Below, one piece after another: positions 1 through 64,000 of a stretch of 64,000 bases of DNA (the stretch's first letter is position 1; each line of letters begins with the position of its first letter). The notes below the pieces were generated by a model. It saw only the letters and a program-made list of their open reading frames with translations, had not been told where the DNA came from and ran no database searches. Source of the stretch: Candidatus Vondammii sp. HM_W22 (GTDB lineage Bacteria > Pseudomonadota > Gammaproteobacteria > Chromatiales > Chromatiaceae). The stretch lies in NCBI RefSeq assembly GCF_022530855.2, contig NZ_CP099567.1, positions 3,038,001-3,102,000 on the forward strand, read 5' to 3'. Both the position numbers and the translations under genes were made by a program.

Positions 1-344
1 CCTCCTCTCTCGCTGCGACCAACAAACGCATACGCAACATCTTAAAAAAAGCCAAGGATAAGCTGCCGGAGAATGTCGATCTCTCACTGTTTGAATATGA
101 TGAGGAGCATGAACTTTTTGCCAGGATTGGTGGCAAAATAGAGCACGTGTTGCCGCTTCTTCAAAGCTTCGATTATGAAGCGGCTCTGATCTCTCTGGCC
201 GAGCTTAAAAACCCGGTAGACAACTTCTTTGATCATGTAGTGGTAATGGCTGACGACCCGGCCATTCGGGCAAACCGACTGGCACTGCTCACCCGGATAA
301 GCGATCTGTTCCTGGGTGTTGCCGACATTTCAAAACTTCAATAG
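1..344 (+). CDS. glyS: Glycyl-tRNA synthetase beta subunit, C-terminal end (partial)
   Basis: The open frame enters from the left edge (frame 3) and ends at TAG 342-344. The visible ~113 residues match the C-terminal anticodon-binding part of bacterial GlyS: an ATNKRIRNIL stretch, then a helical segment with ELKNPVDNFFDHVVVM and the terminal LFLGVADISKLQ. GlyS is the beta subunit of the alpha2beta2 enzyme that charges tRNA-Gly; this region helps bind the tRNA. Nothing in the visible part is damaged. In many gammaproteobacteria glyS is followed by gmhB and plsC. The same order is kept here, with a MazG-like gene between and gmhB reduced to a relic. The native TAG stop shows that amber is a normal terminator in this genome. 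Confidence 0.93.
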   Translation, partial: SSLAATNKRIRNILKKAKDKLPENVDLSLFEYDEEHELFARIGGKIEHVLPLLQSFDYEAALISLAELKNPVDNFFDHVVVMADDPAIRANRLALLTRISDLFLGVADISKLQ

Positions 345-485
345 AGAGGGTTCCGGAATCATCTATTGTAAATAAGTTCGCGATGGAGAGAGGAGCGAAA
401 TATTTCTAGATCCTCTGCTAAATATCTGCGCGGCATTATTGACAGATGACCTGACAACCAATCTTAATTATAGAAAAGATAGATT

Positions 486-836
486 ATGAATAGCGTTAAC
501 AAATCGGACTCCTGGAAAAGCATGATGGCATCAGTACAGGCGTTTCATGACAAACATCGCTTCAAGGAGACGGGAGGCGAAGAGATGACCTACCGAATCT
601 CCCTGATGGCTGAAGAACTGGGTGAGATCTCCTCCTGTGTTACCAAGGGGAAAGATAAAGAGGAACTGGCTAAAGAGGTTGCCGATCTGCTGATCCTGGT
701 TATGGGCACCGCGATAGCTGGTGAGTTTGATCTCAACCAGACATTCTGGTCAAAAATGGAAAAACTAATGCAGAGAGAATCCAGAATGGTGGATGGGCGA
801 ATCCGAGTCTCGGAATTCAGAGGTGTCAAAAAGTAG
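486..836 (+). CDS. MazG-like nucleotide pyrophosphohydrolase
   Basis: A 116-residue protein with the features of a small all-alpha NTP pyrophosphohydrolase (MazG-like). An acidic helix with AEELGEI (about residues 42-48) is followed by KEVADLLILVMG (about 63-74), the paired E-rich and EVAD-type helices that hold Mg2+ in this fold. Known family members hydrolyse (d)NTPs to the monophosphate and PPi, acting in house-cleaning or stress response; the substrate cannot be told from sequence. It lies between glyS and the gmhB relic, apparently as its own unit with about 140 bp of spacer upstream. The frame is intact and ends in TAG. Family is fairly sure, specificity unknown. Confidence 0.75.
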   Translation: MNSVNKSDSWKSMMASVQAFHDKHRFKETGGEEMTYRISLMAEELGEISSCVTKGKDKEELAKEVADLLILVMGTAIAGEFDLNQTFWSKMEKLMQRESRMVDGRIRVSEFRGVKK

Positions 837-852
837 GCCATTACTATTAACA

Positions 853-1173
853 ATGGCACTGAAATTGGCAATTATAGCTCGATGTTGCGTCATCCCCACT
901 AAAAATTCGCTTGATCCGGCTACTATGTTAACTCAGATCGTCGAACGTTTTTACTCAGAGCTGGTAGAAGTGCCAGTAGTTAAGAATAGTCGTCAGGCTG
1001 CAAAAATCACCGAAATTGCCGGTGCCAATCTTATGATAGTCTGTGCTGCTAAAGGCTAGGCCGAATCAGATTCAGTGGAATTGCAGCAGCATATTCCTGT
1101 ACATAACAACCTTCCCGAGGCTGTAGATGCCTTTGTTGAATCACTAATTTTAATTCAAGCAGGCCCCGAATGA
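853..1173 (+). pseudogene. gmhB: Relic of D-glycero-beta-D-manno-heptose-1,7-bisphosphate 7-phosphatase
   Basis: The frame starting at ATG 853 gives MALKLAIIARCCVIP, which aligns with the GmhB/HAD start (KLVILDRDGVIN) but has lost the catalytic DxD. It then jumps to a segment like the GmhB C-terminus (VPVVKNSRQAAK then AGANLMIV, normally VGDSLRDLQAA then AGA.P.LV). A TAG stop lies at 1057-1059. The same frame continues with LPEAVDAFVESLI and ends at TGA 1171-1173, overlapping the plsC start in an ATGA. Length is about 107 codons against about 180-190 in working GmhB, so the middle is deleted. Position between glyS and plsC supports the call. The product, if made, could not work. This is inferred from short matches, but position and both ends agree. 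Confidence 0.7.
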
Positions 1174-1892
1174 TTCTTGCTAGATCCCTTCTCTATTTCA
1201 CCCTTATGGCATTAAGTATCGCTCTTATCGCCGGGCCTCTCTCTATTATTGGCTGGTTCATTCCATTCAGATGGCGCTGCCTGGTGTGCAATTTCTGGGG
1301 CATGGTCAACATAAAGATGCTCTCCCTCATCTGTGGCCTTAACTACGAATTACACGGCAAAGAGAACCTGCCCACAGGCGCGGCCATTGTCCTCTCCAAG
1401 CATCAATCAGCTTGGGAAACTATGGCGCTAAGATGCCTGCTGATACCGGAACAAGCCTGGGTATTGAAACGGGAATTGATGTGGATTCCACTATTTGGCT
1501 GGGCCGCAGCACTCGTGGAACCTATTGCAATCAACCGAAAATCCGGTAGGAAGGCGGTAAACCAAATAATCGACATCGGAATTAAGAGACTTAAGCAGGG
1601 ACGAGTCGTGGTAATTTTTCCTGAAGGTACACGGGTTGCCCCAGGCGCCCACAAACAATATGGCATTGGCGGTGCCCTGCTGGCTAAAAAATCAGGTTAC
1701 CCGGTAATTCCTATCGCGCACAATGCCGGTATATTCTGGCGGCGCAGAGACCTGAGAAAGTACCCTGGAACCATCCAGATGGTGGTCGGGCAACCAATTG
1801 AAACAGATGGACTCAGTGCCATCGAGATCAATAAAAAGATCGAAAAGTGGATTGAATCAACGGTCGATAAATTACCTAGAGCCTGCTCATAA
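1170..1892 (+). CDS. plsC: 1-acyl-sn-glycerol-3-phosphate acyltransferase
   Basis: A 240-residue membrane-associated acyltransferase that adds the second acyl chain to lysophosphatidic acid, giving phosphatidic acid for phospholipid synthesis. An N-terminal hydrophobic segment (about 5-30) is followed by motif I KHQSAWET (His with the acidic residue four positions on; Glu replaces the usual Asp, as in other gammaproteobacterial PlsC), the VEPIAINR block, and motif III FPEGTR (about 150-155), which binds the glycerol phosphate. A VIPIAHNAG block follows. The ATG overlaps the last base pairs of the gmhB relic (ATGA), the remains of translational coupling in a gmhB-plsC operon. The frame is intact and ends in TAA. 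Confidence 0.93.
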   Translation: MILARSLLYFTLMALSIALIAGPLSIIGWFIPFRWRCLVCNFWGMVNIKMLSLICGLNYELHGKENLPTGAAIVLSKHQSAWETMALRCLLIPEQAWVLKRELMWIPLFGWAAALVEPIAINRKSGRKAVNQIIDIGIKRLKQGRVVVIFPEGTRVAPGAHKQYGIGGALLAKKSGYPVIPIAHNAGIFWRRRDLRKYPGTIQMVVGQPIETDGLSAIEINKKIEKWIESTVDKLPRACS

Positions 1893-1985
1893 ACCATAAC
1901 TCTTTGATATTATTGCCGTAAATACACCATATCAGGTATAATGGTGCTCGAAAAATGAGCCATATCCACCAAAAGCCATGCACCT

Positions 1986-2745
1986 ATGATCCGATATCAC
2001 AGCCATAGACAAATCCCTCTCGCTGAATTTGATTGGCCCTTTCAAACAGCACCGGATTAAAGCAACCGCTGGGTTAAAATGAGCGAGTGTATTCCCAGGG
2101 ATGAATTGGCAGAAAGTTACTATCAGGGACTTCGACACACAGGGTCGTTCGGCAAAAGATGCCCGACTGATCATTGGCGCGGTAATCATTAAACACAAGC
2201 TCTGCCTTTCCGACAGAGAGATTGTCCTGCAGATCCAGAAATATCCCTATTGTCAGTATTTCGTAGGGCTATCGGGTTATCAGATGGATGTGCCGTTTGC
2301 CCCTTCGTTATCTGCTGAGATTTGCAGGTGGATGGGGCCGTCATCGATGCGCTGGTAAAGTATAAAGATAAAAAAAAGCTCAGCCATTTAGAGTCGACCA
2401 GATGGAATAGGAAAGTCGCAGCAAAAAGGTGATGATGAACCGCCCTCAGTTTCAGGGAGTGCGTCTGAAGAAGAGGCGTCGGAACGCCAGAGCAAACTGA
2501 TTCTGGATGCGACAATCGCTCAACAGGCAATTCGTTATCCTGCCGGAAAGGTACGGCGTTGGGGGATCAAGCAACAGTTGCAGTACTTGCGCCGGAACCT
2601 GGACCACGTCGAGTGATGGGAGGAATACTGGCAAGAAGGGACACTCTTGCCACGTTGGTTGCTACATCGGCATTGGGTGATCCAGCATGTCTATGAATGA
2701 TGTACCAAAACAAAAGCCACCGCTGTGATGGCCACATCGTTAGCT
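1986..2745 (+). pseudogene. Degenerate IS5/IS1182-like transposase
   Basis: Pieces of one DDE transposase are readable in shifting frames. ATG 1986 begins MIRYHSHRQIPLAEFDWPFQ, followed by a stop. The region 2101-2358 carries AKDARLIIGAVIIKHKLCLSDREI and QYFVGLSGYQMD, typical of the N-terminal half. About 2430-2560 gives DEPPSVSGSASEEEASERQ and later KQQLQYLRRNLDHVE, then LPRWLLHRHWVIQHVYE near 2640-2695. The C-terminal catalytic part is missing, and at least three frame breaks are present. No terminal inverted repeats or target duplication were seen. It sits directly downstream of plsC and next to the nested IS256 elements. Confidence 0.7.
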
Positions 2746-2850
2746 GCTGCCGGATTAAATGATCCAACACCCCTTAGCATGAGCAAACATTCGCTTGAGT
2801 ACATTACGCGTTAGTAAGGCAGAGTTATCAGAACCTCACTTCCTAAATAG

Positions 2851-2990
2851 AGCCTGTAAAGTTTTCTGTGTAACAGCCAAGGTTAAATATATACTGCTAA
2901 GCGTTCTACGGACTCAATCATAAATCTATTCAATGCTGGTTTCCAATGACGGATCGGCATTGTCCACTTTTTCGATGGGACCTGGATTGC
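2851..2990 (-). mobile_element. IS256-family element (type B), terminal fragment, left piece
   Basis: About 140 bp nearly identical to the left end of the fuller type-B IS256 copy at 34845-36049: the terminal sequence beginning gagcctgtaaag, then the end of the transposase gene (minus strand) up to the codons for the AASKK region. At 2990 it is cut by the GAGTTATA end of a type-A IS256 element. The matching right piece lies at about 4305-4430. Confidence 0.8.
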
Positions 2991-4304
2991 GAGTTATAAC
3001 TGAAAGTGGTGTTTGAAAGGAATTGAAAAAGAGCGGGGTATCTGGTTGATTTGTTGTTGCGAGACATCAAAACAACCATTGGAGATACGCCACCATGAGT
3101 AAGAATAACGTTGTTAAGCTGGCAGGTCGCGATACGATTATCGATCCGCTGACAGAGTTGCTGAGAAGCGGTGCAGAGCAGTTGATCTACCAGGCGGTGG
3201 AGGCCGAGCTGTTGGCGGAGCACGTCGAGCGACGGACAGAGGATGGCAAGACGGGTGTGGTGCGTAATGGTCACCTGCCAGCTCGTAAACTGCAGACAGG
3301 ATTGCGGCCGGTCACGGTCAAGATCCCCAAAATACGAGCGAAGACCGGCGAGCCGGTGACGTTCCGATCAGCTCTGGTGCCGCCGTATGTACGCAAGACG
3401 AAGTCACTGGAAGCGGCACTGCCGTGGCTCTACCTGAAGAGGATTTCCAGTGGAGAGATGGGTGAAGCCCTGAAAGTGCTGGTGGTTCCGGATGCAACAG
3501 GCTTGTCGGCCGGCAGGGTATCGCGTCTGAAGCAGGTCTGGGCAGAAGAATATCGGAGCGGGCGCGAGGAGCGCCTGGATAAGGGCCATTGGGAGTATGT
3601 GTGGGCAGACACGTCTACAGCGGACAGAGAGCAGAGCAGAGCAGACGAAGCTGTGTGCCCTGGTGGTGATCGGCGTGAATGAGCGTGGTGAGAAGCATTT
3701 TCTGGCAATTGAGGATGGTGTACGGGAGTCCACACAGAGCTGGCGGGAGGTGCTGTTAAAACTGAAGTCACGCGGACTAAACCCGCCCAAATTGGCAATC
3801 GGAGACGGTGCTATGGGCTTCTGTGCTGCACTGGAGGAAGTGTATCCAGAGACGCGTCAGCAGCGCTGCTGGATGCACAAGACCATGAACGTGCTGAACT
3901 GCCTGCCAAGGTCAGCTCAGCCGAAAGCGAAGCAGGCACTGCACAACATCTGGCAGGCGGAGACCCAGGCCGATGCGGAAAAGGCCTTTGATCTGTTTAT
4001 CAAAACGTATGAGCCAAAGTATCCGAAGGCTGCCATCTGTCTGCACAAAGACCGAGAGGAACTGATGGCTTTCTAACAATTTCCTGCGCAGCATTGGCAG
4101 AGTATTCGGACCAGCAATCCGATTGAATCCACCTTCGGGACAATCCGCCATCGAACCAAGCGTTCCAAGGGCTGCCTATCGCGTGACGGCATGCTACACA
4201 TGATGTTCAAACTCGGCCGGTGTGCCGAGAAGAAGTGGAGACGATTACGGGGTTTCGATTATCTGGCGAAGGTGATAACCGGAATCAAATTTAAAGAAGG
4301 TGTT
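2991..4304 (+). mobile_element. IS256-family element (type A), right end deleted
   Basis: The left inverted repeat starts exactly at 2991 (GAGTTATAACTGAAAG) inside a type-B IS256. The sequence then parallels the complete type-A copy at 13917-15291 until about 4304, where it switches abruptly to type-B sequence. The right inverted repeat and about 60 bp are therefore lost, together with about 100 bp of the host element, compared with the complete copies. It contains the broken transposase gene annotated at 3095-4304. Confidence 0.85.
3095..4304 (+). pseudogene. IS256-family transposase (type A), frameshifted and truncated
   Basis: Begins MSKNNVVKLAGRD with a Mutator/IS256 N-terminal half (TELLRSGAEQLIYQAVEAEL, then VPPYVRKTKSLEAALPWLYLK). 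The frame breaks within about 3600-3650, where a base is lost before the GVYSG motif and five bases are gained shortly after. It resumes as ALVVIGVNERGEKHFLAIEDG. A TAA stop at 4074-4076 replaces the TAT codon found in the copy at 13952-14695. Reading continues to the TSNPIEST region holding the third catalytic acid, and the end is deleted. An intact relative would be about 400 residues. The protein cannot be active unless the frame breaks are bypassed. Confidence 0.88.
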
Positions 4305-4430
4305 GGTTGTGTAGATCACTTTTCGTCTGTTCTCCGGGTAGTTAACAGTGTGTTGAGATTCTGCCAATGAGCACTCCAGGAGCGGCTGATCCGGGGTATT
4401 GTTGTCCCATCGGTCAGAGAATTCAGGTCT
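4305..4430 (-). mobile_element. IS256-family element (type B), fragment, right piece
   Basis: About 125 bp parallel to 35084-35210 of the fuller type-B copy: gtgtagatcac, ctccgggtagtt, then aggagcggctgatcc and gttgtcccatcggtcagagaat. It codes on the minus strand for part of the transposase around the DKFSDRWDNKYP segment. With 2851-2990 it frames the type-A insertion. Confidence 0.75.
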
Positions 4431-4698
4431 GTCTCAACAATTCGCGGGGGATATTACCGTATCCTGTTGCGTTCATAACGGTCTCCAGAAGACCTATTTC
4501 TCTTCTGAAGGCACGGCAACGCTTGGACTGCTATCATGTCAAGCTTTTTATGCAATTCTCGGATTCTATCCTCCTGAAACTCTAATTCTCAATAACACTC
4601 TGAAATGTTGCAGATGGATACAGATATACCCATGCAACCCACGAGTTTCTTGAGAGCTTACTATTATTCAGGCTATCTATTCATTTTCAGGAAACAGC
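4431..4698. other. Spacer without a recognisable gene
   Basis: 268 bp between the type-B IS256 fragment and the DUF255 gene. Short frames run through it but match nothing I know. The last 15 bases hold a good ribosome-binding site (caggaaac, about 4689-4696) for the gene starting at 4699. Confidence 0.6.
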
Positions 4699-6831
4699 AT
4701 GTCACAGAATCGCCTAAGCAACTGCACCAGCCCCTACCTGCAACAGCATGCAGACAATCCCGTTGATTGGCAGCCATGGGACAAGGAGTCGCTGCGGCAG
4801 GCTAAAGAGCAGGATAAACCCATCTTGCTCTCTATCGGCTACTCTGCCTGTCACTGGTGCCACGTGATGGCCCATGAGTCTTTCGAGGATGAAGCCACTG
4901 CGGCGGAGATGAATCGGCTCTTCATCAACATCAAAGTAGACCGTGAAGAGCGCCCCGACCTGGACAAGATCTATCAATCCGCCCACCAGTTGCTGGCACA
5001 GCGCCCGGGGGGCTGGCCTTTGACCGTATTCCTGACGCCGGATGACCAGACCCCCTTTTTCGCAGGCACTTATTTTCCTAAACAGGCACGCCACGGCCTG
5101 CCACCTTTTGTCGATATTCTGCACAATATTGCTCAGGCTTACAGAGAGCAAAAGCAGGATATCCAGGTGCAGAATCAGGCCCTGCTAAATGCCATATCCC
5201 AGCTCAACCCGAAAGATAACGGAGAAAATGCAGTACTGAATTCCGGGCCGCTTGAGAGCGCCAGGCAACAACTGACAGGCGCATTTGATGAGCGATACGG
5301 TGGCTTTGGGCAGGCGCCCAAATTCCCCCACCCCGCCAGCCTGAACAGACTACTTCGTCACTGGTCCGCCACAACCGGCGGCGACAACGCAGATGCCCGC
5401 GCACTCTACGCCGTAGATTTCACCCTCACCCGCATGGCTCTTGGGGGCATCAACGATCAACTCGGAGGCGGCTTCTGCCGCTACTCGGTCGATGATCAGT
5501 GGATGATCCCCCATTTTGAAAAGATGCTTTATGACAATGGGCCATTACTGAGTCTCTATACCGATCTCTGGCAGGCTACCGGAAAACCGCTGTTCCGTGA
5601 GACAGCCCAGCAGACTGCCGATTGGGTGATGCGGGAGATGCAATCCAGTGAAGGCGGCTACTACTCCACTCTGGATGCTGACAGCGAGGGTGAGGAGGGG
5701 CGTTTCTATGTCTGGAGACCCGATGAGGTAAAAGCCCTGCTGAGTGAAACAGAGTACCAACACCTCAGTCACTATTATGGACTGGATCGCAAACCCAACT
5801 TTGAAGGCAGTTGGCACCTGCACAACTATGCCAGTATCGCTGATCTCAGCAGTGCTTACGGCACCACGGGTGAAGAGGCGCGCACACTACTCCAAACGGC
5901 CCGCAATAAACTCTACCAGGCGAGGGAAATCCGGATCAGGCCAAGCCGCGATGAGAAAATACTGACCTCATGGAATGCCCTGATGATCAAGGGGATGGCC
6001 CGTTCGGGACGTCTGCTCGGCCAGCCGCAAATGATCACATCCGCAGAGCAGGCTATCAGCTTTATAAAAAAGCACCTCTGGAAAGAGGGGCGCCTCCTGG
6101 CAAGCCATAAGGATGGCACTTCAGCCTTCGCCGCCTATCTGGATGACTATGCTTACCTTATCGATGCACTGCTGGAACTGCTACAGGCGCGCTGGAAGAG
6201 TGAGGACCTGACGTTTGCCACCGAGCTGGCCCAAGTGCTTCTTGACCATTTTCAGGATCATGAAAACGGCGGTTTCTTCTTCACCGCAGACGACCACGAG
6301 CAGCTGATCCATCGAGCCAAACCCTTTGGTGATGACTCCACCCCTGCCGGCAATGGCGTCGCTGCATTCGCCCTTTCCCGACTGGGGCATCTCCTGGGAG
6401 AGACCGACTATCTTGATGCAGCAAAAGCGATACTGAAATGCGCCTGGCCCCATCTGCTGCAACTACCTCATGCCCACTGCAGCCTACTGGAAGCGCTGGA
6501 GGCACAGATCTACCCCACTGAGACCATCATTATTCGTGGGGAAGAGAAAGAGATGGAAGCCTGGAGCAAGCGTGCAACCCGCAACTATGCACCCCGTCGG
6601 CTGACACTGGCGATACCCGCATCAGAGACCGCACTGCCCGGCCTGCTGGAAGCACGTAAGGGAGACAAGGGCGTTATCGCTTACATCTGCAAGGGTACCG
6701 CATGCGAGGCGCCCATCAGAGATTATACGGCCTTTGATAAACTATTGACTGACAATGAAAGTATGTCTGCCAAATCCAGCGACCAGGATTTTACCGGCAG
6801 CGTGGGTTCATACAAGCGTGCCAGAGAGTAG
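4699..6831 (+). CDS. DUF255 / YyaL-type protein with N-terminal thioredoxin-like domain
   Basis: A 710-residue protein of the YyaL/SPATA20 family. Residues about 1-165 form the DUF255 thioredoxin-like domain: NRLSNCTSPYLQQHADNPVDW, then SIGYSACHWCHVM with the CxxC pair, KVDREERPDLDKIY and GGWPLTVFLTPD. The rest resembles an (alpha/alpha)6 glycosidase-like barrel, with GGFGQAPKFPHP, GGINDQLGGGFCRYSVDDQW, IPHFEKMLYDNG and DEKILTSWNALMIKGMA. The function of the family is not firmly established; redox or carbohydrate roles have been suggested. There is no signal peptide, so it is probably cytoplasmic. A ribosome-binding site (aggaaac) supports the ATG. A second, exported and broken paralogue lies at 27123-28929. 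Confidence 0.92.
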   Translation: MSQNRLSNCTSPYLQQHADNPVDWQPWDKESLRQAKEQDKPILLSIGYSACHWCHVMAHESFEDEATAAEMNRLFINIKVDREERPDLDKIYQSAHQLLAQRPGGWPLTVFLTPDDQTPFFAGTYFPKQARHGLPPFVDILHNIAQAYREQKQDIQVQNQALLNAISQLNPKDNGENAVLNSGPLESARQQLTGAFDERYGGFGQAPKFPHPASLNRLLRHWSATTGGDNADARALYAVDFTLTRMALGGINDQLGGGFCRYSVDDQWMIPHFEKMLYDNGPLLSLYTDLWQATGKPLFRETAQQTADWVMREMQSSEGGYYSTLDADSEGEEGRFYVWRPDEVKALLSETEYQHLSHYYGLDRKPNFEGSWHLHNYASIADLSSAYGTTGEEARTLLQTARNKLYQAREIRIRPSRDEKILTSWNALMIKGMARSGRLLGQPQMITSAEQAISFIKKHLWKEGRLLASHKDGTSAFAAYLDDYAYLIDALLELLQARWKSEDLTFATELAQVLLDHFQDHENGGFFFTADDHEQLIHRAKPFGDDSTPAGNGVAAFALSRLGHLLGETDYLDAAKAILKCAWPHLLQLPHAHCSLLEALEAQIYPTETIIIRGEEKEMEAWSKRATRNYAPRRLTLAIPASETALPGLLEARKGDKGVIAYICKGTACEAPIRDYTAFDKLLTDNESMSAKSSDQDFTGSVGSYKRARE

Positions 6832-6852
6832 CCTGATGGTTTGAGGCAGATC

Positions 6853-7475
6853 TCACTCCTTGGCGGCAGTCTGTGGCTCCGGTTTAATACCACTGACTAG
6901 AGTGACACCCCGGCGATCTCAAGCTCGGTAAGCTTGCTGGCGATGGCGTGCATGATTGCGTTGTCATTGTTTCTGACCCGCTGGTCGAAGGCTTCCATCT
7001 GATCGGCCACGTAGCGTTTGTGCTGGCCGGCCAATCGCAGCAGCTGTTCCGTGCACAATCCCTGCTCGCCGTGACAGGAGGCGCAGGCCGGGATGCCCGA
7101 GAATTGATTACCCTTCAGAAAAATGTACTCACCCACCGCAGCCAAAGCCTTGTCTCTTACTCGGTGTGAATGGCCGGGTTTGGTGCTGAAATAATCTGCC
7201 AGTGCTTCAATCTGTTCATCTTTCAGCTCTTTGGCCATTTCACCCATGGTATCGCTTTTGCGTACCTTGTCCCGAAAATTACTGAGCTACTTAACCAGAT
7301 AACTGCGGTTCTGACCTGCCAACCGGGGATAGATAGCGTTGGATGCTTCGCCATTCATGCCATGACACAGGTGGCATGTTTTCTCGACAATGGAGATGGC
7401 CAGTTCGTTGCTGTCGCCTTGCGCGTTTCCGGCGGCAATCGACAACAGTACTATTGCAATGGAGAGTTTTGACAT
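6853..7475 (-). pseudogene. Di-haem cytochrome c4 family protein, interrupted
   Basis: Reads MSKLSIAIVLLSIAAGNAQG (signal peptide), then a first haem site CHLCH in a PRLAGQNRSYL context. A TAG at 7287-7289 replaces what is probably CAG. The same frame continues with SDTMGEMAKELKDEQIEALA, the second haem site CASCH and RLAGQHKRYVADQM. It stops at TAG 6897-6899; a frame change there would give a plausible tail (SGIKPEPQTAAKE) ending at 6853, so a small indel is a likely second lesion. Cytochrome c4 proteins carry electrons in the periplasm, often to terminal oxidases. The gene begins 2 bp after moaE, as the last gene of the molybdenum-cofactor operon. Two haem sites remain intact, so decay appears recent. 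Confidence 0.82.
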
Positions 7476-7477
7476 GG

Positions 7478-7939
7478 TTATTTCCCTGTTTCCCAGCGTT
7501 GTTCCGCCTCGTCATCACCGTGACGGGTTTCCACCCAACGGTCACCATCCGGTGTTTGCTCTTTTTTCCAGAAAGGCGCGCGGGTTTTAAGGTAATCGAT
7601 AACAAACTCGCAAGCCCGAAAGGCTTCCCCCCGGTGGGCACTGGCTACGGCCACCAATACTATAGGATCGAGCGGCAGCAGCTCACCCACCCGATGTACG
7701 ACACGAATGCCCAGCAATTCCCAACGCTCATTGGCCTCCTTGACGATCGCCTCTAGCGCTTTTTCAGTCATTCCCGGATAGTGCTCCAGGGTCATGGTGC
7801 CTACCTTGTCGCCCTCGTTCATGTCGCGCATCAGGCCAACGAAGGTGACCACCGCGCCAATGGCAGGATTCTCCGCCCTCAGGTCATCCTGGATAGCGGC
7901 GATGTCAAAGGGTTCTATCTGGACTTTGATCTGATTCAT
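7478..7939 (-). CDS. moaE: Molybdopterin synthase catalytic subunit
   Basis: A 153-residue MoaE, the large subunit that with MoaD inserts two sulphurs into precursor Z (cPMP) to make molybdopterin in the cytoplasm. Visible family features are the GAVVTFVGLMRDMNEGD segment (about 29-45), LEHYPGMTEKAL, VVHRVGELLPLDPIVLVAVASAHR, and the lysine-bearing RAPFWKKE block near residues 130-137 that carries the catalytic lysine. It starts 6 bp after the moaD stop and is followed after 2 bp by the cytochrome c4 pseudogene, so it is one operon transcribed leftward. The frame is intact. Confidence 0.95.
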   Translation of the reverse strand: MNQIKVQIEPFDIAAIQDDLRAENPAIGAVVTFVGLMRDMNEGDKVGTMTLEHYPGMTEKALEAIVKEANERWELLGIRVVHRVGELLPLDPIVLVAVASAHRGEAFRACEFVIDYLKTRAPFWKKEQTPDGDRWVETRHGDDEAEQRWETGK

Positions 7940-7945
7940 CGTGAG

Positions 7946-8197
7946 TCAGCCACCGGTTACCGGCGGAAAAAAAGCCACTTCATCACCATCCTTGACTGAG
8001 GCTGCGGCATCGGACATCTCCTGATTGACTGCCATCATGACGGTCTGGCCACTACCAAAAGTCTCTTCCCAGACACCACCCCGCTCTGTTAACTGCCGGA
8101 TAATATCAGCAAGGGTGGATAGGCTGGACGCCTCCAGCTCTTCTGATGCGATATTCAGCTGCTCTTTCAGGCGCGCAAAGTAGAGTACATTGATCAT
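7946..8197 (-). CDS. moaD: Molybdopterin synthase sulphur-carrier subunit
   Basis: An 83-residue ubiquitin-fold protein starting MINVLYFARLKEQ and ending in FFPPVTGG. The C-terminal Gly-Gly is the site that is adenylated (by MoeB) and turned into the thiocarboxylate that donates sulphur to MoaE. Length and start match the family. Its ATG overlaps the moeA stop by 4 bp, showing translational coupling. No moeB is in the window, so activation must be encoded elsewhere. Confidence 0.95.
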   Translation of the reverse strand: MINVLYFARLKEQLNIASEELEASSLSTLADIIRQLTERGGVWEETFGSGQTVMMAVNQEMSDAAASVKDGDEVAFFPPVTGG

Positions 8198-9447
8198 GAC
8201 AGTAATTCGTTGAAGGGTAGAAACTGAACCTGGTCGCCTTTGGACAAGGTCTGATGTTCAGGCAGAATAGCCAGACCATTGGCCCAGGCCAATGAGCTCA
8301 GGACACCGGAAGAGCGACTCCGGTAAAGGGAGATCTGCGCCTCGCCCTGAGCATTCAGAGCCAATCGAGCACGGGCAAATTCCCGGCGCTTGTCCGATTT
8401 TGGCCAATCGAAATCAGTTTTGGCAAGGATCGGCGTAGGCGCCATGCTCTCTCTATCAACGCCCTGGGATTGCAAAATAAAAGGACGTGCAAACAGGCAG
8501 AAGGTGACAAACAGAGAGACCGGATTACCCGGCGTTCCTATGAAGGGCGTCCCTTCTATATGGCCAAAAGCCAGTGGCTTACCCGGGCGAATATTGATTT
8601 TCCACATATCCAGTGTGCCCAGTTTTTCCACGGCAGGTTTGAGATGGTCCTCTTCACCGACTGAAACCCCGCCGGACGTCATCACCAGGTCAGCCTGTCC
8701 AGCCGCATTCAGCAGCGCAGCACAGGTGGCATCAAAGGTATCTTCCACAATACCCAGGGTCACGACGTCACAACCCAAGGCCTGGAGCATGCCCTTGAGA
8801 GTGGACTCATTGGAGTTATAGATCTGCCCTGGTCCCAGAGGCTGACCCGGATTAATCAACTCATCGCCGGAAGAAAAGAGCGCCACTTTCAGCCGGCGAT
8901 AGACCGGCAGCTCGCCAATCCCGACTGAGGCGGCAAGCCCCAAGTGCTGGGGACCGATGCGGGTGCCTGCCTGGAGCACCTGCTGGCCCTCACTGACATC
9001 TTCACCGGCACGGCGGATGTTGGCGCCTGGGGTAGGAATCTGGCTGATAATGACGCTGTCACCGCGCTGCTCGCACACCTCCTGGATCACCACGGCATCG
9101 GCATTGGCAGGTACCGGGGCTCCGGTAAAGATACGTGCCGCTGTTCCCGGCTCCAGAGGCGTGGGCGCAACACCGGCGGGGATGCGCTGGGAGACCGGCA
9201 GCAACGGCTTGTCACCGGACAGATCCGCTGTATTGACGGCATAACCATCCATCGCGCTGTTATCCCAGGGCGGCATGGTAACTTTGCTGGTCAAAGGCTC
9301 AGCCAGGACCCGGTCCAGGGCGTCAGAGATCGGCACCATTTCAACCTCGGCTACCGCTTTAGCGTGGGACAGCAACAGCTCAATGGCCTCTTCGAGCGAC
9401 TTGAGGGGGGTGCTGCTTTTAACGCTGGAACAACCGCAATCACTCAT
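8194..9447 (-). CDS. moeA: Molybdopterin molybdenumtransferase
   Basis: A 417-residue MoeA, which inserts molybdate into adenylylated molybdopterin in the last step of cofactor synthesis. Recognisable blocks are MPPWDNSAMDGYAV (about 59-72), IRRAGEDVSEGQ, LFSSGDEL and the GQIYNSNE segment, MTSGGVSVGEEDH, then RPGKPLAFG and the GTPGNPVSLFVTF block near residue 305. The N-terminus carries a short Cys-containing lead (SDCGCSS). It is preceded by moaB (57 bp gap) and overlaps moaD by 4 bp. The frame is complete and of normal length. Confidence 0.96.
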   Translation of the reverse strand: MSDCGCSSVKSSTPLKSLEEAIELLLSHAKAVAEVEMVPISDALDRVLAEPLTSKVTMPPWDNSAMDGYAVNTADLSGDKPLLPVSQRIPAGVAPTPLEPGTAARIFTGAPVPANADAVVIQEVCEQRGDSVIISQIPTPGANIRRAGEDVSEGQQVLQAGTRIGPQHLGLAASVGIGELPVYRRLKVALFSSGDELINPGQPLGPGQIYNSNESTLKGMLQALGCDVVTLGIVEDTFDATCAALLNAAGQADLVMTSGGVSVGEEDHLKPAVEKLGTLDMWKINIRPGKPLAFGHIEGTPFIGTPGNPVSLFVTFCLFARPFILQSQGVDRESMAPTPILAKTDFDWPKSDKRREFARARLALNAQGEAQISLYRSRSSGVLSSLAWANGLAILPEHQTLSKGDQVQFLPFNELLS

Positions 9448-9504
9448 AATTTATTTCTCTGACGCTACTGCATTAAATTTGTTACAACAAAAATACCGGG
9501 CACA

Positions 9505-10023
9505 CTAAGCCAGAAACATCTGTGCAAAGTTGCAGGGCCGGGTTCGATGATCCAACTGCTGCTGCAAAATCTTATCCCAGCCGGTACGGCAGGCACCCGT
9601 GGAACCCGGCATGCAGAAAATCAGCGTATGGTTGGTCAGGCCGGCAAGCGCACGGGTTTGGATGGAAGATGCTCCGATCTCTTCCAGAGAGACGGAACGA
9701 AATAGCTCTCCAAAACCTTCAATGGGCTTTTCCAATAAAGGTCCAACAGCCTCAGGGGTGCTGTCCCTGCCGGTTATTCCCGTACCGCCGGTACTGAGTA
9801 TGACGTGCACATTCGGATCGGCTATCCAGCGCGAAAAAATAGCGCGCATCTGATAGATGTCATCCTTGACGATGGCTTTTTCCACCACTCTGTGACCACC
9901 CTCTTCTGCCCGCTCTTTAAAAATTTTTCCGGACTTGTCAGTCTCTTCGGTCCGGGTATCAGAGATCGTAAGCACCGTAATATTCAGGGGCACAAAACCA
10001 CCGTCGCTATAATGTCCTGTCAT
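9505..10023 (-). CDS. moaB: MoaB/MogA-type molybdopterin adenylyltransferase
   Basis: A 172-residue protein of the MoaB/Mog family, which adenylylates molybdopterin before metal insertion by MoeA. Motifs are LTISDTRTEETDKSG at about 18-32, ILSTGGTGITGRDSTPEAV near 75-93, and the C-terminal CMPGSTGACRTGWDKIL block. It starts the tight moa/moe group and lies 100 bp downstream of the PfkB kinase gene on the same strand. Whether it acts as MogA or as the less well understood E. coli MoaB cannot be told here; the symbol follows overall likeness. Confidence 0.9.
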   Translation of the reverse strand: MTGHYSDGGFVPLNITVLTISDTRTEETDKSGKIFKERAEEGGHRVVEKAIVKDDIYQMRAIFSRWIADPNVHVILSTGGTGITGRDSTPEAVGPLLEKPIEGFGELFRSVSLEEIGASSIQTRALAGLTNHTLIFCMPGSTGACRTGWDKILQQQLDHRTRPCNFAQMFLA

Positions 10024-10123
10024 GGTATTTTCCCATTCAATTTCAGTAGTGACCTTAAAGAGCGAGAAAAGCGATTTTCAGCTCATCTCTCACCCCAGCA
10101 AAATTAAGAGTCAAAGCCATTAT

Positions 10124-11056
10124 TTACAGGGCATATCCGAAAGTCTGCTTGAAGCGGACATCGAACACATCCCGGGAAAATTTGTGATTCTGGGTACCCG
10201 CATGCTCGATTTTGATCGCACCCATCAGGGCAGCAACACGACCTGTAGTATCCCAATCCATATCGTTCATCAGACCATACAACAGTCCGGACCGGTAGGC
10301 ATCCCCACAACCCGTAGGATCTTCCAGGGATAAAGCTGATGCAACCGGTATCTCATAAACCTTGTCGCGAGTATAGATACTGGAGCCTTCTCCACCCCGG
10401 GTAATAATCACGGCCTCCGCACGCTGGGCCATCTGTTCAGGTGACAGTCCAGTTCGTTCCTGCATCAATTTGGCTTCATAGTCATTGAACGCCAGCCAGG
10501 TAGCCTGATCGACAAATTTTAACAGGTTATCCCCATCGAACATCGGCATGCCCTGACCGGGGTCAAAGATGAACGGGGTCCCTGTTTCAGCAAACTGTTC
10601 CGCATGCTCAATCATCCCCTGACGCCCGTCCGGTGAGACTATTCCAATGGTACAGTCTGTGCATTCGCTCACTTTCACCTCATGGGCACTGTTCATTGCC
10701 CCCGGGTGAAATGCCGTGATCTGATTGTCGTCCTGGTCGGTGGTGATATAGGCTTGGGCCGTGTAGCTGCCATCAATGAAACGAACATGATCCTGGCTGA
10801 TACCAACCCGATCCATCCACTCAGCATAAGGCGCAAAATCACTGCCCACGGTGCCCATCGGCTTCCCTTCTCCACCGAGGAGTCCCAGATTGTAGGCTAT
10901 ATTTCCGGCGCAGCCGCCAAATTCCCGGCGTAAATCAGACACCAGAAAAGAGACATTCAGTATGTGGACCTGCTCCGGCAGTATGTGGTTTTTAAACTGG
11001 TCATGAAAAACCATGATGGTATCAAAAGCGATTGAGCCGCAAATCAGCGCCGACAT
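10124..11056 (-). CDS. PfkB-family carbohydrate/nucleoside kinase (adenosine kinase-like)
   Basis: A 310-residue ribokinase-fold kinase. It has the N-terminal GGCAGNIAYNLGLLGG block for substrate binding (about 47-62), a FDPGQGMPMF segment, NDYEAKLM, and the PfkB signature DPTGCGDAYRSGLLYGL, in which the aspartate is the catalytic base and the GCGD turn forms the anion hole. Proteins with this pattern are commonly annotated as adenosine kinase, but ribokinase or another sugar kinase is possible. It lies upstream of the moa/moe genes on the same strand with a 100-bp gap, so co-transcription is possible but not shown. Confidence 0.85.
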   Translation of the reverse strand: MSALICGSIAFDTIMVFHDQFKNHILPEQVHILNVSFLVSDLRREFGGCAGNIAYNLGLLGGEGKPMGTVGSDFAPYAEWMDRVGISQDHVRFIDGSYTAQAYITTDQDDNQITAFHPGAMNSAHEVKVSECTDCTIGIVSPDGRQGMIEHAEQFAETGTPFIFDPGQGMPMFDGDNLLKFVDQATWLAFNDYEAKLMQERTGLSPEQMAQRAEAVIITRGGEGSSIYTRDKVYEIPVASALSLEDPTGCGDAYRSGLLYGLMNDMDWDTTGRVAALMGAIKIEHAGTQNHKFSRDVFDVRFKQTFGYAL

Positions 11057-11149
11057 GCCGTCCCCTGTGGTAGAAAGGAAATTGCCGATACTACACTAAA
11101 GCAGAGGCAGGCCGTAAGCGTGCCCCCCTGAATCCCAGTACAGAGCACC

Positions 11150-11890
11150 TCTAAAAACCCAACAAAGGCCAATAGATCTCTAGTAAATCAGGGAAGCCCG
11201 GTATCTTCACACTCGTTTTTTTGGCAACATCCATATCCATACCTCGCTTTAACCGGCCAGAGCCACACCAATCGACGCATGTTGTACACCAAATTCATCA
11301 TACCCATCTTCACACCGACCCTACCTTGGCCGATGCTACGCACTAGTTGATTGGCCTGCTGGGCAAACACGTGCTCAACTCTTGATCGTTTTCGGCCTGC
11401 CTCTTGCTCCCGTTCATTCAAGGGGCGTTTGCGTGTCGACTTGCGATGAATCTGACTGCGGTAATGCGGCCTCCCATTTTATACTGCCGTAAGCAGAATC
11501 GGCCCAGACACTGCCATTACTGTTGTTCTCATCCAGCCGTTCCTCGAAGACCTAGCTACCATGAACTTCAGCTGATGTGATGGCATACTTGCGAATGACC
11601 TTGTGCTTCCGGTCTATGCTGATGTGGTTTTTGTACCCATAGTGGGTTTTGCCATGCTTCATGGTCCAGTGGGCTTCAACATCCTTCTGGCGGCGTTTGT
11701 TATCACCCCATGCCTCAGGGCTGTCCCCGGCTTTGATCTGCCTATTTTCCTCTCGCGTATTACGTTGCCTGGGTACTGGAACGATAGCGGCATCTACAAT
11801 CTGTCCCTTGCGAGCACTGGAGATGAATAAAGGCTGGTTCTCCAGACATGGCATTCAAGCAGGTGTTACATTGCGGTTGCCATATGTTAT
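11150..11890 (-). pseudogene. Degenerate IS5-family transposase
   Basis: On the minus strand, 11854-11552 reads ARKGQIVDAAIVPVPRQRNTRE, then KAGDSPEAW, HYGYKNHISIDRKHKVIRKYAITSAEVHGS, the central part of an IS5-group transposase. After a frame break it continues with VWADSAYGS-like sequence, and 11421-11188 gives QANQLVRSIGQGRVGVKMGMMNLVYNMRR, the C-terminal part. The N-terminal third is absent. No clear ends or target duplication were found. It separates the PfkB kinase from the argE pseudogene. Confidence 0.8.
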
Positions 11891-11991
11891 CTAGGGAGAG
11901 TAATGGCTACGCTGTAAAATGGCATCTCCATATCCTCCTGCGCGGATTATTGAGAGCTTACAAAATAAAAAACTCTACCTCCCAAAAAAAA

Positions 11992-13124
11992 CTAGATGCA
12001 AAAGTGCCTGATCAACTGGCGCAGGATATTCACCATAGGCTCTATCCGTTCCAGACCAAGATATTCGTCGGGTTGGTGGGCCTGATCAATATCACCGGGT
12101 CCGAGAATAATGCTCTCCATACCCAGCTGCCTCAGGTAGGGTGCTTCGGTGCCGAAGGCTACGGATTCTGCGGTGTGATTTGTCAGTGCTTCACTGGTCT
12201 GTACGATCTCTGCAGTGGCCGGCGTCTCCATGGCTGGAATGCCAGGTCATCTCCAGCGCCAGACCCGTGCCCTTGAGCCTCTCCTCCAATCGCAGAGAGA
12301 GCTCTCCTCGTAGCTGCTCCAGTTCCATGCCGGGCAACGGGCGGATATCTATCTGCAGTTCGCATTCGGCGCAGATACGGTTGGGGTTGTCGCCGCCATG
12401 GATATGACCAAGATTCAGGGTGAGCACTTCTACCTCAAACAGCGGGTTCCGGTATTGTTCCTGAAGTTCACTCCTCCAGGTGAGGAGTTCACTGATAACC
12501 TGATGCATCCCTTCCAGAGCGCTGATCCCCAGTGCCGGATGCTGGAGTGCCCCGAACGGCCTTTCAGACGTATGGTCTCCATGGAGATGCCTTTGTGCAT
12601 TCGCACCGGGCGTAGTCCTGTAGGTTCCCCAATCAATGCATGCCGACCCATCCGACGGTTGGCGTCCACCAGTGATTGTGCGCCGCACATGGTGCTCTCT
12701 TCATCTGCTGTGGCGAGGAGGATAAGAGGGTGTTTCAGTTGCTTCAGGTCTACTCCACGAATCGCTTCGATAGCCAAAGCGAAAAACGCTTTCATGTCCG
12801 AGGTGCCCAATCCATAGATGCGATTATTCCGTTCAGTCAGTTTGAAGGGATCGGTTTTCCACTGATCGCCATCGAAAGGGACGGTATCGGTATGTCCCGA
12901 GAGAACTAGCCCCTCGGGGCCTGTACCGGCACTGGCGATCAGGTTGGATTTCCCGGGATTCCCGGCACAGGTAGGATCTCAACACGAAATCCCAGTGTTT
13001 CCAGCCAGCTGGAGAGGAGATCGATTACCGCTTTATTGGTTTGGTCCCAGTGAGGATTGATGCTGCTGACCGAAGGAGCTGCAATCAGCTGTTCGATCAT
13101 AGAGAGGAGTTTGGGTGTCGGCAT
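11992..13124 (-). pseudogene. argE: Acetylornithine deacetylase (M20A peptidase family), frameshifted
   Basis: Four consecutive minus-strand frames add up to one ArgE. 13124-12939 gives MPTPKLLSMIEQLIAAPSVS and VEILPVPG. 12810-12430 gives GTSDMKAFFALAIEA, ATADEESTMCGAQSLV (metal-binding acidic pair) and IGEPTGLRPVRMHKG. 12688-12191 gives LGISALEGMHQVI and LGHIHGGDNPNRICAECELQIDIRPLPGM. 12231-11992 gives the end, METPATAEIVQTSEALT, FGTEAPYL and GPGDIDQAHQPDEYL. Frame breaks fall near 12945, 12530 and 12240. Nearly all of the sequence is still readable, so the loss is recent. ArgE removes the acetyl group from N-acetylornithine in arginine synthesis; cells without it usually depend on ArgJ or on external arginine. 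Confidence 0.9.
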
Positions 13125-13223
13125 GAAAAGATTCTGTCGTCATGCCTCGGCTAGTGCAACTCTTTTGTTGAAACGCCCTCATTGAATCTCAGATAACTCA
13201 GTGTCGGCTGTTTCCCGAAGCTT

Positions 13224-13802
13224 CTATGCATATCGTTCCAGCTCTTCAAGCCAGCGATTGATCTCTTTTGTTCCATCCTCCAGAAATCCCGGGTCCTGAT
13301 AAGCCTGTGCAACGACGATAATGCCCTGGCCCCTGGCCATTAGTTGCAGGGAGAGTTCTCGTGCTTCATCCGGATAACCCATCATGGAAAACTGTTTTGC
13401 CAGCCACTGCTGGAAAATATCGAACAGTCTGTGGACTATCTGTTTCAACTCCGGCTGGTCTTTCGCCAGCTCTATATTGAGTGAACCCATGGGACAGCCC
13501 GAACGGAGTAGTGCCGGGGTGCTGTCATACATGATTTGGATAAAGCGCTCCAGCCGGTCAAGGGGTTGCGGAATCGTGTTATCCCACTCGGAAAGCATGG
13601 TAGTGATCGTTGCCAAGCGATGGTTTATCACGGCCTCCAGCATCTCGTCCTTGGTCTTGAAGTAGTAGTAGATGTTTCCCCGGGGTATGCCTGTCTCATC
13701 CACTACATCGGTAAATGAGCTGCGATTGTAGCCTTTACGATAAAAGAGCTGGTTGGCTGCATCGATAATGGATTGCCGGGTTCTTTCACTTTTGCTGGGC
13801 AT
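13224..13802 (-). CDS. TetR/AcrR-family transcriptional regulator
   Basis: A 192-residue regulator with an N-terminal TetR DNA-binding domain: RTRQSIIDAANQLFYRKGYNRSSFTDVVDETGIPRGNIYYYFKTKDEML (about residues 7-56), including the typical G-Y/F-x-T-S/F-I and K-x-x-L/Y-Y-x-Y-F spacing. The C-terminal ligand domain resembles the LmrA/YxaF-type group, with an SGCPMGSLNIELAKDQPELKQ segment. Ligand and targets are unknown. It is a single gene on the minus strand, upstream of the argE pseudogene and downstream of an IS256 insertion that separates it from ilvD. The frame is complete. Confidence 0.93.
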   Translation of the reverse strand: MPSKSERTRQSIIDAANQLFYRKGYNRSSFTDVVDETGIPRGNIYYYFKTKDEMLEAVINHRLATITTMLSEWDNTIPQPLDRLERFIQIMYDSTPALLRSGCPMGSLNIELAKDQPELKQIVHRLFDIFQQWLAKQFSMMGYPDEARELSLQLMARGQGIIVVAQAYQDPGFLEDGTKEINRWLEELERYA

Positions 13803-13907
13803 GGCGAACCGAATATTTTGAACGAAGGGTTATTGGATTATAGTCCTAAAATTCACTTTATATTTATTTGACGAAGTGCCGGTGCTGCTCGTCATACCGG
13901 GAACTGA

Positions 13908-13916
13908 CTAGTCATA
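13908..13916. repeat. 9-bp target-site duplication, left copy (CTAGTCATA)
   Basis: CTAGTCATA directly precedes the left end of the IS256 element at 13917 and recurs at 15292-15300. IS256 elements usually duplicate 8-9 bp, so this marks a simple, unrearranged insertion. Confidence 0.9.
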
Positions 13917-15291
13917 GAGTTATAGTCAAATCTGGTGTTTAGCCAGTTGAATCAAGCGGCGACCTGATCGACTCCTGCTACCTCAACACCCTCTTTAAAT
14001 TTGATTCCGGTTATCACCTTCGCCAGGTAATCGAAACCCCGTAATCGTCTCCACGCCTTCTCGGCACACAGGCCGAGTTTGAACATCATGTGTAGCATGC
14101 CATCACGCGATAGGCAGCCCTTGGAACGCTTGGTTCGATGGCGGATTGTCCCGAAGGTGGATTCAATCGGATTGCTGGTCCGAATACTCTGCCAATGCTG
14201 CGCAGGAAATTGATAGAAAGCCATCAGTTCCTCTCGGTCTTTGTGCAGACAGATGGCAGCCTTCGGATACTTTGGCTCATACGTTTTGATAAACAGATCA
14301 AAGGCCTTTTCCGCATCGGCCTGGGTCTCCGCCTGCCAGATGTTGTGCAGTGCCTGCTTCGCTTTCGGCTGAGCTGACCTTGGCAGGCAGTTCAGCACGT
14401 TCATGGTTTTGTGCATCCAGCAGCGCTGCTGGCGCGTCTCCGGATACACTTCCTCCAGCGCAGCCCAGAATCCCATGGCACCGTCACCGATCGCCAATTT
14501 TGGCGGGGTCAGTCCGCGTGACTTCAGTTTCAACAGCACCTCCCGCCAGCTCTGTGTGGACTCCCGTACACCATCCTCAATTGCCAGAAAATGCTTCTCA
14601 CCACGCTCATTCACGCCGATCACCACCAGGGCACACAGCTTCGTCTGCTCTGCTCTCTGTCCGCTGTAGACACCGTCTGCCCACCATACACCCAATGGCC
14701 CTTATCCAGGCGCTCCTCGCACCCGCTCCGATATTCTTCTGCCCAGACCTGCTTCAGACGCGATACCCTGCCCGCCGACAAGCCTGTTGCACCCGGAACC
14801 ACCAGCACTTTCAGGGCTTCACCCATCTCTCCACTGGAAATCCTCTTCAGGTAGAGCCACGGTAGTGCCGCTTCCAGTGACTTCGTCTTGCGTACATACG
14901 GCGGCACCAGAGCTGATCGGAACGTCACCGGCTCGCCGGTCTTCGCTCGTATTTTGGGGATCTTGACCGTGACCGGCCCCAATCCTCTCTGCAGTTTACG
15001 AGCTGGCAGGTGACCATTACGCACCACACCCGTCTTGCCATCCTCTGTCCGTCGCTCGACGTGCTCCGCCAACAGCTCCTCCACCGCCTAGTAGATCAAC
15101 TGCTCTGCACCGCTTCTCGGCAACTCTGTCAGCGGATCGATAATCGTATCTCGACCTGCCAGCTTAACTAACGTTATTCTTACTCATGGTGGCGTATCTC
15201 CAATGGTTGTTTTGATGTCTCGCAACAACAAATCAACCAGATACCCCGCTTTTTTTCAATTCCTTTCAAACAACACTTTCAGTTATAACTC
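13917..15291 (-). mobile_element. IS256-family element (type A), complete ends
   Basis: A 1375-bp element. The left end reads GAGTTATAGTCAAATCTGGT and the right end, in reverse complement, GAGTTATAACTGAAAGTGTT: imperfect inverted repeats of about 24 bp sharing GAGTTATA and a GTTT block. It is bounded by the 9-bp duplication CTAGTCATA. The transposase is read on the minus strand and is broken (see next entry). This copy defines the ends of the type-A subfamily also present at 2991 and, as a more diverged relative, at 34623-37212. Confidence 0.93.
13952..15189 (-). pseudogene. IS256-family transposase (type A), frameshifted
   Basis: Reads from the ATG near 15187 (MSKNN region). The frame is closed early by a TAG at about 15090, where the copy at 3095 has CAG. 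It reopens at 15084 as ELLAEHVERRTEDGK and runs to HWVYGG near 14695. There a base is missing compared with the first copy, and the rest is in another frame: GVYSGQRAEQTKLCALVVIGVNE, AIGDGAMGFWAALEEVYPETRQQRCWMHK, TSNPIESTFGTIRHRTKRSKG, ending GVDQVAA. The C-terminal 247 residues, with most of the DDE region, are undamaged. The lesions differ from those of the first copy, although both frame breaks fall just before the YSG-R-AEQ motif. Confidence 0.9.
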
Positions 15292-15300
15292 CTAGTCATA
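15292..15300. repeat. 9-bp target-site duplication, right copy (CTAGTCATA)
   Basis: Identical to 13908-13916 and abutting the right inverted repeat of the IS256 element. Confidence 0.9.
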
Positions 15301-15419
15301 TGCCTCACTAACTGATTAAGGGGTGTCTGGAGCGAACAAATTGTGGATAATTGCCCCATACTGTTTTGACCTGCAGACTCAGTGCGAAAGTTGACCTGCC
15401 AAGATTTCCGGAGAAGATT

Positions 15420-17270
15420 ATGCCCGAATACCGTTCCCGCACTACCACTCATGGCCGCAACATGGCGGGTGCCCGTGCCCTTTGGCGTGCTACAGGTATG
15501 AAAGATGGGGATTTCGACAAACCCATTATCGCCGTGGTCAACTCCTTTACCCAATTTGTTCCCGGGCATGTTCATCTCAAGGATATTGGGCAGATGGTGG
15601 CGCGGGAGATTGAGCAGGCAGACGGTGTGGCCAAGGAGTTCAATACCATCGCCGTTGATGACGGTATTGCAATGGGGCATGGTGGAATGCTCTATTCGCT
15701 GCCTTCCAGAGATATCATCGCCGACTCGGTGGAGTATATGGTCAATGCCCATTGCGCCGATGCCATGGTCTGTATCTCCAACTGTGACAAAATCACTCCG
15801 GGGATGCTAATGGCTGCCTTGCGGCTCAATATCCCGGTTGTTTTCGTATCCGGCGGCCCCATGGAGTCAGGCAAGACTTCTCTCCATGGTAAAGAACTAA
15901 AGCTGGATCTGGTGGATGCCATGATCTCTGCTGCCGACCCCAATGAATCCGACGAAGATGTTGATGTTATAGAGCGTTCTGCCTGCCCGACCTGTGGCTC
16001 CTGCTCCGGTATGTTTACCGCCAATTCAATGAACTGTCTTACCGAGGCTCTGGGTCTGAGCCTGCCGGGAAACGGCTCTCTGCTGGCTACCCACGCCGAT
16101 CGCCGGGAGTTGTTCCTAGAAGCGGGGCGTCTGATTGTTGATATCACAAAGCGCTATTACGAACAGAATGATGCCTCGGTGCTGCCGCGCAGTGTGGCAA
16201 GTTTTGAAGCGTTCGAGAATGCAATCTGTCTGGATATCGCCATGGGTGGATCCACCAACACGGTGTTGCACCTGCTGGCGGCGGCCCATGAGGCGGAAGT
16301 TGATTTCACAATGGCCGATATCGACCGCCTCTCCCGCAAGGTTCCCAATCTGTGCAAAGTGGCGCCTTCCACCCAGCAGTATCATATGGAAGATGTACAT
16401 CGTGCCGGGGGGGTTATCGGGATTCTCGGCGAGCTGGCCCGCGCTGGTTTGATTCATCAGCAGGCGGGTTCCATTCATAGCGAAACCCTGGGCCGGGCAA
16501 TTGAGTTGTGGGATGTCGCTATAAACAGTAGTGAGACAGCAAAAAACCGTTATTTGGCCGGACCGGGTGGTGTGCCGACCCAGGAGGCTTTCAGTCAGAA
16601 CTGCCTCTGGCCTGATCTGGATATTGACCGTGCCGGTGGCTGCATCAGAGATCTGGAGCATGCTTATAGCAAAGATGGGGGGCTGGCGGTGCTTTACGGT
16701 AATCTGGCTGAACAGGGCTGTATCGTCAAAACAGCCGGTGTTGATGAGTCCAATCTGACATTCAACGGCCCGGCCCGTATCTTCGAGAGCCAGGATAAGG
16801 CGGTAGAGGCCATTCTGGATGATCGCGTCAACGCCGATGATGTGGTGCTGATCCGTTACGAAGGTCCCAAGGGCGGACCGGGTATGCAGGAGATGCTCTA
16901 TCCCACCAGCTATCTAAAATCAAAGGGGCTGGGCAAGGCATGCGCACTTATCACCGATGGCCGCTTCTCCGGTGGTACTTCGGGCCTCTCTATCGGCCAC
17001 TGTTCGCCCGAGGCGGCGGAAGGCGGGAATATTGGCCTGGTGGAGGAGGGTGATCTGATTCAGATTGATATACCCAATCGTAAGATCGGGGTTGATCTGA
17101 GTGATGAAGCTCTGGATGACCGGCGTAAAGCCATGGAAGCGAAAGGCGATAAGGCATGGTTGCCTGAAAACCGCGAACGTGTAGTCTCTCAGGCGTTACA
17201 GGCCTATGCCGCCCTGACTACCAGTGCCGCTCGTGGGGCGGTGAGGGATCTTTCTCAGCTTAAACGGTAA
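15420..17270 (+). CDS. ilvD: Dihydroxy-acid dehydratase
   Basis: A 616-residue enzyme of valine, leucine and isoleucine synthesis that dehydrates 2,3-dihydroxy-3-methylvalerate and -isovalerate to the 2-keto acids. The start at ATG 15420 gives [20 protein letters not shown], matching E. coli IlvD in sequence and length, with ggagaag upstream; a frame opening 69 bp earlier has no family likeness. Iron-sulphur cysteines lie in [11 protein letters not shown] and [17 protein letters not shown], the pattern of the 4Fe-4S type enzyme. The C-terminus has [16 protein letters not shown]. It stands alone on the plus strand. The IS256 insertion ends about 130 bp upstream and may have separated it from its original promoter region. 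Confidence 0.97.
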
Positions 17271-17336
17271 TTAGATGGTGACACTTCTTCAAGGGTGTTA
17301 TCTGAAGTTAGCACCGATCCAGGAGCACTCTTTTAC

Positions 17337-17395
17337 CACGAAGAGCGCGAAGAAAACGCCTGGTAGATTTATTGTTTTTCTTCGTGAGCTTCGTG
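17337..17395. repeat. Imperfect inverted repeat of the CACGAAG type downstream of ilvD
   Basis: 17337-17356 (CACGAAGAGCGCGAAGAAAA) pairs with 17376-17395 (TTTTCTTCGTGAGCTTCGTG) at about 17 of 20 positions around a 19-base loop. It lies between the convergent ilvD and SH3-domain genes. It could act as a bidirectional terminator, or belong to the common dispersed CACGAAG repeats of gammaproteobacteria. Confidence 0.6.
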
Positions 17396-17444
17396 ATGAT
17401 TTATGGGCTTCTTGACGGACACTAATGAGCCGCATGCTCCACTA

Positions 17445-18113
17445 TTAAAGCGAACCCCAGGAGCTCTTGCTCCGCCGAACACGGAGGTGGGGGAGTATCA
17501 ACCCGAGCACGATGCCGCCAATAATCACCCCTGCTCCAATCAGGAACCAACGCTGATTGTTGTCATTGCTGAGCTCCCTGTTCTCCTGTTTTAGATCAGC
17601 CGTCTCACGGGTCAGCGAGGCCACCTGCTTCCGCAGGTCATTGCGTTCATTGGAGATACGCATGGCGTTGGAAGCGGTGCGGCGGATGCCCTGGAGTTCT
17701 TGTTCCAGGTTGAGTCTTACTTTTTGCAGATTTTTATGCTGTTTTGTCAGCTTCTTATGCTCTCCCTGGAGCTTAGCCAGTCTTGCGGTCAGCAGGCCGG
17801 GCTCCTGCTGCAACTCATCCAGTCTCTTTGCCGCCGCTGTCAGGCGTTCTCTGGCGCTTGGGACCGGCATGAGCTGGCGGGTGAGGACATATCCAGTTTT
17901 CCCACTGGGTATGCGTACATGAGAGTAGCCGGTTTCACGGTTACTGCTCAGGAGATCAAGTTCATAGCCGCTCGGCAGCATCCGCATGATCTTGTGGGTC
18001 GGGCTTTCACCGGATCTGAGTGTGACTTTGAACTGGTCGGTTACATAACGGGGCTCGGCATGCAGACAGGATAAGCTTGCCAACAGCACAATAGCTAATG
18101 CGACTCTTTTCAC
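17445..18113 (-). CDS. SH3-domain protein with coiled coil and C-terminal membrane anchor (TIGR04211-like)
   Basis: A 222-residue protein. A signal peptide (about 1-19, ending LHA) is followed by a bacterial SH3 domain (about 20-85: YVTDQFKVTLRSGES, LPSGYELDLL, SGKTGYVLTRQL). A long predicted coiled coil rich in Leu, Lys and Glu spans about 90-185. A single transmembrane segment (FLIGAGVIIGGIVLGLIL) follows, then a basic tail. This layout is that of the YgiM-like/TIGR04211 family, envelope proteins of unclear function. The gene is transcribed away from typA; their shared 525-bp spacer holds three DnaA boxes. The frame is complete. Confidence 0.85.
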   Translation of the reverse strand: MKRVALAIVLLASLSCLHAEPRYVTDQFKVTLRSGESPTHKIMRMLPSGYELDLLSSNRETGYSHVRIPSGKTGYVLTRQLMPVPSARERLTAAAKRLDELQQEPGLLTARLAKLQGEHKKLTKQHKNLQKVRLNLEQELQGIRRTASNAMRISNERNDLRKQVASLTRETADLKQENRELSNDNNQRWFLIGAGVIIGGIVLGLILPHLRVRRSKSSWGSL

Positions 18114-18221
18114 GCGGACCTCGGGGCTGGAAGATAGATATTGAGAGCATTCTTCCAGATAGTGGGCCTCCTGTTCAAGCTGAAGATCATAATTGCTGAT
18201 ATTTACCGTATTTACTTGGCG

Positions 18222-18419
18222 TTATGCACACACTGAATGGCTGCTATATCAATCGGCATGGTCTTGTCAATATTAACCTGCTGAAAAACTGGAAAATAAT
18301 TAACTTATTGAATCTAAAGAGTTAATTTAATTGTATGAAAAAACGACAATCCAAAGGCGGAGGCATGGTTCAGGGGGGCTGGGGTGGTTTTTCCAGCTTT
18401 TTCCACAAAGTTATCCACA
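18222..18419 (+). promoter_or_regulatory. Cluster of three consensus DnaA boxes
   Basis: TTATGCACA at 18222-18230, TTTTCCACA at 18399-18407 and TTATCCACA at 18411-18419 all fit TTWTNCACA and all point the same way. The last two start 12 bp apart, a spacing common for co-operating boxes. A fourth site with one mismatch (reverse of TGTGAGTAA, near 18425) follows. About 0.03 such matches would be expected by chance in 525 bp on both strands. This could be a DnaA-titration or DnaA-regulated site, or part of an origin; no dnaA, dnaN or mnmG is nearby to support an origin. Confidence 0.6.
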
Positions 18420-18593
18420 GAAGTTGTGAGTAACCTGATAAATGGCTTTTGTGACAAGTGGATGTCTGTTTAGTTACATAAATTACATGACTAATGGATG
18501 CTAACACATTGTTTCTTTCTGTCGGGTTTGATTCTCTTCGCCTCCTAAGGAAAACTATTTTCAATAGATAGATGCTTGCGCTGGTTTATTCGT

Positions 18594-18599
18594 TATAAT
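18594..18599 (+). promoter_or_regulatory. Likely -10 box for typA
   Basis: A perfect TATAAT 40 bp upstream of the typA ATG, in the context cgttataatgcgcgcc. No good -35 hexamer is found at 16-18 bp spacing; TTGCGC lies too close (12 bp). Confidence 0.35.
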
Positions 18600-18638
18600 G
18601 CGCGCCTTTCGTAAGATACCCTGGACCACTCTCCCGCA

Positions 18639-20453
18639 ATGAAGCAGCTACGTAATATCGCTATTATCGCCCATGTTGACCATGGCAAGACCACACTGGT
18701 GGATGAACTGCTCAAGCAGTCGGGAACCCTGGGAGAGCGCTTCGGCGAAGTCGAGCGGGTGATGGATTCCAATGATCAGGAGAGGGAGCGGGGCATAACC
18801 ATCCTCTCCAAGAATACCGCTATCAATTGGGGTGACTGCCGGTTCAATATCGTGGATACACCGGGACATGCTGATTTTGGTGGGGAGGTGGAGCGCGTGC
18901 TCTCCATGGTGGATTCGGTGCTGCTGTTGGTGGATGCCCAGGAAGGGCCCATGCCCCAGACCCGCTTTGTTACCCAAAAGGCGTTCAATCATGGTCTGCG
19001 CCCGATTGTGGTAGTAAACAAAATTGACAAACCCGGCGCCCGCACTGACTGGGCAATCGATCAGGTTTTTGAACTGTTTGACCGCTTGGGTGCCACGGAT
19101 GAGCAGCTCGACTTCCCTATTGTCTACGCCTCAGCCATCAACGGTTATTCCGGGCTGGAAGATGATGTGCGGGAGGGGGATATGACGCCTCTGTTCGAAG
19201 CGATTGTTAAGCACTGTCCGTCACCGGATGTCGACCCTGACGGTCCTTTCCAGATGCAGATATCGAATCTGGACTACAACAGCTATGTGGGTGCTATTGC
19301 CGTAGGTCGTATTACCCGTGGTACGGTAAAGCCGAATCAGCAGATTATCGTCTCCAAATACGACGGTGAGCAGCATAAGGCCAAGGTGTGTCTGGTTTAC
19401 GGTTATATGGGGCTTGAGCGTAATGAGGTGGCGCTAGCAAGGGCCGGTGACATTATTGCCATTACCGGTATAGAGACACCCAATGTATCAGATACCTTAT
19501 GTGACCCGGAGACGATTGAGGCGATGCCTCCGCTCAGTGTGGATGAGCCTACCGTCTCCATGACCTTCCAGGTCAACGCGTCCCCCTTTGCCGGCAGAGA
19601 GGGCAAATATCTGACCTCACGTCAACTCAAGGAGCGGCTGGAAAGGGAGCTGATCCACAACGTGGCCTTGCGGGTAGAGGAGGGTACGGATCCTGAGAAG
19701 TTTAAAGTTTCGGGGCGTGGTGAACTGCATCTCTCCGTATTGCTAGAATCGATGCGCCGGGAGGGCTTTGAAATGGCTGTATCCCGGCCTGAGGTCATTT
19801 TCCGGAAAGTTGATGGTGAGGTTTATGAACCTTACGAACAGCTCACAGTCGACGTGGAAGAGCAGCACCAAGGTGCTTTGATGGAGGCTTTAGGCGGCCG
19901 CAAAGGGGAGCTGAAAGATATGGTGCCGGATGGTGAGGGCCGGGTGCGTCTCGATTATATTATTCCCTCACGTGGCCTGATCGGTTTCCAGACAGAGTTT
20001 ATGACCACCACATCGGGAACCGGCTTGATGTATCACGTATTCGATCACTATGGCCCAGCTCAGCACGGTGGCATCGCACCCCGTAAAAATGGTGTGCTGA
20101 TATCCAATGGCCAGGGCAAGGTAGCCGGTTTTGCCCTGTTCAACCTGCAGGAGCGGGGCAAGATGTTCGCATCGCCTGGTGATGAGGTCTATGAAGGGCA
20201 GTTAGTGGGCATTCATGCCCGGGATAATGATCTTGTGGTCAATCCTTTGAAGGGTAAACAGCTGACCAACGTCCGTGCCTCCGGCAAGGATGATGCTATT
20301 GCGCTTACCCCGCCGGTGAAATTCTCCCTGGAGCAGGCTCTGGAGTTTATCGAAGAGGATGAGCTGGTGGAAATCACCCCTTCGGCGATCCGTATCCGCA
20401 AACGTTATCTGACAGAGATCGAACGTAAGCGGGCAGCGAGAGCGGCTATTTGA
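18639..20453 (+). CDS. typA: Ribosome-associated GTPase TypA/BipA
   Basis: A 604-residue translational GTPase of the EF-G/LepA class that binds the ribosome and is needed for growth at low temperature, ribosome assembly and stress adaptation. G1 is [15 protein letters not shown] (about residues 10-24), switch II is [14 protein letters not shown], and the NKID motif is [11 protein letters not shown]. The domains in order are GTPase (1-200), beta barrel (II), two EF-G-like domains, and the BipA-specific C-terminal domain ending [18 protein letters not shown]. Length and motifs are normal. The ATG lies 40 bp after a TATAAT box. Two hairpins follow the stop. Confidence 0.97.
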
Positions 20454-20460
20454 TGACCCG

Positions 20461-20498
20461 TTACCTGCATTTCGTCCTTGAGTGAGAAATGCAGGTAA
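20461..20498 (+). terminator. 13-bp perfect hairpin just after typA
   Basis: TTACCTGCATTTC (20461-20473) pairs perfectly with GAAATGCAGGTAA (20486-20498) across a 12-base loop, 8 bp after the typA stop. No long T-run follows, so it may stabilise the transcript's end rather than terminate by itself. Confidence 0.5.
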
Positions 20499-20524
20499 GT
20501 TGATTTATGCTTCCCATAAAAGAA

Positions 20525-20554
20525 AACCCCAACAGCATCCATACTGTTGGGGTT
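20525..20554 (-). terminator. GC-rich hairpin between typA and dtd
   Basis: AACCCCAACAG (20525-20535) and CTGTTGGGGTT (20544-20554) form an 11-bp stem with an 8-base loop. The flank is A-rich on the left (aaaagaaaa), which reads as a T-rich tail on the minus strand; on the plus strand the tail is weak (atatc). It may act in both directions. No minus-strand gene reads into it within this window. Confidence 0.6.
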
Positions 20555-20748
20555 ATATCGCCTAGCTTGGTTGGCCAATGAGCACCCGGTCCTTGGAATT
20601 CATCCGTGCTGAAATTCTGAACAATCTTCCTTAAGTGAGCATCCTTGGTTGACGACAGCACTATGATCTCACAAAAATAAGAGGGGTTTTATAAGACTAT
20701 TCGCTAAGATGTATAAGATTATTCTGAACTGGCATTAGGGTTTACCCC

Positions 20749-21185
20749 TTGAATGGAGATGTGATTGGTTTATTACAGCGGGTTTCAAGTGCTCAGGTTC
20801 AGGTTGATGGACAGTGTGTCGGAGAGATAGGCCATGGCCTGCTGGTTCTGGTTGGAGTAGAGCCCGAGGACCGGGAGTCGGTGGCTGACCGTCTGCTTGG
20901 CTATCGTGTGTTTTCTGATACAGATGAAAAATGAATCTGAGCCTGTCTGATACAGGGGGTGGGCTGCTTCTGGTTCCCCAGTTCACCCTAGCTGCAGACA
21001 CCCGGAAGGGGACCCGGCCGGGCTTTTCCACTGCGGCGCCTCCCGATCTGGCACAACATCTGTTTGCCTATATTTACCAGCAGGCAGCAACGGCTTATTC
21101 CGATGTTGAGACCGGTGTTTTCGGTGCCGATATGCAGGTAAGCCTGGTCAATAATGGACCGGTTACTTTCTGGCTCCAGGTATGA
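20749..21185 (+). pseudogene. dtd: D-aminoacyl-tRNA deacylase, frameshifted
   Basis: DTD removes D-amino acids from mischarged tRNAs. The first frame (TTG 20749, or GTG 20761) reads [29 protein letters not shown], then [11 protein letters not shown] and a stop at 20932-20934. The next frame (20931-21185) reads [38 protein letters not shown] and ends [14 protein letters not shown], the family's C-terminus. The join falls in a run of five A where six would restore the frame. About four codons also seem to be missing just before LGYRVFSD. One base separates this gene from an open frame, so a sequencing error or transcriptional slippage in the A-run cannot be excluded; the four-codon loss argues for real decay. 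Confidence 0.85.
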
Positions 21186-21308
21186 GTGAGAGTCTGCCAT
21201 GTTAAGTCCGGCAGGCTGTCAGACGTCTGAAAAAAGTCAGGCCTGCAATTATCCGGTTTTTCTAATAAAGTAGCGTTTTTCACACAAACTGAGGGCGGAA
21301 TCCGACCC

Positions 21309-21899
21309 ATGCAGCGTACAGCAGAGATAGAGCGCAATACCCTGGAGACACAGATCAAGGTTAAATTGAATCTGGATGGGACAGGTGAGTCCAGGCTGGA
21401 TACCGGCATGCCTTTTCTCGAGCACATGCTTGATCAGGTTGCCCGTCATGGATTGGTTGACCTGGAGATTGCAGCCAAAGGTGATCTGCATATTGATGGT
21501 CATCACACGGCTGAAGATATCGGGATAGCCATTGGGCAGACGATGAGTCAGGCGGTGGGCGACAAAAAAGGTATCCGCCGTTACGGGCACGCTTATGTCC
21601 CGCTGGATGAGGCGCTCTCAAGGGTGGTTATCGATTTTTCAGGCCGGCCGAGCCTGGAGTTTCGCGTCGATTTTCCCAGAGCAACTATCGGTGGCTTCGA
21701 TACCGAACTTTTCTACGAATTCTTTCAAGGCTTCGTCAATCATGCCGGTGTCACCCTGCACATGGATAGTCTGCGGGGGCGCAACGCGCATCATATCGCT
21801 GAAACCCTGTTCAAGGCTTTTGGCCGTGCCCTGCGCATGGCTCTGGAGCCTGATGCCAGGATGCAGGGCATGTTGCCTTCCACCAAGGGTAGTCTCTGA
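21309..21899 (+). CDS. hisB: Imidazoleglycerol-phosphate dehydratase
   Basis: A 196-residue monofunctional HisB catalysing the sixth step of histidine synthesis, a Mn-dependent dehydration. It has the pseudo-repeat with [34 protein letters not shown] (HHxxE metal site, about 61-65), and the second half with [30 protein letters not shown], the repeated HHxxE. It lacks the phosphatase half found in E. coli HisB, so histidinol-phosphatase must be separate. It heads the his group, 18 bp before hisH. Confidence 0.96.
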
Positions 21900-21917
21900 T
21901 TTTTTCTGAGTGAGAAT

Positions 21918-22559
21918 ATGTCAAAAACCATTGCAGTCATTGATTATGGTATGGGCAACCTGCGCTCGGTCTCCAAGGCGATCGAGCATGTCTCCGCCCC
22001 GGGTGATCGGGTATTGGTCACCGATGACCCTGAGCTGATCCTGAATGCGGACCGTGTGGTCTTTCCCGGACAAGGGGCTGCACGGGACTGCATGGCGGCC
22101 ATTTCCGACCACAATCTTAACCGTGCCGTGCTGGATGCGGCCCATAGCAAACCATTTTTGGGTATCTGCATGGGGTTACAGGTGTTGATGGAGTTCAGTG
22201 ATGAGAATGGCGGGACAGACCTTCTGGGACTTTTCCCTGGAAAAGTGCACCATTTTCCCGATGTCAGGGATGAGCATGGCCAGCGTATGAAGGTTCCCCA
22301 CATGGGCTGGAACCGTGTTGCTCAGGCTCAGTCACATCCACTGTGGGACGGTATTGCAGATAATAGCCGGTTCTATTTTGTTCACAGTTACTATATCGAA
22401 CCGGATGACAAAGCGCTGGTTGCCGGTATAACGGACTATGCCACCCGTTTTACCAGTGTCATCGCCAGGGATAATCTGTTTGCTACCCAGTTTCATCCGG
22501 AGAAAAGTGCAGATGCAGGACTCCGGTTGCTGCGAAATTTTGTTAATTGGGATGTATGA
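21918..22559 (+). CDS. hisH: Imidazole glycerol phosphate synthase, glutaminase subunit
   Basis: A 213-residue class-I glutamine amidotransferase that supplies ammonia to HisF. It starts with IAVIDYGMGNLRSVSKAIEHV. The nucleophile cysteine lies in LGICMGLQVLMEFSDENGG (about residues 76-94), and the His-Glu of the triad in TQFHPEKSADAG near the C-terminus. Length is normal. It acts as a heterodimer with HisF, encoded downstream after hisA, the usual gammaproteobacterial order. A palindromic REP-like repeat sits between it and hisA. Confidence 0.96.
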   Translation: MSKTIAVIDYGMGNLRSVSKAIEHVSAPGDRVLVTDDPELILNADRVVFPGQGAARDCMAAISDHNLNRAVLDAAHSKPFLGICMGLQVLMEFSDENGGTDLLGLFPGKVHHFPDVRDEHGQRMKVPHMGWNRVAQAQSHPLWDGIADNSRFYFVHSYYIEPDDKALVAGITDYATRFTSVIARDNLFATQFHPEKSADAGLRLLRNFVNWDV

Positions 22560-22656
22560 TTATTATTGATCAGGTCTCTGAGTTGCTTATGGATGGACAC
22601 TAGTACGCTCTCAACTTGATAATGACTATATTTGGTGTGATTTCTAAAACTCCCTG

Positions 22657-22679
22657 GTTCCCACGCTCTGCGTGGGAAC
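22657..22679. repeat. REP-like palindrome (copy 1)
   Basis: GTTCCCACGC (22657-22666), loop TCT, GCGTGGGAAC (22670-22679): a perfect 10-bp stem in a ctccctgg context. Related palindromes occur at 24734-24750 and, more loosely, 46685-46712. It lies between hisH and hisA. This is a widespread type of extragenic palindrome in gammaproteobacteria. Confidence 0.75.
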
Positions 22680-22750
22680 GAGAGGTGTTAGTGGTCATAA
22701 TCAGTTGAAAAGAACCCGATAGATTTACATGTAAAGAAAGGTTTGAAATC

Positions 22751-23497
22751 ATGTTATTGATACCCGCCATTGATCTGAAAGACGGCCGTTGTGTTCGGTT
22801 ACGCCAGGGGCGTATGGATGATGAAACAATATTCTCAGACGACCCGGTTGAGATTGCCGGACGCTGGGTGGCTGCGGGCGCCTGCCGTCTGCATCTGGTG
22901 GATCTGAACGGTGCTTTTGCCGGTGAGCCGGTGAATGGTGAGGTGATCAGGGCCATTGCTGCCGCTTATCCGGATCTGCCGATTCAGGTAGGGGGGGGTA
23001 TTCGGGATGAGCAGACCATACAGGCCTATCTTGATGCCGGTGTGACTTTCGTGATTATCGGTACCCAGGCGGTGAAGGAGCCGGAATTCGTCGCCCGTGC
23101 CTGCGGTGCGTTTCCGGGACATGTGATCGTCGGGCTGGATGCAAAGGATGGGATGGTGGCCATCGATGGCTGGGCTACGGTGACCGATCATGAGGTGACT
23201 GAACTCTCCCGGCGTTTTGAGCAGGATGGCGTCTCGGCAATCGTCTATACCGATATTGGCCGTGATGGCATGCTGACTGGGCCCAATGTCGAAGCCACCG
23301 CTGCCTTGGCAAATGCGATCACTATTCCGATAGTGGCTTCTGGTGGCATCACCGATATTGGCGATATAGCGGCTCTGTGCAAGGCGGAAACCAATAACAT
23401 CATGGGTGCGATTACCGGTCGTGCGATTTACGAAGGTACACTGGATTTTGCTGAAGGGCAGAAACTGGCGGACGAGCTCAAGGGCAAGGAGGGGTAG
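22751..23497 (+). CDS. hisA: Phosphoribosylformimino-AICAR ribotide isomerase
   Basis: A 248-residue (beta/alpha)8 barrel that opens the ribose of ProFAR in histidine synthesis. It starts [20 protein letters not shown], with the catalytic Asp in AIDLKDG (about residue 8). The second half has the matching [14 protein letters not shown] block with the second catalytic Asp, and phosphate-binding glycines in [11 protein letters not shown] and [11 protein letters not shown]. The intragenic duplication typical of HisA/HisF is visible. The gap to hisH is 191 bp and holds the REP-like palindrome; hisF follows after 100 bp. Confidence 0.96.
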
Positions 23498-23597
23498 TGG
23501 GCAGGCTATTAACCTGTGTCTCGTTTCCCGAATCCAGCGCCTCAAAAATGTGTAACTGCTTATAGGATTTCTTTGGTTATGCCGAGGAACTGCAAAA

Positions 23598-24368
23598 ATG
23601 TTAGCTAAACGAATTATTCCCTGTCTTGATGTGGATGCCGGTCGTGTGGTCAAGGGTGTCCAGTTTGTCGATATACGCGATGCAGGTAACCCGGTTGAGG
23701 TAGCGCGCCGCTACAATGAAGAGGGGGCGGATGAGATCACTTTTCTTGATATCACTGCCAGCTCGGATGACCGGGAGACCATGGTTCATGTGGTGGAGCA
23801 GGTTGCCAGTGAGGTGTTTATTCCGCTGACGGTCGGTGGTGGTATACGCACCACCGACGATGTCAGGCGGATGCTCAATGCCGGTGCGGACAAAGTGGCG
23901 ATCAATACCGCCGCCGTGTTCAATCCGGAGTTTGTCAAAGAGGCAACCAGCCGCTTTGGCTCCCAGTGCATAGTGGTCGCTATCGATGCCAAACAGGTGA
24001 GTGGCGAAGGGGAACCGTTAAAGTGGGAGATTTTTACCCACGGCGGCCGTAAACCCACCGGGCTCGACGCCGTGGAGTGGGCCAGAAAGATGGTGGAATA
24101 TGGCGCTGGTGAGATTCTGCTTACCAGTATGGACCGGGATGGTACCAAAATCGGCTTTAATATCCCGCTGACTCACGCTATCTGCGAGGCAGTCTCGGTA
24201 CCGGTCATCGCTTCTGGTGGAGTAGGCAATCTGCAACACTTGGTGGATGGTGTTGTCGAGGGCGGTGCGGATGCGGTGCTGGCGGCCAGTATTTTCCACT
24301 TTGCCGAATACACCATAGGTGAAGCCAAGCAGTATATGGCAGAGCGTGGGGTGGAGGTTAGATTGTGA
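23598..24368 (+). CDS. hisF: Imidazole glycerol phosphate synthase, cyclase subunit
   Basis: A 256-residue barrel that with HisH makes imidazole glycerol phosphate and AICAR. It has the start [22 protein letters not shown] with the catalytic Asp (about residue 11), [42 protein letters not shown] with the second catalytic Asp (about 130), and [12 protein letters not shown]. The next gene, hisE, overlaps its stop by 4 bp. In many relatives hisI comes between them, so its absence here is notable. Confidence 0.97.
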
Positions 24369-24679
24369 GTGATGTGTTGAATCGATTGGCTGAAGTCCTG
24401 GAACAGCGGAAAACGGCAGATCCTGACTCCTCCTATGTTGCCGGGCTTTATAGTAAAGGTCTGGATGCTATCCTCAAGAAAATAGGTGAAGAGGCAACCG
24501 AAACGGTGATGGCGGCCAAGGATGGAGATGCAGAAAAGATTGTTTACGAGACGGCGGATCTCTGGTTTCATTCCATGGTGCTGCTCGCTCAGCAGGGATT
24601 GAAGCCTCAGGATGTGCTGGATGAGCTGGATCGCCGGTTCGGCCTTTCCGGCCTGGAAGAGAAGGCGGGTAGAGAGTAA
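24365..24679 (+). CDS. hisE: Phosphoribosyl-ATP pyrophosphatase
   Basis: A 104-residue all-alpha pyrophosphohydrolase (MazG-related fold) that converts PR-ATP to PR-AMP in step two of histidine synthesis. Residues [18 protein letters not shown] and [18 protein letters not shown] hold the acidic metal site. It starts at GTG 24365, overlapping the hisF stop (GTGA), which indicates translational coupling. It is monofunctional; no HisI (PR-AMP cyclohydrolase) is fused or adjacent, so that step must be encoded elsewhere if the pathway works. Confidence 0.94.
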
Positions 24680-24733
24680 GTTCTCAATAAATCCTTAATC
24701 CAGGGAAGGGCGCCCGCCATCACCGGCTCTGGA

Positions 24734-24750
24734 CCCAGCTCTGCGCTGGG
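24734..24750. repeat. REP-like palindrome (copy 2)
   Basis: CCCAGC (24734-24739), tctgc, GCTGGG (24745-24750) in the context tctgga...ataacagg, similar in layout to the palindrome at 22657-22679 (CCC-GC-TCT-GC-GGG). It lies in the hisE-tatA spacer. Confidence 0.55.
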
Positions 24751-24934
24751 ATAACAGGGGTTTTGAGCCTGAGTAAGCAGCATTAGCGGTAGAGTGGATA
24801 AAACCCTGCGCAGAAGCCCGTTTTCGGGTATTATCGGCGCTTTGCAGTGGGCTGGAAGCCTGCTTGAAAACTAAAATTACAGCGGACCCTGCGGTTGAGC
24901 ATGTTGGGTTCCGTGTTTTGATCTGGAGAAAATT

Positions 24935-25198
24935 ATGGGTTTTGGTGGAATCGGTATCTGGCAGTTATTGATTGTTCTGGTGATTGTACTGCTGCTATTT
25001 GGTACTAAACGACTGAAGAATATCGGGTCCGATCTTGGCGGTGCCATTAAGGGTTTCAAAGGCGCTGTAAAAGATGGCAAGAAGGAAGCGGATAAGGCGC
25101 GCCTGGAAAAGGCCGATGAGGAAGATGTCATTGAAGGTGAAGTGACCAACAAGGAAGAGTCGGTCAGCAGCGAAGATAAAGATAAAAATAAAAACTGA
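24935..25198 (+). CDS. tatA: Sec-independent protein translocase subunit TatA
   Basis: An 87-residue TatA, which oligomerises to form the pore for folded proteins with twin-arginine signals. An N-terminal transmembrane helix (about 5-22, [16 protein letters not shown]) is followed by the [21 protein letters not shown] hinge and amphipathic helix, then a charged Lys/Glu-rich tail. The ATG has ggagaa upstream (24924-24929). It starts the tatABC operon, 255 bp after hisE. Confidence 0.94.
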
Positions 25199-25242
25199 TT
25201 CTTCAAATACTTATCTGACGATTGATGTAGCTTAATTTCATT

Positions 25243-25644
25243 ATGTTCGATATCGGTTTCTGGGAATTGATGATCATAGGCATCGTGGTCCTGCTGGTTG
25301 TGGGTCCCGAGCGCATGCCGAAGGTTGCCTACACGGCCGGAAAGTGGTTGGGTAAAGGGCGCAGCATGCTGCAGTCGGTGAAGTCGGAAATCGATAAAGA
25401 GATGAAGTCCGAAGAGCTGAAAGAGATTCTTGAAAAGCAGAAAAAACAGCTTAACCCCCTGGAAGAGGTGATCGAAGAGACCACCGATACGATGAGGGAT
25501 CTGCGTAACGACACGGATGCAACCATGAGTGACGCAGAGAAGACGTTCGGCTCCAGCGCCGAATCTTACCCGCAATTCGGCGATTCCACGGAAACACTCT
25601 CTGGGGACAAGGATAGCAAAGGCAAAGAGCAAAACGGTGATTGA
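25243..25644 (+). CDS. tatB: Sec-independent protein translocase subunit TatB
   Basis: A 133-residue TatB, which with TatC forms the receptor for Tat signal peptides. It starts [29 protein letters not shown], with a transmembrane helix, the GPE(R/K)(M/L)P hinge and an amphipathic helix, followed by a long charged coil ([20 protein letters not shown]). It is 44 bp after tatA, and its last codons overlap the start of tatC. Confidence 0.94.
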
Positions 25645-26767
25645 GGGTCTCAAGGAACAGCCGTTCGTTAGCCATCTGATCGAACTGCGGGATCGCCTGT
25701 TACGGGCCATGATTGCCGTGGGTGTGATCTTTTTATGCCTGTTCCCGTTCAACAACGATATCTATGTCATGGTGGCAACCCCCCTGATGGCGCATCTGCC
25801 TGAAGGCTCCACCATGATCGCCACCGAGGTGGCATCGCCCTTTCTGACCCCCTTTAAACTGACCCTGATGGCTGCTGTTTTTCTCGGCATGCCGTTTATC
25901 CTCTATCAGCTGTGGATGTTTATAGCGCCTGGATTATACAAGCATGAAAAGCGCCTGATAATGCCCCTGGTGGCATCCAGTGTCCTGCTCTTCTATGTCG
26001 GTGTGGTGTTTGCCTATTACGTGGTTTTTCCGCTGGTGTTTGCCTTCATGGCGGGCACCACGCCGGATGGGGTGGTGATGGCGACGGATATCGCCAAATA
26101 CCTCGATTTTGTCCTGAGCCTGTTCTTTGCCTTTGGTTTGGCCTTCGAAATACCCATTGCCACCATTATTGTTGTGTCGATGGGTATGACTACGCCCGAC
26201 AAGCTAGTGGAAAAACGCCCATACATCATCGTCGGTGCCTTCTGCGTCGGCATGCTACTGACCCCGCCCGATGTGATTTCACAAACGCTGCTAGCGTTGC
26301 CGATGTGGATCCTGTTCGAGTTTGGTGTCTTCTTCTCACGCATCATACTGCGCAATAAGATAAAGCGTGAAAAAGAGGAGAGCGCTACGGGGAGTGAGAG
26401 CGATGCAGCCTCTACAGATGCTCCGTCATTTGACGGTGAGCTCAATCTTGATGACGGGGTTGATGATCCCACCGATCCGGATCGTTTTGTTCCGCTGACA
26501 GAAGAAGAGCTGGATGCTGAGCTGGATCTGATCGAGGACGATGATGATGACGACCTCAATGAGCAGGAGAGCGTGGCTGGTGACGGCCTGGCAGCCGATT
26601 CAGTTGAGCAGAAGCTACAGCAGATTCAGGCTTTCAGGAATCAGGGCAATGAGGCCGGCGCGCGGGAACTGCTCTACGAAGTACTGGCTGATGGCGATGC
26701 GGATCAGGTCAACGTGGCGCGTAATATCCTGGTCCAGCTGGATGAAGAAGAGGTCCCCGGCCCCTAA
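25637..26767 (+). CDS. tatC: Sec-independent protein translocase subunit TatC with long acidic C-terminal extension
   Basis: Starts at GTG 25637 (overlapping the tatB stop), giving [23 protein letters not shown], the conserved cytoplasmic TatC start. A longer frame opening at 25529 only overlaps tatB and is rejected. Residues about 1-245 form the six-helix TatC core ([62 protein letters not shown]). Typical TatC proteins end near 250-260. This one runs to 376, with an acidic stretch ([16 protein letters not shown]) and a terminal helical module: [43 protein letters not shown]. The module resembles the C-terminal domain of FimV/TPR-like proteins (family likeness inferred by eye). The tail would be cytoplasmic. 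Confidence 0.93.
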
Positions 26768-27122
26768 GTGGGCCATGCGGGAAGTTCGGTTACCTACAGC
26801 CAAGCTCGATGCACCACCTGCTTACCAGGCACTAAACTACCCCCAATTTCACTCCTCCCGGGTATGAGCACCTTTCGCTGGAACTCTAAGGGCTTTGCTG
26901 CGATCAGAATTAACCCAGCGTTTTCCCCAGCATTTCACTAACCACCATTGGCCCGCAACCTTTTATCTTGTCCGGGGTCCATAGTTATTGTTCATCCATA
27001 AAAATTTGCGTGGGTGCGGAAATCGCAAGATAGAGGCAAAGCACTCCTCTGCGGCCTCTTTATTATCTCCGCGCCCCTTTTTAAATCTCCCCGGATCAGA
27101 TATCAATCAACAGGATAACCTC
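26768..27122. other. Spacer between tatC and the second DUF255 gene
   Basis: 355 bp. I see no gene. A weak hairpin (agaggc near 27033 with gcctct near 27054, followed by ttattat) is the only structure noted. The last bases before ATG 27123 (ggataacctc) offer a possible ribosome-binding site. Confidence 0.5.
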
Positions 27123-28929
27123 ATGATAAGGATGATCTTCACGGCGCTTCTACTGCTGCTCTCTTCCTCTGTACAAGCGACCCTGAGCAATCAGCTGGGA
27201 GATCATCCATCACCCTATCTGGCGATGCATGGCAAGGATCCTGTGCAGTGGCAGGTGTGGGGAAAAGAGGCATTGGCGAAGGCGCGAAAGGAGAATAAGC
27301 TGCTCTACATCTCCAGTGGATACTTCGCCTGTCACTGGTGCCATGTGATGCAGCGCGAGAGTTATCAGAATCCGCAAGTTGCGGCTTTGTTGAATGCTCA
27401 CTTTATCCCGGTAAAGGTCGACCGTGAACTGCAGCCCGCGCTGGATGCCCATCTGATCGACTTTGTACAACGTACCCAGGCAGTGCCGGTTGGCCGCTTA
27501 ATGTATTCCTGACGCCGGAAGGCTATCCACTTATCGGGCTGACATACTCATCTGCCGAGCCATTCAGAGGACTACTGGTCAGGCTGAATAGTGCATGGTC
27601 GGAGCGCTCGGAAAGCTTGAAAGCGACTGCGCAGAAAGTTGCCATGGAGTTGCTTGCCAAGCAGACGGTAGAACCAAAGCAAACTATCGATACAAAAGAT
27701 GTACGGGTGGGACTGATCACAATGGCGCTTGCGTTAGGCGATAGCATGGAGGGTGGTTTTGGGCGTCAAAGCCGTTTTCCAATGGCGCCTCAATGGTCTG
27801 TTCTTCTGCGAAGGGAGGAGATGACAGACTGCGGGAGCTTGCAGAGCTAACGCTTGATCAGATGGCCAGTCAGGGGCTGCGTGATCACCTGGCCGGCGGG
27901 TTCTTCCGCTGTACCATCGATCCAGGCTGGCAGGTGCCGCATTTTGAAAAAATGCTCTATACCCAGGCTCAGCTCAGCCAGCTTTTTATCCAGGCGGCAA
28001 AGGTGTTGGATAGGCCGGACTATCTGGATGTTGCCAGAGATACACTTGATTTCACCCTGAAGGTTCTGGCCGGTGACGAGGGAGGGTATATTGCCAGCCT
28101 CTCGGCAGTGGATCCCCAGGGAGTGGAAGGTGGTGGTTATCTCTGGAGTCAATCACAGTTACAAAGCACTCTGGATCAAGATGAACGCTCATTTGCTCTT
28201 CAGCGTTGGGGGTTGGGGGTTGGGAGAGAATGCTGCCTCTGATGGTGGTGATCTGCCGGTGAATGAGAGTGCCCTGAAATCACTGTCTGAAGAGCATGGA
28301 GAGTCACTGGCTTCAATGGAGCAGCGGGTAAGGGATAAACTGCTGGCCGCACGAGCGCCACGGAATCACCCGCGGGATGGAAAACAGCTCGCGGCCTGGA
28401 ATGGTCTGTTTCTTTCTGCGCTGGTGGATGGTGCAAGGGAGTTGAGGGATAGCCGTTACCGGGAGGCTGCCAAGCGACTACGTGACTATCTGGTTACCCG
28501 CTTGTGGGATGGTGAGCACCTGCTGCGGGCTAATGGGGAAAAAGGCGCCCTGGGTAACGCTGCATTGGAGGATTATGTCTATGTCGCCGCCGGGCTCCAT
28601 GCCTGGGCCGGACTCTCTGGCTCTAAAGAAGATCTTGGTTTGGCGCGTCGTCTGGTCAAGGACTCCTGGACGCGTTTCTATCACAAGCAGGGCTGGCAGA
28701 GCAGCGATGATCTGCTGATTCCCGGTATCGCCACCGAGAAAGTGATATCAGACGGCCCTTAGCAGCCCAGCTTATTGAACTGACATTTGTGCTGGGCGAC
28801 GACGAGTTGAAGGCGAAAGCCGGATCGGCTTTACAGTTGAGCTACTCCAAAGCCAAAGAGCAGCCTATTTGGTATGCAACCCATGCGAATGCGTTGATCA
28901 ATTATGGGCGAAAAAATAACCCCGGTTGA
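27123..28929 (+). pseudogene. Second DUF255/YyaL-type protein, with signal peptide, frameshifted
   Basis: A decayed paralogue of the gene at 4699. ATG 27123 begins MIRMIFTALLLLLSSSVQAT, a signal peptide absent from the first copy. DUF255 blocks follow: NQLGDHPSPYLAMHGKDPVQW, SGYFACHWCHVM, VKVDRELQPALD. Frames change near 27490, 27800, 28215 and 28745. In between, GGFGRQSRFPMAPQ, DHLAGGFFRCTIDPGWQVPHFEKMLYTQAQ, GKQLAAWNGLFLSALVDGA and the end QPIWYATHANALINYG remain readable, stopping at 28929. Four or more indels make it non-functional. Both copies keep CHWC, so the ancestral protein was probably a periplasmic thiol-active member. Confidence 0.88.
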
Positions 28930-28937
28930 AGAGGACG

Positions 28938-29195
28938 CTATTTGCTATACCTCATGCGCGTGCCGTGCAGTAGGGAGAGGGTGATCTCTTCAGCACTGAG
29001 TTCCGATGGAAAGTAGGTGCCTGAGATTTTTGCACCATTGACGCTAGCGCCTTTCAGGCAGGTGAGCGAGAAATCGACACCCCGCAGATCAGCCTGGCGT
29101 AAATAGGAGTCACTCAGATCCAGGCCTTTGGCATCCAGCTTTCTTAAGCACAGGCCCCGCAGATCGCAGCCTCTTAAGTCGCAGTGCTGGTCTGC
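28938..29195 (-). pseudogene. Pentapeptide-repeat protein, N-terminally truncated
   Basis: The minus-strand C-terminus shows pentapeptide (A/C-D/N-L-x-x) repeats: CDLRGCDLRGLCLRKLDAKGLDLSD, LRQADLRGVDFS and LKGASVNGAKI, followed by the tail LSAEEITLSLLHGTRMRYSK. Upstream of about 29195 the frame stays open but is only the antisense of an IS256 fragment, so the true N-terminus has been replaced. Pentapeptide proteins fold as a right-handed quadrilateral helix; the function here is unknown. Confidence 0.78.
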
Positions 29196-29221
29196 CTCGC
29201 GCTGCTGATTGAACTGATCTC

Positions 29222-29517
29222 GCTGGATAAATTCTCTGACCGATGGGACAACAAATACCCCCGGATCAGCCACTCCTGGTGTGCCCATCGGCAGAATCTC
29301 AACACGCTGTTCAACTACCCGGAGGACAGACGAAAAATGATCTGCACGACCAACGCCATTGAATCGCTGAACAGCATCATTCGCAAAGCGATCAAAAAGC
29401 AGAAGTTGTTTCCAACCGATGATTCGGTGAAGAAGGTCATCTATCTGGCAATCCAGGCCGCATCGAAAAAGTGAACAATGCCGATCCGTCATTGGAAACC
29501 AGCACTGAATAGATTTA
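29222..29517 (+). mobile_element. IS256-family (type B) transposase C-terminal fragment
   Basis: Reads LDKFSDRWDNKYPRISHSW, RQNLNTLFNYPEDRRKMICTTNAIESLNSIIRKAIKKQKLF, IQAASKK: the C-terminal part of the type-B transposase, including the TTNAIES motif around the third catalytic residue. It starts abruptly next to the pentapeptide relic and is cut at 29517 by the IS1595 element. Orientation is opposite to the fuller copy at 34845. Confidence 0.85.
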
Positions 29518-30547
29518 CTTGATTACCCATAAACCTCAGCCATTCTCAGGAGGGGATAAGGCATCGGTGGTGTACGTAACGCGACGCAGAGCAATCGTTC
29601 AATCATAGCAGGAAGATTAAACCGGCGATTAAAGCGATATTCAAACTTGGCGAGATAACAAGGTACGTGTTTTTTACGAATAGCATGAAAGGTTCCCTGC
29701 AAAGCATTCTTGATATTACCAGGCATGGTATTCAGCCATTTAAAGGTGGATAGCTGGGTATACTTTCGCCCACCGCCAGTGACGATAGGCATATGATCAC
29801 ATCCAGCATCTGTAACTGCTCTGAAGCAGTAGAGCCCATCAGAAAAAACTGTGCTGCCAGCACACAGACTGGATCTGGCATATCGAGCGATCTCCGCACT
29901 CTGAAAACCGCGGAACCGACGCAGTTGGATCTTCATTGGCCTGCCGTCTTGCGTCGTCTCAACAGCTGCCACGAAAGGGATTTTATTACGAGACCCTCGC
30001 CCACGCTTTCCCGGTTTCTCACCACCAATACAGGCATCATCCATCTCGATGCGACCAGCCAGTTTTTTTTGACTCTGACGTTCCATTATCACCTGCATCA
30101 GTTTGTGCTTGAGCTTCCAGGCTGTATTGTAGTTCACACCAATTTCACGGGACAGTTGCAAGGCAGAAGTACTTTTTTTACGCTGAGTCAACAAATAGAT
30201 GGCCAGAAACCACTTCTTCAACGGCAGCTTGGTGCCGTGAAAGATGGTGCCAGCAATCAGGGAGCTTTGGTGGTGGCATTTATGGCACTGATATATCTTA
30301 CGGCTTTTGAGTTCACAACCTGTTGTGTTGCCACACTCAGGACATATATATCCGGTAGGCCAACGCAGTCGGTACAATGCTTGTTGACATTGCTCTTCAG
30401 AACCATATTTTTCAATAAATTCGTGCAAACTAGGACCTTTTTGAAACTGCACTGTATTTTTTGGCATGATAGAAAACCCTCTGTGTTCAGTGGCTTCTAC
30501 TATGCAATGACCACTGGCTCAATAGCTGAGCTTGGTAGGTAATCAGG
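29518..30547 (-). mobile_element. IS1595-family element, apparently complete
   Basis: Left end cTTGATTACCCATAAACCTC and right end (reverse complement) CCTGATTACCTACCAAGCTC form imperfect inverted repeats of about 25 bp that bound an intact transposase gene. It is inserted in a type-B IS256 fragment on its left. No convincing 8-bp target duplication is visible (left flank tagattta, right flank taagttta, six of eight alike). A truncated copy lies at 40553-41205. Confidence 0.8.
29523..30467 (-). CDS. IS1595-family transposase (intact)
   Basis: A 314-residue transposase, the only undamaged one in the window. The N-terminal zinc ribbon has CPEC (about 42-45) and CHKCH (about 60-64). Then follow GTIFHGTKLPLKKWF, the helical LSREIGVNYNTAWKLKHKLM, and the DDE-like core starting GRIEMDDACIGGEKPGKRGRGSRNKIPFVAAVE, with later SAEIARYARSS, VFSDGLYCFRAV and HAIRKKHVPCYLAKFEYRFNRR. 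The [DE]D-ACIGG and FEYRFNRR motifs are diagnostic of the IS1595 group. It may be able to mobilise the truncated copy if its ends are still recognised. Confidence 0.92.
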   Translation of the reverse strand: MPKNTVQFQKGPSLHEFIEKYGSEEQCQQALYRLRWPTGYICPECGNTTGCELKSRKIYQCHKCHHQSSLIAGTIFHGTKLPLKKWFLAIYLLTQRKKSTSALQLSREIGVNYNTAWKLKHKLMQVIMERQSQKKLAGRIEMDDACIGGEKPGKRGRGSRNKIPFVAAVETTQDGRPMKIQLRRFRGFQSAEIARYARSSLCAGSTVFSDGLYCFRAVTDAGCDHMPIVTGGGRKYTQLSTFKWLNTMPGNIKNALQGTFHAIRKKHVPCYLAKFEYRFNRRFNLPAMIERLLCVALRTPPMPYPLLRMAEVYG

Positions 30548-31203
30548 TAAGTTTATGATGGTGCTGAATGGCCTGTACCGCGATTGCAGTCGCCAGGAAG
30601 GTTTTACCGGTACCAAGGGCCACAAACCCGCTTACTGTGTTCTATATATCCGCCAAAGGGCGCAGGAATCGACATCAGGCGAACCACTTCGTCCTGCCAG
30701 GCATCGGCAATTGTGCTGTCTTTGTACTCAGGATGACGGATCTCTTGCCATAAGGTCTTATAGCGCTGTTCCAGCCAGATGTTCAGCACATCAAGATCCG
30801 CAAATGCCAACGCCTGATGCCAGAGGCGATAGCGGGAATCTCGAACATTTTTTTCTATCCAGCCCTTCTCCCAGCCTGCGACTGAGTTACAAAAGTCGGA
30901 CTCAAACATGAAGTGGCTGGCCATGACCTCGAAGCGAGTATTGAGCACACGCCTCTTACCGCGATGGGCCTTATCAATAGCGGTCTTCATAGTGTCGTAG
31001 ATACCACGCTCCAGCACCCTGAAGGCCGGGTTGTGCGCGTCAAAGGCATCTCCTGGATTTGGGGGATAAGCGCGCAGAAAGAAAGCACGGCGGCTACTGA
31101 GCTTGAACCGGGCAATCTGTCACTTGGTGCTTTTGCCACCCAGAACAACGTAGTCCTCGCTCCAATCAAACTGAAAAGTTTCTCCAGCAAAGGCCAATAG
31201 TAC
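30548..31203 (-). pseudogene. IS21-family remnant: IstA C-terminal part followed by an IstB ATPase fragment
   Basis: On the minus strand, from about 31200: TFQFDWSEDYVVLGGKSTK, a TGA stop, then RFKLSSRRAFFLRAYPPNPGDAFDAHNPAF and LERGIYDTMKTAIDKAHRGKRRVLNTRFEVMASHFMFE, SGWEKG-type and NVRDSRYRLWHQ segments, which is the IstA transposase. After a deletion it ends in ALGTGKTFLATAIAVQAIQHHHKL near 30625-30555, the Walker A region of IstB (target-selection ATPase). Both proteins are incomplete and fused by deletion. Confidence 0.8.
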
Positions 31204-31214
31204 CTAGGTGCCAC

Positions 31215-31829
31215 TACCGGCGACACGTGAAGCTTTCTGTTGTTGCGCCCGTTGGCATCACGGCCCGATCATCCTTCAGGCTAGTCGATTTGTCCACTGG
31301 TTTTGAATAGCAACGTTGGTACAGAACAGAGTATTGGATTTGGCGCGGATAACGAAGAAAGCGCCTGCAATGTGCAGGGTGAAGAGCCGTTCGAAATCCA
31401 CATAGCCTCAATCCATGATATAGAAGGCCCCGGTCTCGGGTAGAAGAATGTCGAGTGCATATACGATGTTGTCAAGTTCCGGACCGAGATCTTCTTTTGC
31501 ATAAAGCGTTCTGGCTACTCGAATCAAGACTTGCGCGAAGTCGGCATAGATGCACCAATTGCGTTGCTCGCTGGAATGGGAAAGTATACTGCGTACGACC
31601 CTGGAGCGGATGCCCATGTGATAAAGCTTGCTCTGTACTCGCAGTACAGGCTTCGATATCCCGGAGGCTTTCCCGATAGGTCAGTTGTACGAGTACCATC
31701 CTGAGATTAGCCGAGACAACGAAATCGTTTTACATACCGCTCGCCTCGGTAGCGTTGCACGCAACGTCGGAATGTATGCATTAGAAGATGGTCGGTCACC
31801 TGGGAGAAAACAAGCTGACCCGTATACAT
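31215..31829 (-). pseudogene. IS4-family transposase remnant
   Basis: From ATG 31829 (minus strand): MYTGQLVFSQVTDHLLMHTF, RCVQRYRGERYVKRF, then in other frames VLVQLTYRESLRDIEAC, VYALDILLPETGAFYIMD, a TGA, GYVDFERLFTLHIAGAFFVIRAKSNTLF and PVDKST. These are the N-terminal, YREK-proximal and catalytic-Asp segments of an IS4-type transposase. The central catalytic region is deleted and frames shift several times. It abuts the IS21 remnant. Confidence 0.75.
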
Positions 31830-32010
31830 GCTTGGCTCCAAAAAGATCAAAGCGTGCAGTACGGCCAGAATAGTTTGTTCTATTCAAGCCGGTAACACCC
31901 ATAAAATGCCTGATTTTATATAGAGAACATCATGTTAGAATCGATCCACGGCATTTTTACCGGACAGTAGTGATATTTTAATATGCATTTTATAAAGATC
32001 TTTAATTTCT

Positions 32011-33159
32011 ATGCTACCCCTTAATGTTCCACCTCTTTCTATATATCTCCATATTCCCTGGTGTATCAGCAAGTGCCCCTATTGTGACTTCAACTCCCAT
32101 AAAATAACGGACAGCGTTGAAGAAAGAGCATATATCACTGCTTTATTAGCTGACCTGGAGCACGACCTGCCGCTGGTAGCCGGGCGCGAAATCGGTTCTA
32201 TTTTTATCGGTGGGGGCACTCCCAGTCTCTTCTCTGCAGAGGCCATTGGGCTGCTTCTGAAAGGCATTCGTTCACGTATGTCCTGTGAAGATGGAATGGA
32301 GGTGACCCTGGAGGCCAACCCCGGCACGCTAGAGTCGGGACGATATGCAGGCTACCGGGATGCCGGGGTAAACCGGCTATCAATTGGTGTTCAGAGCTTT
32401 TCCGCCGATGCTCTGGCCCGGCTGGGCCGGATACATGGTCCGGACGAGGCAGTGAAAGCAGTAGTATCCGCTAAATCAGCCGGTTTTGATAATTTTAATA
32501 TCGACCTGATGTTTGGTCTGCCAGGTGCAACGCCGGAGCAGGCGTTGAAAGACGTAGAGCATGCCATTAGCCTGGAGCCAACTCATATCTCCTATTATCA
32601 ACTGACCTTGGAGTTAAATACCCTGTTTCACCATCACCCGCCTCCCCTCCCGCCAGAGGATGATCTATGGCAGGTCCAGTGCCAGGGCCATGGGACATTG
32701 GCCGCTGCCGGTTATGGGCAGTATGAGGTGTCGGCTTTTGCCCTTCCCGGCAAGCGGTGCAAGCATAACCTGAACTACTGGCAGTTTGGTGACTATATCG
32801 GTATTGGTGCAGGGGCACATGGTAAATTGACCCGGCCACCCGGGCAGGTGGAGCGCCGGTGGCGGCTACAAAGCCCGCAGGATTACCTAACCCATGCAGA
32901 AAACCCCAGCGTTGTTGCTGGGAGCAGAATACTCAATAAGCAGGATCTGATGCTTGAGTTTCTGATGAATGCTCTAAGGCTCACCGATGGATTTCCCACA
33001 ACACTCTTCTCTGATCGCACAGGCCTGTCTGAGAAAGAGCTGCAGAAATTACTAAAAAATGCGTTTGATCAAGCTCTTATAGAGCCCATTGAAGGGCATG
33101 TCTGCCCTACTCCACTTGGTGGGCGGTTTCTGGATGATTTATTGACTTCGCTTGCCTGA
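32011..33159 (+). CDS. hemW: Radical SAM haem chaperone (coproporphyrinogen oxidase-like)
   Basis: A 382-residue radical SAM protein of the HemW family, which binds haem and delivers it to haem proteins; it is often misnamed HemN. The 4Fe-4S motif is HIPWCISKCPYCDFNSH (CxxxCxxC, about 17-24), preceded by SIYL. SAM-binding GGGTPSLF and the substrate-side NRLSIGVQSF, NFNIDLMFGLPG and ISYYQLTLE blocks follow. The C-terminal HemW domain carries KHNLNYWQFGDYIGIGAGAHG, with the HNxxYW motif that separates HemW from HemN. In E. coli it follows rdgB; here it is an island between IS relics, with an AT-rich spacer upstream. Confidence 0.95.
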   Translation: MLPLNVPPLSIYLHIPWCISKCPYCDFNSHKITDSVEERAYITALLADLEHDLPLVAGREIGSIFIGGGTPSLFSAEAIGLLLKGIRSRMSCEDGMEVTLEANPGTLESGRYAGYRDAGVNRLSIGVQSFSADALARLGRIHGPDEAVKAVVSAKSAGFDNFNIDLMFGLPGATPEQALKDVEHAISLEPTHISYYQLTLELNTLFHHHPPPLPPEDDLWQVQCQGHGTLAAAGYGQYEVSAFALPGKRCKHNLNYWQFGDYIGIGAGAHGKLTRPPGQVERRWRLQSPQDYLTHAENPSVVAGSRILNKQDLMLEFLMNALRLTDGFPTTLFSDRTGLSEKELQKLLKNAFDQALIEPIEGHVCPTPLGGRFLDDLLTSLA

Positions 33160-33413
33160 TGGGTGGTATTTTAGAGAAGTCTTTGCGCTGACTACAAGCA
33201 CAGAAGAGCTGCCCAGTGGGGCTTGTCTATCAAAACCTGCTGATGCCGATGAGCAGGAATTACTGATAGTAAAATCGTTTGCCTCCACTGAAGGAGCCTA
33301 TTCAGTCGCCCATGAATTGTTTATAACCATATGATAAATATTAATTAATAAGCCATTTATGATAAAATAGTTTGCAAGAAAAGCCCCCCCTTCAACATCA
33401 AAACCTTGCAAAC

Positions 33414-34135
33414 ATGAAACTACAAAAACCGGATAACAGTGCTGATTTATTCCGTTCACAACTTTCTCAGATCTTAAACCTCTCGCACCCATTGGTGCGA
33501 TTATCCGTGAAGATGAACGGAGAAAAACTTAAGGCTGACATTGATGTCATTTACAACGAAGGCGCTGGCCAGCCCCCGTTACCCACTCGTTTACTGGCGG
33601 CCTCAAGTACACCTTAATGAGAGCGATGAAACCGTTGTGAAACGCTGGATTGAAAACCCATATTGACAGTATTTTTGTAGATTTCAATACCTGCAACACG
33701 AACTCCCTTTACACTCCTCCAGCCTGGTTCGTTGGCGCACAGAGTTTGACGGATAACACCTTATGATGGGCATACACTCTTGGCGGCCGCTTGAACAAGC
33801 GAAGAGCTTGAGCAGCCGAAAGCTCAAGAATGCATATTGTGATCAAGGTTACTCTGGACACCGCGTAGGCGATAAAATTGACGTTAAGCTCTGTGGCGGG
33901 CTCCTTAAGAGGGCGACTCGATCAACCCGAAAATGGATGAAGCGCCGAACCGCTATCGAGCCGGTTCTTGGGCACCTTAAATCAGACAATAGGCTAAATC
34001 GAAACTACCTTAAAGCTGAATATGGTAATGAAGCTGATGTGGTTTTGGCGGCAGCAGGATATAATTTAGCCAAGTTGTTGGCTTGGTTTTATTGTGCTTG
34101 GATAAGGTTAGCGGGAAATCGTATGATTATTCCAG
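33414..34135 (+). pseudogene. IS5-family transposase remnant
   Basis: From ATG 33414: MKLQKPDNSADLFRSQLSQILNLSHPLVRL, then VIYNEGAGQPPLPTRLLA. After a frame change come LNESDETVVKRWIENPY, a stop and LQHELPLHSSSLVRWR. The middle is deleted. From about 33775: LEQAKSL, NAYCDQGYSGHRV, RRTAIEPVLGHLKSDNRLNRNYLK and VLAAAGYNLAKLLAWFYC, the C-terminal catalytic-Glu region of an IS5-group transposase. At least two frame breaks, one stop and a large internal deletion are present. It lies where a motB gene might be expected downstream of the motA relic. Confidence 0.8.
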
Positions 34136-34836
34136 ATAATGGGCGGAGAATCAGATCTGAAAGGTTCAAGGAACCAGATCCTCGGCCTGATAATTCAGGG
34201 ATAGCTAGATAATCACCCATGAGCTAGTATCAGGGTCCCGACGATCGTCTTCATCACCCCAATCAAGAGGCGTGGGGAGGTTGCGGCGCTCCACCTTGCT
34301 CGCTGCCCTCTCTCTGCCGCGGTACTGTGTAACGAAAGAGTTGAGTGTTTCGCGGATAAAGCTGGGGTTGCGATTCTGTCCCAGCATACTGATCCCTTCG
34401 AGGACCATGTGCATCAGTATCGCACGCGGCTCTGTCCGGCACCCCAGCTTGATAGCGGTGGGACGCAGCAGCAGATTAGCCAGCACAATACCATAGAGAG
34501 TCGTTATCAGCGCAAGACCCAGACTGCGGCCGATTACTTCAAAGTTGGCACCGCCCATGGCGTACAGCATGTTGACCAAGCCCAGCAGGGTTCCATCTGT
34601 GCCAAAAGCCGACGCAAATGCCGGAGTATAACTGAAAACAGTGTTTGACAGGCACCGAAAAGAGCGGAGTATCTGGTTGATTTGAGACTGCAAAGCAATC
34701 AAACAACCAATGAGATACGCCACCATGGTTAAGAATACAATTGTTTCGATCGAAGATCGAGAGCAGATCGCTGATCCACTGACAGAGTTGCTCAGAATGG
34801 GAGGCCGAAAGCTGATTGAACAAGCGATAGAAGCGG

Positions 34837-34844
34837 AGTTGCAA
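34837..34844. repeat. 8-bp target-site duplication, left copy (AGTTGCAA)
   Basis: AGTTGCAA directly precedes the type-B IS256 at 34845 and recurs at 36050-36057, within the type-C transposase gene. Confidence 0.92.
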
Positions 34845-36049
34845 GAGCCTGTAAAGTTTTCTGTGTAACTGCCTGGGTTAAATGTATACCGCTAAGCGTT
34901 CTCCGAACCCAATCATAAATCTATTCAGTGCTGGTTTCCAATGACGGATCGGCATTGTCTACTTTTTCGATGCGGCCTGGATTGCCAGATAGATTACCTT
35001 CTTTGCCGAGTCATCGGTTGGAAATAATTTCCGTTTTTTGATCACTTTGCGAATGACACTGTTCAGTGACTCAATGGCGTTGGTCGTGTAGATCACCTTT
35101 CGTATGTCCTCCGGGTAGTTGAACAGCGTGTTCAGGTTCTCCCAATGGGCACGCCAGGAGCGGCTGATCCTGGGGTACTTGTTGTCCCATCGGTCAGAGA
35201 ATTTATCCAGCGCCAATAAGGCTTCTTCCTCGGTGATGGACTGGTAAATCTTTTTCAAATCAGCCGTGACAGGCTTGTAGTCTTTCCAAGGCACCTACTT
35301 CATCGAGTTCCGTACCATATGCACGATACAGAGCTGGATCTGGGTGTCCGGAAAGGCCGTGTTGATGGCATCAGGAAAGCCTTTTAAGCCTTCGACACAG
35401 GCAATCAAAATATCCTTCACACCGCGGCTTTGAAGCTCTGTCAACACGTTCAGCCAGAATTTAGCCCCCTCATTCTCCGATAACCACATCCCTAATAATT
35501 CCTTGTGGCCTTCCAGGTTAACGCCCAGAGTGAGGTAAATCGCTTTGTTGATCACTTTCTTGTCTTGCCTGATTTTAACGACAATGCAGTCCAGATAAAC
35601 AATAGGATAAATCGCATCCAGGGGGAGAGATTGCCATTCAACAACCTGTTCGATAACTGCATCAGTGACTTTGGATATGAGTGTGGCAAAGACATCGGCC
35701 CCATACATCTCCTTGAATAAAGCTGCCCGCTCTATCTCGCGGGGTATCCAGTTCAAACTGGCCATCTTCCGTTTGCAAGGTCTTGCTGGTAGTGCCGTTG
35801 CGGCTATTACTCGCTTCGGATTGTTGATGCTTGGCAAAGCCAAGATGATCAGCCAGTTCAGCATTGAGTGCTGCCTCGAACGTGATCCTGGTCAGCATTT
35901 GCCGAAACTCGTTGAGATCTTCTTCAGTTTTGATGTTTTTAGCGGCCGCCTGGGCTATCGCCTGGAGCTCTTTCTTGTCGATCATCTGCTTATCCTCTCC
36001 CTTGTTTGGGTTTAATGATAGGCAATTACATAGAATTCAGGATAGTCTC
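34845..36049 (-). mobile_element. IS256-family element (type B), complete ends, inside the type-C element
   Basis: A 1205-bp element. Left end GAGCCTGTAAAGTTTTCTGT and right end (reverse complement) GAGACTATCCTGAATTCTAT form imperfect inverted repeats of about 27 bp, flanked by a perfect 8-bp duplication AGTTGCAA. Fragments of the same subfamily occur at 2851-2990/4305-4430 and 29222-29517, and a deleted copy at 39360-40403. Its transposase is broken. Confidence 0.93.
34959..35985 (-). pseudogene. IS256-family transposase (type B), broken
   Basis: On the minus strand: MIDKKELQAIAQAAAKNIKTEEDLNEF, RITFEAALNAELADHLGFAKH, then QFELDTPRDRAGSF, followed by loss of about 40 codons and a frame change. 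It resumes at EMYGADVFATLISKVTDAVIEQVVEWQ, LDAIYPIVYLDCIVVKIRQD (first catalytic Asp) and GLKGFPDAINTAFPDTQIQLCIVHMVRN (second Asp). A TAG follows SMK at about 35295, where Tyr is expected. The end is TTNAIESLNSVIRKVIKKRK and AASKK. The deletion and stop make it inactive. Confidence 0.9.
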
Positions 36050-36057
36050 AGTTGCAA
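36050..36057. repeat. 8-bp target-site duplication, right copy (AGTTGCAA)
   Basis: Identical to 34837-34844; marks the right border of the type-B IS256 insertion. Confidence 0.92.
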
Positions 36058-37601
36058 GCCTTGTTATCCCAATTGCCGGACAACAAACCGAGTGTGGTCA
36101 TGCTGCTGCTGTAGGCAATGGCTACCTGCCGGTAACAAGTCATCCAGACAGGCGAGGTCCAGTGACCGTGAAGGTACCCAAGGTAAACTCTAGATCCGGA
36201 GACCCAATCACTTTCCACACTGCGTCGGTCCCCCTATATTCGCAAAACCCGTTCGCTGGAAGCCGCGATTTCCTGGCTGTATCTCAAGAGTATAAGCCGC
36301 GGTGAGATGGGGGAAGCACTCAAGGTGCGGATCGGCCCGGAAGCAAGAGAGCTATCTGCCAGTACGGTTTCCCGACTGAAGCAGGTATAGGCATAGGAGT
36401 ATCGGGATTGGTGTGCCACCAGATTGGGCAAAGCTCGCTGAGTATACATTTGGGTAGACGACATCTACAGTGGCCTGAGAGCTGAACAGGCAAAACTCTG
36501 CACATTGGTTATTATTGGTGTCAATGAACGGGATGAGAAGCATTTTCTGGTGATAGAAGATGGTGACCGGGAGTCGACGCAGAGCTGGCATGAAGTCCTG
36601 CTGAAGTTGAAATTACGTGGAATGAACAGTCTGGCACTGGCTATCGGTGATGGTGCCATGGGTCCCGGCCGCCTTGGAGGGGACCTACCCGGAAACCCGT
36701 CAGCAACGCTGCTGGATGCATAAAACGGGTCATGTGCTCAATACCTTGTCAAAGTCATTACAGCCAAAAGCCAAGCAGACGGTGCACGATATCTGGCAAG
36801 CCGATACCCAGGATAATGCAGAGAAAGCCTTGGAGCTGTTTGTGAAGGCTTACGAGCCAAAATATCCGAAAGCCACACTCTACCTGCAAAAAGATCGGGA
36901 AGAATTGCTGGCGTTCTATGATTTTCTCGCCCAGCACTGGCAAGGCCTCAGGACGACAATCCTATTGAATCGACGTTTGCCACCATCCGCCACCGCACGA
37001 AGCGCTCCAAGGGCTGTTTGTCCAGAGATGGTTGCTGCATATGCTGTTCAAGCTCAGCCAATGTGCTAAGAAAAACTGGCGCAAACTGCGCAAGTTTAAT
37101 TATTTCGCCAAGGTAATAAAAGGGGTGCCATTTAAAGATGGAGTCGAGATAGATAAATCAGACCAGATCGCTGCTTGAGAAATGACTGATACATCACTTT
37201 TGACAATAACGCGCAAATTGCCGCCATGGAGCAAAACACCTAGGCTTCTGCACCCTCGCTGCGCCTGAGTTATTCGCCACTTCAGCAGTGGATTCGATAT
37301 CTTCAGGCTGTGTGCGGTCGATCACCAGCTGAATACCCGTGCACAGAAAAGGATTATTGACCTTGGCAGGCTCATCTTCAATTGCCGAAAACTGCCCCCT
37401 GCCGAGCGGTATGGAGGCCTGCACAATCTCTATCGATCTTTCGGTCATCCGCCAATTCATTATGATGCCAGATATTCCGAAAGCTCTTGTAAACTTTACG
37501 CTATTCCTGCACTGGATAACTGATGAACACCGCAGCAATGGTACCGCCAATGACCACCAGCAGCCTCAGCAGGTTGAAAAAAGCCCGGGGCAATAACAGG
37601 G

Positions 37602-37678
37602 GGCAATAACAGGCTGTCGACTATCGAGTACGTTTGGGGGCTGGGTGTCCCAAAACGCATCACAAGATCGAAGACACG
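37602..37678 (-). repeat. Dispersed palindromic repeat (copy 1), inside motA relic
   Basis: On the minus strand: GTGTCTTCGATC, GTGATGCGTTTTGGGA, CCCAAACGTACTCGAT, GTCGACAGCCTGTTATTGCC. It matches 58656-58735 on the plus strand with few differences. The two halves (GTTTTGGGA and TCCCAAAAC, extended by CGATC-type blocks) form an imperfect hairpin of about 60 bases. It interrupts the motA relic between the DASILVG and LLVVIGGT segments, so it appears mobile. The TGTTATTGCCCC end is tandemly doubled here. Confidence 0.75.
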
Positions 37679-37925
37679 CCTGAGCACAACCCAGTAGCAT
37701 GCCGACCAGTATAGAGGCATCATCCCACCTTTGGGTAGCAATAGCGCCATCATTATCCCCCCGATTAATCCTTTGAATTACAGAATGTTGCAACAACTAT
37801 AGCAATGTAGCAGCGTTTATTCCACAGTCTGGCCACAGCATTGAAATTTCCATCTGCTGAATCCCGCCTATACTTAACTGTAAATCGATCCAATACGGGC
37901 AGACCACAACTAGGAGAGGATATAG

Positions 37926-38354
37926 ATGACATTGAGAGAACTACTCGCGCGAAAAGCTTCGGGTATTATTACCATAAAGGCCTCAACCAACCTGCTGCAG
38001 GCCATCGAACTGATGTGTGACCGCAAAGTGGGGTCACTGCTGGTCGAGTCGGGTGATGGCGGGTTACTGGGTATTGCCACAGAAAGAGATATCCTGCGCG
38101 CCTGCTATCATCGAAAGGGAGATCTGACCAACGCCCTGGTTGACGATGCCATGACCCGGGATATTATTGTCGCCTCTCCCGAAACCAGCGTTGATGAGGC
38201 AATGTCGATGATGACAGAACACAGGTTCCGTCATTTGCCGATTCTTGACGATGGAAAACCCATCGGCATAATCTCTATCGGCGATCTAGTTAAAGCTCAG
38301 CTAAAGGATATCACTGTCGAAATTAAATATCTGCGGGAATATATCGCCGCCTGA
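37926..38354 (+). CDS. Two-CBS-domain protein
   Basis: A 142-residue protein made of one Bateman module: CBS1 at about 8-65 (TIKASTNLLQAIELMCDRKVGSLLV, GLLGIATERDILRAC) and CBS2 at about 75-130 (DDAMTRDIIVASPETSVDEAMSMMTEHRFRHLPIL, PIGIISIGDLVKAQL). Stand-alone CBS pairs bind adenosine nucleotides and report energy status; the partner is unknown. A strong ribosome-binding site (aggagagg) precedes the ATG. It lies between the motA relic and an endonuclease gene, with its own promoter region likely in the 170-bp spacer. The frame is intact. Confidence 0.92.
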   Translation: MTLRELLARKASGIITIKASTNLLQAIELMCDRKVGSLLVESGDGGLLGIATERDILRACYHRKGDLTNALVDDAMTRDIIVASPETSVDEAMSMMTEHRFRHLPILDDGKPIGIISIGDLVKAQLKDITVEIKYLREYIAA

Positions 38355-38431
38355 ATTTATCCATTCGATCCGCCCTCCCTTTTTCTGCTACCCTCTCTAT
38401 CTCCGCATTAAAGTAGAGAGGGTGGCTCTCC

Positions 38432-39094
38432 ATGTTCCGGATAAACTCATTACTCCTGTCGGCACTGCTGATGCTGGCTATTACATCCCAGCCCCAAGCC
38501 GCCGGTCAGACGGCTTTTAAGGAGTATTTTCAAGCTTTTCCGAGATTCTGGGACAAAATCTATCCCAAAGGCGGCAAAAACCTCTACTGCAGCAAACGCT
38601 TTGGCCGCCGCCACGGCAGGTCGGTCAATATTGAACATGTCTACCTAATGGCATGGGTCACAAGGGCAGAGGGGTGCCGAAGCCGCAAACTGTGTCGGCA
38701 AGCCAGCCCCCGATTCAACCGCATTGAAGCCGATATGCATAACTTTTACCCGTCACTCAAAAATATCAATAAAGCCAGAGGGAGTACACCCTTCGGATTG
38801 ATTGAAAGTGAGAGATGGGATTTTGGACGCTGCGATTTCGAATTCGACAACCGGCGCCGACTGGTTGAACCGGGCCCAGCCAGTCGCGGCAATATTGCAA
38901 GAGCCATGCTGTATATGCATGACAATTATGACTTGCCGATCTACAAACGCCAAGGAATATTGCTGAAAAAGTGGAACCGGCAAGACCCACCCGATGCAGA
39001 GGAGCGGCAGCGTAATGACCTGATTGCTAGGCGGCAGGGTACTCGCAACCGATTTATAGATAACCCGCGTTCGGGCGACAACGTCCGTTTCTGA
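38432..39094 (+). CDS. Endonuclease I family, exported
   Basis: A 220-residue protein with a signal peptide (about 1-23, LLMLAITSQPQAA) and the Endonuclease_1 (EndA/Vvn) fold. The metal and catalytic region is VNIEHVYLMAW (His of the beta-beta-alpha metal motif), followed by EADMHNFYPSLKNINKARG and the C-terminal YKRQGILLKKWNRQDPPDAEERQRNDLIARRQGTRNRFID. Cysteines occur as in secreted family members. These enzymes degrade DNA in the periplasm or outside the cell. Compared with E. coli EndA the length is close to usual. The second position after EHV differs from the common EHVVPKSW, so activity is likely but not certain. Confidence 0.9.
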   Translation: MFRINSLLLSALLMLAITSQPQAAGQTAFKEYFQAFPRFWDKIYPKGGKNLYCSKRFGRRHGRSVNIEHVYLMAWVTRAEGCRSRKLCRQASPRFNRIEADMHNFYPSLKNINKARGSTPFGLIESERWDFGRCDFEFDNRRRLVEPGPASRGNIARAMLYMHDNYDLPIYKRQGILLKKWNRQDPPDAEERQRNDLIARRQGTRNRFIDNPRSGDNVRF

Positions 39095-39359
39095 TGCCCT
39101 AAGTCTTCAACAAGTCCGTGCCAGAGGGTATGGAGATACTATTAACCCGGCGGACATTTACATATTAATATAACGCTTGCATGAAAATAGATGTATGCGA
39201 GCTCGGCACTGATAGCAACAAGAACTCCTGGGACAGCAAGCTGCTCAGCTCCGCCTGCAAGGAAAGAGCTTTAAGGAAATAGGCCGCTTATTGAATGGGC
39301 TCTTCCCCTAATCGAGAGGGTAAGTATCACCCAACCACCCCCTCAGGATAAAGATTCAG
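39095..39359. other. Spacer between endonuclease I and an IS256 relic
   Basis: 265 bp without a clear gene. A short readable stretch (39222-39300: QELLGQQAAQLRLQGKSFKEIGRLLNG) looks like a helix-turn-helix of a recombinase or transposase, possibly a trace of another element; too short to assign. Confidence 0.4.
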
Positions 39360-40403
39360 GAGGGTGCAACGATTTCCGTGTAACTGCCCAGGTTAAACGT
39401 ACTCCGCCAAGCGTTCTTCGAACTCAATCATAAATCTATTCAGTGCTGGTTTCCAATTGCGAATCGGCATGGTCCATTTTTTTGATGCTTGCTGCACCGC
39501 CAGGTACACTACTTTCATTACCGAATCGTCGGTCGGAAATAGCTTCCGTTTTTTAATTACCTTGTGAACCACGCTGTTCATTGGCTGGATCTGAGTCTCG
39601 GGAAATGCTGTATCGATTGCGTCTGGAAAGCCCTTCAGGCCATCGATACAGGCTATCAGGATATCCTTCACGCCGCGATTCTGGAGCTCTGTGAGTACAT
39701 TGAGCCAGAACTTGGCACCCTCATTCTCTGACAGCCAGAGCCCCAACAATTCCTTGTGGCCCTCCATGTTCACGCCCAGTGCCAGATAAATTGCCTTATT
39801 GATCACTTTCTTGTCTTGCCGGATTTTTACGACAATACAATCCAGGTAAATAATGAGATAGACCGCATCCAGTGGCCTAGATTGCCATTCAATCACTTGT
39901 TCAATAACAGCGTCAGTCACTTTGGGAATCAAGGTGGCGGAGACATCAGCACCGTACATTTCTTTAACGGTCGTGACGATTTCTCGTGTTGTCATGCCCT
40001 GAGCATACAAGAAAATAATCTTGTCGTCCATGGAAGTAAATCGACGCTGGTGTTTTTTAACGGGCTTGGGCTCGAAACTCCCAGCTCTGTCGCGTGGTGT
40101 ATCGAGCTCGAACTGGCCAGCTTCCGTTCGGTTAGTCTTACTGGCATAGCCGTTGCGGTTATTGGCAGCGGCGGACTGCTCGTGCCTTTCAAAGCCAAGA
40201 TGATCATCTAACTCAGCGTTCAGTGCCGCTTCGGTCGTAATCTTGGTTAGCATCTGCAAAAAAGTCTTTGAGGTCGTCTTCCGTCTTGATATTTTTAGCG
40301 GCCGCATGAGCGATCGCCTGTAGTTCTTTCTTGTTCATAGTGCCTGTCCTCAACCACGCTTGGGTTTAATGATAGACAGTTACACAGAATTCAGGACAAC
40401 CTC
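39360..40403 (-). mobile_element. IS256-family element (type B), internally deleted copy
   Basis: Both ends are recognisable: left GAGGGTGCAACGATTTCCGT and right (reverse complement) GAGGTTGTCCTGAATTCTGT. They are diverged from the copy at 34845. Length is 1044 bp against 1205 bp, because an internal segment is missing. The flanking 8-mers differ, so no target duplication is visible. It contains the 304-codon frame described next. Confidence 0.82.
39393..40338 (-). pseudogene. IS256-family transposase (type B), in-frame internal deletion and N-terminal frameshift
   Basis: The true start (ATG 40338, MNKKELQAIAHAAAKNIKTEDD) runs out of frame near 40255. The remaining frame, open from 40307, is 304 codons: TKITTEAALNAELDDHLGFERH, FTSMDDKIIFLYAQGMTTREIV, EMYGADVSATLIPKVTDAVIEQVIEWQ, YLIIYLDCIVVKIRQD and GLKGFPDAIDTAFPETQIQ. 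It then joins directly to MNSVVHKVIKKRKLF and FMIEFEERLAEYV. About 100 codons with the third catalytic residue (TTNAIES region) are gone. DNA-binding and dimerisation parts remain, so a made product could only interfere, not transpose. Confidence 0.88.
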
Positions 40404-40552
40404 AGGCAGGCGACATACGCGTCAGTTTAACGGCACACCAAAGGACCATTTTTATCTCTATTTTGAAGGAGTGTGAATGACAATTTAACAACAGTGATCC
40501 AGAAAGTCAGTTCAAACAACTGAATCAATGGGTTAAAGACAGATTTAGCCGG

Positions 40553-41205
40553 GCACTCTGAAAACCGCGGAGCCGACGCAGTTGGATCTTCATTGGCCTG
40601 CCGTCTTGCGTCGTCTCAACAGCTGCCACGAAAGGAATTTTATTACGAGACCCTCGCCCACGCTTTCCCGGTTTCTCACCACCAATATTAGGCATCATCC
40701 ATCTCGATGCGACCAGCCAGTTTTTTTGACTCTGACGTTCCATCATCACCTGCATCAGTTTGTGCTTGAGCTTCCAGGCTGTATTGTAGTTCACACCAAT
40801 TTCACGGGACAGTTGCAAGGCAGAAGTACTCTATTTTACGCTGAGTCAACAAATAGATGGCCAGAAACCACTTCTTCAACGGCAGCTTGGTGCCGTGAAA
40901 GATGGTGCCAGCAGTCAGGGAGCTTTGGTGGTGGCATTTGTGGCACTGATATACCTTACGGCTTTTGAGTTCACAACCTGTTGTGTTGCCACACTCAGGA
41001 CATATATATCCGGTAGGCCAACGCAGTTGGTACAATGCTTGTTGGCATTGCTCTTCAGAACCATGTTTTTCAATAAATTCGTGCAAACCAAGACCTTTTT
41101 GAAACTGCACTGTATTTTTCGGCATGATAGAAACCCCTCTGTGTTCAGTGGCTTCTATTATGCAATGACCACTGGCTCAATAGCTGAGCCTGGTAGGTAA
41201 TCAGG
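40553..41205 (-). pseudogene. IS1595-family element and transposase, truncated and frameshifted
   Basis: Nearly identical to the intact copy at 29518-30547 from its right end (cctgattacc in reverse complement, 41196-41205) through MPKNTVQFQKGLGLHEFIEKHG, CPECGNTTGCELKSR and CHKCHHQSSLTAG. A small indel near 40830 (AALQLSREIGVN region) shifts the frame; it resumes as LSREIGVNYNTAWKLKHKLMQ and GGEKPGKRGRGSRNK. It stops matching after RGFQSA near 40553, so the C-terminal third and the other inverted repeat are lost. Confidence 0.9.
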
Positions 41206-41280
41206 AAAGTATTTAAAACATAGTACCCACAAACTCGGCAGATGTTTACACAGTTATCTTTGAAATTAAGGAGTTACATC

Positions 41281-41891
41281 GTGTGTGGAAATAAAATTCT
41301 TGTCGCCGACGACGACATCATGATGCTCACAACCATTTCAAAAGGGCTGCAGAATGCAGGCTACCAGGTATTTTCAGCCTCAGATGGTGACCAGGCTGTA
41401 AAGAGCGGCCTGACCTAGCGATTCTCGACATCCAGATGCCCGGTACTTTTGGTATAGAAGCAGCCCGACAGCTACGAGAGAAAGCGGGCGTACAATCAAT
41501 TTTTCTCACTGCCTTTTGTGAAAAAGAGGTGGTGGAGCTTGCGGTCAAGGAGGGCGCACTAGGCTATCTGGTAAAACCTGTGGTGGCCAGCCAGCTGATC
41601 CCGACTATAGAGACCGCCCTGGAGCGGGCGGCTGAGCGGGACAAACTGCATAACAACGAGACAAACCTGATGGATGCACTAAACCGCAACCGGGATATCA
41701 GCGTTGCCGTAGGCATATTCATGGAAAGATTCAATGTGTCAAAGCAGCAGGCATCTGAAGCACTGAGAAGCTACTCCCGTACAACACGGTGCAAGCTGAT
41801 CGACGTTGCCCGCAATCTGGTTGAGATAACGGAGGGGAAAAACGACTTAATCAACCAGATCCACAAAAGTAGCTCCGGAAAAAAACATTAG
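41281..41891 (+). pseudogene. Response regulator with ANTAR RNA-binding output domain, single frameshift
   Basis: GTG 41281, behind a good ribosome-binding site (aaggag), reads NKILVADDDIMMLTTISKGLQNAGYQVFSASDGDQAV, a receiver-domain start with the acidic DDD. Near 41408 the frame shifts; the next frame continues LAILDIQMPGTFGIEAARQLRE (phospho-acceptor Asp in LDIQMP), QSIFLTAFCEKEVVE, GYLVKPVVASQL, and an ANTAR domain (DISVAVGIFMERFNVSKQQASEALRSYSRTTRCKLIDVARNLVE). ANTAR regulators bind RNA hairpins to prevent termination. One base separates it from an open frame, so an assembly error is possible. Confidence 0.85.
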
Positions 41892-41992
41892 CGGCAAAAA
41901 ATCAAAGAAAAAATCGCAGGGCCTTTTCTTGTTTTTCACTCTGAAGTCTTCGCGTATTCTCCGCGTTATTTTTTAGGCGTTTCAGACGAACT

Positions 41993-43444
41993 CTATTCAG
42001 TAGAAGAGAGCTTCTTCTGCAGTAATTCGTTGACCTGCTGTGGGTTTACCTTCCCTTTAGAGACCTTCATCACCTGACCGACGAAAAAGCCAAGCATTTT
42101 TGACTGTTTTTTCTCATCTGCCTTACGATAACTCTCCACTTGGCCTGCATTAGCCGCCAGCACCTCATCGACTATCGACTCAATAGCGCCGCTGTCGGTG
42201 ATCTGCTTCAGACCCTTTGCTTCGATCACCTCATCAGCACTGCCTTCACCGGCCCAAATTGACTCGAACACCTGCTTGGCGATCTTGCCGGAGATAGTAT
42301 TGTCACTGATCCGGCACAACAGGCCACCGAGCATCTCAGCCGTCACCGGACACGCAGTAATGGTCTTGCCCTCTCTGTTCAGCGCACCGGATAACTCGCC
42401 CATCACCCAGTTGGTCGTCAATTTGGCATCACCCGCCACTTTTGCCGTCGCCTCAAAATAATCAGCCAGCGCCTTGTTAGCGGTGAGCACCTCTGCATCA
42501 TAGGCCTTGAGGCCATATTCCGAGCTGAAACGGCTGCGCTTCGCATCCGGCAACTCAGGAAGATCGGCTGTTATCGTCCGGATCAGTTCATCATCCAGCT
42601 CTACCGGCAACAGATCCGGGTCTGGAAAATAGCGGTAGTCATTGGCCTCCTCCTTTGAGCGCATGGACCGTGTCTCATCCTTGTCGGCATCATACAGCCG
42701 GGTCTCCTGGGCTACTTTATAACCATCTTCGATGCACTCAATCTGCCGCTCCACCTCCAGATTGATAGCCCGCTCCAGAAAGCGGAACGAGTTGATGTTT
42801 TTCAGTTCAGCCCGGATACCGAGTCTCTCCTCACCCTTGATTCTGACCGAGACATTGGCATCACAGCGGAACGAACCCTCCTGCATGTTGCCATCGCAGA
42901 TCCCCAGGTAGCAGACAATCTGGTGGATCTTCCTGGCATAGGCAACAGCCTCGTTGGCAGAGCGCATATCCGGCTCGGATACAATCTCCAGCAAAGGGGT
43001 ACCTGCCCGGTTCAGATCAATCCCGGTCTTACCCAGGAAATCCTCATGCAGCGACTTACCTGCATCCTCTTCCAGATGAGCACGAGTCACGCCAATTATC
43101 TTGATATCGCCGTCAGCAGTCAGAATTTTCACCGAACCCTTGCCCACGATGGGATGTTCTAGCTGGCTGATCTGATAGCCCTTTGGTAGGTCAGGGTAGA
43201 AGTAGTTCTTGCGGGCAAAAACAGATCGATGACCCAGCTCTGCCCCAATGGCACAACCGAAGGTCACTGCTTTCTTCACCACATCCCGGTTAAGTACAGG
43301 CAGCACACCGGGCATGCCCAGATCCACATTGCAAGCCTGAGTATTCGGTTCCGCCCCAAACGCAGTTGCGGCGCCCGAGAATATTTTCGACTTGGTTGCC
43401 AACTGAGCATGAATCTCAAGCCCGATTACAGTTTCCCATTGCAT
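41993..43444 (-). CDS. gatB: Aspartyl/glutamyl-tRNA(Asn/Gln) amidotransferase subunit B
   Basis: A 483-residue GatB, the tRNA-binding and kinase subunit of the GatCAB complex that amidates Glu-tRNA-Gln (and Asp-tRNA-Asn). It shows [111 protein letters not shown], and a C-terminal YqeY-like helical domain ending [13 protein letters not shown]. It is the last gene of the gatC-gatA-gatB group on the minus strand, 104 bp after gatA. The frame is complete. Confidence 0.97.
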
Positions 43445-43548
43445 AGGTTTGTTCCAAATTCTGTACCCCTTTACTTTTACTGCCGGGGTGATTAGTGGCT
43501 AATACGATTCAGTGACTCTTTGCACAACCCATTTGCTTGTTTCTGCGC

Positions 43549-44997
43549 CTACAAAGCAGGCGCATCACGGTGCCAGTCTGTCGCCTGCTGGAAACGATGG
43601 GCCACATTCAACAGCTCGGCCTCCTGAAAATAGTCGCCGATAATCTGCAACCCCACAGGCTTCCCTGCAACTGGAGCAACTGGAATAGAGATACCTGGCA
43701 ATCCGGCAAGATTCACCGCAATGGTATAAATATCCGACAGATACATAGTCACCGGATCATCGGCCTTCTCACCGATCGCAAACGCAGTGGAAGGAGCAGT
43801 GGGACCCATAATGACATCGACCTGTTTAAAAGCGGCATTGAAATCGTCTGAAATCAGGTGCCTGATCTGTTGCGCCTTGAGATAGTAAGCATCATAGTAA
43901 CCGGCAGAAAGCGCGTAGGTACCGATCATGATCCGGCGCTTGACCTCGGTGCCAAAACCCTCGCCACGTGACCGCTTGTAGAGGTCCTCCAGGTCCTGCG
44001 AACCATCACAACGGTAGCCATAACGGACACCATCAAAACGGGAAAGATTGGAAGAACACTCAGCCGGCGCAACCACATAGTAGGTGGGTACCGCTAGGCG
44101 GGTATTGGGCAGACTGATCTCGACCACCTCTGCACCGAGACGTTTGTACTCACCAATAGCGGCCTCAACAGATTCAGCCACCTGGAAATCCAGCCCGTCA
44201 TCGAAATACTCTTTGGGAAGGCCAATTTTCAACCCCGTCAGATCATCTCCCAGTGTCGCAGAATAATCCGGCACCGACCGATCCACACTGGTCGAATCCC
44301 GCTCATCAAAGCCCGCCATGGCCTGAAGCATAATAGCAGCGTCTTCCGCACTCCGGGTCATAGGTCCGCCCTGATCCAGGGATGATGCAAATGCGATCAT
44401 GCCATAGCGGGATACCCGCCCATAAGTAGGCTTCAAACCAGTAATGCCGCACAGTGCCGCCGGCTGGCGGATGGATCCGCCGGTATCTGTCCCTGTTGCC
44501 GCCGCACAGAGCCGCGCCGCCACGGCAGATGCCGAGCCACCGGATGATCCACCAGGCACTACATCGGTATCCCAGGGATTGCGCACCGGGCCATAGTGAC
44601 TAGTCTCACTGGAAGAGCCCATGGCAAACTCATCCATGTTGGTCTTACCCAGCATGACAACACCGGCCGCTTTCAGCCTTGCCACCACTGTAGCGTCGTA
44701 GGGCGAAATGAAATTATCCAGCATCAGGGAACCGCAACTGGTTTTGATACCGGCGGTACAAAAAATATCCTTGTGAGCAATGGGAATCCCAGCAAGCGGT
44801 CCGGCATCGCCGCGGCGAATCAGTGCATCTGCAATTTCCGCCTCTTTCAGCGCTGCCGCCCCTGCCACCGTGATAAAACTGTTGAGCCTCTCACTTTGCT
44901 TACCAATCCGGTCCAGGCAGGTCTGGGCCAGCTCGACGCTGGAAAACTCGCCGGCACGCAATCCGGCTGAGAGTTCGACAATACTTTTGTTATGCAT
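43549..44997 (-). CDS. gatA: Aspartyl/glutamyl-tRNA(Asn/Gln) amidotransferase subunit A
   Basis: A 482-residue amidase-signature enzyme that frees ammonia from glutamine for GatB. The Ser-cisSer-Lys triad is visible: the Lys in [12 protein letters not shown] (about residue 75), and the serines in [20 protein letters not shown] and [32 protein letters not shown]. The C-terminal [14 protein letters not shown] block is typical. It is 66 bp after gatC. The frame and length are normal. Confidence 0.97.
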
Positions 44998-45063
44998 GGA
45001 AATCGATCCATATCAGGTTTCATGTGGCTTCAGATCAAGCCCGAAAGCCTCTTCGTCTGGTGG

Positions 45064-45351
45064 TTACTCAAGCACCTTGGGCACCAAATAGAGCCCATTC
45101 TCCGTCTCTGGCGCAATGGACTGAAACAGATCGCGCTGATCCGTCTCTGTCACAACGTCTTCACGCAGTCGCTGAAGCATATACAGGGGATGAGACATAG
45201 GCTCAACATTTGCGGTATCTACTGCATTCATCTGCTCCACTAGGTCGAGTATATTTGATAGATCGCTGGCAACGGAATCAAGTTCACCTTCACTCACTGC
45301 CAGCCGAGCCAAGTGAGCAATATTCTCTACATCAGATTTTTCCAGGAACAT
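45064..45351 (-). CDS. gatC: Aspartyl/glutamyl-tRNA(Asn/Gln) amidotransferase subunit C
   Basis: A small subunit that clamps GatA to GatB. I start it at ATG 45351 ([21 protein letters not shown]), which matches the family N-terminus; an ATG six codons upstream is possible. [32 protein letters not shown] is the conserved C-terminal belt. It is transcribed away from mreB, with a 252-bp shared spacer. Confidence 0.93.
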
Positions 45352-45519
45352 GTATTTTCTCGACAACACTATTAGACATAAAAAATGGGGAAACTAACAC
45401 ATTTAACCCCGGGTGAGCAGGAAAATACACTTTAATGTGGCACTGTTCCCTTGCCCCGGACCCCCTCCGATTGTTAAATTACACCTTTCGAGGAGAGCAG
45501 CCAGAGCGACGAAGTCTGA

Positions 45520-46656
<1,137 letters not shown>

Positions 46657-46684
46657 CCACGAGTGTAACACCACAAGATTCTCT

Positions 46685-46712
46685 GGTTCCCGCGCAGCAG
46701 GGCGCGAAAACC
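46685..46712. repeat. REP-like palindrome (copy 3, diverged) between mreB and mreC
   Basis: GGTTCCCGCGC ... GGCGCGAAAACC around agcag, in the context ctctggttccc. It is similar to the copies at 22657 and 24734 but with mismatches in the stem. It may also help attenuate transcription after mreB. Confidence 0.4.
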
Positions 46713-46775
46713 TAAGATTCAGAGCCGCACCGAGGAAGAGCGCAACACCAACCACTCAGCTGAGGCTGACCACCC

Positions 46776-47669
46776 ATCAAACCAATCTTTACACAGGGCC
46801 CATCTATCACCTTCCGCGCCATTCTAGCCGTGGTGGTATCTCTCGCCCTGATGATTATTGATCACCGCGAGCATCACCTGGAGTCAGTCAGGGCTGCAGT
46901 GTCAACCCTTACCTACCCCCTGCAATACATTGCCAGCCTACCACTTTCGGCCGGTGACGCAATATCCGAAATCTTTTCCAGCAGAACCCGGCTACAGGAT
47001 GAAAACAGAAATCTGAAGAGGGAGAATCTGCTGTTACAGGTGCACCAGCAAAAAATGAATGCCCTCGAGGCGGAAAATATGCGCCTGCGGAACCTGTTGG
47101 AGTCATCTTTCAAAATCGGTGACCGAGTGCTGATTGCCGAGTTGATGGCAGTGGATATGGACCCTTATCGCCAGCAGGTGCTGATCAACAAAGGGAGCAA
47201 CTCCGGGGTATTCAAGGGGCAACCGGTGCTTGACGCAAATGGGGTGATGGGTCAGGTAGTCCATGTCAACCGCTTCACCTCATCAGTTCTGATCGTCACC
47301 GATACCAGCCATGCCCTGCCGGTCCAGATAAACCGTAACGGCCTGCGCGCCATCGCCATGGGCACAGGAAGAATCAATAAACTGACGCTACCCAACCTAC
47401 CCAACAATGCCGACATCAGGGAAGGTGACCTGCTCGTCACCTCAGGGCTGGGTGGGCGTTTCCCTCCGGGCTACCCGGTGGCCAAAGTAACCTCGATCGT
47501 ACGCGAGCCAGGACTGCCCTTCGCAAACGTACAAGCCAGGCCCAGCGCTCATCTGGAGAGAGCCCGTGAAGTCCTGCTGGTCTGGATGCTGAAACCGCTC
47601 AACGATTCTCTCCCTGACGAGAGTGAAAACCCCGATCAGACGGCACCCGCCGGGAAGGTGTCACAGTGA
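46776..47669 (+). CDS. mreC: Rod-shape-determining protein MreC, apparent ATC start
   Basis: MreC is a single-pass inner-membrane protein whose periplasmic beta domain links MreB with PBP2/RodA. The in-frame sequence from 46776 codes for xKPIFTQGPSITFRAILAVVVSLALMIIDHREHHLESVR, matching the usual MreC start and membrane helix, but codon 1 is ATC, not ATG. An in-frame TGA lies three codons upstream and TGAGG sits 10 bp before the ATC. The first standard start is GTG 46830, which would remove about half of the membrane helix. The coiled coil (LQDENRNLKRENLLLQVHQQKMNALEAEN) and core (DPYRQQVLINKGSNSGVFKGQPVLDANGVMGQV, GDLLVTSGLGGRFPPGYPVAKV) are intact. It overlaps mreD by 4 bp. Confidence 0.9.
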   Translation: MKPIFTQGPSITFRAILAVVVSLALMIIDHREHHLESVRAAVSTLTYPLQYIASLPLSAGDAISEIFSSRTRLQDENRNLKRENLLLQVHQQKMNALEAENMRLRNLLESSFKIGDRVLIAELMAVDMDPYRQQVLINKGSNSGVFKGQPVLDANGVMGQVVHVNRFTSSVLIVTDTSHALPVQINRNGLRAIAMGTGRINKLTLPNLPNNADIREGDLLVTSGLGGRFPPGYPVAKVTSIVREPGLPFANVQARPSAHLERAREVLLVWMLKPLNDSLPDESENPDQTAPAGKVSQ

Positions 47670-48151
47670 CCATTTCATCCCGACGCGGTGGCATCATCCT
47701 GCTCAGTTTTTTGATTGCACTCCTGCTGACGATCATGCCACTACCGGAATGGGCTCGTCTGCTCCGCCCTCAATGGTACACGCTGGTGCTAATCTACTGG
47801 ACTCTGGCTCTGCCTCAGAAAGTCAATGTCGGTGTCGGCTGGCTGGCTGGCATCACCGTTGACGTCATGGCCGGGACCCTGCTGGGCCAGCACGCCCTGC
47901 CGTTGGCACTGATCGCCTACATTACCTACGAAACACACCAACGGGTCAGGCTTTTCCCGCTATGGCAGCAGTCTCTCATAGTGATGGCCTTGCTGTTGAT
48001 TGAGAAGCTACTCTCTATCTGGGTGATGGGGGCTCTCTCACTGCCTGCACCTCCCCTCAGCTTCTGGGCTCCACCACTGATCGGCATGCTGCTGTGGCCC
48101 TGGATCTACATCATACTCCGGGATATACGGCGGAGATTCCATGTACATTGA
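47666..48151 (+). CDS. mreD: Rod-shape-determining protein MreD
   Basis: A 161-residue inner-membrane protein with about five hydrophobic helices (GIILLSFLIALLLTIMPL, LVLIYWTLALP, VGWLAGITVDVMAGTLLGQHALPLALIAYI, QSLIVMALLLIEKLL, PPLIGMLLWPWIYIIL). It assists MreC and the elongasome. It starts at GTG 47666 overlapping the mreC stop (GTGA), so translation is coupled. The PxWxxLLRPQWY-like N-terminal segment and the Asp in GxxxD of the third helix are as in the family. Confidence 0.93.
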   Translation: MTISSRRGGIILLSFLIALLLTIMPLPEWARLLRPQWYTLVLIYWTLALPQKVNVGVGWLAGITVDVMAGTLLGQHALPLALIAYITYETHQRVRLFPLWQQSLIVMALLLIEKLLSIWVMGALSLPAPPLSFWAPPLIGMLLWPWIYIILRDIRRRFHVH

Positions 48152-48172
48152 TGAAGTACTAGGCTGCAATTA

Positions 48173-50017
48173 ATGTTTCAGGTCACGTTCAAAAACTATC
48201 TCTACGAGAGCAGGCTGTTCCAGGGCCGGGTACTGATTGCCGCCGTCATTGTCCTGATCCTGCTGCTGACACTGATGTTGCGGTTAATAAATCTGCAGAT
48301 TACCGGACACCAGCACTTCACCACTCTCTCCAGGGACAATCGCGTCAAAGTCGAACCCTTGCCACCGACCCGCGGCCTGATTTTCGACCGCAACGGCACT
48401 ATATTGGCGCAAAATCTGCCGACCTACACCCTTGAAATTACACCGGAAAGGATTGCTGACCTCGACAAAACTCTTGCCGAGCTTGGGCAGATAATCACCA
48501 TTACCAAGCGTGATCTCAAACGCTACAAACGCTTGCGCAATCAGCGCAGGCGTTTCAACAGCATCCCGATCCGGCTACGGCTGGATGAAGAGGAGGTGGC
48601 CCGTTTTGCCGTTAATCGCCATCTTTTTCCTGGGGTGGCGATAAAGACAAAGCTGCTGCGGCATTACCCGCTGAAGGAGGCCACTGCCCATGTCCTGGGT
48701 TATGTCGGCCGAATCAATAAAAAAGAGCTTCAGACAATCGATACATCGGCCTATTCAGGGACAACTCACATAGGTAAAAATGGGATAGAGAAGGCCTACG
48801 AGGAGAAGCTTCACGGTGTGGTCGGACTGCAACAGGTTGAGATCAATGCGGCTGGCCGGGTTATTCGCACCCTGGAGAGCCAGCCACCTTCACCCGGCAG
48901 CGACCTCTATCTCTCCCTCGATTCGGAGTTGCAAAGTGTCGCCATGGCTGCATTCGGTGATAATATCGGCTCAGCAGTCGCCATCGACCCCAAAACCGGC
49001 GGCATCCTAGCCCTTGTCAGTAAGCCGGGATTCGACCCGAATCTGTTTGTCGAGGGGATCAGCCCAGCAGACTACAAAGCGCTTCAGCAATCAGAGGATA
49101 AACCGTTGTTCAATAGGGCCATCCGTGGGCAATACCCACCGGGATCCACCATCAAGCCGTTTATCGGACTGGCTGGACTGGAGACCGGAGCCATCGACTT
49201 CAATCAGAAAAAATTCTGCCCCGGCTTTTACCAACTGCCGAGCCACTCCCATAAATACCGGGACTGGAAAAAATACGGCCACGGCTCAGTCAGCATGCTC
49301 CAGGCCATCACTCAATCCTGCGACGTCTACTACTACAGTCTGGCCCACCAACTAGGCGTGGATGCACTGCATAACTTTCTGAGTCGTTTCGGCTTTGGCG
49401 AACGCACGCAAGTGGATCTCACCGGAGAACTGGGCGGTTTGCTGCCCTCGCGCGAATGGAAAAAACGGGCGAGAAATGCACCCTGGTATCCGGGTGAAAC
49501 ACTGATTATGGGTATTGGCCAGGGCTTTTTTCTCACCACGCCCCTGCAGCTGGCCAGTGCAACCGCCACACTGGCCAGCAACGGCAAAAAAATTCGCCCC
49601 CATCTTGTCCAGACCATCAGCAACAATGACGAATTACCGCCTCAAACCCTGACCTCGCCGGTAACGGTTAATCTACCCGTGACATCATCACTCAACTGGG
49701 ATGATGTGATCCACGCCATGACCCAAGTGATCGAGGGTCTCCGGGGCACCGCGAAACAGATACGCAGCGATAATTACAGAATCGCCGGCAAAACCGGCAC
49801 CGCCCAAGTATTCACCGTCAAGCAGGAGGAGGAATATGATGAGAAAAATGTGGCAAAAAAAATGCGCGATCACGCCCTTTTCATCGCCTTTGCCCCGGTG
49901 GAAAATCCTCGCATAGCCGTTGCAGTCATCGTGGAAAATAGCGGTCACGGCGGTTCTGTGGCAGCCCCAATAGCTCGTAGTATCATGGATAAGCACCTGC
50001 TTCAAGAAAGGCCATGA
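48173..50017 (+). CDS. mrdA: Penicillin-binding protein 2 (elongation transpeptidase)
   Basis: A 614-residue class-B PBP that cross-links lateral-wall peptidoglycan together with RodA. An N-terminal membrane helix (about 22-42) is followed by the pedestal domain (PLPPTRGLIFDRNGTILAQNLPTYTL). The transpeptidase domain has the active Ser-x-x-Lys in YPPGSTIKPFIGLAGL (about residue 325), SxN-type SCDVYYYSLA, and AGKTGTAQVF (KTGT). GIGQGFFLTTPLQLA is also conserved. It starts 21 bp after mreD and overlaps rodA by 4 bp (ATGA). Confidence 0.97.
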   Translation: MFQVTFKNYLYESRLFQGRVLIAAVIVLILLLTLMLRLINLQITGHQHFTTLSRDNRVKVEPLPPTRGLIFDRNGTILAQNLPTYTLEITPERIADLDKTLAELGQIITITKRDLKRYKRLRNQRRRFNSIPIRLRLDEEEVARFAVNRHLFPGVAIKTKLLRHYPLKEATAHVLGYVGRINKKELQTIDTSAYSGTTHIGKNGIEKAYEEKLHGVVGLQQVEINAAGRVIRTLESQPPSPGSDLYLSLDSELQSVAMAAFGDNIGSAVAIDPKTGGILALVSKPGFDPNLFVEGISPADYKALQQSEDKPLFNRAIRGQYPPGSTIKPFIGLAGLETGAIDFNQKKFCPGFYQLPSHSHKYRDWKKYGHGSVSMLQAITQSCDVYYYSLAHQLGVDALHNFLSRFGFGERTQVDLTGELGGLLPSREWKKRARNAPWYPGETLIMGIGQGFFLTTPLQLASATATLASNGKKIRPHLVQTISNNDELPPQTLTSPVTVNLPVTSSLNWDDVIHAMTQVIEGLRGTAKQIRSDNYRIAGKTGTAQVFTVKQEEEYDEKNVAKKMRDHALFIAFAPVENPRIAVAVIVENSGHGGSVAAPIARSIMDKHLLQERP

Positions 50018-51153
50018 AAAGATCCCATCAACTCAGTGGCCTTCCTGAATCGAACCCAACTCGTGCAGAAGGATTGCTGGCAGACCTGCATCTAGACCTG
50101 CCGCTGCTCACCGGGCTGATTCTGCTCTGCGGTTTTGGTCTTATGGTGCTCTACAGCGCCAGTGGAGAGGACGTGAATCAGCTGATGCGCCAGCTGATCC
50201 GGCTGGGACTTGCATTTACCGTGATGGTTGTCCTCGCACAGATTCATCCGTCACAGATTCGGCGCTGGGCACCCTGGTTATTCGGGGTAGGTGTGGTAAT
50301 GCTGGTGGCGGTATTGCTAATCGGGCAAGTCGGAAAAGGGGCTCAGCGCTGGCTCGATCTCGGCTTCTTCCGCTTTCAACCTTCCGAACTAGTCAAAATG
50401 GCTGTCCCCATGATGGTCGCTTGGTTTCTGGCAGAAAAATCACTGCCACCCAGTTGGAGCCGCCTAGCCGTTGCTGCAACAATGATTCTGGTACCGGTGC
50501 TACTGATCGCTAGGCAACCAGACCTTGGCACATCACTGCTGGTAGCCAGTGCGGGCATATTCGTGCTGTTCCTTGCCGGACTCAGCTGGCGTTTTATCGG
50601 CGGGATGATACTCACCGCCATTCCTTCAGCCTGGATTCTCTGGGAGTGGGGAATGCGAGAGTATCAGCGCGACCGGGTACTCACTTTCCTCAATCCAGAG
50701 AGTGACCCTCTGGGCACCGGCTACCATATTATCCAATCCAAGATCGCTATCGGCTCAGGCGGACTCTATGGCAAGGGCTGGCTGAATGGAACCCAGGCTC
50801 ACCTTGAATTCCTGCCTGAACGCACCACGGATTTTATTTTTGCAGTACTGGCGGAAGAGTTCGGTTTCACCGGGATTATGCTGTTACTCCTTATCTACCT
50901 CTTCATCATCCTGCGCGGGCTCTATATAGCGGCCCAGGCACAAGACACCTTCAACCGACTGCTCGGGGGCGCCCTGATTCTGGTTTTTTTCGTCTACCTG
51001 TTCGTAAACACCGGCATGGTAAGCGGCATTCTGCCGGTAGTGGGCGTCCCCCTGCCACTGATCAGTTACGGCGGCACATCGCTAGTGACCATCATGGCTG
51101 GTTTCGGTATCCTGATGTCCATTCACACCCATCGTAAACTGCTGTCAACCTAA
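50014..51153 (+). CDS. mrdB: Peptidoglycan glycosyltransferase RodA (SEDS family)
   Basis: A 379-residue polytopic SEDS polymerase that extends glycan strands with PBP2. About ten transmembrane helices are visible. Conserved blocks are GKGAQRWLDLGFFRFQPSELVKMAVPM (about 108-135), RQPDLGTSLLVA (with the functionally important Asp), REYQRDRVLTFLNPESDPLGTGYHIIQSKIAIGSGGLYGKGWLNGTQAHLEFLPERTTDFIFAVLAEE, and VSGILPVVGVPLPLISYGGTSL. The N-terminal 25 residues are hydrophilic. It is coupled to mrdA by an ATGA overlap and followed after 9 bp by mltB. Confidence 0.97.
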   Translation: MKRSHQLSGLPESNPTRAEGLLADLHLDLPLLTGLILLCGFGLMVLYSASGEDVNQLMRQLIRLGLAFTVMVVLAQIHPSQIRRWAPWLFGVGVVMLVAVLLIGQVGKGAQRWLDLGFFRFQPSELVKMAVPMMVAWFLAEKSLPPSWSRLAVAATMILVPVLLIARQPDLGTSLLVASAGIFVLFLAGLSWRFIGGMILTAIPSAWILWEWGMREYQRDRVLTFLNPESDPLGTGYHIIQSKIAIGSGGLYGKGWLNGTQAHLEFLPERTTDFIFAVLAEEFGFTGIMLLLLIYLFIILRGLYIAAQAQDTFNRLLGGALILVFFVYLFVNTGMVSGILPVVGVPLPLISYGGTSLVTIMAGFGILMSIHTHRKLLST

Positions 51154-51162
51154 AGGAAGCTC

Positions 51163-52182
51163 ATGAAACCCGGTTCACTCAGGAACGGCCTGACACTACT
51201 TTTGCTGATTATTGGTACTGCTGCTGCAGAACAACCTGCCAGTTACGACAGTGGAATAAGTCAATTCATACAGGAGATGTCAAGCAAACACGGTTTTGAC
51301 CAAACGATTCTCAAGGAGCTGATGGATAATGCAAAATACCGGCAGAAGATTATTGACGCCATATCAAAACCCGCTGAAGGTATGGCATGGAAAAAATACC
51401 GGCCCATTTTCGTCACTGAATCTCGAGCAAAGCAGGGCATGGAATTCTGGAACAACAATGAACAACTGTTAAACCGTGCTAAGGAGCAATACGGAGTACC
51501 ACCGGAAATTATCGTTGCCATCATCGGCGTAGAGACCCGCTACGGTAGGCACGCCGGGACATACCCGGTGCTTGATGCGCTTTCGACACTTGCGTTTGGC
51601 TATCCCAAGCGCGGCGATTTTTTCCGCAGCCAACTGGAAGAGTTTCTGCTCCTGACCCGGGAGGAAGAAGTTGATCCGGTCAGCGCCAAAGGCTCCTACG
51701 CAGGCGCCCTGGGGCAGCCTCAATTCATCCCCAGCAGTTACCGAAGCTATGCAGTGGACTTCGACAATGATGGACGCCGCGACCTCTGGCACAGTAACGC
51801 CGATGTGATCGGTAGCGTTGCAGCTTATTTCAAACGTCACCACTGGCAGCAAAATGACCCGGTCACATTGCAGGTGAATGATGTCACCAAGATCCATAAG
51901 CACTACATAGAGGCAGGAATGAAGCCCTCCATTGAATTGGGGAGCTTGCGTGCCAGCGGTCTATTCATCGATCAGACCCTTGCCGACAACACACTCACCA
52001 GCCTGATTGAACTGGAAAGCGATGGCGGCAATGAATACTGGCTTGGGCTCCACAATTTCTATGTGATTACCCGGTACAACCACAGTAATCTCTATGCCAT
52101 GGCTGTCTACCAGTTGAGCCGTGAAATCATGGCACAGTATAAGGCCGGTAAAAACCAGTGGCAGGCAGAACCGGGGGCATGA
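51163..52182 (+). CDS. mltB: Membrane-bound lytic murein transglycosylase B
   Basis: A 339-residue lytic transglycosylase (GH103) that cleaves glycan strands to 1,6-anhydro ends. A signal peptide (about 1-23, LLLLIIGTAAA) has no lipobox cysteine, so it may be soluble in the periplasm, unlike E. coli MltB. The catalytic Glu is in PEIIVAIIGVETRYGRHAGTYPVLDALSTLAFGYPKR (about residue 125). SYAGALGQPQFIPSSYRSYAVDFDNDGRRDLW and the C-terminal NFYVITRYNHSNLYAMAVYQL follow. It sits 9 bp after rodA and overlaps rlpA by 4 bp. Confidence 0.96.
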   Translation: MKPGSLRNGLTLLLLIIGTAAAEQPASYDSGISQFIQEMSSKHGFDQTILKELMDNAKYRQKIIDAISKPAEGMAWKKYRPIFVTESRAKQGMEFWNNNEQLLNRAKEQYGVPPEIIVAIIGVETRYGRHAGTYPVLDALSTLAFGYPKRGDFFRSQLEEFLLLTREEEVDPVSAKGSYAGALGQPQFIPSSYRSYAVDFDNDGRRDLWHSNADVIGSVAAYFKRHHWQQNDPVTLQVNDVTKIHKHYIEAGMKPSIELGSLRASGLFIDQTLADNTLTSLIELESDGGNEYWLGLHNFYVITRYNHSNLYAMAVYQLSREIMAQYKAGKNQWQAEPGA

Positions 52183-53030
52183 TCAAACTACGGCAACATC
52201 GTTCCGGCCTTATGGGAGCAGTGCAACTGCTACTGCTTGCTTCGCTGATAACGTCTTGTTCCGTTCGCCCACCGTCTATCCCTGGCTTTCCAGGCAGCCA
52301 GGATAGCGCCCCAGCCCGAAGGCTGGACCCAAACAGCATCAGAGACGCAGTACCAAAAAGTGAACAACAAAGTCGCCGGGGTAACCCACGCTCTTACGTG
52401 GTGATGGGAAAACGCTACTCCGTCATGCCCAGCAGCCGAGGGTACCGGGAGCGCGGTATCGCATCCTGGTATGGCACCAAATTTCACGGCCGCTCCACCA
52501 GCAGCGGTGAACCTTACGACATGTATGCCATGACCGCAGCCCACAAGAGTCTGCCGCTCCCCACCTATGTGGAAGTGACCAATCTGCGCAATGGACTCCG
52601 TACCATCGTGAAGGTCAATGATCGCGGACCTTTCCATGGAAACCGGATCATAGACCTCTCCTACGCTGCTGCCACCAAGCTGGGCATTCTCGGTCATGGC
52701 ACCGGACTGGTGGAGGTAAGGGCTATTGACCCGGGCTATCAACAACCCAAACCACGACCAGTAACAGCCAGCGTGAAACCTGTGCAAAAGGCGGACCCAG
52801 ATCTCTTCATTCAGGTCGGCTCCTTTTCCAGCAGAGAGAATGCACTTCGCCTCATGGAGCGGCTGGAACAGTCGCTCAGTCAAGTGATCCGTATCCAACA
52901 GGCCACTCATTCGGGAACTCAGGTTTTCAGAGTTCAGATCGGCCCTCTGGCAAGCATCGGATTATCCGATCTGCTGCATGAGAAACTGGCCTACCTGGGC
53001 ATAGCGAATACCCATATCGTCATCGAATAA
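52179..53030 (+). CDS. rlpA: Rare lipoprotein A-type lytic transglycosylase with SPOR domain
   Basis: A 283-residue lipoprotein starting at ATG 52179 (overlapping the mltB stop as ATGA). The signal peptide with lipobox ASLITSC places Cys near residue 28. The double-psi beta-barrel domain spans about 85-180: GIASWYGTKFHGRSTSSGEPYDMYAMTAAHKSLPLPTYVEV and VKVNDRGPFHGNRIIDLSYAAATKLGI, with the catalytic Glu/Asp pair of RlpA. The C-terminal SPOR domain (LFIQVGSFSSRENALRLMERLE, VFRVQIGPL) binds denuded glycan strands at septa. Other frames opening a few codons upstream are rejected because they lie inside mltB without a start site. Confidence 0.95.
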   Translation: MIKLRQHRSGLMGAVQLLLLASLITSCSVRPPSIPGFPGSQDSAPARRLDPNSIRDAVPKSEQQSRRGNPRSYVVMGKRYSVMPSSRGYRERGIASWYGTKFHGRSTSSGEPYDMYAMTAAHKSLPLPTYVEVTNLRNGLRTIVKVNDRGPFHGNRIIDLSYAAATKLGILGHGTGLVEVRAIDPGYQQPKPRPVTASVKPVQKADPDLFIQVGSFSSRENALRLMERLEQSLSQVIRIQQATHSGTQVFRVQIGPLASIGLSDLLHEKLAYLGIANTHIVIE

Positions 53031-53175
53031 TCGTGTTATTACGAAAACCGGCAGGCGTCTGGCATTCAGGTTAGAATAGCAACAACTTTTGCCAAACTCC
53101 CGCTAGTTGCCGTTGCTTCTGGGAACGTATCGCTGATGAACCGGCACGCCAATTTACAACAGGAAACGTTTACCC

Positions 53176-54327
53176 GTGCTTGCACTTATGCCCCGTATAC
53201 CGACACTCATTGCGCTGCTCCTGGCATTGATGGTTTTCAACCATGCCCAGGCGGCAGTCCCCATCCCGGCTCCCCCGACGATTGCAGCCGGTGGACATCT
53301 TTTAATCGACTTTAATAGCGGCCGCATTCTGGCTGAAAAGAACGCAGGAGAACGATTAGAGCCAGCAAGCCTGACCAAAATCATGACCGCCTATGCGGTG
53401 CTGCGCGAGCTTAAAGAAGGCAATATCAGCCTGGATGAGCAGGTACTGGTGAGCAAGAAGGCCTGGCGGACACCGGGCTCACGCATGTTCATCGAGGTAA
53501 ACAAAAAAGTTTCAGTGGAAAAACTGCTGAAAGGGATGGTCATCCAATCAGGCAATGATGCCAGTGTCGCCCTGGCAGAACATGTTGCAGGCAGCGAGAA
53601 GACCTTTGCCAACCTGATGAATGAACATGCCCGGCGGCTGGAAATGGACAATACACACTTCGTGAACAGCACCGGCCTGCCAGCAGAGGAGCACTACACC
53701 ACAGCTCAGGATATCGCCAAGGTGACGGCAGCCACCATCCGGGAATTCCCAGAGTACTATAAATGGTACGCTGAAAAAGAGTACACCTTCAACAAGATAA
53801 AACAGCATAACCGGAATAAGCTGCTATGGCGTGATAACGCGGTGGATGGCGTTAAGACCGGCCACACCGATGCCGCGGGTTACTGTCTGGTGGCATCAGC
53901 TCAACACGACAGTATGCGGCTCATTTCGGTAGTAATGGGAACCAAAAGCGAAGACGCTCGGGCCAAGGAGAGTCAGGCACTGCTAAACTATGGCTTCCGC
54001 TTCTTTGAGACGCATCGTCTCTATAGCGCTGGCGAGAAGCTCACCCAGATAAGAGTGTGGAAAGGTGACAAAGAGCGGGTCGGCCTAGGCATTACCCAGG
54101 ATTTATACATCACCATTCCGAGGCGACAGTACGAAAAACTCAAGGCTGGCATGAGTATTTCACCCAAAATCATGGCACCCATTCAACAAGGCCAATCCCT
54201 TGGCTCAGTCAACATTGCGCTGGAAGGTGAAACCATTGCTGAAGTTCCTTTGGTAGCCCTGAACAGGGTAGCCGAAGGCAGTCTCTGGCAGCAGGCCAAA
54301 GACACTGCCCTGCTCTGGCTGGAATAG
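53176..54327 (+). CDS. dacA: D-alanyl-D-alanine carboxypeptidase (PBP5/6 type)
   Basis: A 383-residue class-C low-mass PBP that trims the terminal D-Ala of stem peptides. GTG 53176 behind aggaaac is the likely start (ATG 53188 is possible). A signal peptide ends near AQAA (about 26). Active-site motifs are SLTKIMTAYAV (SxxK), VIQSGNDASVALAEHVAGSEKTF (SxN) and VDGVKTGHTDAAGYCLVASA (KTG). The C-terminal beta domain ends in an amphipathic membrane-anchoring helix (GSLWQQAKDTALLWLE). It continues the envelope cluster and is followed after 24 bp by dat. Confidence 0.96.
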   Translation: MLALMPRIPTLIALLLALMVFNHAQAAVPIPAPPTIAAGGHLLIDFNSGRILAEKNAGERLEPASLTKIMTAYAVLRELKEGNISLDEQVLVSKKAWRTPGSRMFIEVNKKVSVEKLLKGMVIQSGNDASVALAEHVAGSEKTFANLMNEHARRLEMDNTHFVNSTGLPAEEHYTTAQDIAKVTAATIREFPEYYKWYAEKEYTFNKIKQHNRNKLLWRDNAVDGVKTGHTDAAGYCLVASAQHDSMRLISVVMGTKSEDARAKESQALLNYGFRFFETHRLYSAGEKLTQIRVWKGDKERVGLGITQDLYITIPRRQYEKLKAGMSISPKIMAPIQQGQSLGSVNIALEGETIAEVPLVALNRVAEGSLWQQAKDTALLWLE

Positions 54328-54351
54328 ACCGAACCTCCACGGAAAAACATA

Positions 54352-55221
54352 ATGCAACCTAAAGTGTATCTGAATGGCAGATTCCTCCCTGCGGAGGAAG
54401 CACATGTCTCGGTCATGGATCGTGGTTTTTTATTTGGCGACGGCGTTTATGAGGTGATCCCCTGCTATGGCGGCCGCCTGTTCCGGCTGGCTCACCACCT
54501 TGAGCGTCTCGACCATAGTCTTCAGGGCATTAGAATGGCAAACCCCCTGTCGCATCCTGCCTGGCAGGAGATTCTGGAGCGCATGATCGAACAGCTTCCC
54601 TCCGGGGATCAATCGGTCTATCTGCAGGTTACACGAGGCGCCAGCGGTAAACGCGATCATGCCATCCCCGGTGAGATCGAACCAACAATTTTCATCATGA
54701 CCAGCCCTGCGGTCTATGCAGACCCCGCTAAAATAGGCTCGGGGGTAGCAGCGATCACCCTGCAAGACAACCGCTGGCACCGCTGCAACATCAAGGCGAT
54801 TACACTCCTGGCGAACGTCCTGTTGCGCACCGATGCGGTTGATCAGGGCGCGGCAGAAGCTATTCTGATTCGGGACGGAAAAGCGATGGAGGGGGCAGCC
54901 AGTAATCTGTTTATTATTGCTGACGGCATCATTATCACCCCGCGAAAAAGTGAGCACCTGCTGCCCGGTATCACCCGTGACCTGGTTCTTGAGTTGGCAT
55001 CGGCCAACGACACCCCTTTCAACGAAGCAGAGATCTCTGAACAGCGGCTAAAAGATGCAGATGAGATCTGGTTGACCAGTTCCACCAAAGAGATCATGCC
55101 GGTCATTGAACTGGATGGAGTGAGGGTTGGAAACGGCAAACCCGGCCCCATCTTCCTAAAGATGTCCGGTCTATATGCCGACTACAAATCACGACTTCAG
55201 GCCGGTACAGTGGAAAATTGA
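54352..55221 (+). CDS. dat: D-amino-acid aminotransferase (class IV PLP)
   Basis: A 289-residue fold-type IV aminotransferase. It starts KVYLNGRFLPAEEAHVSVMDRGFLFGDGVYEVIPCYGGRLFRL. The PLP lysine is in CNIKAITLLANVLLR (about residue 147), followed by AAEAILIRDGKAMEGAASNLFII and LLPGITRDLVLELA with the LTSSTKEIMPVIELDG segment. This pattern fits D-alanine aminotransferase, which converts D-Ala and 2-oxoglutarate to pyruvate and D-Glu. Its place between dacA and DUF493-lipB is common in gammaproteobacteria and suits recycling of D-Ala freed by DacA (inference). BCAT or ADC lyase is less likely from the start region. Confidence 0.9.
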   Translation: MQPKVYLNGRFLPAEEAHVSVMDRGFLFGDGVYEVIPCYGGRLFRLAHHLERLDHSLQGIRMANPLSHPAWQEILERMIEQLPSGDQSVYLQVTRGASGKRDHAIPGEIEPTIFIMTSPAVYADPAKIGSGVAAITLQDNRWHRCNIKAITLLANVLLRTDAVDQGAAEAILIRDGKAMEGAASNLFIIADGIIITPRKSEHLLPGITRDLVLELASANDTPFNEAEISEQRLKDADEIWLTSSTKEIMPVIELDGVRVGNGKPGPIFLKMSGLYADYKSRLQAGTVEN

Positions 55222-55239
55222 CCGAACAGAAACAACTCC

Positions 55240-55509
55240 ATGAGCGAAGAACAAGAGACACTGCTGAAATTCCCCTGCCAATTTTCCGTCAAGGCAATGG
55301 GCCTGTCTGCGCCCGACTTCGGCGGACTGATTGTCGAAATAGTCAGCCAACATGTCTCCAACCTCGGAGAGGGAGCAGTCTCTACCCGTGCCAGCAAAAA
55401 TGGCAAATATGTCTCCATCACCGTTACCTTTGAAGCCACAAGCAAAGCCCAATTGGATGCTATCTATCATGCCCTGACTAATCATGAGCGCGTACTTATG
55501 GGCCTCTGA
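55240..55509 (+). CDS. ybeD: DUF493 family protein (YbeD)
   Basis: An 89-residue protein with a ferredoxin-like alpha/beta fold similar to the ACT-like YbeD of E. coli: LLKFPCQFSVKAMGLSAPDFGGLIVEIVSQH, KNGKYVSITVTFEATSKAQLDAIYHALTNHERVLMGL. Its role is unknown. It is almost always encoded between dacA and lipB, as here, suggesting a link with lipoylation or envelope control. It is 3 bp from the start of lipB. Confidence 0.94.
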   Translation: MSEEQETLLKFPCQFSVKAMGLSAPDFGGLIVEIVSQHVSNLGEGAVSTRASKNGKYVSITVTFEATSKAQLDAIYHALTNHERVLMGL

Positions 55510-55512
55510 CCG

Positions 55513-56124
55513 TTGAATAAACCCCTCATCGTCAGGCATCTCGGCAGGCGGAACTACCTGCCCGTGTGGAAACAGATGCAGAATTTCACCAACGAAAGAG
55601 CACCCCAGACCCCTGATGAGATCTGGCTGGTGGAACATCACCCGATCTTCACCCAGGGCCAAGCAGGTAAACCCGAGCATCTGCTTGATCCCGGCGTTAT
55701 TCCGGTGATCCAGACCGATCGTGGGGGACAAGTGACTTACCACGGACCCGGGCAGTTGGTCGCCTATCTGATGATCGATCTGCACCGGGTCAGCCTGGGA
55801 ATCAGGCAACTCGTCACCCTGATAGAGCAGAGTATTATCGACCTACTTAAGGATTACGGCATTGAATCATCAGCCCGCCGGGAAGCCCCAGGTGTTTATG
55901 TGGATCAGCGCAAAATAGCCGCCTTGGGCCTAAGAGTCAGACGAGGCTGCAGCTTCCATGGCCTCAGTCTCAATGTGAATATGGACCTGGAGCCTTTCTC
56001 ACGCATCAATCCCTGTGGCCACCCCGGCCTTGAAGTCACCCAGCTCACGGACTTGGGAGGCCGCTCAGATCTGGAGCATGTTGGTGAGCAACTCGTTAGA
56101 CACATAGAGGCAAAACTTGGATAG
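55513..56124 (+). CDS. lipB: Octanoyl-[acyl-carrier-protein]:protein octanoyltransferase
   Basis: A 203-residue LipB that moves octanoyl groups from ACP to lipoyl domains of 2-oxoacid dehydrogenases and GcvH. It starts at TTG 55513 ([21 protein letters not shown]). Motifs are [92 protein letters not shown] with the catalytic Lys (KIAALG) and Cys (INPCG). It is followed after 91 bp by lipA. The frame is normal. Confidence 0.95.
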
Positions 56125-56215
56125 CTTGCTCTCCAGTGCATGTTTTAGTAAATCATCACCTGAACTACACTTTAAAAAAATCACAACCTGACAGATAACA
56201 CTGGCCGTAACACTA

Positions 56216-57202
56216 ATGAACAAACCCGAAAATATTAATGCCCCCTCCCGTAGTACACCTGAAACCCACCAGCGGGGCAATCAAAAAGTTTCGCGTATTC
56301 CAGTGAAGATAGAGCCTACCAGGGTGATGCCACGCAAGCCTGACTGGATCAAGGTGAAACTCCCCACTGGCGATGAGATAAGCCGAATCAAACACATCCT
56401 GAGAGAGAGTAATCTCAGCTCAGTCTGTGAAGAGGCAGCCTGCCCCAATCTCGGCGAGTGCTTCACTCACGGCACTGCGACCTTCATGATCATGGGCGAT
56501 ATATGCACCCGCCGCTGCCCTTTCTGCGATGTTGCCCACGGCAAACCACGGCCGCTGGATCAAGATGAACCCACCCAGCTTGCAGCTGCGGTCAACACCA
56601 TGAAACTGCGTTATGTGGTAATCACTTCCGTAGATAGAGATGACCTGAGGGATGGCGGTGCCGGACACTATACTGCCTGCATCAGCGAACTGCGCAAAAC
56701 CAATCCCAATCTCAAAATTGAGATTCTGGTACCCGATTTCCGGGGGCGGGAGAAGATTGCACTTGAGCGGTTCGACAACCTTCTGCCGGATGTGTTCAAC
56801 CATAATCTTGAAACAGTCCCCCGGCTCTATCGTAAAGCCAGGCCAGGCGCCGATTACCCGGGGTCGTTAAGACTTTTGGAGCGGTTCAAACAAAAACATC
56901 CAGCAGTGCAGACCAAATCCGGCTTGATGCTGGGTCTTGGAGAAACCCTGGAAGAAGTGGAAGAGGTAATGCGCGACCTGCGCACCCATGGCTGCAATAT
57001 GCTCACCCTTGGACAGTATCTGCAACCCAGCCGCGATCATCTGCCGGTAGAGTGCTTTGTCACGCCGGAGGAGTTTGATCAGTTGCGACAACGGGGAGAA
57101 GCGATGGGGTTTTCTAATGTAGCCAGTGGCCCCATGGTGCGCTCATCCTATCATGCAGACCTTCAGGCCAACCCACTACTGGAAAAAGGAGACGATGACT
57201 GA
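56216..57202 (+). CDS. lipA: Lipoyl synthase
   Basis: A 328-residue radical SAM enzyme that inserts two sulphurs into octanoyl groups. The auxiliary cluster cysteines are in [14 protein letters not shown] (C-x4-C-x5-C). The radical SAM motif is [15 protein letters not shown] (CxxxCxxC). [60 protein letters not shown] and the C-terminal [11 protein letters not shown] (cluster-ligand serine in RSSYHA) are all present. Its stop overlaps the start of the DUF218 pseudogene (TGATG). Confidence 0.97.
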
Positions 57203-57952
57203 TGGAACAGGAGATCATCTCGATACTGAAAACCCTTATTATCCCCCCTAGCGGCCTAGTTCTGCTGGGCCTGAGTTAAGCCGCCGTTTTATAGAAAAAT
57301 TCATCCTTGTGCTCACCTTGGCGACACTCTATCTGTTCAGCACTGGCTTCAATCTCAGGTGCGCTGATGTCAGGGCTTGAAACGATTGATGCACTCGCGG
57401 AAAAAGATATCGAGCTAATCGATGCCCAGGCCATCGTTGTACTGGGTGGAGTACGGCGTACAGCAGCCCCGGAATACGGCGGTGACACGCTTAAAGGCAT
57501 CCCCCTTCAGCGGGTGCATTATGCTGCCTAGCTGGCCCACAAGACCAGCCTTCCCGTTATTTCGAGTGGTGGCAATCCGCTCAGTGACGGTCCCACTGAA
57601 GCGGCAATGATCCGGGAGATTCTAGAGAAAGAGTTCGGCGTAAAAGTGGCTGCAACAGGAGAGCGTAGCTTGGCCATCCTAGAAAATGCCCGCCTGACAA
57701 AACCGCTACTGGAGAAGCTGGGCATCAAAAGAGTACTGCTGGGTAACCCATGCCGGGCATATGTTGCGGGCAATGGATGCCTTCGAGCCGACCGGCCTTG
57801 TGGTCATTCCCGTACCGATGGGCTTCGCGCACAAAACCTCGACCAACCCGGACACATTCAGAGACTGGCTGCCCAGTGCGAGAAATTTGCACGACAGCAG
57901 CTGGGCGATACATGAATACCTTTGCAGACTATGGTATCGAATTCATGGCTGA
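57202..57952 (+). pseudogene. DUF218 (YdcF/ElyC-like) membrane protein, multiply broken
   Basis: ATG 57202 reads EQEIISILKTLIIPPSGLVLLGL, a first membrane segment, then a TAA in frame at about 57277. Another frame gives ELSRRFIEKFILVLTLATLYLFS (second membrane segment), and a third gives DALAEKDIELIDAQAIVVLGGVRRTAAPEYGGDTLKGIPLQRVHYAA, with a TAG replacing TGG at 57529-57531, then LAHKTSLPVISSGGNPLSDGPTEAAMIREILEKEFGV and ENARLTKPLLEKLGIKRVLL. After a shift near 57750 it ends MDAFEPTGLVVIPVPMGF, LPSARNLHDSSWAIHEYLCRLWYRIHG. DUF218 proteins such as ElyC act in envelope biogenesis. At least four lesions are present. Confidence 0.85.
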
Positions 57953-57991
57953 CACAGATGGAATCAATCGTCGTGCCGTCGGTATTCACCC

Positions 57992-58411
57992 TCAATTATC
58001 CGGCTGTGACTTCTGTTCTACTTCTCTTTTAAATCCCTGACTTGGCTGCATCACGCCGGAGCGCTTCAGAAAGGCCAGAATCATTGCGCGACGGATCGGC
58101 GGAACCAAGCAGAGAAATCCGAACAGATCGGTAAAAAAGCCGGGGAGCAGCAGCAGGATACCACTGATCAGCAGCAGCAGCCCTTCGAGCATTTCGATGG
58201 CAGGGACTTCACCCCGCTCCATACCGGACTTAACCCGCATGGCGATGGAGAACCCCTGCATTCGAACCATCATTCCACCCAACACCGCAGTGAACACGGT
58301 TAGAAAGATGGTAGTAAGTGCCCCGATGCGGGAACCCACTTCGATAAGAAAATAGAGTTCTGTCAGCGGGATACCCACAAACAGCAATAGAAAGATAATA
58401 GCTGGATTCAT
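57992..58411 (-). CDS. fxsA: FxsA family inner-membrane protein
   Basis: A 139-residue protein counted from ATG 58411 (MNPAIIFLLLFVGIPLTELYFLIEVGSRIGALTTIFLTVFTAVLGG). An upstream frame of 12 more codons is possible. Membrane helices lie at about 3-22, 28-48 and 74-100 (MLEGLLLLISGILLLLPGFFTDLFGFLCLVPPIRR), the typical FxsA core. FxsA in E. coli relieves phage T7 exclusion when overproduced; its normal role is unknown. In many gammaproteobacteria it lies beside groES-groEL, not seen here. It is convergent with the DUF218 relic. Confidence 0.9.
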   Translation of the reverse strand: MNPAIIFLLLFVGIPLTELYFLIEVGSRIGALTTIFLTVFTAVLGGMMVRMQGFSIAMRVKSGMERGEVPAIEMLEGLLLLISGILLLLPGFFTDLFGFLCLVPPIRRAMILAFLKRSGVMQPSQGFKREVEQKSQPDN

Positions 58412-58490
58412 GGCCGCAAGCTTACGCCCCGTGATGGCCCGGTACAACCCCGGGCTGCCTATGGCGGTTAGATAAGAAAATGCGTGCTGG

Positions 58491-58520
58491 AGAGTGCCTT
58501 TTCAGAAACGGCACTCTTTT
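58491..58520 (+). terminator. Rho-independent-type hairpin
   Basis: AGAGTGCC (58491-58498) pairs with GGCACTCT (58510-58517), loop ttttcagaaac, followed by a short T-rich tail on the plus strand (tttctc). It would stop plus-strand transcripts coming from the lipA side. It lies beyond fxsA, which is on the other strand. Confidence 0.55.
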
Positions 58521-58655
58521 CTCGCAGAAGGGCAAAAAATACTATTTCAGGTAATTTTTGTAACAGTATTGAGTAATCCCATGGATAAGCATTGAACATG
58601 AAGTCATTGCCTGCTACGCGTTATATTCATCTTTTGCCGGATAAAAAATGGCAAG

Positions 58656-58735
58656 TGTGTCTTCGATCTCGTGATGCGTTTTGGGACATCCCAGTTCCCA
58701 AAACGTACTCGATCTTCGACAGCCTGTTATTGCCC
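58656..58735 (+). repeat. Dispersed palindromic repeat (copy 2)
   Basis: GTGTCTTCGATCTCGTGATG, CGTTTTGGGACATCCCAGTT, CCCAAAACGTACTCGATCTT, CGACAGCCTGTTATTGCCCC. Halves pair as GTTTTGGGA/TCCCAAAAC with outer CGATC-type arms. It matches the copy at 37602-37678 (minus strand) with a few substitutions and 1-base indels. No transposase is inside it. Confidence 0.75.
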
Positions 58736-58990
58736 CGGCCGCCCTGCGTACGTACCGCTTCGCCACACCATCGTTTCACTCGGCGCAAGCTACGCAGCAC
58801 TCCCACAAATGGCTGGACACCATGTTCAGAAGCCTACTTTACTTCCACTCTTGCACTATCGCACGCCGAGTAAAGCAGTGCAGCCTCACCGGCTACCGGG
58901 GACTACCGGCCTTCCTATAGCGATAAACCTGCTTTATAGTTACGGTTTGCTTTTTTTGCACCTACATAAACCCTCCTGTATCTTTCGCAA

Positions 58991-59320
58991 ATGCCAACAG
59001 AGATACTTCTGATTTTCTGCACCTGCCCGAACTGGGCCAGTGCAGAACAGATAGCGAACCAGTTGATCGATGATGGGCTTGCCGCCTGCGTCAACATCAC
59101 AACTCCTGTCACTTCAATCTATCTCTGGCAAAGGAAACGTGAAACTGCAGAAGAACACCTGCTACTGATAAAAACGGTAAAACAGCGGTATCCCGAGCTA
59201 GAGCGAGCCATTACCGCCCTCCATCCTTATGAACTTCCAGAGATCGTCGCTGTCCCTGTAGCACAGGGGCTTCAGGGCTATCTCCACTGGGTTGAACAAT
59301 GCACAAAAGAAAAAAACTAA
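58991..59320 (+). CDS. cutA: Divalent-cation tolerance protein CutA
   Basis: A 109-residue trimeric PII-like protein. Conserved blocks are LLIFCTCPNWASAEQIANQLIDDGLAACVNI, SIYLWQRKRETAEEHLLLIKTVKQRYPELERAI and HPYELPEIVAVPVAQGLQGYLHWV. E. coli CutA1 was linked to copper tolerance, but the biochemical role is unclear. Its 3' end overlaps the dsbD start by 22 bp, the classical cutA-dsbD arrangement. Confidence 0.95.
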   Translation: MPTEILLIFCTCPNWASAEQIANQLIDDGLAACVNITTPVTSIYLWQRKRETAEEHLLLIKTVKQRYPELERAITALHPYELPEIVAVPVAQGLQGYLHWVEQCTKEKN

Positions 59321-61635
59321 TCACTATATTATCGATACTGCTGCTCCCTCTTCTCTCTCTCTTGGCCGGCACAGCCGCTGCCCAGGCAGAAGAAGAGTAT
59401 CTGCTGCCGGAGCAGGCCTTTAAGGTTTCAGCCAATGAGGATGGCCCCGATGCAGTGGTGGTCAAATGGGAAATTGCCGACGACTACTATCTCTATAGAA
59501 ATAAATTCAAATTCAGCACCGAGAGTCGCGACATCACTCTGGAACCGGGAGAGTTCCCAGCGGGCAAGGTCAAGCACGATGAATTCTTTGGCGATATGGA
59601 GGTCTATCGCAAACAGGTATCCATCCGCCTGCCGATCAAACGCAACCCGGGAGACGGCAATACACTGCAGCTAAAAACCATTTCCCAGGGCTGTGCAGAC
59701 GCAGGCCTCTGCTATCCCCCTCACACCCAGAAAGTAACGATCCAACTGGCACAGCTGGCCCCAGCCTCAGGTTCAGCACTCGGCGCACTGGCCAGCTTGA
59801 GCGAAAAACTGGGTCTGGATGAAGAAGAGAGAGAAATACTCACGCCGGAAGAGGCCTATAAATTCTCCGCCAGCGTCGAGGCACCGGATCGTCTGCAACT
59901 TTTGTGGCAGATTGCCGACGGCACCTATCTCTACCAGGACAAGATAAAGGTCAAGCTGGTCAGTGGTGATGGCGTAGCACTGGGTGAATACCAGTTGCCG
60001 GAGCCAGAGATCAAAAAGGATGCCATACAGCCGGATGGTTCCATTGGAGACCTGGCCGTTTATCACCGTGAGATAACCCTTCCGATACCATTGATTCGCA
60101 GCAGTACCGGGGCCACAGGGATCGAGCTTCAGGTCGGCTATCAAGGGTGTGCAGAGATAGGGATCTGCTATCCTCCACAAAAACAGAACGTCAAACTCAA
60201 CCTGCCAACCGCATTAGCCGCAACCACTGCACTCTCGCCATTGGAGCAAGCCCAGCAAGCCGTTGAAGCGGTAGAGCCGCCTGCAACCCAATCCAGACAA
60301 ACTACCACCTCTGATGAACCTCAGTCTGAAATGGACCAGATTGTATCGACCCTGGCGGGGAGTAGTACCTGGCTCGTTATCGCCAGCTTCTTCGGCTTTG
60401 GTCTGCTACTGTCGTTGACACCCTGTGTCTTCCCAATGATTCCGATCCTCGCCGGAATCATTGCCGGCCACGGCACGAAAGTCACAACATCCAGGGCCTT
60501 CATACTCTCTCTGGTTTATGTCCTTGCCATGTCGGTCACCTATACAGTGGCAGGTGTGCTGGCAGGGCTGTTTGGGCAAAACCTTCAGGCCGCATTCCAG
60601 AACCCCTGGATACTCTCCACATTTGCCGTGGTTTTCGTTCTGCTCGCCCTCTCGATGTTTGGCTTCTATGAACTGCAACTACCAAGCCGCTGGCAGAGCA
60701 AACTGAGTGATACCAGCAATCGACAGAAAGGGGGGAGCCTTACCGGCGTTGCCATCATGGGTTTCCTCTCAGCACTCATTGTCGGCCCCTGTGTAGCCCC
60801 TCCACTTGCTGGAGCTCTGGTCTATATCGGTCAGACCGGTAATGCCGCACTGGGAGGTATGGCGCTGTTCGCGCTGGCTATGGGCATGGGAGCACCTCTA
60901 CTGATCATTGGCACATCAGCTGGTAAGCTGCTACCCTGTGCAGGCACCTGGATGGACAGAATCAAAGCGGTGTTCGGGGTCGGAATGCTGGCGGTCGCCA
61001 TCATTCTACTTGAGCGCATCTTGCCTCCAGCCATCGCCATGCTGCTCTGGGGAGCCTTGTTGATTGTCAGCGCAATCTACTTGGGTGCGCTGCATCAGCT
61101 ACCGGTTGAAGCTTCCGGCTGGGACCGCTTCTGGAAGGGCCTGGGCGTGGTCATATTGATCTATGGCGCCCTGATGCTGATAGGCGCCGCTGCAGGCGGG
61201 AAAGACACGGTCCAGCCCCTGCGCGGAGTCAGTGCCTTTTCAGGGGGAACGGCTTCTGAAGCGGCTCATCTGCAATTCAAGCGAATCAAAAGTGTCGATG
61301 ACCTGAAACGGGAGGTGGCAGTTGCCAGTGCAGCAGGCAAACCCGTCATGCTGGATTTCTATGCCGACTGGTGTGTCTCCTGCAAAGAGATGGAACGCTA
61401 TACATTCTCCGATCCGGCAGTCATCTCGGCACTGAGCAATTTTATCCTTCTGCAGGCGGATGTCACAGCCAATGACGAGGTGGATAATGCCCTGCTACAG
61501 GGACATTTTGGCCTACCTGGCCCACCCAGCATTATGTTCTACGGCCGTGATGGCCAGGAAAGACGAGGCTACCGGGTTGTCGGTTTCATGGAAGCCGATG
61601 AATTTACCAGCCACGTCAGGAAAGCAGGGCAATGA
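59299..61635 (+). CDS. dsbD: Thiol:disulphide interchange protein DsbD with two tandem N-terminal alpha domains
   Basis: A 778-residue DsbD, which carries electrons from cytoplasmic thioredoxin across the inner membrane to periplasmic DsbC, CcmG and others. After a signal peptide (to about 31) there are two DsbD-alpha domains. The first (about 35-160) has YYLYRNKFKF and QGCADAGLCYPPHTQ; the second (about 185-310) has TYLYQDKIKVK and QGCAEIGICYPPQKQ, each with the paired cysteines. The membrane beta domain (about 355-625) has the cysteines in LTPCVFPMIPILAG and VGPCVAPPLAGALVYIGQ. The C-terminal gamma thioredoxin domain has DFYADWCVSCKEME. E. coli DsbD (about 565 residues) has one alpha domain, so the extra ~210 residues are the duplicate. 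Confidence 0.96.
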   Translation: MHKRKKLITILSILLLPLLSLLAGTAAAQAEEEYLLPEQAFKVSANEDGPDAVVVKWEIADDYYLYRNKFKFSTESRDITLEPGEFPAGKVKHDEFFGDMEVYRKQVSIRLPIKRNPGDGNTLQLKTISQGCADAGLCYPPHTQKVTIQLAQLAPASGSALGALASLSEKLGLDEEEREILTPEEAYKFSASVEAPDRLQLLWQIADGTYLYQDKIKVKLVSGDGVALGEYQLPEPEIKKDAIQPDGSIGDLAVYHREITLPIPLIRSSTGATGIELQVGYQGCAEIGICYPPQKQNVKLNLPTALAATTALSPLEQAQQAVEAVEPPATQSRQTTTSDEPQSEMDQIVSTLAGSSTWLVIASFFGFGLLLSLTPCVFPMIPILAGIIAGHGTKVTTSRAFILSLVYVLAMSVTYTVAGVLAGLFGQNLQAAFQNPWILSTFAVVFVLLALSMFGFYELQLPSRWQSKLSDTSNRQKGGSLTGVAIMGFLSALIVGPCVAPPLAGALVYIGQTGNAALGGMALFALAMGMGAPLLIIGTSAGKLLPCAGTWMDRIKAVFGVGMLAVAIILLERILPPAIAMLLWGALLIVSAIYLGALHQLPVEASGWDRFWKGLGVVILIYGALMLIGAAAGGKDTVQPLRGVSAFSGGTASEAAHLQFKRIKSVDDLKREVAVASAAGKPVMLDFYADWCVSCKEMERYTFSDPAVISALSNFILLQADVTANDEVDNALLQGHFGLPGPPSIMFYGRDGQERRGYRVVGFMEADEFTSHVRKAGQ

Positions 61636-62150
61636 GATATTACCGCTATCTGCTGACGCTCCTTCTATCCAGCCTGCTTATCCTCTCCGGATGCGATAGC
61701 AGTAGTGGAAAAGTACAGCTGGCCGGAGGTGGAGATGAGACGCTCTCCGAGTTTAGTTTTACCGATCTGGAAGGCAAGGTCCGCAACAGCAAGGAGTGGG
61801 CAGACAAGGTCCTGGTCGTTAACTTCTGGGCCACCTGGTGTCCTCCCTGTCGCAAGGAGATGCCTCTGTTCGTTGACACCCAGAAAAAATATGCCGTCAA
61901 AGGAGTGCAGTTTGTCGGTATTGCCATAGACAACCCCCACATGGTGCAGGATTTTTATGACGTTTACGGTATAAATTTTCCGGTACTTATCGGTGATGCA
62001 GAAGCAATCAAACTCTCCAACAGCATGGGCAACCGCTTCGACTCTCTGCCATTCACCGCCATCTATGATCGCGATGGAAACAAACAGTATATTCAGGCTG
62101 GAGAGATCACTGCTGAAACCCTTGAAAAACAGCTGAAAACGCTATTGTAA
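61632..62150 (+). CDS. TlpA/ResA-like thioredoxin-fold lipoprotein
   Basis: A 172-residue protein. The signal peptide has lipobox LILSGC (Cys about residue 21), so it is probably anchored to a membrane facing the periplasm. The thioredoxin-like domain has VVNFWATWCPPCRKEMPLF (WCPPC active site, about 73-77), the QFVGIAIDNPHMVQDFYDVYGINFPVLIGD insertion of TlpA/ResA proteins, and the cis-Pro region DSLPFTAIYDRDG. Its ATG overlaps the dsbD stop by 4 bp, so it is likely reduced by DsbD and may act in cytochrome c maturation or general thiol reduction (inference). Its end overlaps the convergent histidine-kinase relic by 9 bp. Confidence 0.93.
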   Translation: MRYYRYLLTLLLSSLLILSGCDSSSGKVQLAGGGDETLSEFSFTDLEGKVRNSKEWADKVLVVNFWATWCPPCRKEMPLFVDTQKKYAVKGVQFVGIAIDNPHMVQDFYDVYGINFPVLIGDAEAIKLSNSMGNRFDSLPFTAIYDRDGNKQYIQAGEITAETLEKQLKTLL

Positions 62151-64000
62151 TGACGACAGGCCGGATCTATAGCGTTCCAATTCATCCGCTAGCAGCGACA
62201 CCAACTCAGCCAACTGCTGATAAACCAGTCTCAAATCGGAGAACCGGTTATCCTTCCCAGCCTGCTCCAACTGATTGACCAGCGCCACTGCATCTGTCGA
62301 TGAAAAATAGGCCAGATTGCTTTTAAATATGTGCGCACTCGCCATCAGGGCAACGGCATCCTGATTCTCTATGGCTGATTTCAGTTCTGCCATCAGAATA
62401 GGGTAACGCCCATGGAACAGACTAATCACTTCATGTAACAACACCTCATCTCCACCAGTATGAAGTAGTGCCTGTTCCAGGCTCCAAAGTCTGTCAACAG
62501 CAGCAACATTGCACAACACAGCAGCTGTCGGCCCTGAACTCTCTCCGTCCAAACCTTCGCCTGTAGTGAGCCACTGCATCAATTTGCCGACCAAATCGTT
62601 AAATTGCATGGGCTTCGAAAGATAATCATTCATCCCTGAGTCCAGGCATTTCCCTTCATCATTTGCTGGCGCATTGGTGGTGACTGCTTCCCGTCCATGG
62701 GTTGCACTATCAGCCTCTACGCCCATTCGCTTCAGCATGGAGAGCTCAACACTCCGATTAATCGGGTCATCACCCACTAACAGAATACTCTTGCTTACGC
62801 AGACCGGAAAATTCATCCCCATCGACCAGCCCGGCTGGTAAATTACGCTCCACACCAGAAACTGCCGGAAACGGCTAATGCGGCCTCGCTTTTTCCAACT
62901 CGATAGTAAACCAGAAACAGGCTCCCTGAACCTCAACGCTGTCAACACCTTATACCCACACCTATATCTTTTAGTGATAATTTTATCCACTGCCATTCGG
63001 CTAAGTTATTGAGTAGTTCAAGGCTGGCTACCACACTACCGCTTTCGGTGAATTTAACCGCGTTAGAAACTAGGTTCGTCAATACCTGACGGATACGTGT
63101 AGGATCACCCCGCAGCCTGCAATTAATATTTCCTGGAATAGAGCAGATAAGCTCAAGGCGTTTACCTTTTGCTTGCTCGCTAAACAGAGCATTAACATGC
63201 TTTTGCGAGCTAACACAGATCACAAGGAACACTCTCCAGTTTCCCCACCTCTATTTTTGAGAAGTCGAGTGTATCGTTAATTATATACAGGAGTACACCG
63301 GAGGATTTAATGGCAATGCCCAGCAACGTACTCTGCTCCTTACTCAACTCCTGTTCATCCAGGAACGACAGCACCCCAATCAGCCCGTTCATAGGCGTCC
63401 TGATTTCGTGACTCATATTTGCCAGAAATTCACTTTTCTCCCTGGTCACCTCCAGCGCCTTATCCCTCTGCACTTCAAATTCTACCGTTCCCTCCTTGAT
63501 CAATCTTTCGGGATGGTATTGAATATGCCTACCAACCTACCGGCTTCGTCACCAGTTTCAGCTCTGAGTGAATAATCCTGATTCCTTGATATATTTCTTG
63601 CCGTATTCGGATAAACTGAGAATGGGCCCTATGATAATCTGCTGCGTTCGGCTTGCAAAAAAATAGATAACCATTTAAAGAATCACATCGATCATTACCG
63701 TTACTATGCAGTATGACAATAAAGAGTCTCCCCAGCGCGTCTCATTAGTGAGAGCCGGATTAACATTGTGCTGTTGGCCATTGACCCAGGAATAGAGGGC
63801 TGATCTATTTTTCTCTAGAATACTGGGAATATTCGTATCCCGCCCGGTACCGTGCGTTAACGCCTCTGCCTGCAAATAGGCATCAGATTTAATAGCGGGC
63901 AAAAAGCCTGCTGTCCCCCCAAATAGATGGCAGCAGCGATAACATCGTCATCTGCCCTGAATGCGGCAAGAATATCCTCTGCCGACACAGGGTCCTGAAA
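62142..64000 (-). pseudogene. Hybrid sensor histidine kinase with Hpt domain, decayed (extends beyond window)
   Basis: Reading leftward from the right edge: a likely periplasmic sensor part (DPVSAEDILAAFRADDDVIAAAIYLGG, then in another frame SDAYLQAEALTHGTGRDTNIPSILEKNRSALYSW, with hydrophobic YCIVTVMIDVIL). After a gap with stops comes the HisKA domain ([26 protein letters not shown], 63503-63210), then the HATPase N box (RIRQVLTNLVSNAVKFTESGSVV) and DIGVGI. The rest of the ATPase domain is mostly deleted. A receiver domain (SILLVGDDPINRSVELSMLKRMGVEADSATHGREAV) has lost its central phospho-Asp segment and jumps to DSGMNDYLSKPM. An Hpt domain (SAHIFKSNLAYFSS) ends at 62142. At least three frameshifts and two deletions are present. 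Confidence 0.87.

Follow-up and report, generated by a model that had tools for sequence, protein, structure and literature searches.

The stretch of DNA analysed here (64 kb; hereafter the window, G000:C1:3038001-3102000) belongs to a closed chromosome of 3,352,437 bp with dnaA as base 1, in an organism that its best typA matches place near Chromatiales symbionts and Thiodiazotropha/Sedimenticola-like bacteria. Within it, as the original prediction had it, a spacer separates two divergent genes, which we take, by eye, to be an SH3-domain-type protein gene and typA (Table 1). The three TTWTNCACA boxes expected on one strand of this spacer are all present on the forward strand, and window shuffles bear out the estimate of about 0.03 chance matches in 525 bases; across both strands of the window there are 8 matches compared with 3.61 expected (100 shuffles). 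The AT-rich tract described between the boxes lies between the first and second of them and holds an IHF-like site. The near-consensus box reported just after the third is also present but lies on the opposite strand, and this orientation is the key to identifying the element: the three closely spaced boxes form a core, TTTTCCACA-3 nt-TTATCCACA-5 nt-TGTGAGTAA, in which boxes III and I each differ from TTATNCACA at one position. A search of the window against Rfam and a plasmid search with the spacer sequence returned no matches, and a promoter and terminator scan gave no signal above shuffles.

Table 1 Features of the spacer and its flanking genes (window positions; distances are relative to box II unless stated otherwise)
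Feature	Position	Strand	Remark
SH3-domain-type protein gene	17445-18113	-	neighbour gene, divergent from typA
Distal DnaA box A, TTATGCACA	18222-18230	+	189 bp upstream of box II
IHF-like site, TAACTTATTGAAT	18301-18313	+	-110; 1 mismatch to TAAnnnnTTGATW; AT-rich DNA after
Weak Fis-like site	18333-18347	+	class-wide Fis position (-78); matches the consensus at only about 3 of its 6 specified positions
Core DnaA box III, TTTTCCACA	18399-18407	+
Core DnaA box II, TTATCCACA	18411-18419	+	starts after 3 nt from box III
Core DnaA box I, TTACTCACA (reads TGTGAGTAA on +)	18425-18433	-	inverted, 5 nt past box II
typA/bipA	18639-20453	+	neighbour gene, outside the element

The order III-3 nt-II-5 nt-I, box I being the inverted one, is that of the DARS (DnaA-reactivating sequence) sites, where E. 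coli restores its replication initiator DnaA to activity; DARS1 and DARS2 share the spacing of boxes I-III, and in both of them box I points the other way from II and III (PMC5742627, in excerpt). We compared the DARS1 (L273) and DARS2 (L274) regions of E. coli K-12, read in one direction. The DARS1 core is TAATACACA-3-TTATCCACA-5-AGTGGATAA and the DARS2 core is TTCTTCACA-3-CTATCCACA-5-GGTGAATAA, the latter at L274 3136-3170 as placed by enteric matches and by deletion primers in the accessible portion of PMC4585315. With DARS2 (mutH locus), the window element shares the order, orientation and spacers of the core boxes, an IHF site on the box-III side and a consensus DnaA box about 190-200 bp out on the same side. 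The registers differ, however: the IHF-like site is at -99 in DARS2 and at -110 here, and box V of DARS2 is inverted at -197, whereas box A is a same-strand box at -189. The class-wide Fis position (-78) falls between the IHF site and the core, whereas the essential FBS2-3 of E. coli DARS2 is placed near box V in the available text of PMC4245941 and PMC8682772. Taken together, the IHF site and the distal box make the element DARS2-like in outline, but in another register. The same excerpts state that DARS2 activity requires IHF and Fis binding (PMC4245941) and that box V restrains it (PMC8682772). With DARS1 (bioD-uvrB), the core geometry is identical, but the distal box of E. coli is a degenerate one and lies roughly two turns farther from the core; E. 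coli DARS1 is described as working in vitro without added factors (PMC5742627, in excerpt). The window element lies at neither bioD-uvrB nor mutH and, by locus, is an orthologue of neither DARS1 nor DARS2.

With up to three mismatches allowed, the whole genome holds two sites with the core geometry, no third core and no match to the reversed control. The second core lies upstream of priA (L276), with TTATGCACA 190 bp before its box II, and shares the distal box and the IHF position of the typA-side copy. The two copies agree at 27 of 35 core positions but at only 58 of 163 in the spacer, indicating that they are not recent copies, and we rejected a recent duplication of one element into the typA and priA loci.

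Conservation upstream of typA in relatives, which the original prediction proposed as a check, proved strong and of fixed layout. At the same threshold, the core occurs at least once in 43 of 55 relatives (control 0); typA itself was matched in 54 of the 55, the weaker matches being other translation GTPases. In the family typA upstream regions, box A mostly lies 188-192 bp before box II (180 in G031), box III 3 nt before it and inverted box I 5 nt after it. By hand count, the core is at typA in 19 of 30 family genomes read and absent upstream of typA in the other 11, two of which carry it elsewhere; typA loci from other groups have essentially no such boxes upstream. The gene ycgN (UPF0260) is a third recurrent family home of the core (L308, L310, L317, L320, L319, L326 and L301), some of these copies having no consensus box A. 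Two genomes hold more numerous core-like sites: six in G022, and eight in G029:C1 between 1.81 and 4.78 Mb, on the forward strand above 3.2 Mb and on the reverse strand near 1.8-2.2 Mb. Seven of the G029 sites have a distinct form, ending in GTGGATAA with a first box like TTACCCACA, an expanded or repeated DnaA-box element.

Across the class, we searched 369 sampled gammaproteobacteria for the composite of core and box A, allowing an A-to-II distance of 175-205 bp. It occurs in 173 of them, with no match to the reversed-pattern control; the other 196 genomes had no exact composite match. The dimensions of the composite are narrowly set. Of 150 rows taken from the matches listed, 142 have an A-to-II distance of 185-194 bp, with a peak at 189-191, and the II-to-I spacer is exactly 5 nt in 126 of 127 matches listed (hand count), where 0-24 nt were allowed. 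A phylum-wide draw gave matches in 20 of 137 genomes of the class and in 2 of 261 from outside it (counted by eye). Many of the A-to-II distances in the class members, again by eye, were 176-181; these are shorter by one helical turn, a sign suggestive of phasing. The core was present in 17 of 18 genomes reached via named loci. As a positive control, we ran this search on two enterics, Superficieibacter and Xenorhabdus, and it returned exactly the uvrB/bioD and mutH loci, that is, DARS1 and DARS2. PriA is encoded near the composite in 16 of 29 loci, mostly directly downstream (about 1.2 kb off in L333), and priA-linked cores were found in Xanthomonas nasturtii, Dokdonella, Rhodanobacter, Thiorhodococcus, Thiodiazotropha and a Solemya symbiont. 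Elements also reside at typA and ycgN and, as judged by eye, at aroE, hslO and further loci.

The elements had been picked by their DnaA boxes alone, IHF and Fis playing no part in the choice. Seventy elements, from loci of up to 11 kb that are not a random sample, were reduced to 68 by merging those at least 80% alike. A TAAnnnnTTGATW-type IHF-like site lies at -114 to -108 in 48 of the 68, compared with a shuffle mean of 0.5 and maximum of 3 (200 rounds), and is followed by AT-rich DNA across the elements. The Fis consensus GnnYAnnnnnTRnnC, with at most one mismatch, occurs at -80 to -76, also in 48 of the 68 (shuffle mean 4.5, maximum 10); the window copy fits it poorly and is absent from the matches of that scan. 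As in DARS2, the predicted IHF site sits between core and distal box, here in the place conserved across the class. The genome encodes IhfA and Fis, respectively 83% and 56% identical to their E. coli counterparts. Its DnaA is 63% identical to that of E. coli and keeps K178, R227, D269, R285 and L290. These are the ATP-binding, arginine-finger, sensor and AID residues tested, with roles described in part in PMC5742627.

On this evidence, we consider it likely that the spacer carries a DARS-type DnaA-regulating element, its activity being inferred from sequence and by analogy with E. coli. The boxes could in principle have come together by chance in a genome that holds 254 TTWTNCACA matches (100 with the pattern read backwards), but conservation in relatives, exact spacers and control searches without a match make the chance of this negligible. 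Scarcely more credible is a replication origin moved away from dnaA, one of the roles first suggested for the site, even though DnaA boxes and an AT-rich tract are both present. In the closed relative G004, GC skew switches at dnaA, at 2.81 Mb, from -0.034 (L242) to +0.024 (L243), and is positive on either side of typA, 504 kb away. In G001, also closed, dnaA is at 0.18 Mb and typA at 0.63 Mb, and the switch falls between dnaA and 0.33 Mb. Many relatives, moreover, retain DnaA boxes flanking dnaA, often as an inverted pair at its downstream end. With no skew switch at typA in these two genomes, we rejected oriC at the typA spacer and place the element, about 296 kb from dnaA, outside the origin. 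The skew of the genome itself is noisy (60 stretches, about 36% of the chromosome) and gives typA no support; KOPS counts gave no clear signal. The original prediction was to fall if a clear origin lay elsewhere and the boxes were not conserved: a skew inflection does lie elsewhere, but the boxes are strongly conserved.

That the boxes form a DnaA-controlled promoter region of typA, or of the divergent gene, is improbable. The element is intergenic and, in the 19 family genomes noted above, upstream of typA, and elsewhere it often precedes priA, so that transcription could feel it. Its internal spacing is fixed, however, whereas its distance to typA ranges from about 170 to 410 bp, and a TATAAT-like hexamer seen by eye close to typA is about 160 bp past the core. 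In G011 (L307), the element stands beside the SH3-type gene with typA on another contig, and in G030 (L316), about 3.9 kb and another ORF separate it from typA; elements at priA and ycgN further weaken the suggestion of a DnaA-regulated typA promoter. A variable place with a constant inner layout fits a chromosomal control site and not the promoter of one gene. Such a site might instead be datA-like, an IHF bend joining DnaA boxes so that DnaA-bound ATP is hydrolysed, or plain titration, with initiation lowered in either case; this we regard as unlikely, although less so than a promoter. datA, too, is a DnaA-box cluster with an IHF site away from the origin, and the available sections of PMC5742627 describe its layout with a single IBS and its promotion of ATP hydrolysis. 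The same-strand boxes about 190 bp apart around the IHF site resemble datA boxes 2 and 3 (L275 2745 and 2907), and the distance to dnaA is moderate. The box geometry differs, however: in datA, the second cluster pairs a forward box with an inverted one 3 nt away, whereas the inverted pair II-5-I, with box III 3 nt from II, makes up the DARS core, and geometry comparison did not find in the window element the layout that datA has about its single IHF site. When run on the two enterics, the unbiased core search likewise led to DARS loci and did not find datA. Of the DnaA-titration site first envisaged, a chromosomal locus that handles DnaA is supported, but its anatomy is that of a DARS and not of a simple titration cluster.

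The DARS-type reading has its observed basis in an exact and conserved box geometry, in IHF- and Fis-like sites that recur at fixed positions from element to element, in the priA copy, in the lack of a skew switch at typA in two closed relatives, and in the dnaA, ihfA and fis genes; protein binding, ADP release and a role in timing at the window element we infer by analogy. DnaA would bind in head-to-head orientation at core boxes II and I, next to which, on the side of II, lies box III. IHF would bend the AT-rich stretch that separates the core from distal box A, and a further protein, probably Fis, would bind between them. If the core acts as E. coli DARS2 does, ADP-DnaA bound there would release its ADP and leave as apo-DnaA, which would take up ATP, making initiation at the dnaA-linked oriC possible again.

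Whether the order box A, IHF, Fis and DARS core represents the ancestral gammaproteobacterial DARS we judge to be evenly balanced. In this proposal, a genome would usually carry one or two such elements, with priA a site of repeated residence; IHF and Fis would regulate them in a single, fixed helical register, and E. coli DARS1 would be a worn descendant minus its IHF site and distal box. In the DARS1 loci of Xenorhabdus and Superficieibacter (L363 and L364), an IHF-like site stands at -111, accompanied by TTATCCCCA at -213 and -208, and that of E. coli (L273, about 2130-2339) has a degenerate pair, IHF-like and TTATCCCCA-like, at -111 and -209. Few as they are, these three genomes hint that DARS1 descends from the class-wide layout as a worn copy, and suggest that it once had an IHF-dependent half.

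The details of DnaA reactivation are known from E. coli, and discussion of how far it is conserved has centred mostly on E. coli-like species. A 2009 study by Fujimitsu may list DARS-like sequences in many proteobacteria, and we take it to be the source of the more recent statement given next. DARS1- and DARS2-like sequences are conserved in many proteobacterial species according to the accessible part of PMC10380432, which cites earlier work; some of the spread described here may therefore already be in print. In Vibrio cholerae, DARS-like sequences are at the E. coli locations (PMC6090056, in excerpt), and the portion of PMC13220808 available adds nothing further on DARS distribution. Our literature search found no report of a DARS at priA or typA. 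The same layout in many gammaproteobacteria means that this means of controlling the cell cycle, familiar chiefly from E. coli and its relatives, may be both widespread and of ancient origin. With an exact signature that matches nearly half of the sampled gammaproteobacteria, such sites can be located in any genome, and it becomes possible to test whether recycling of ATP-DnaA is a general bacterial cell-cycle control and to ask why the sites settle beside priA or typA.

Two further observations concern the window outside the spacer. At 13952-15084, two overlapping ORFs resemble, by eye, a broken IS transposase, and a similar sequence lies about 2 kb before dnaA (L024 17500-18090), where there is also a second transposase-like stretch; the noisy skew of this genome may be due to IS traffic. 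On the reverse strand at 12191-12817, two overlapping frames look, again by eye, like one M20-type peptidase split by a frameshift, likely a pseudogene or a sequencing error.
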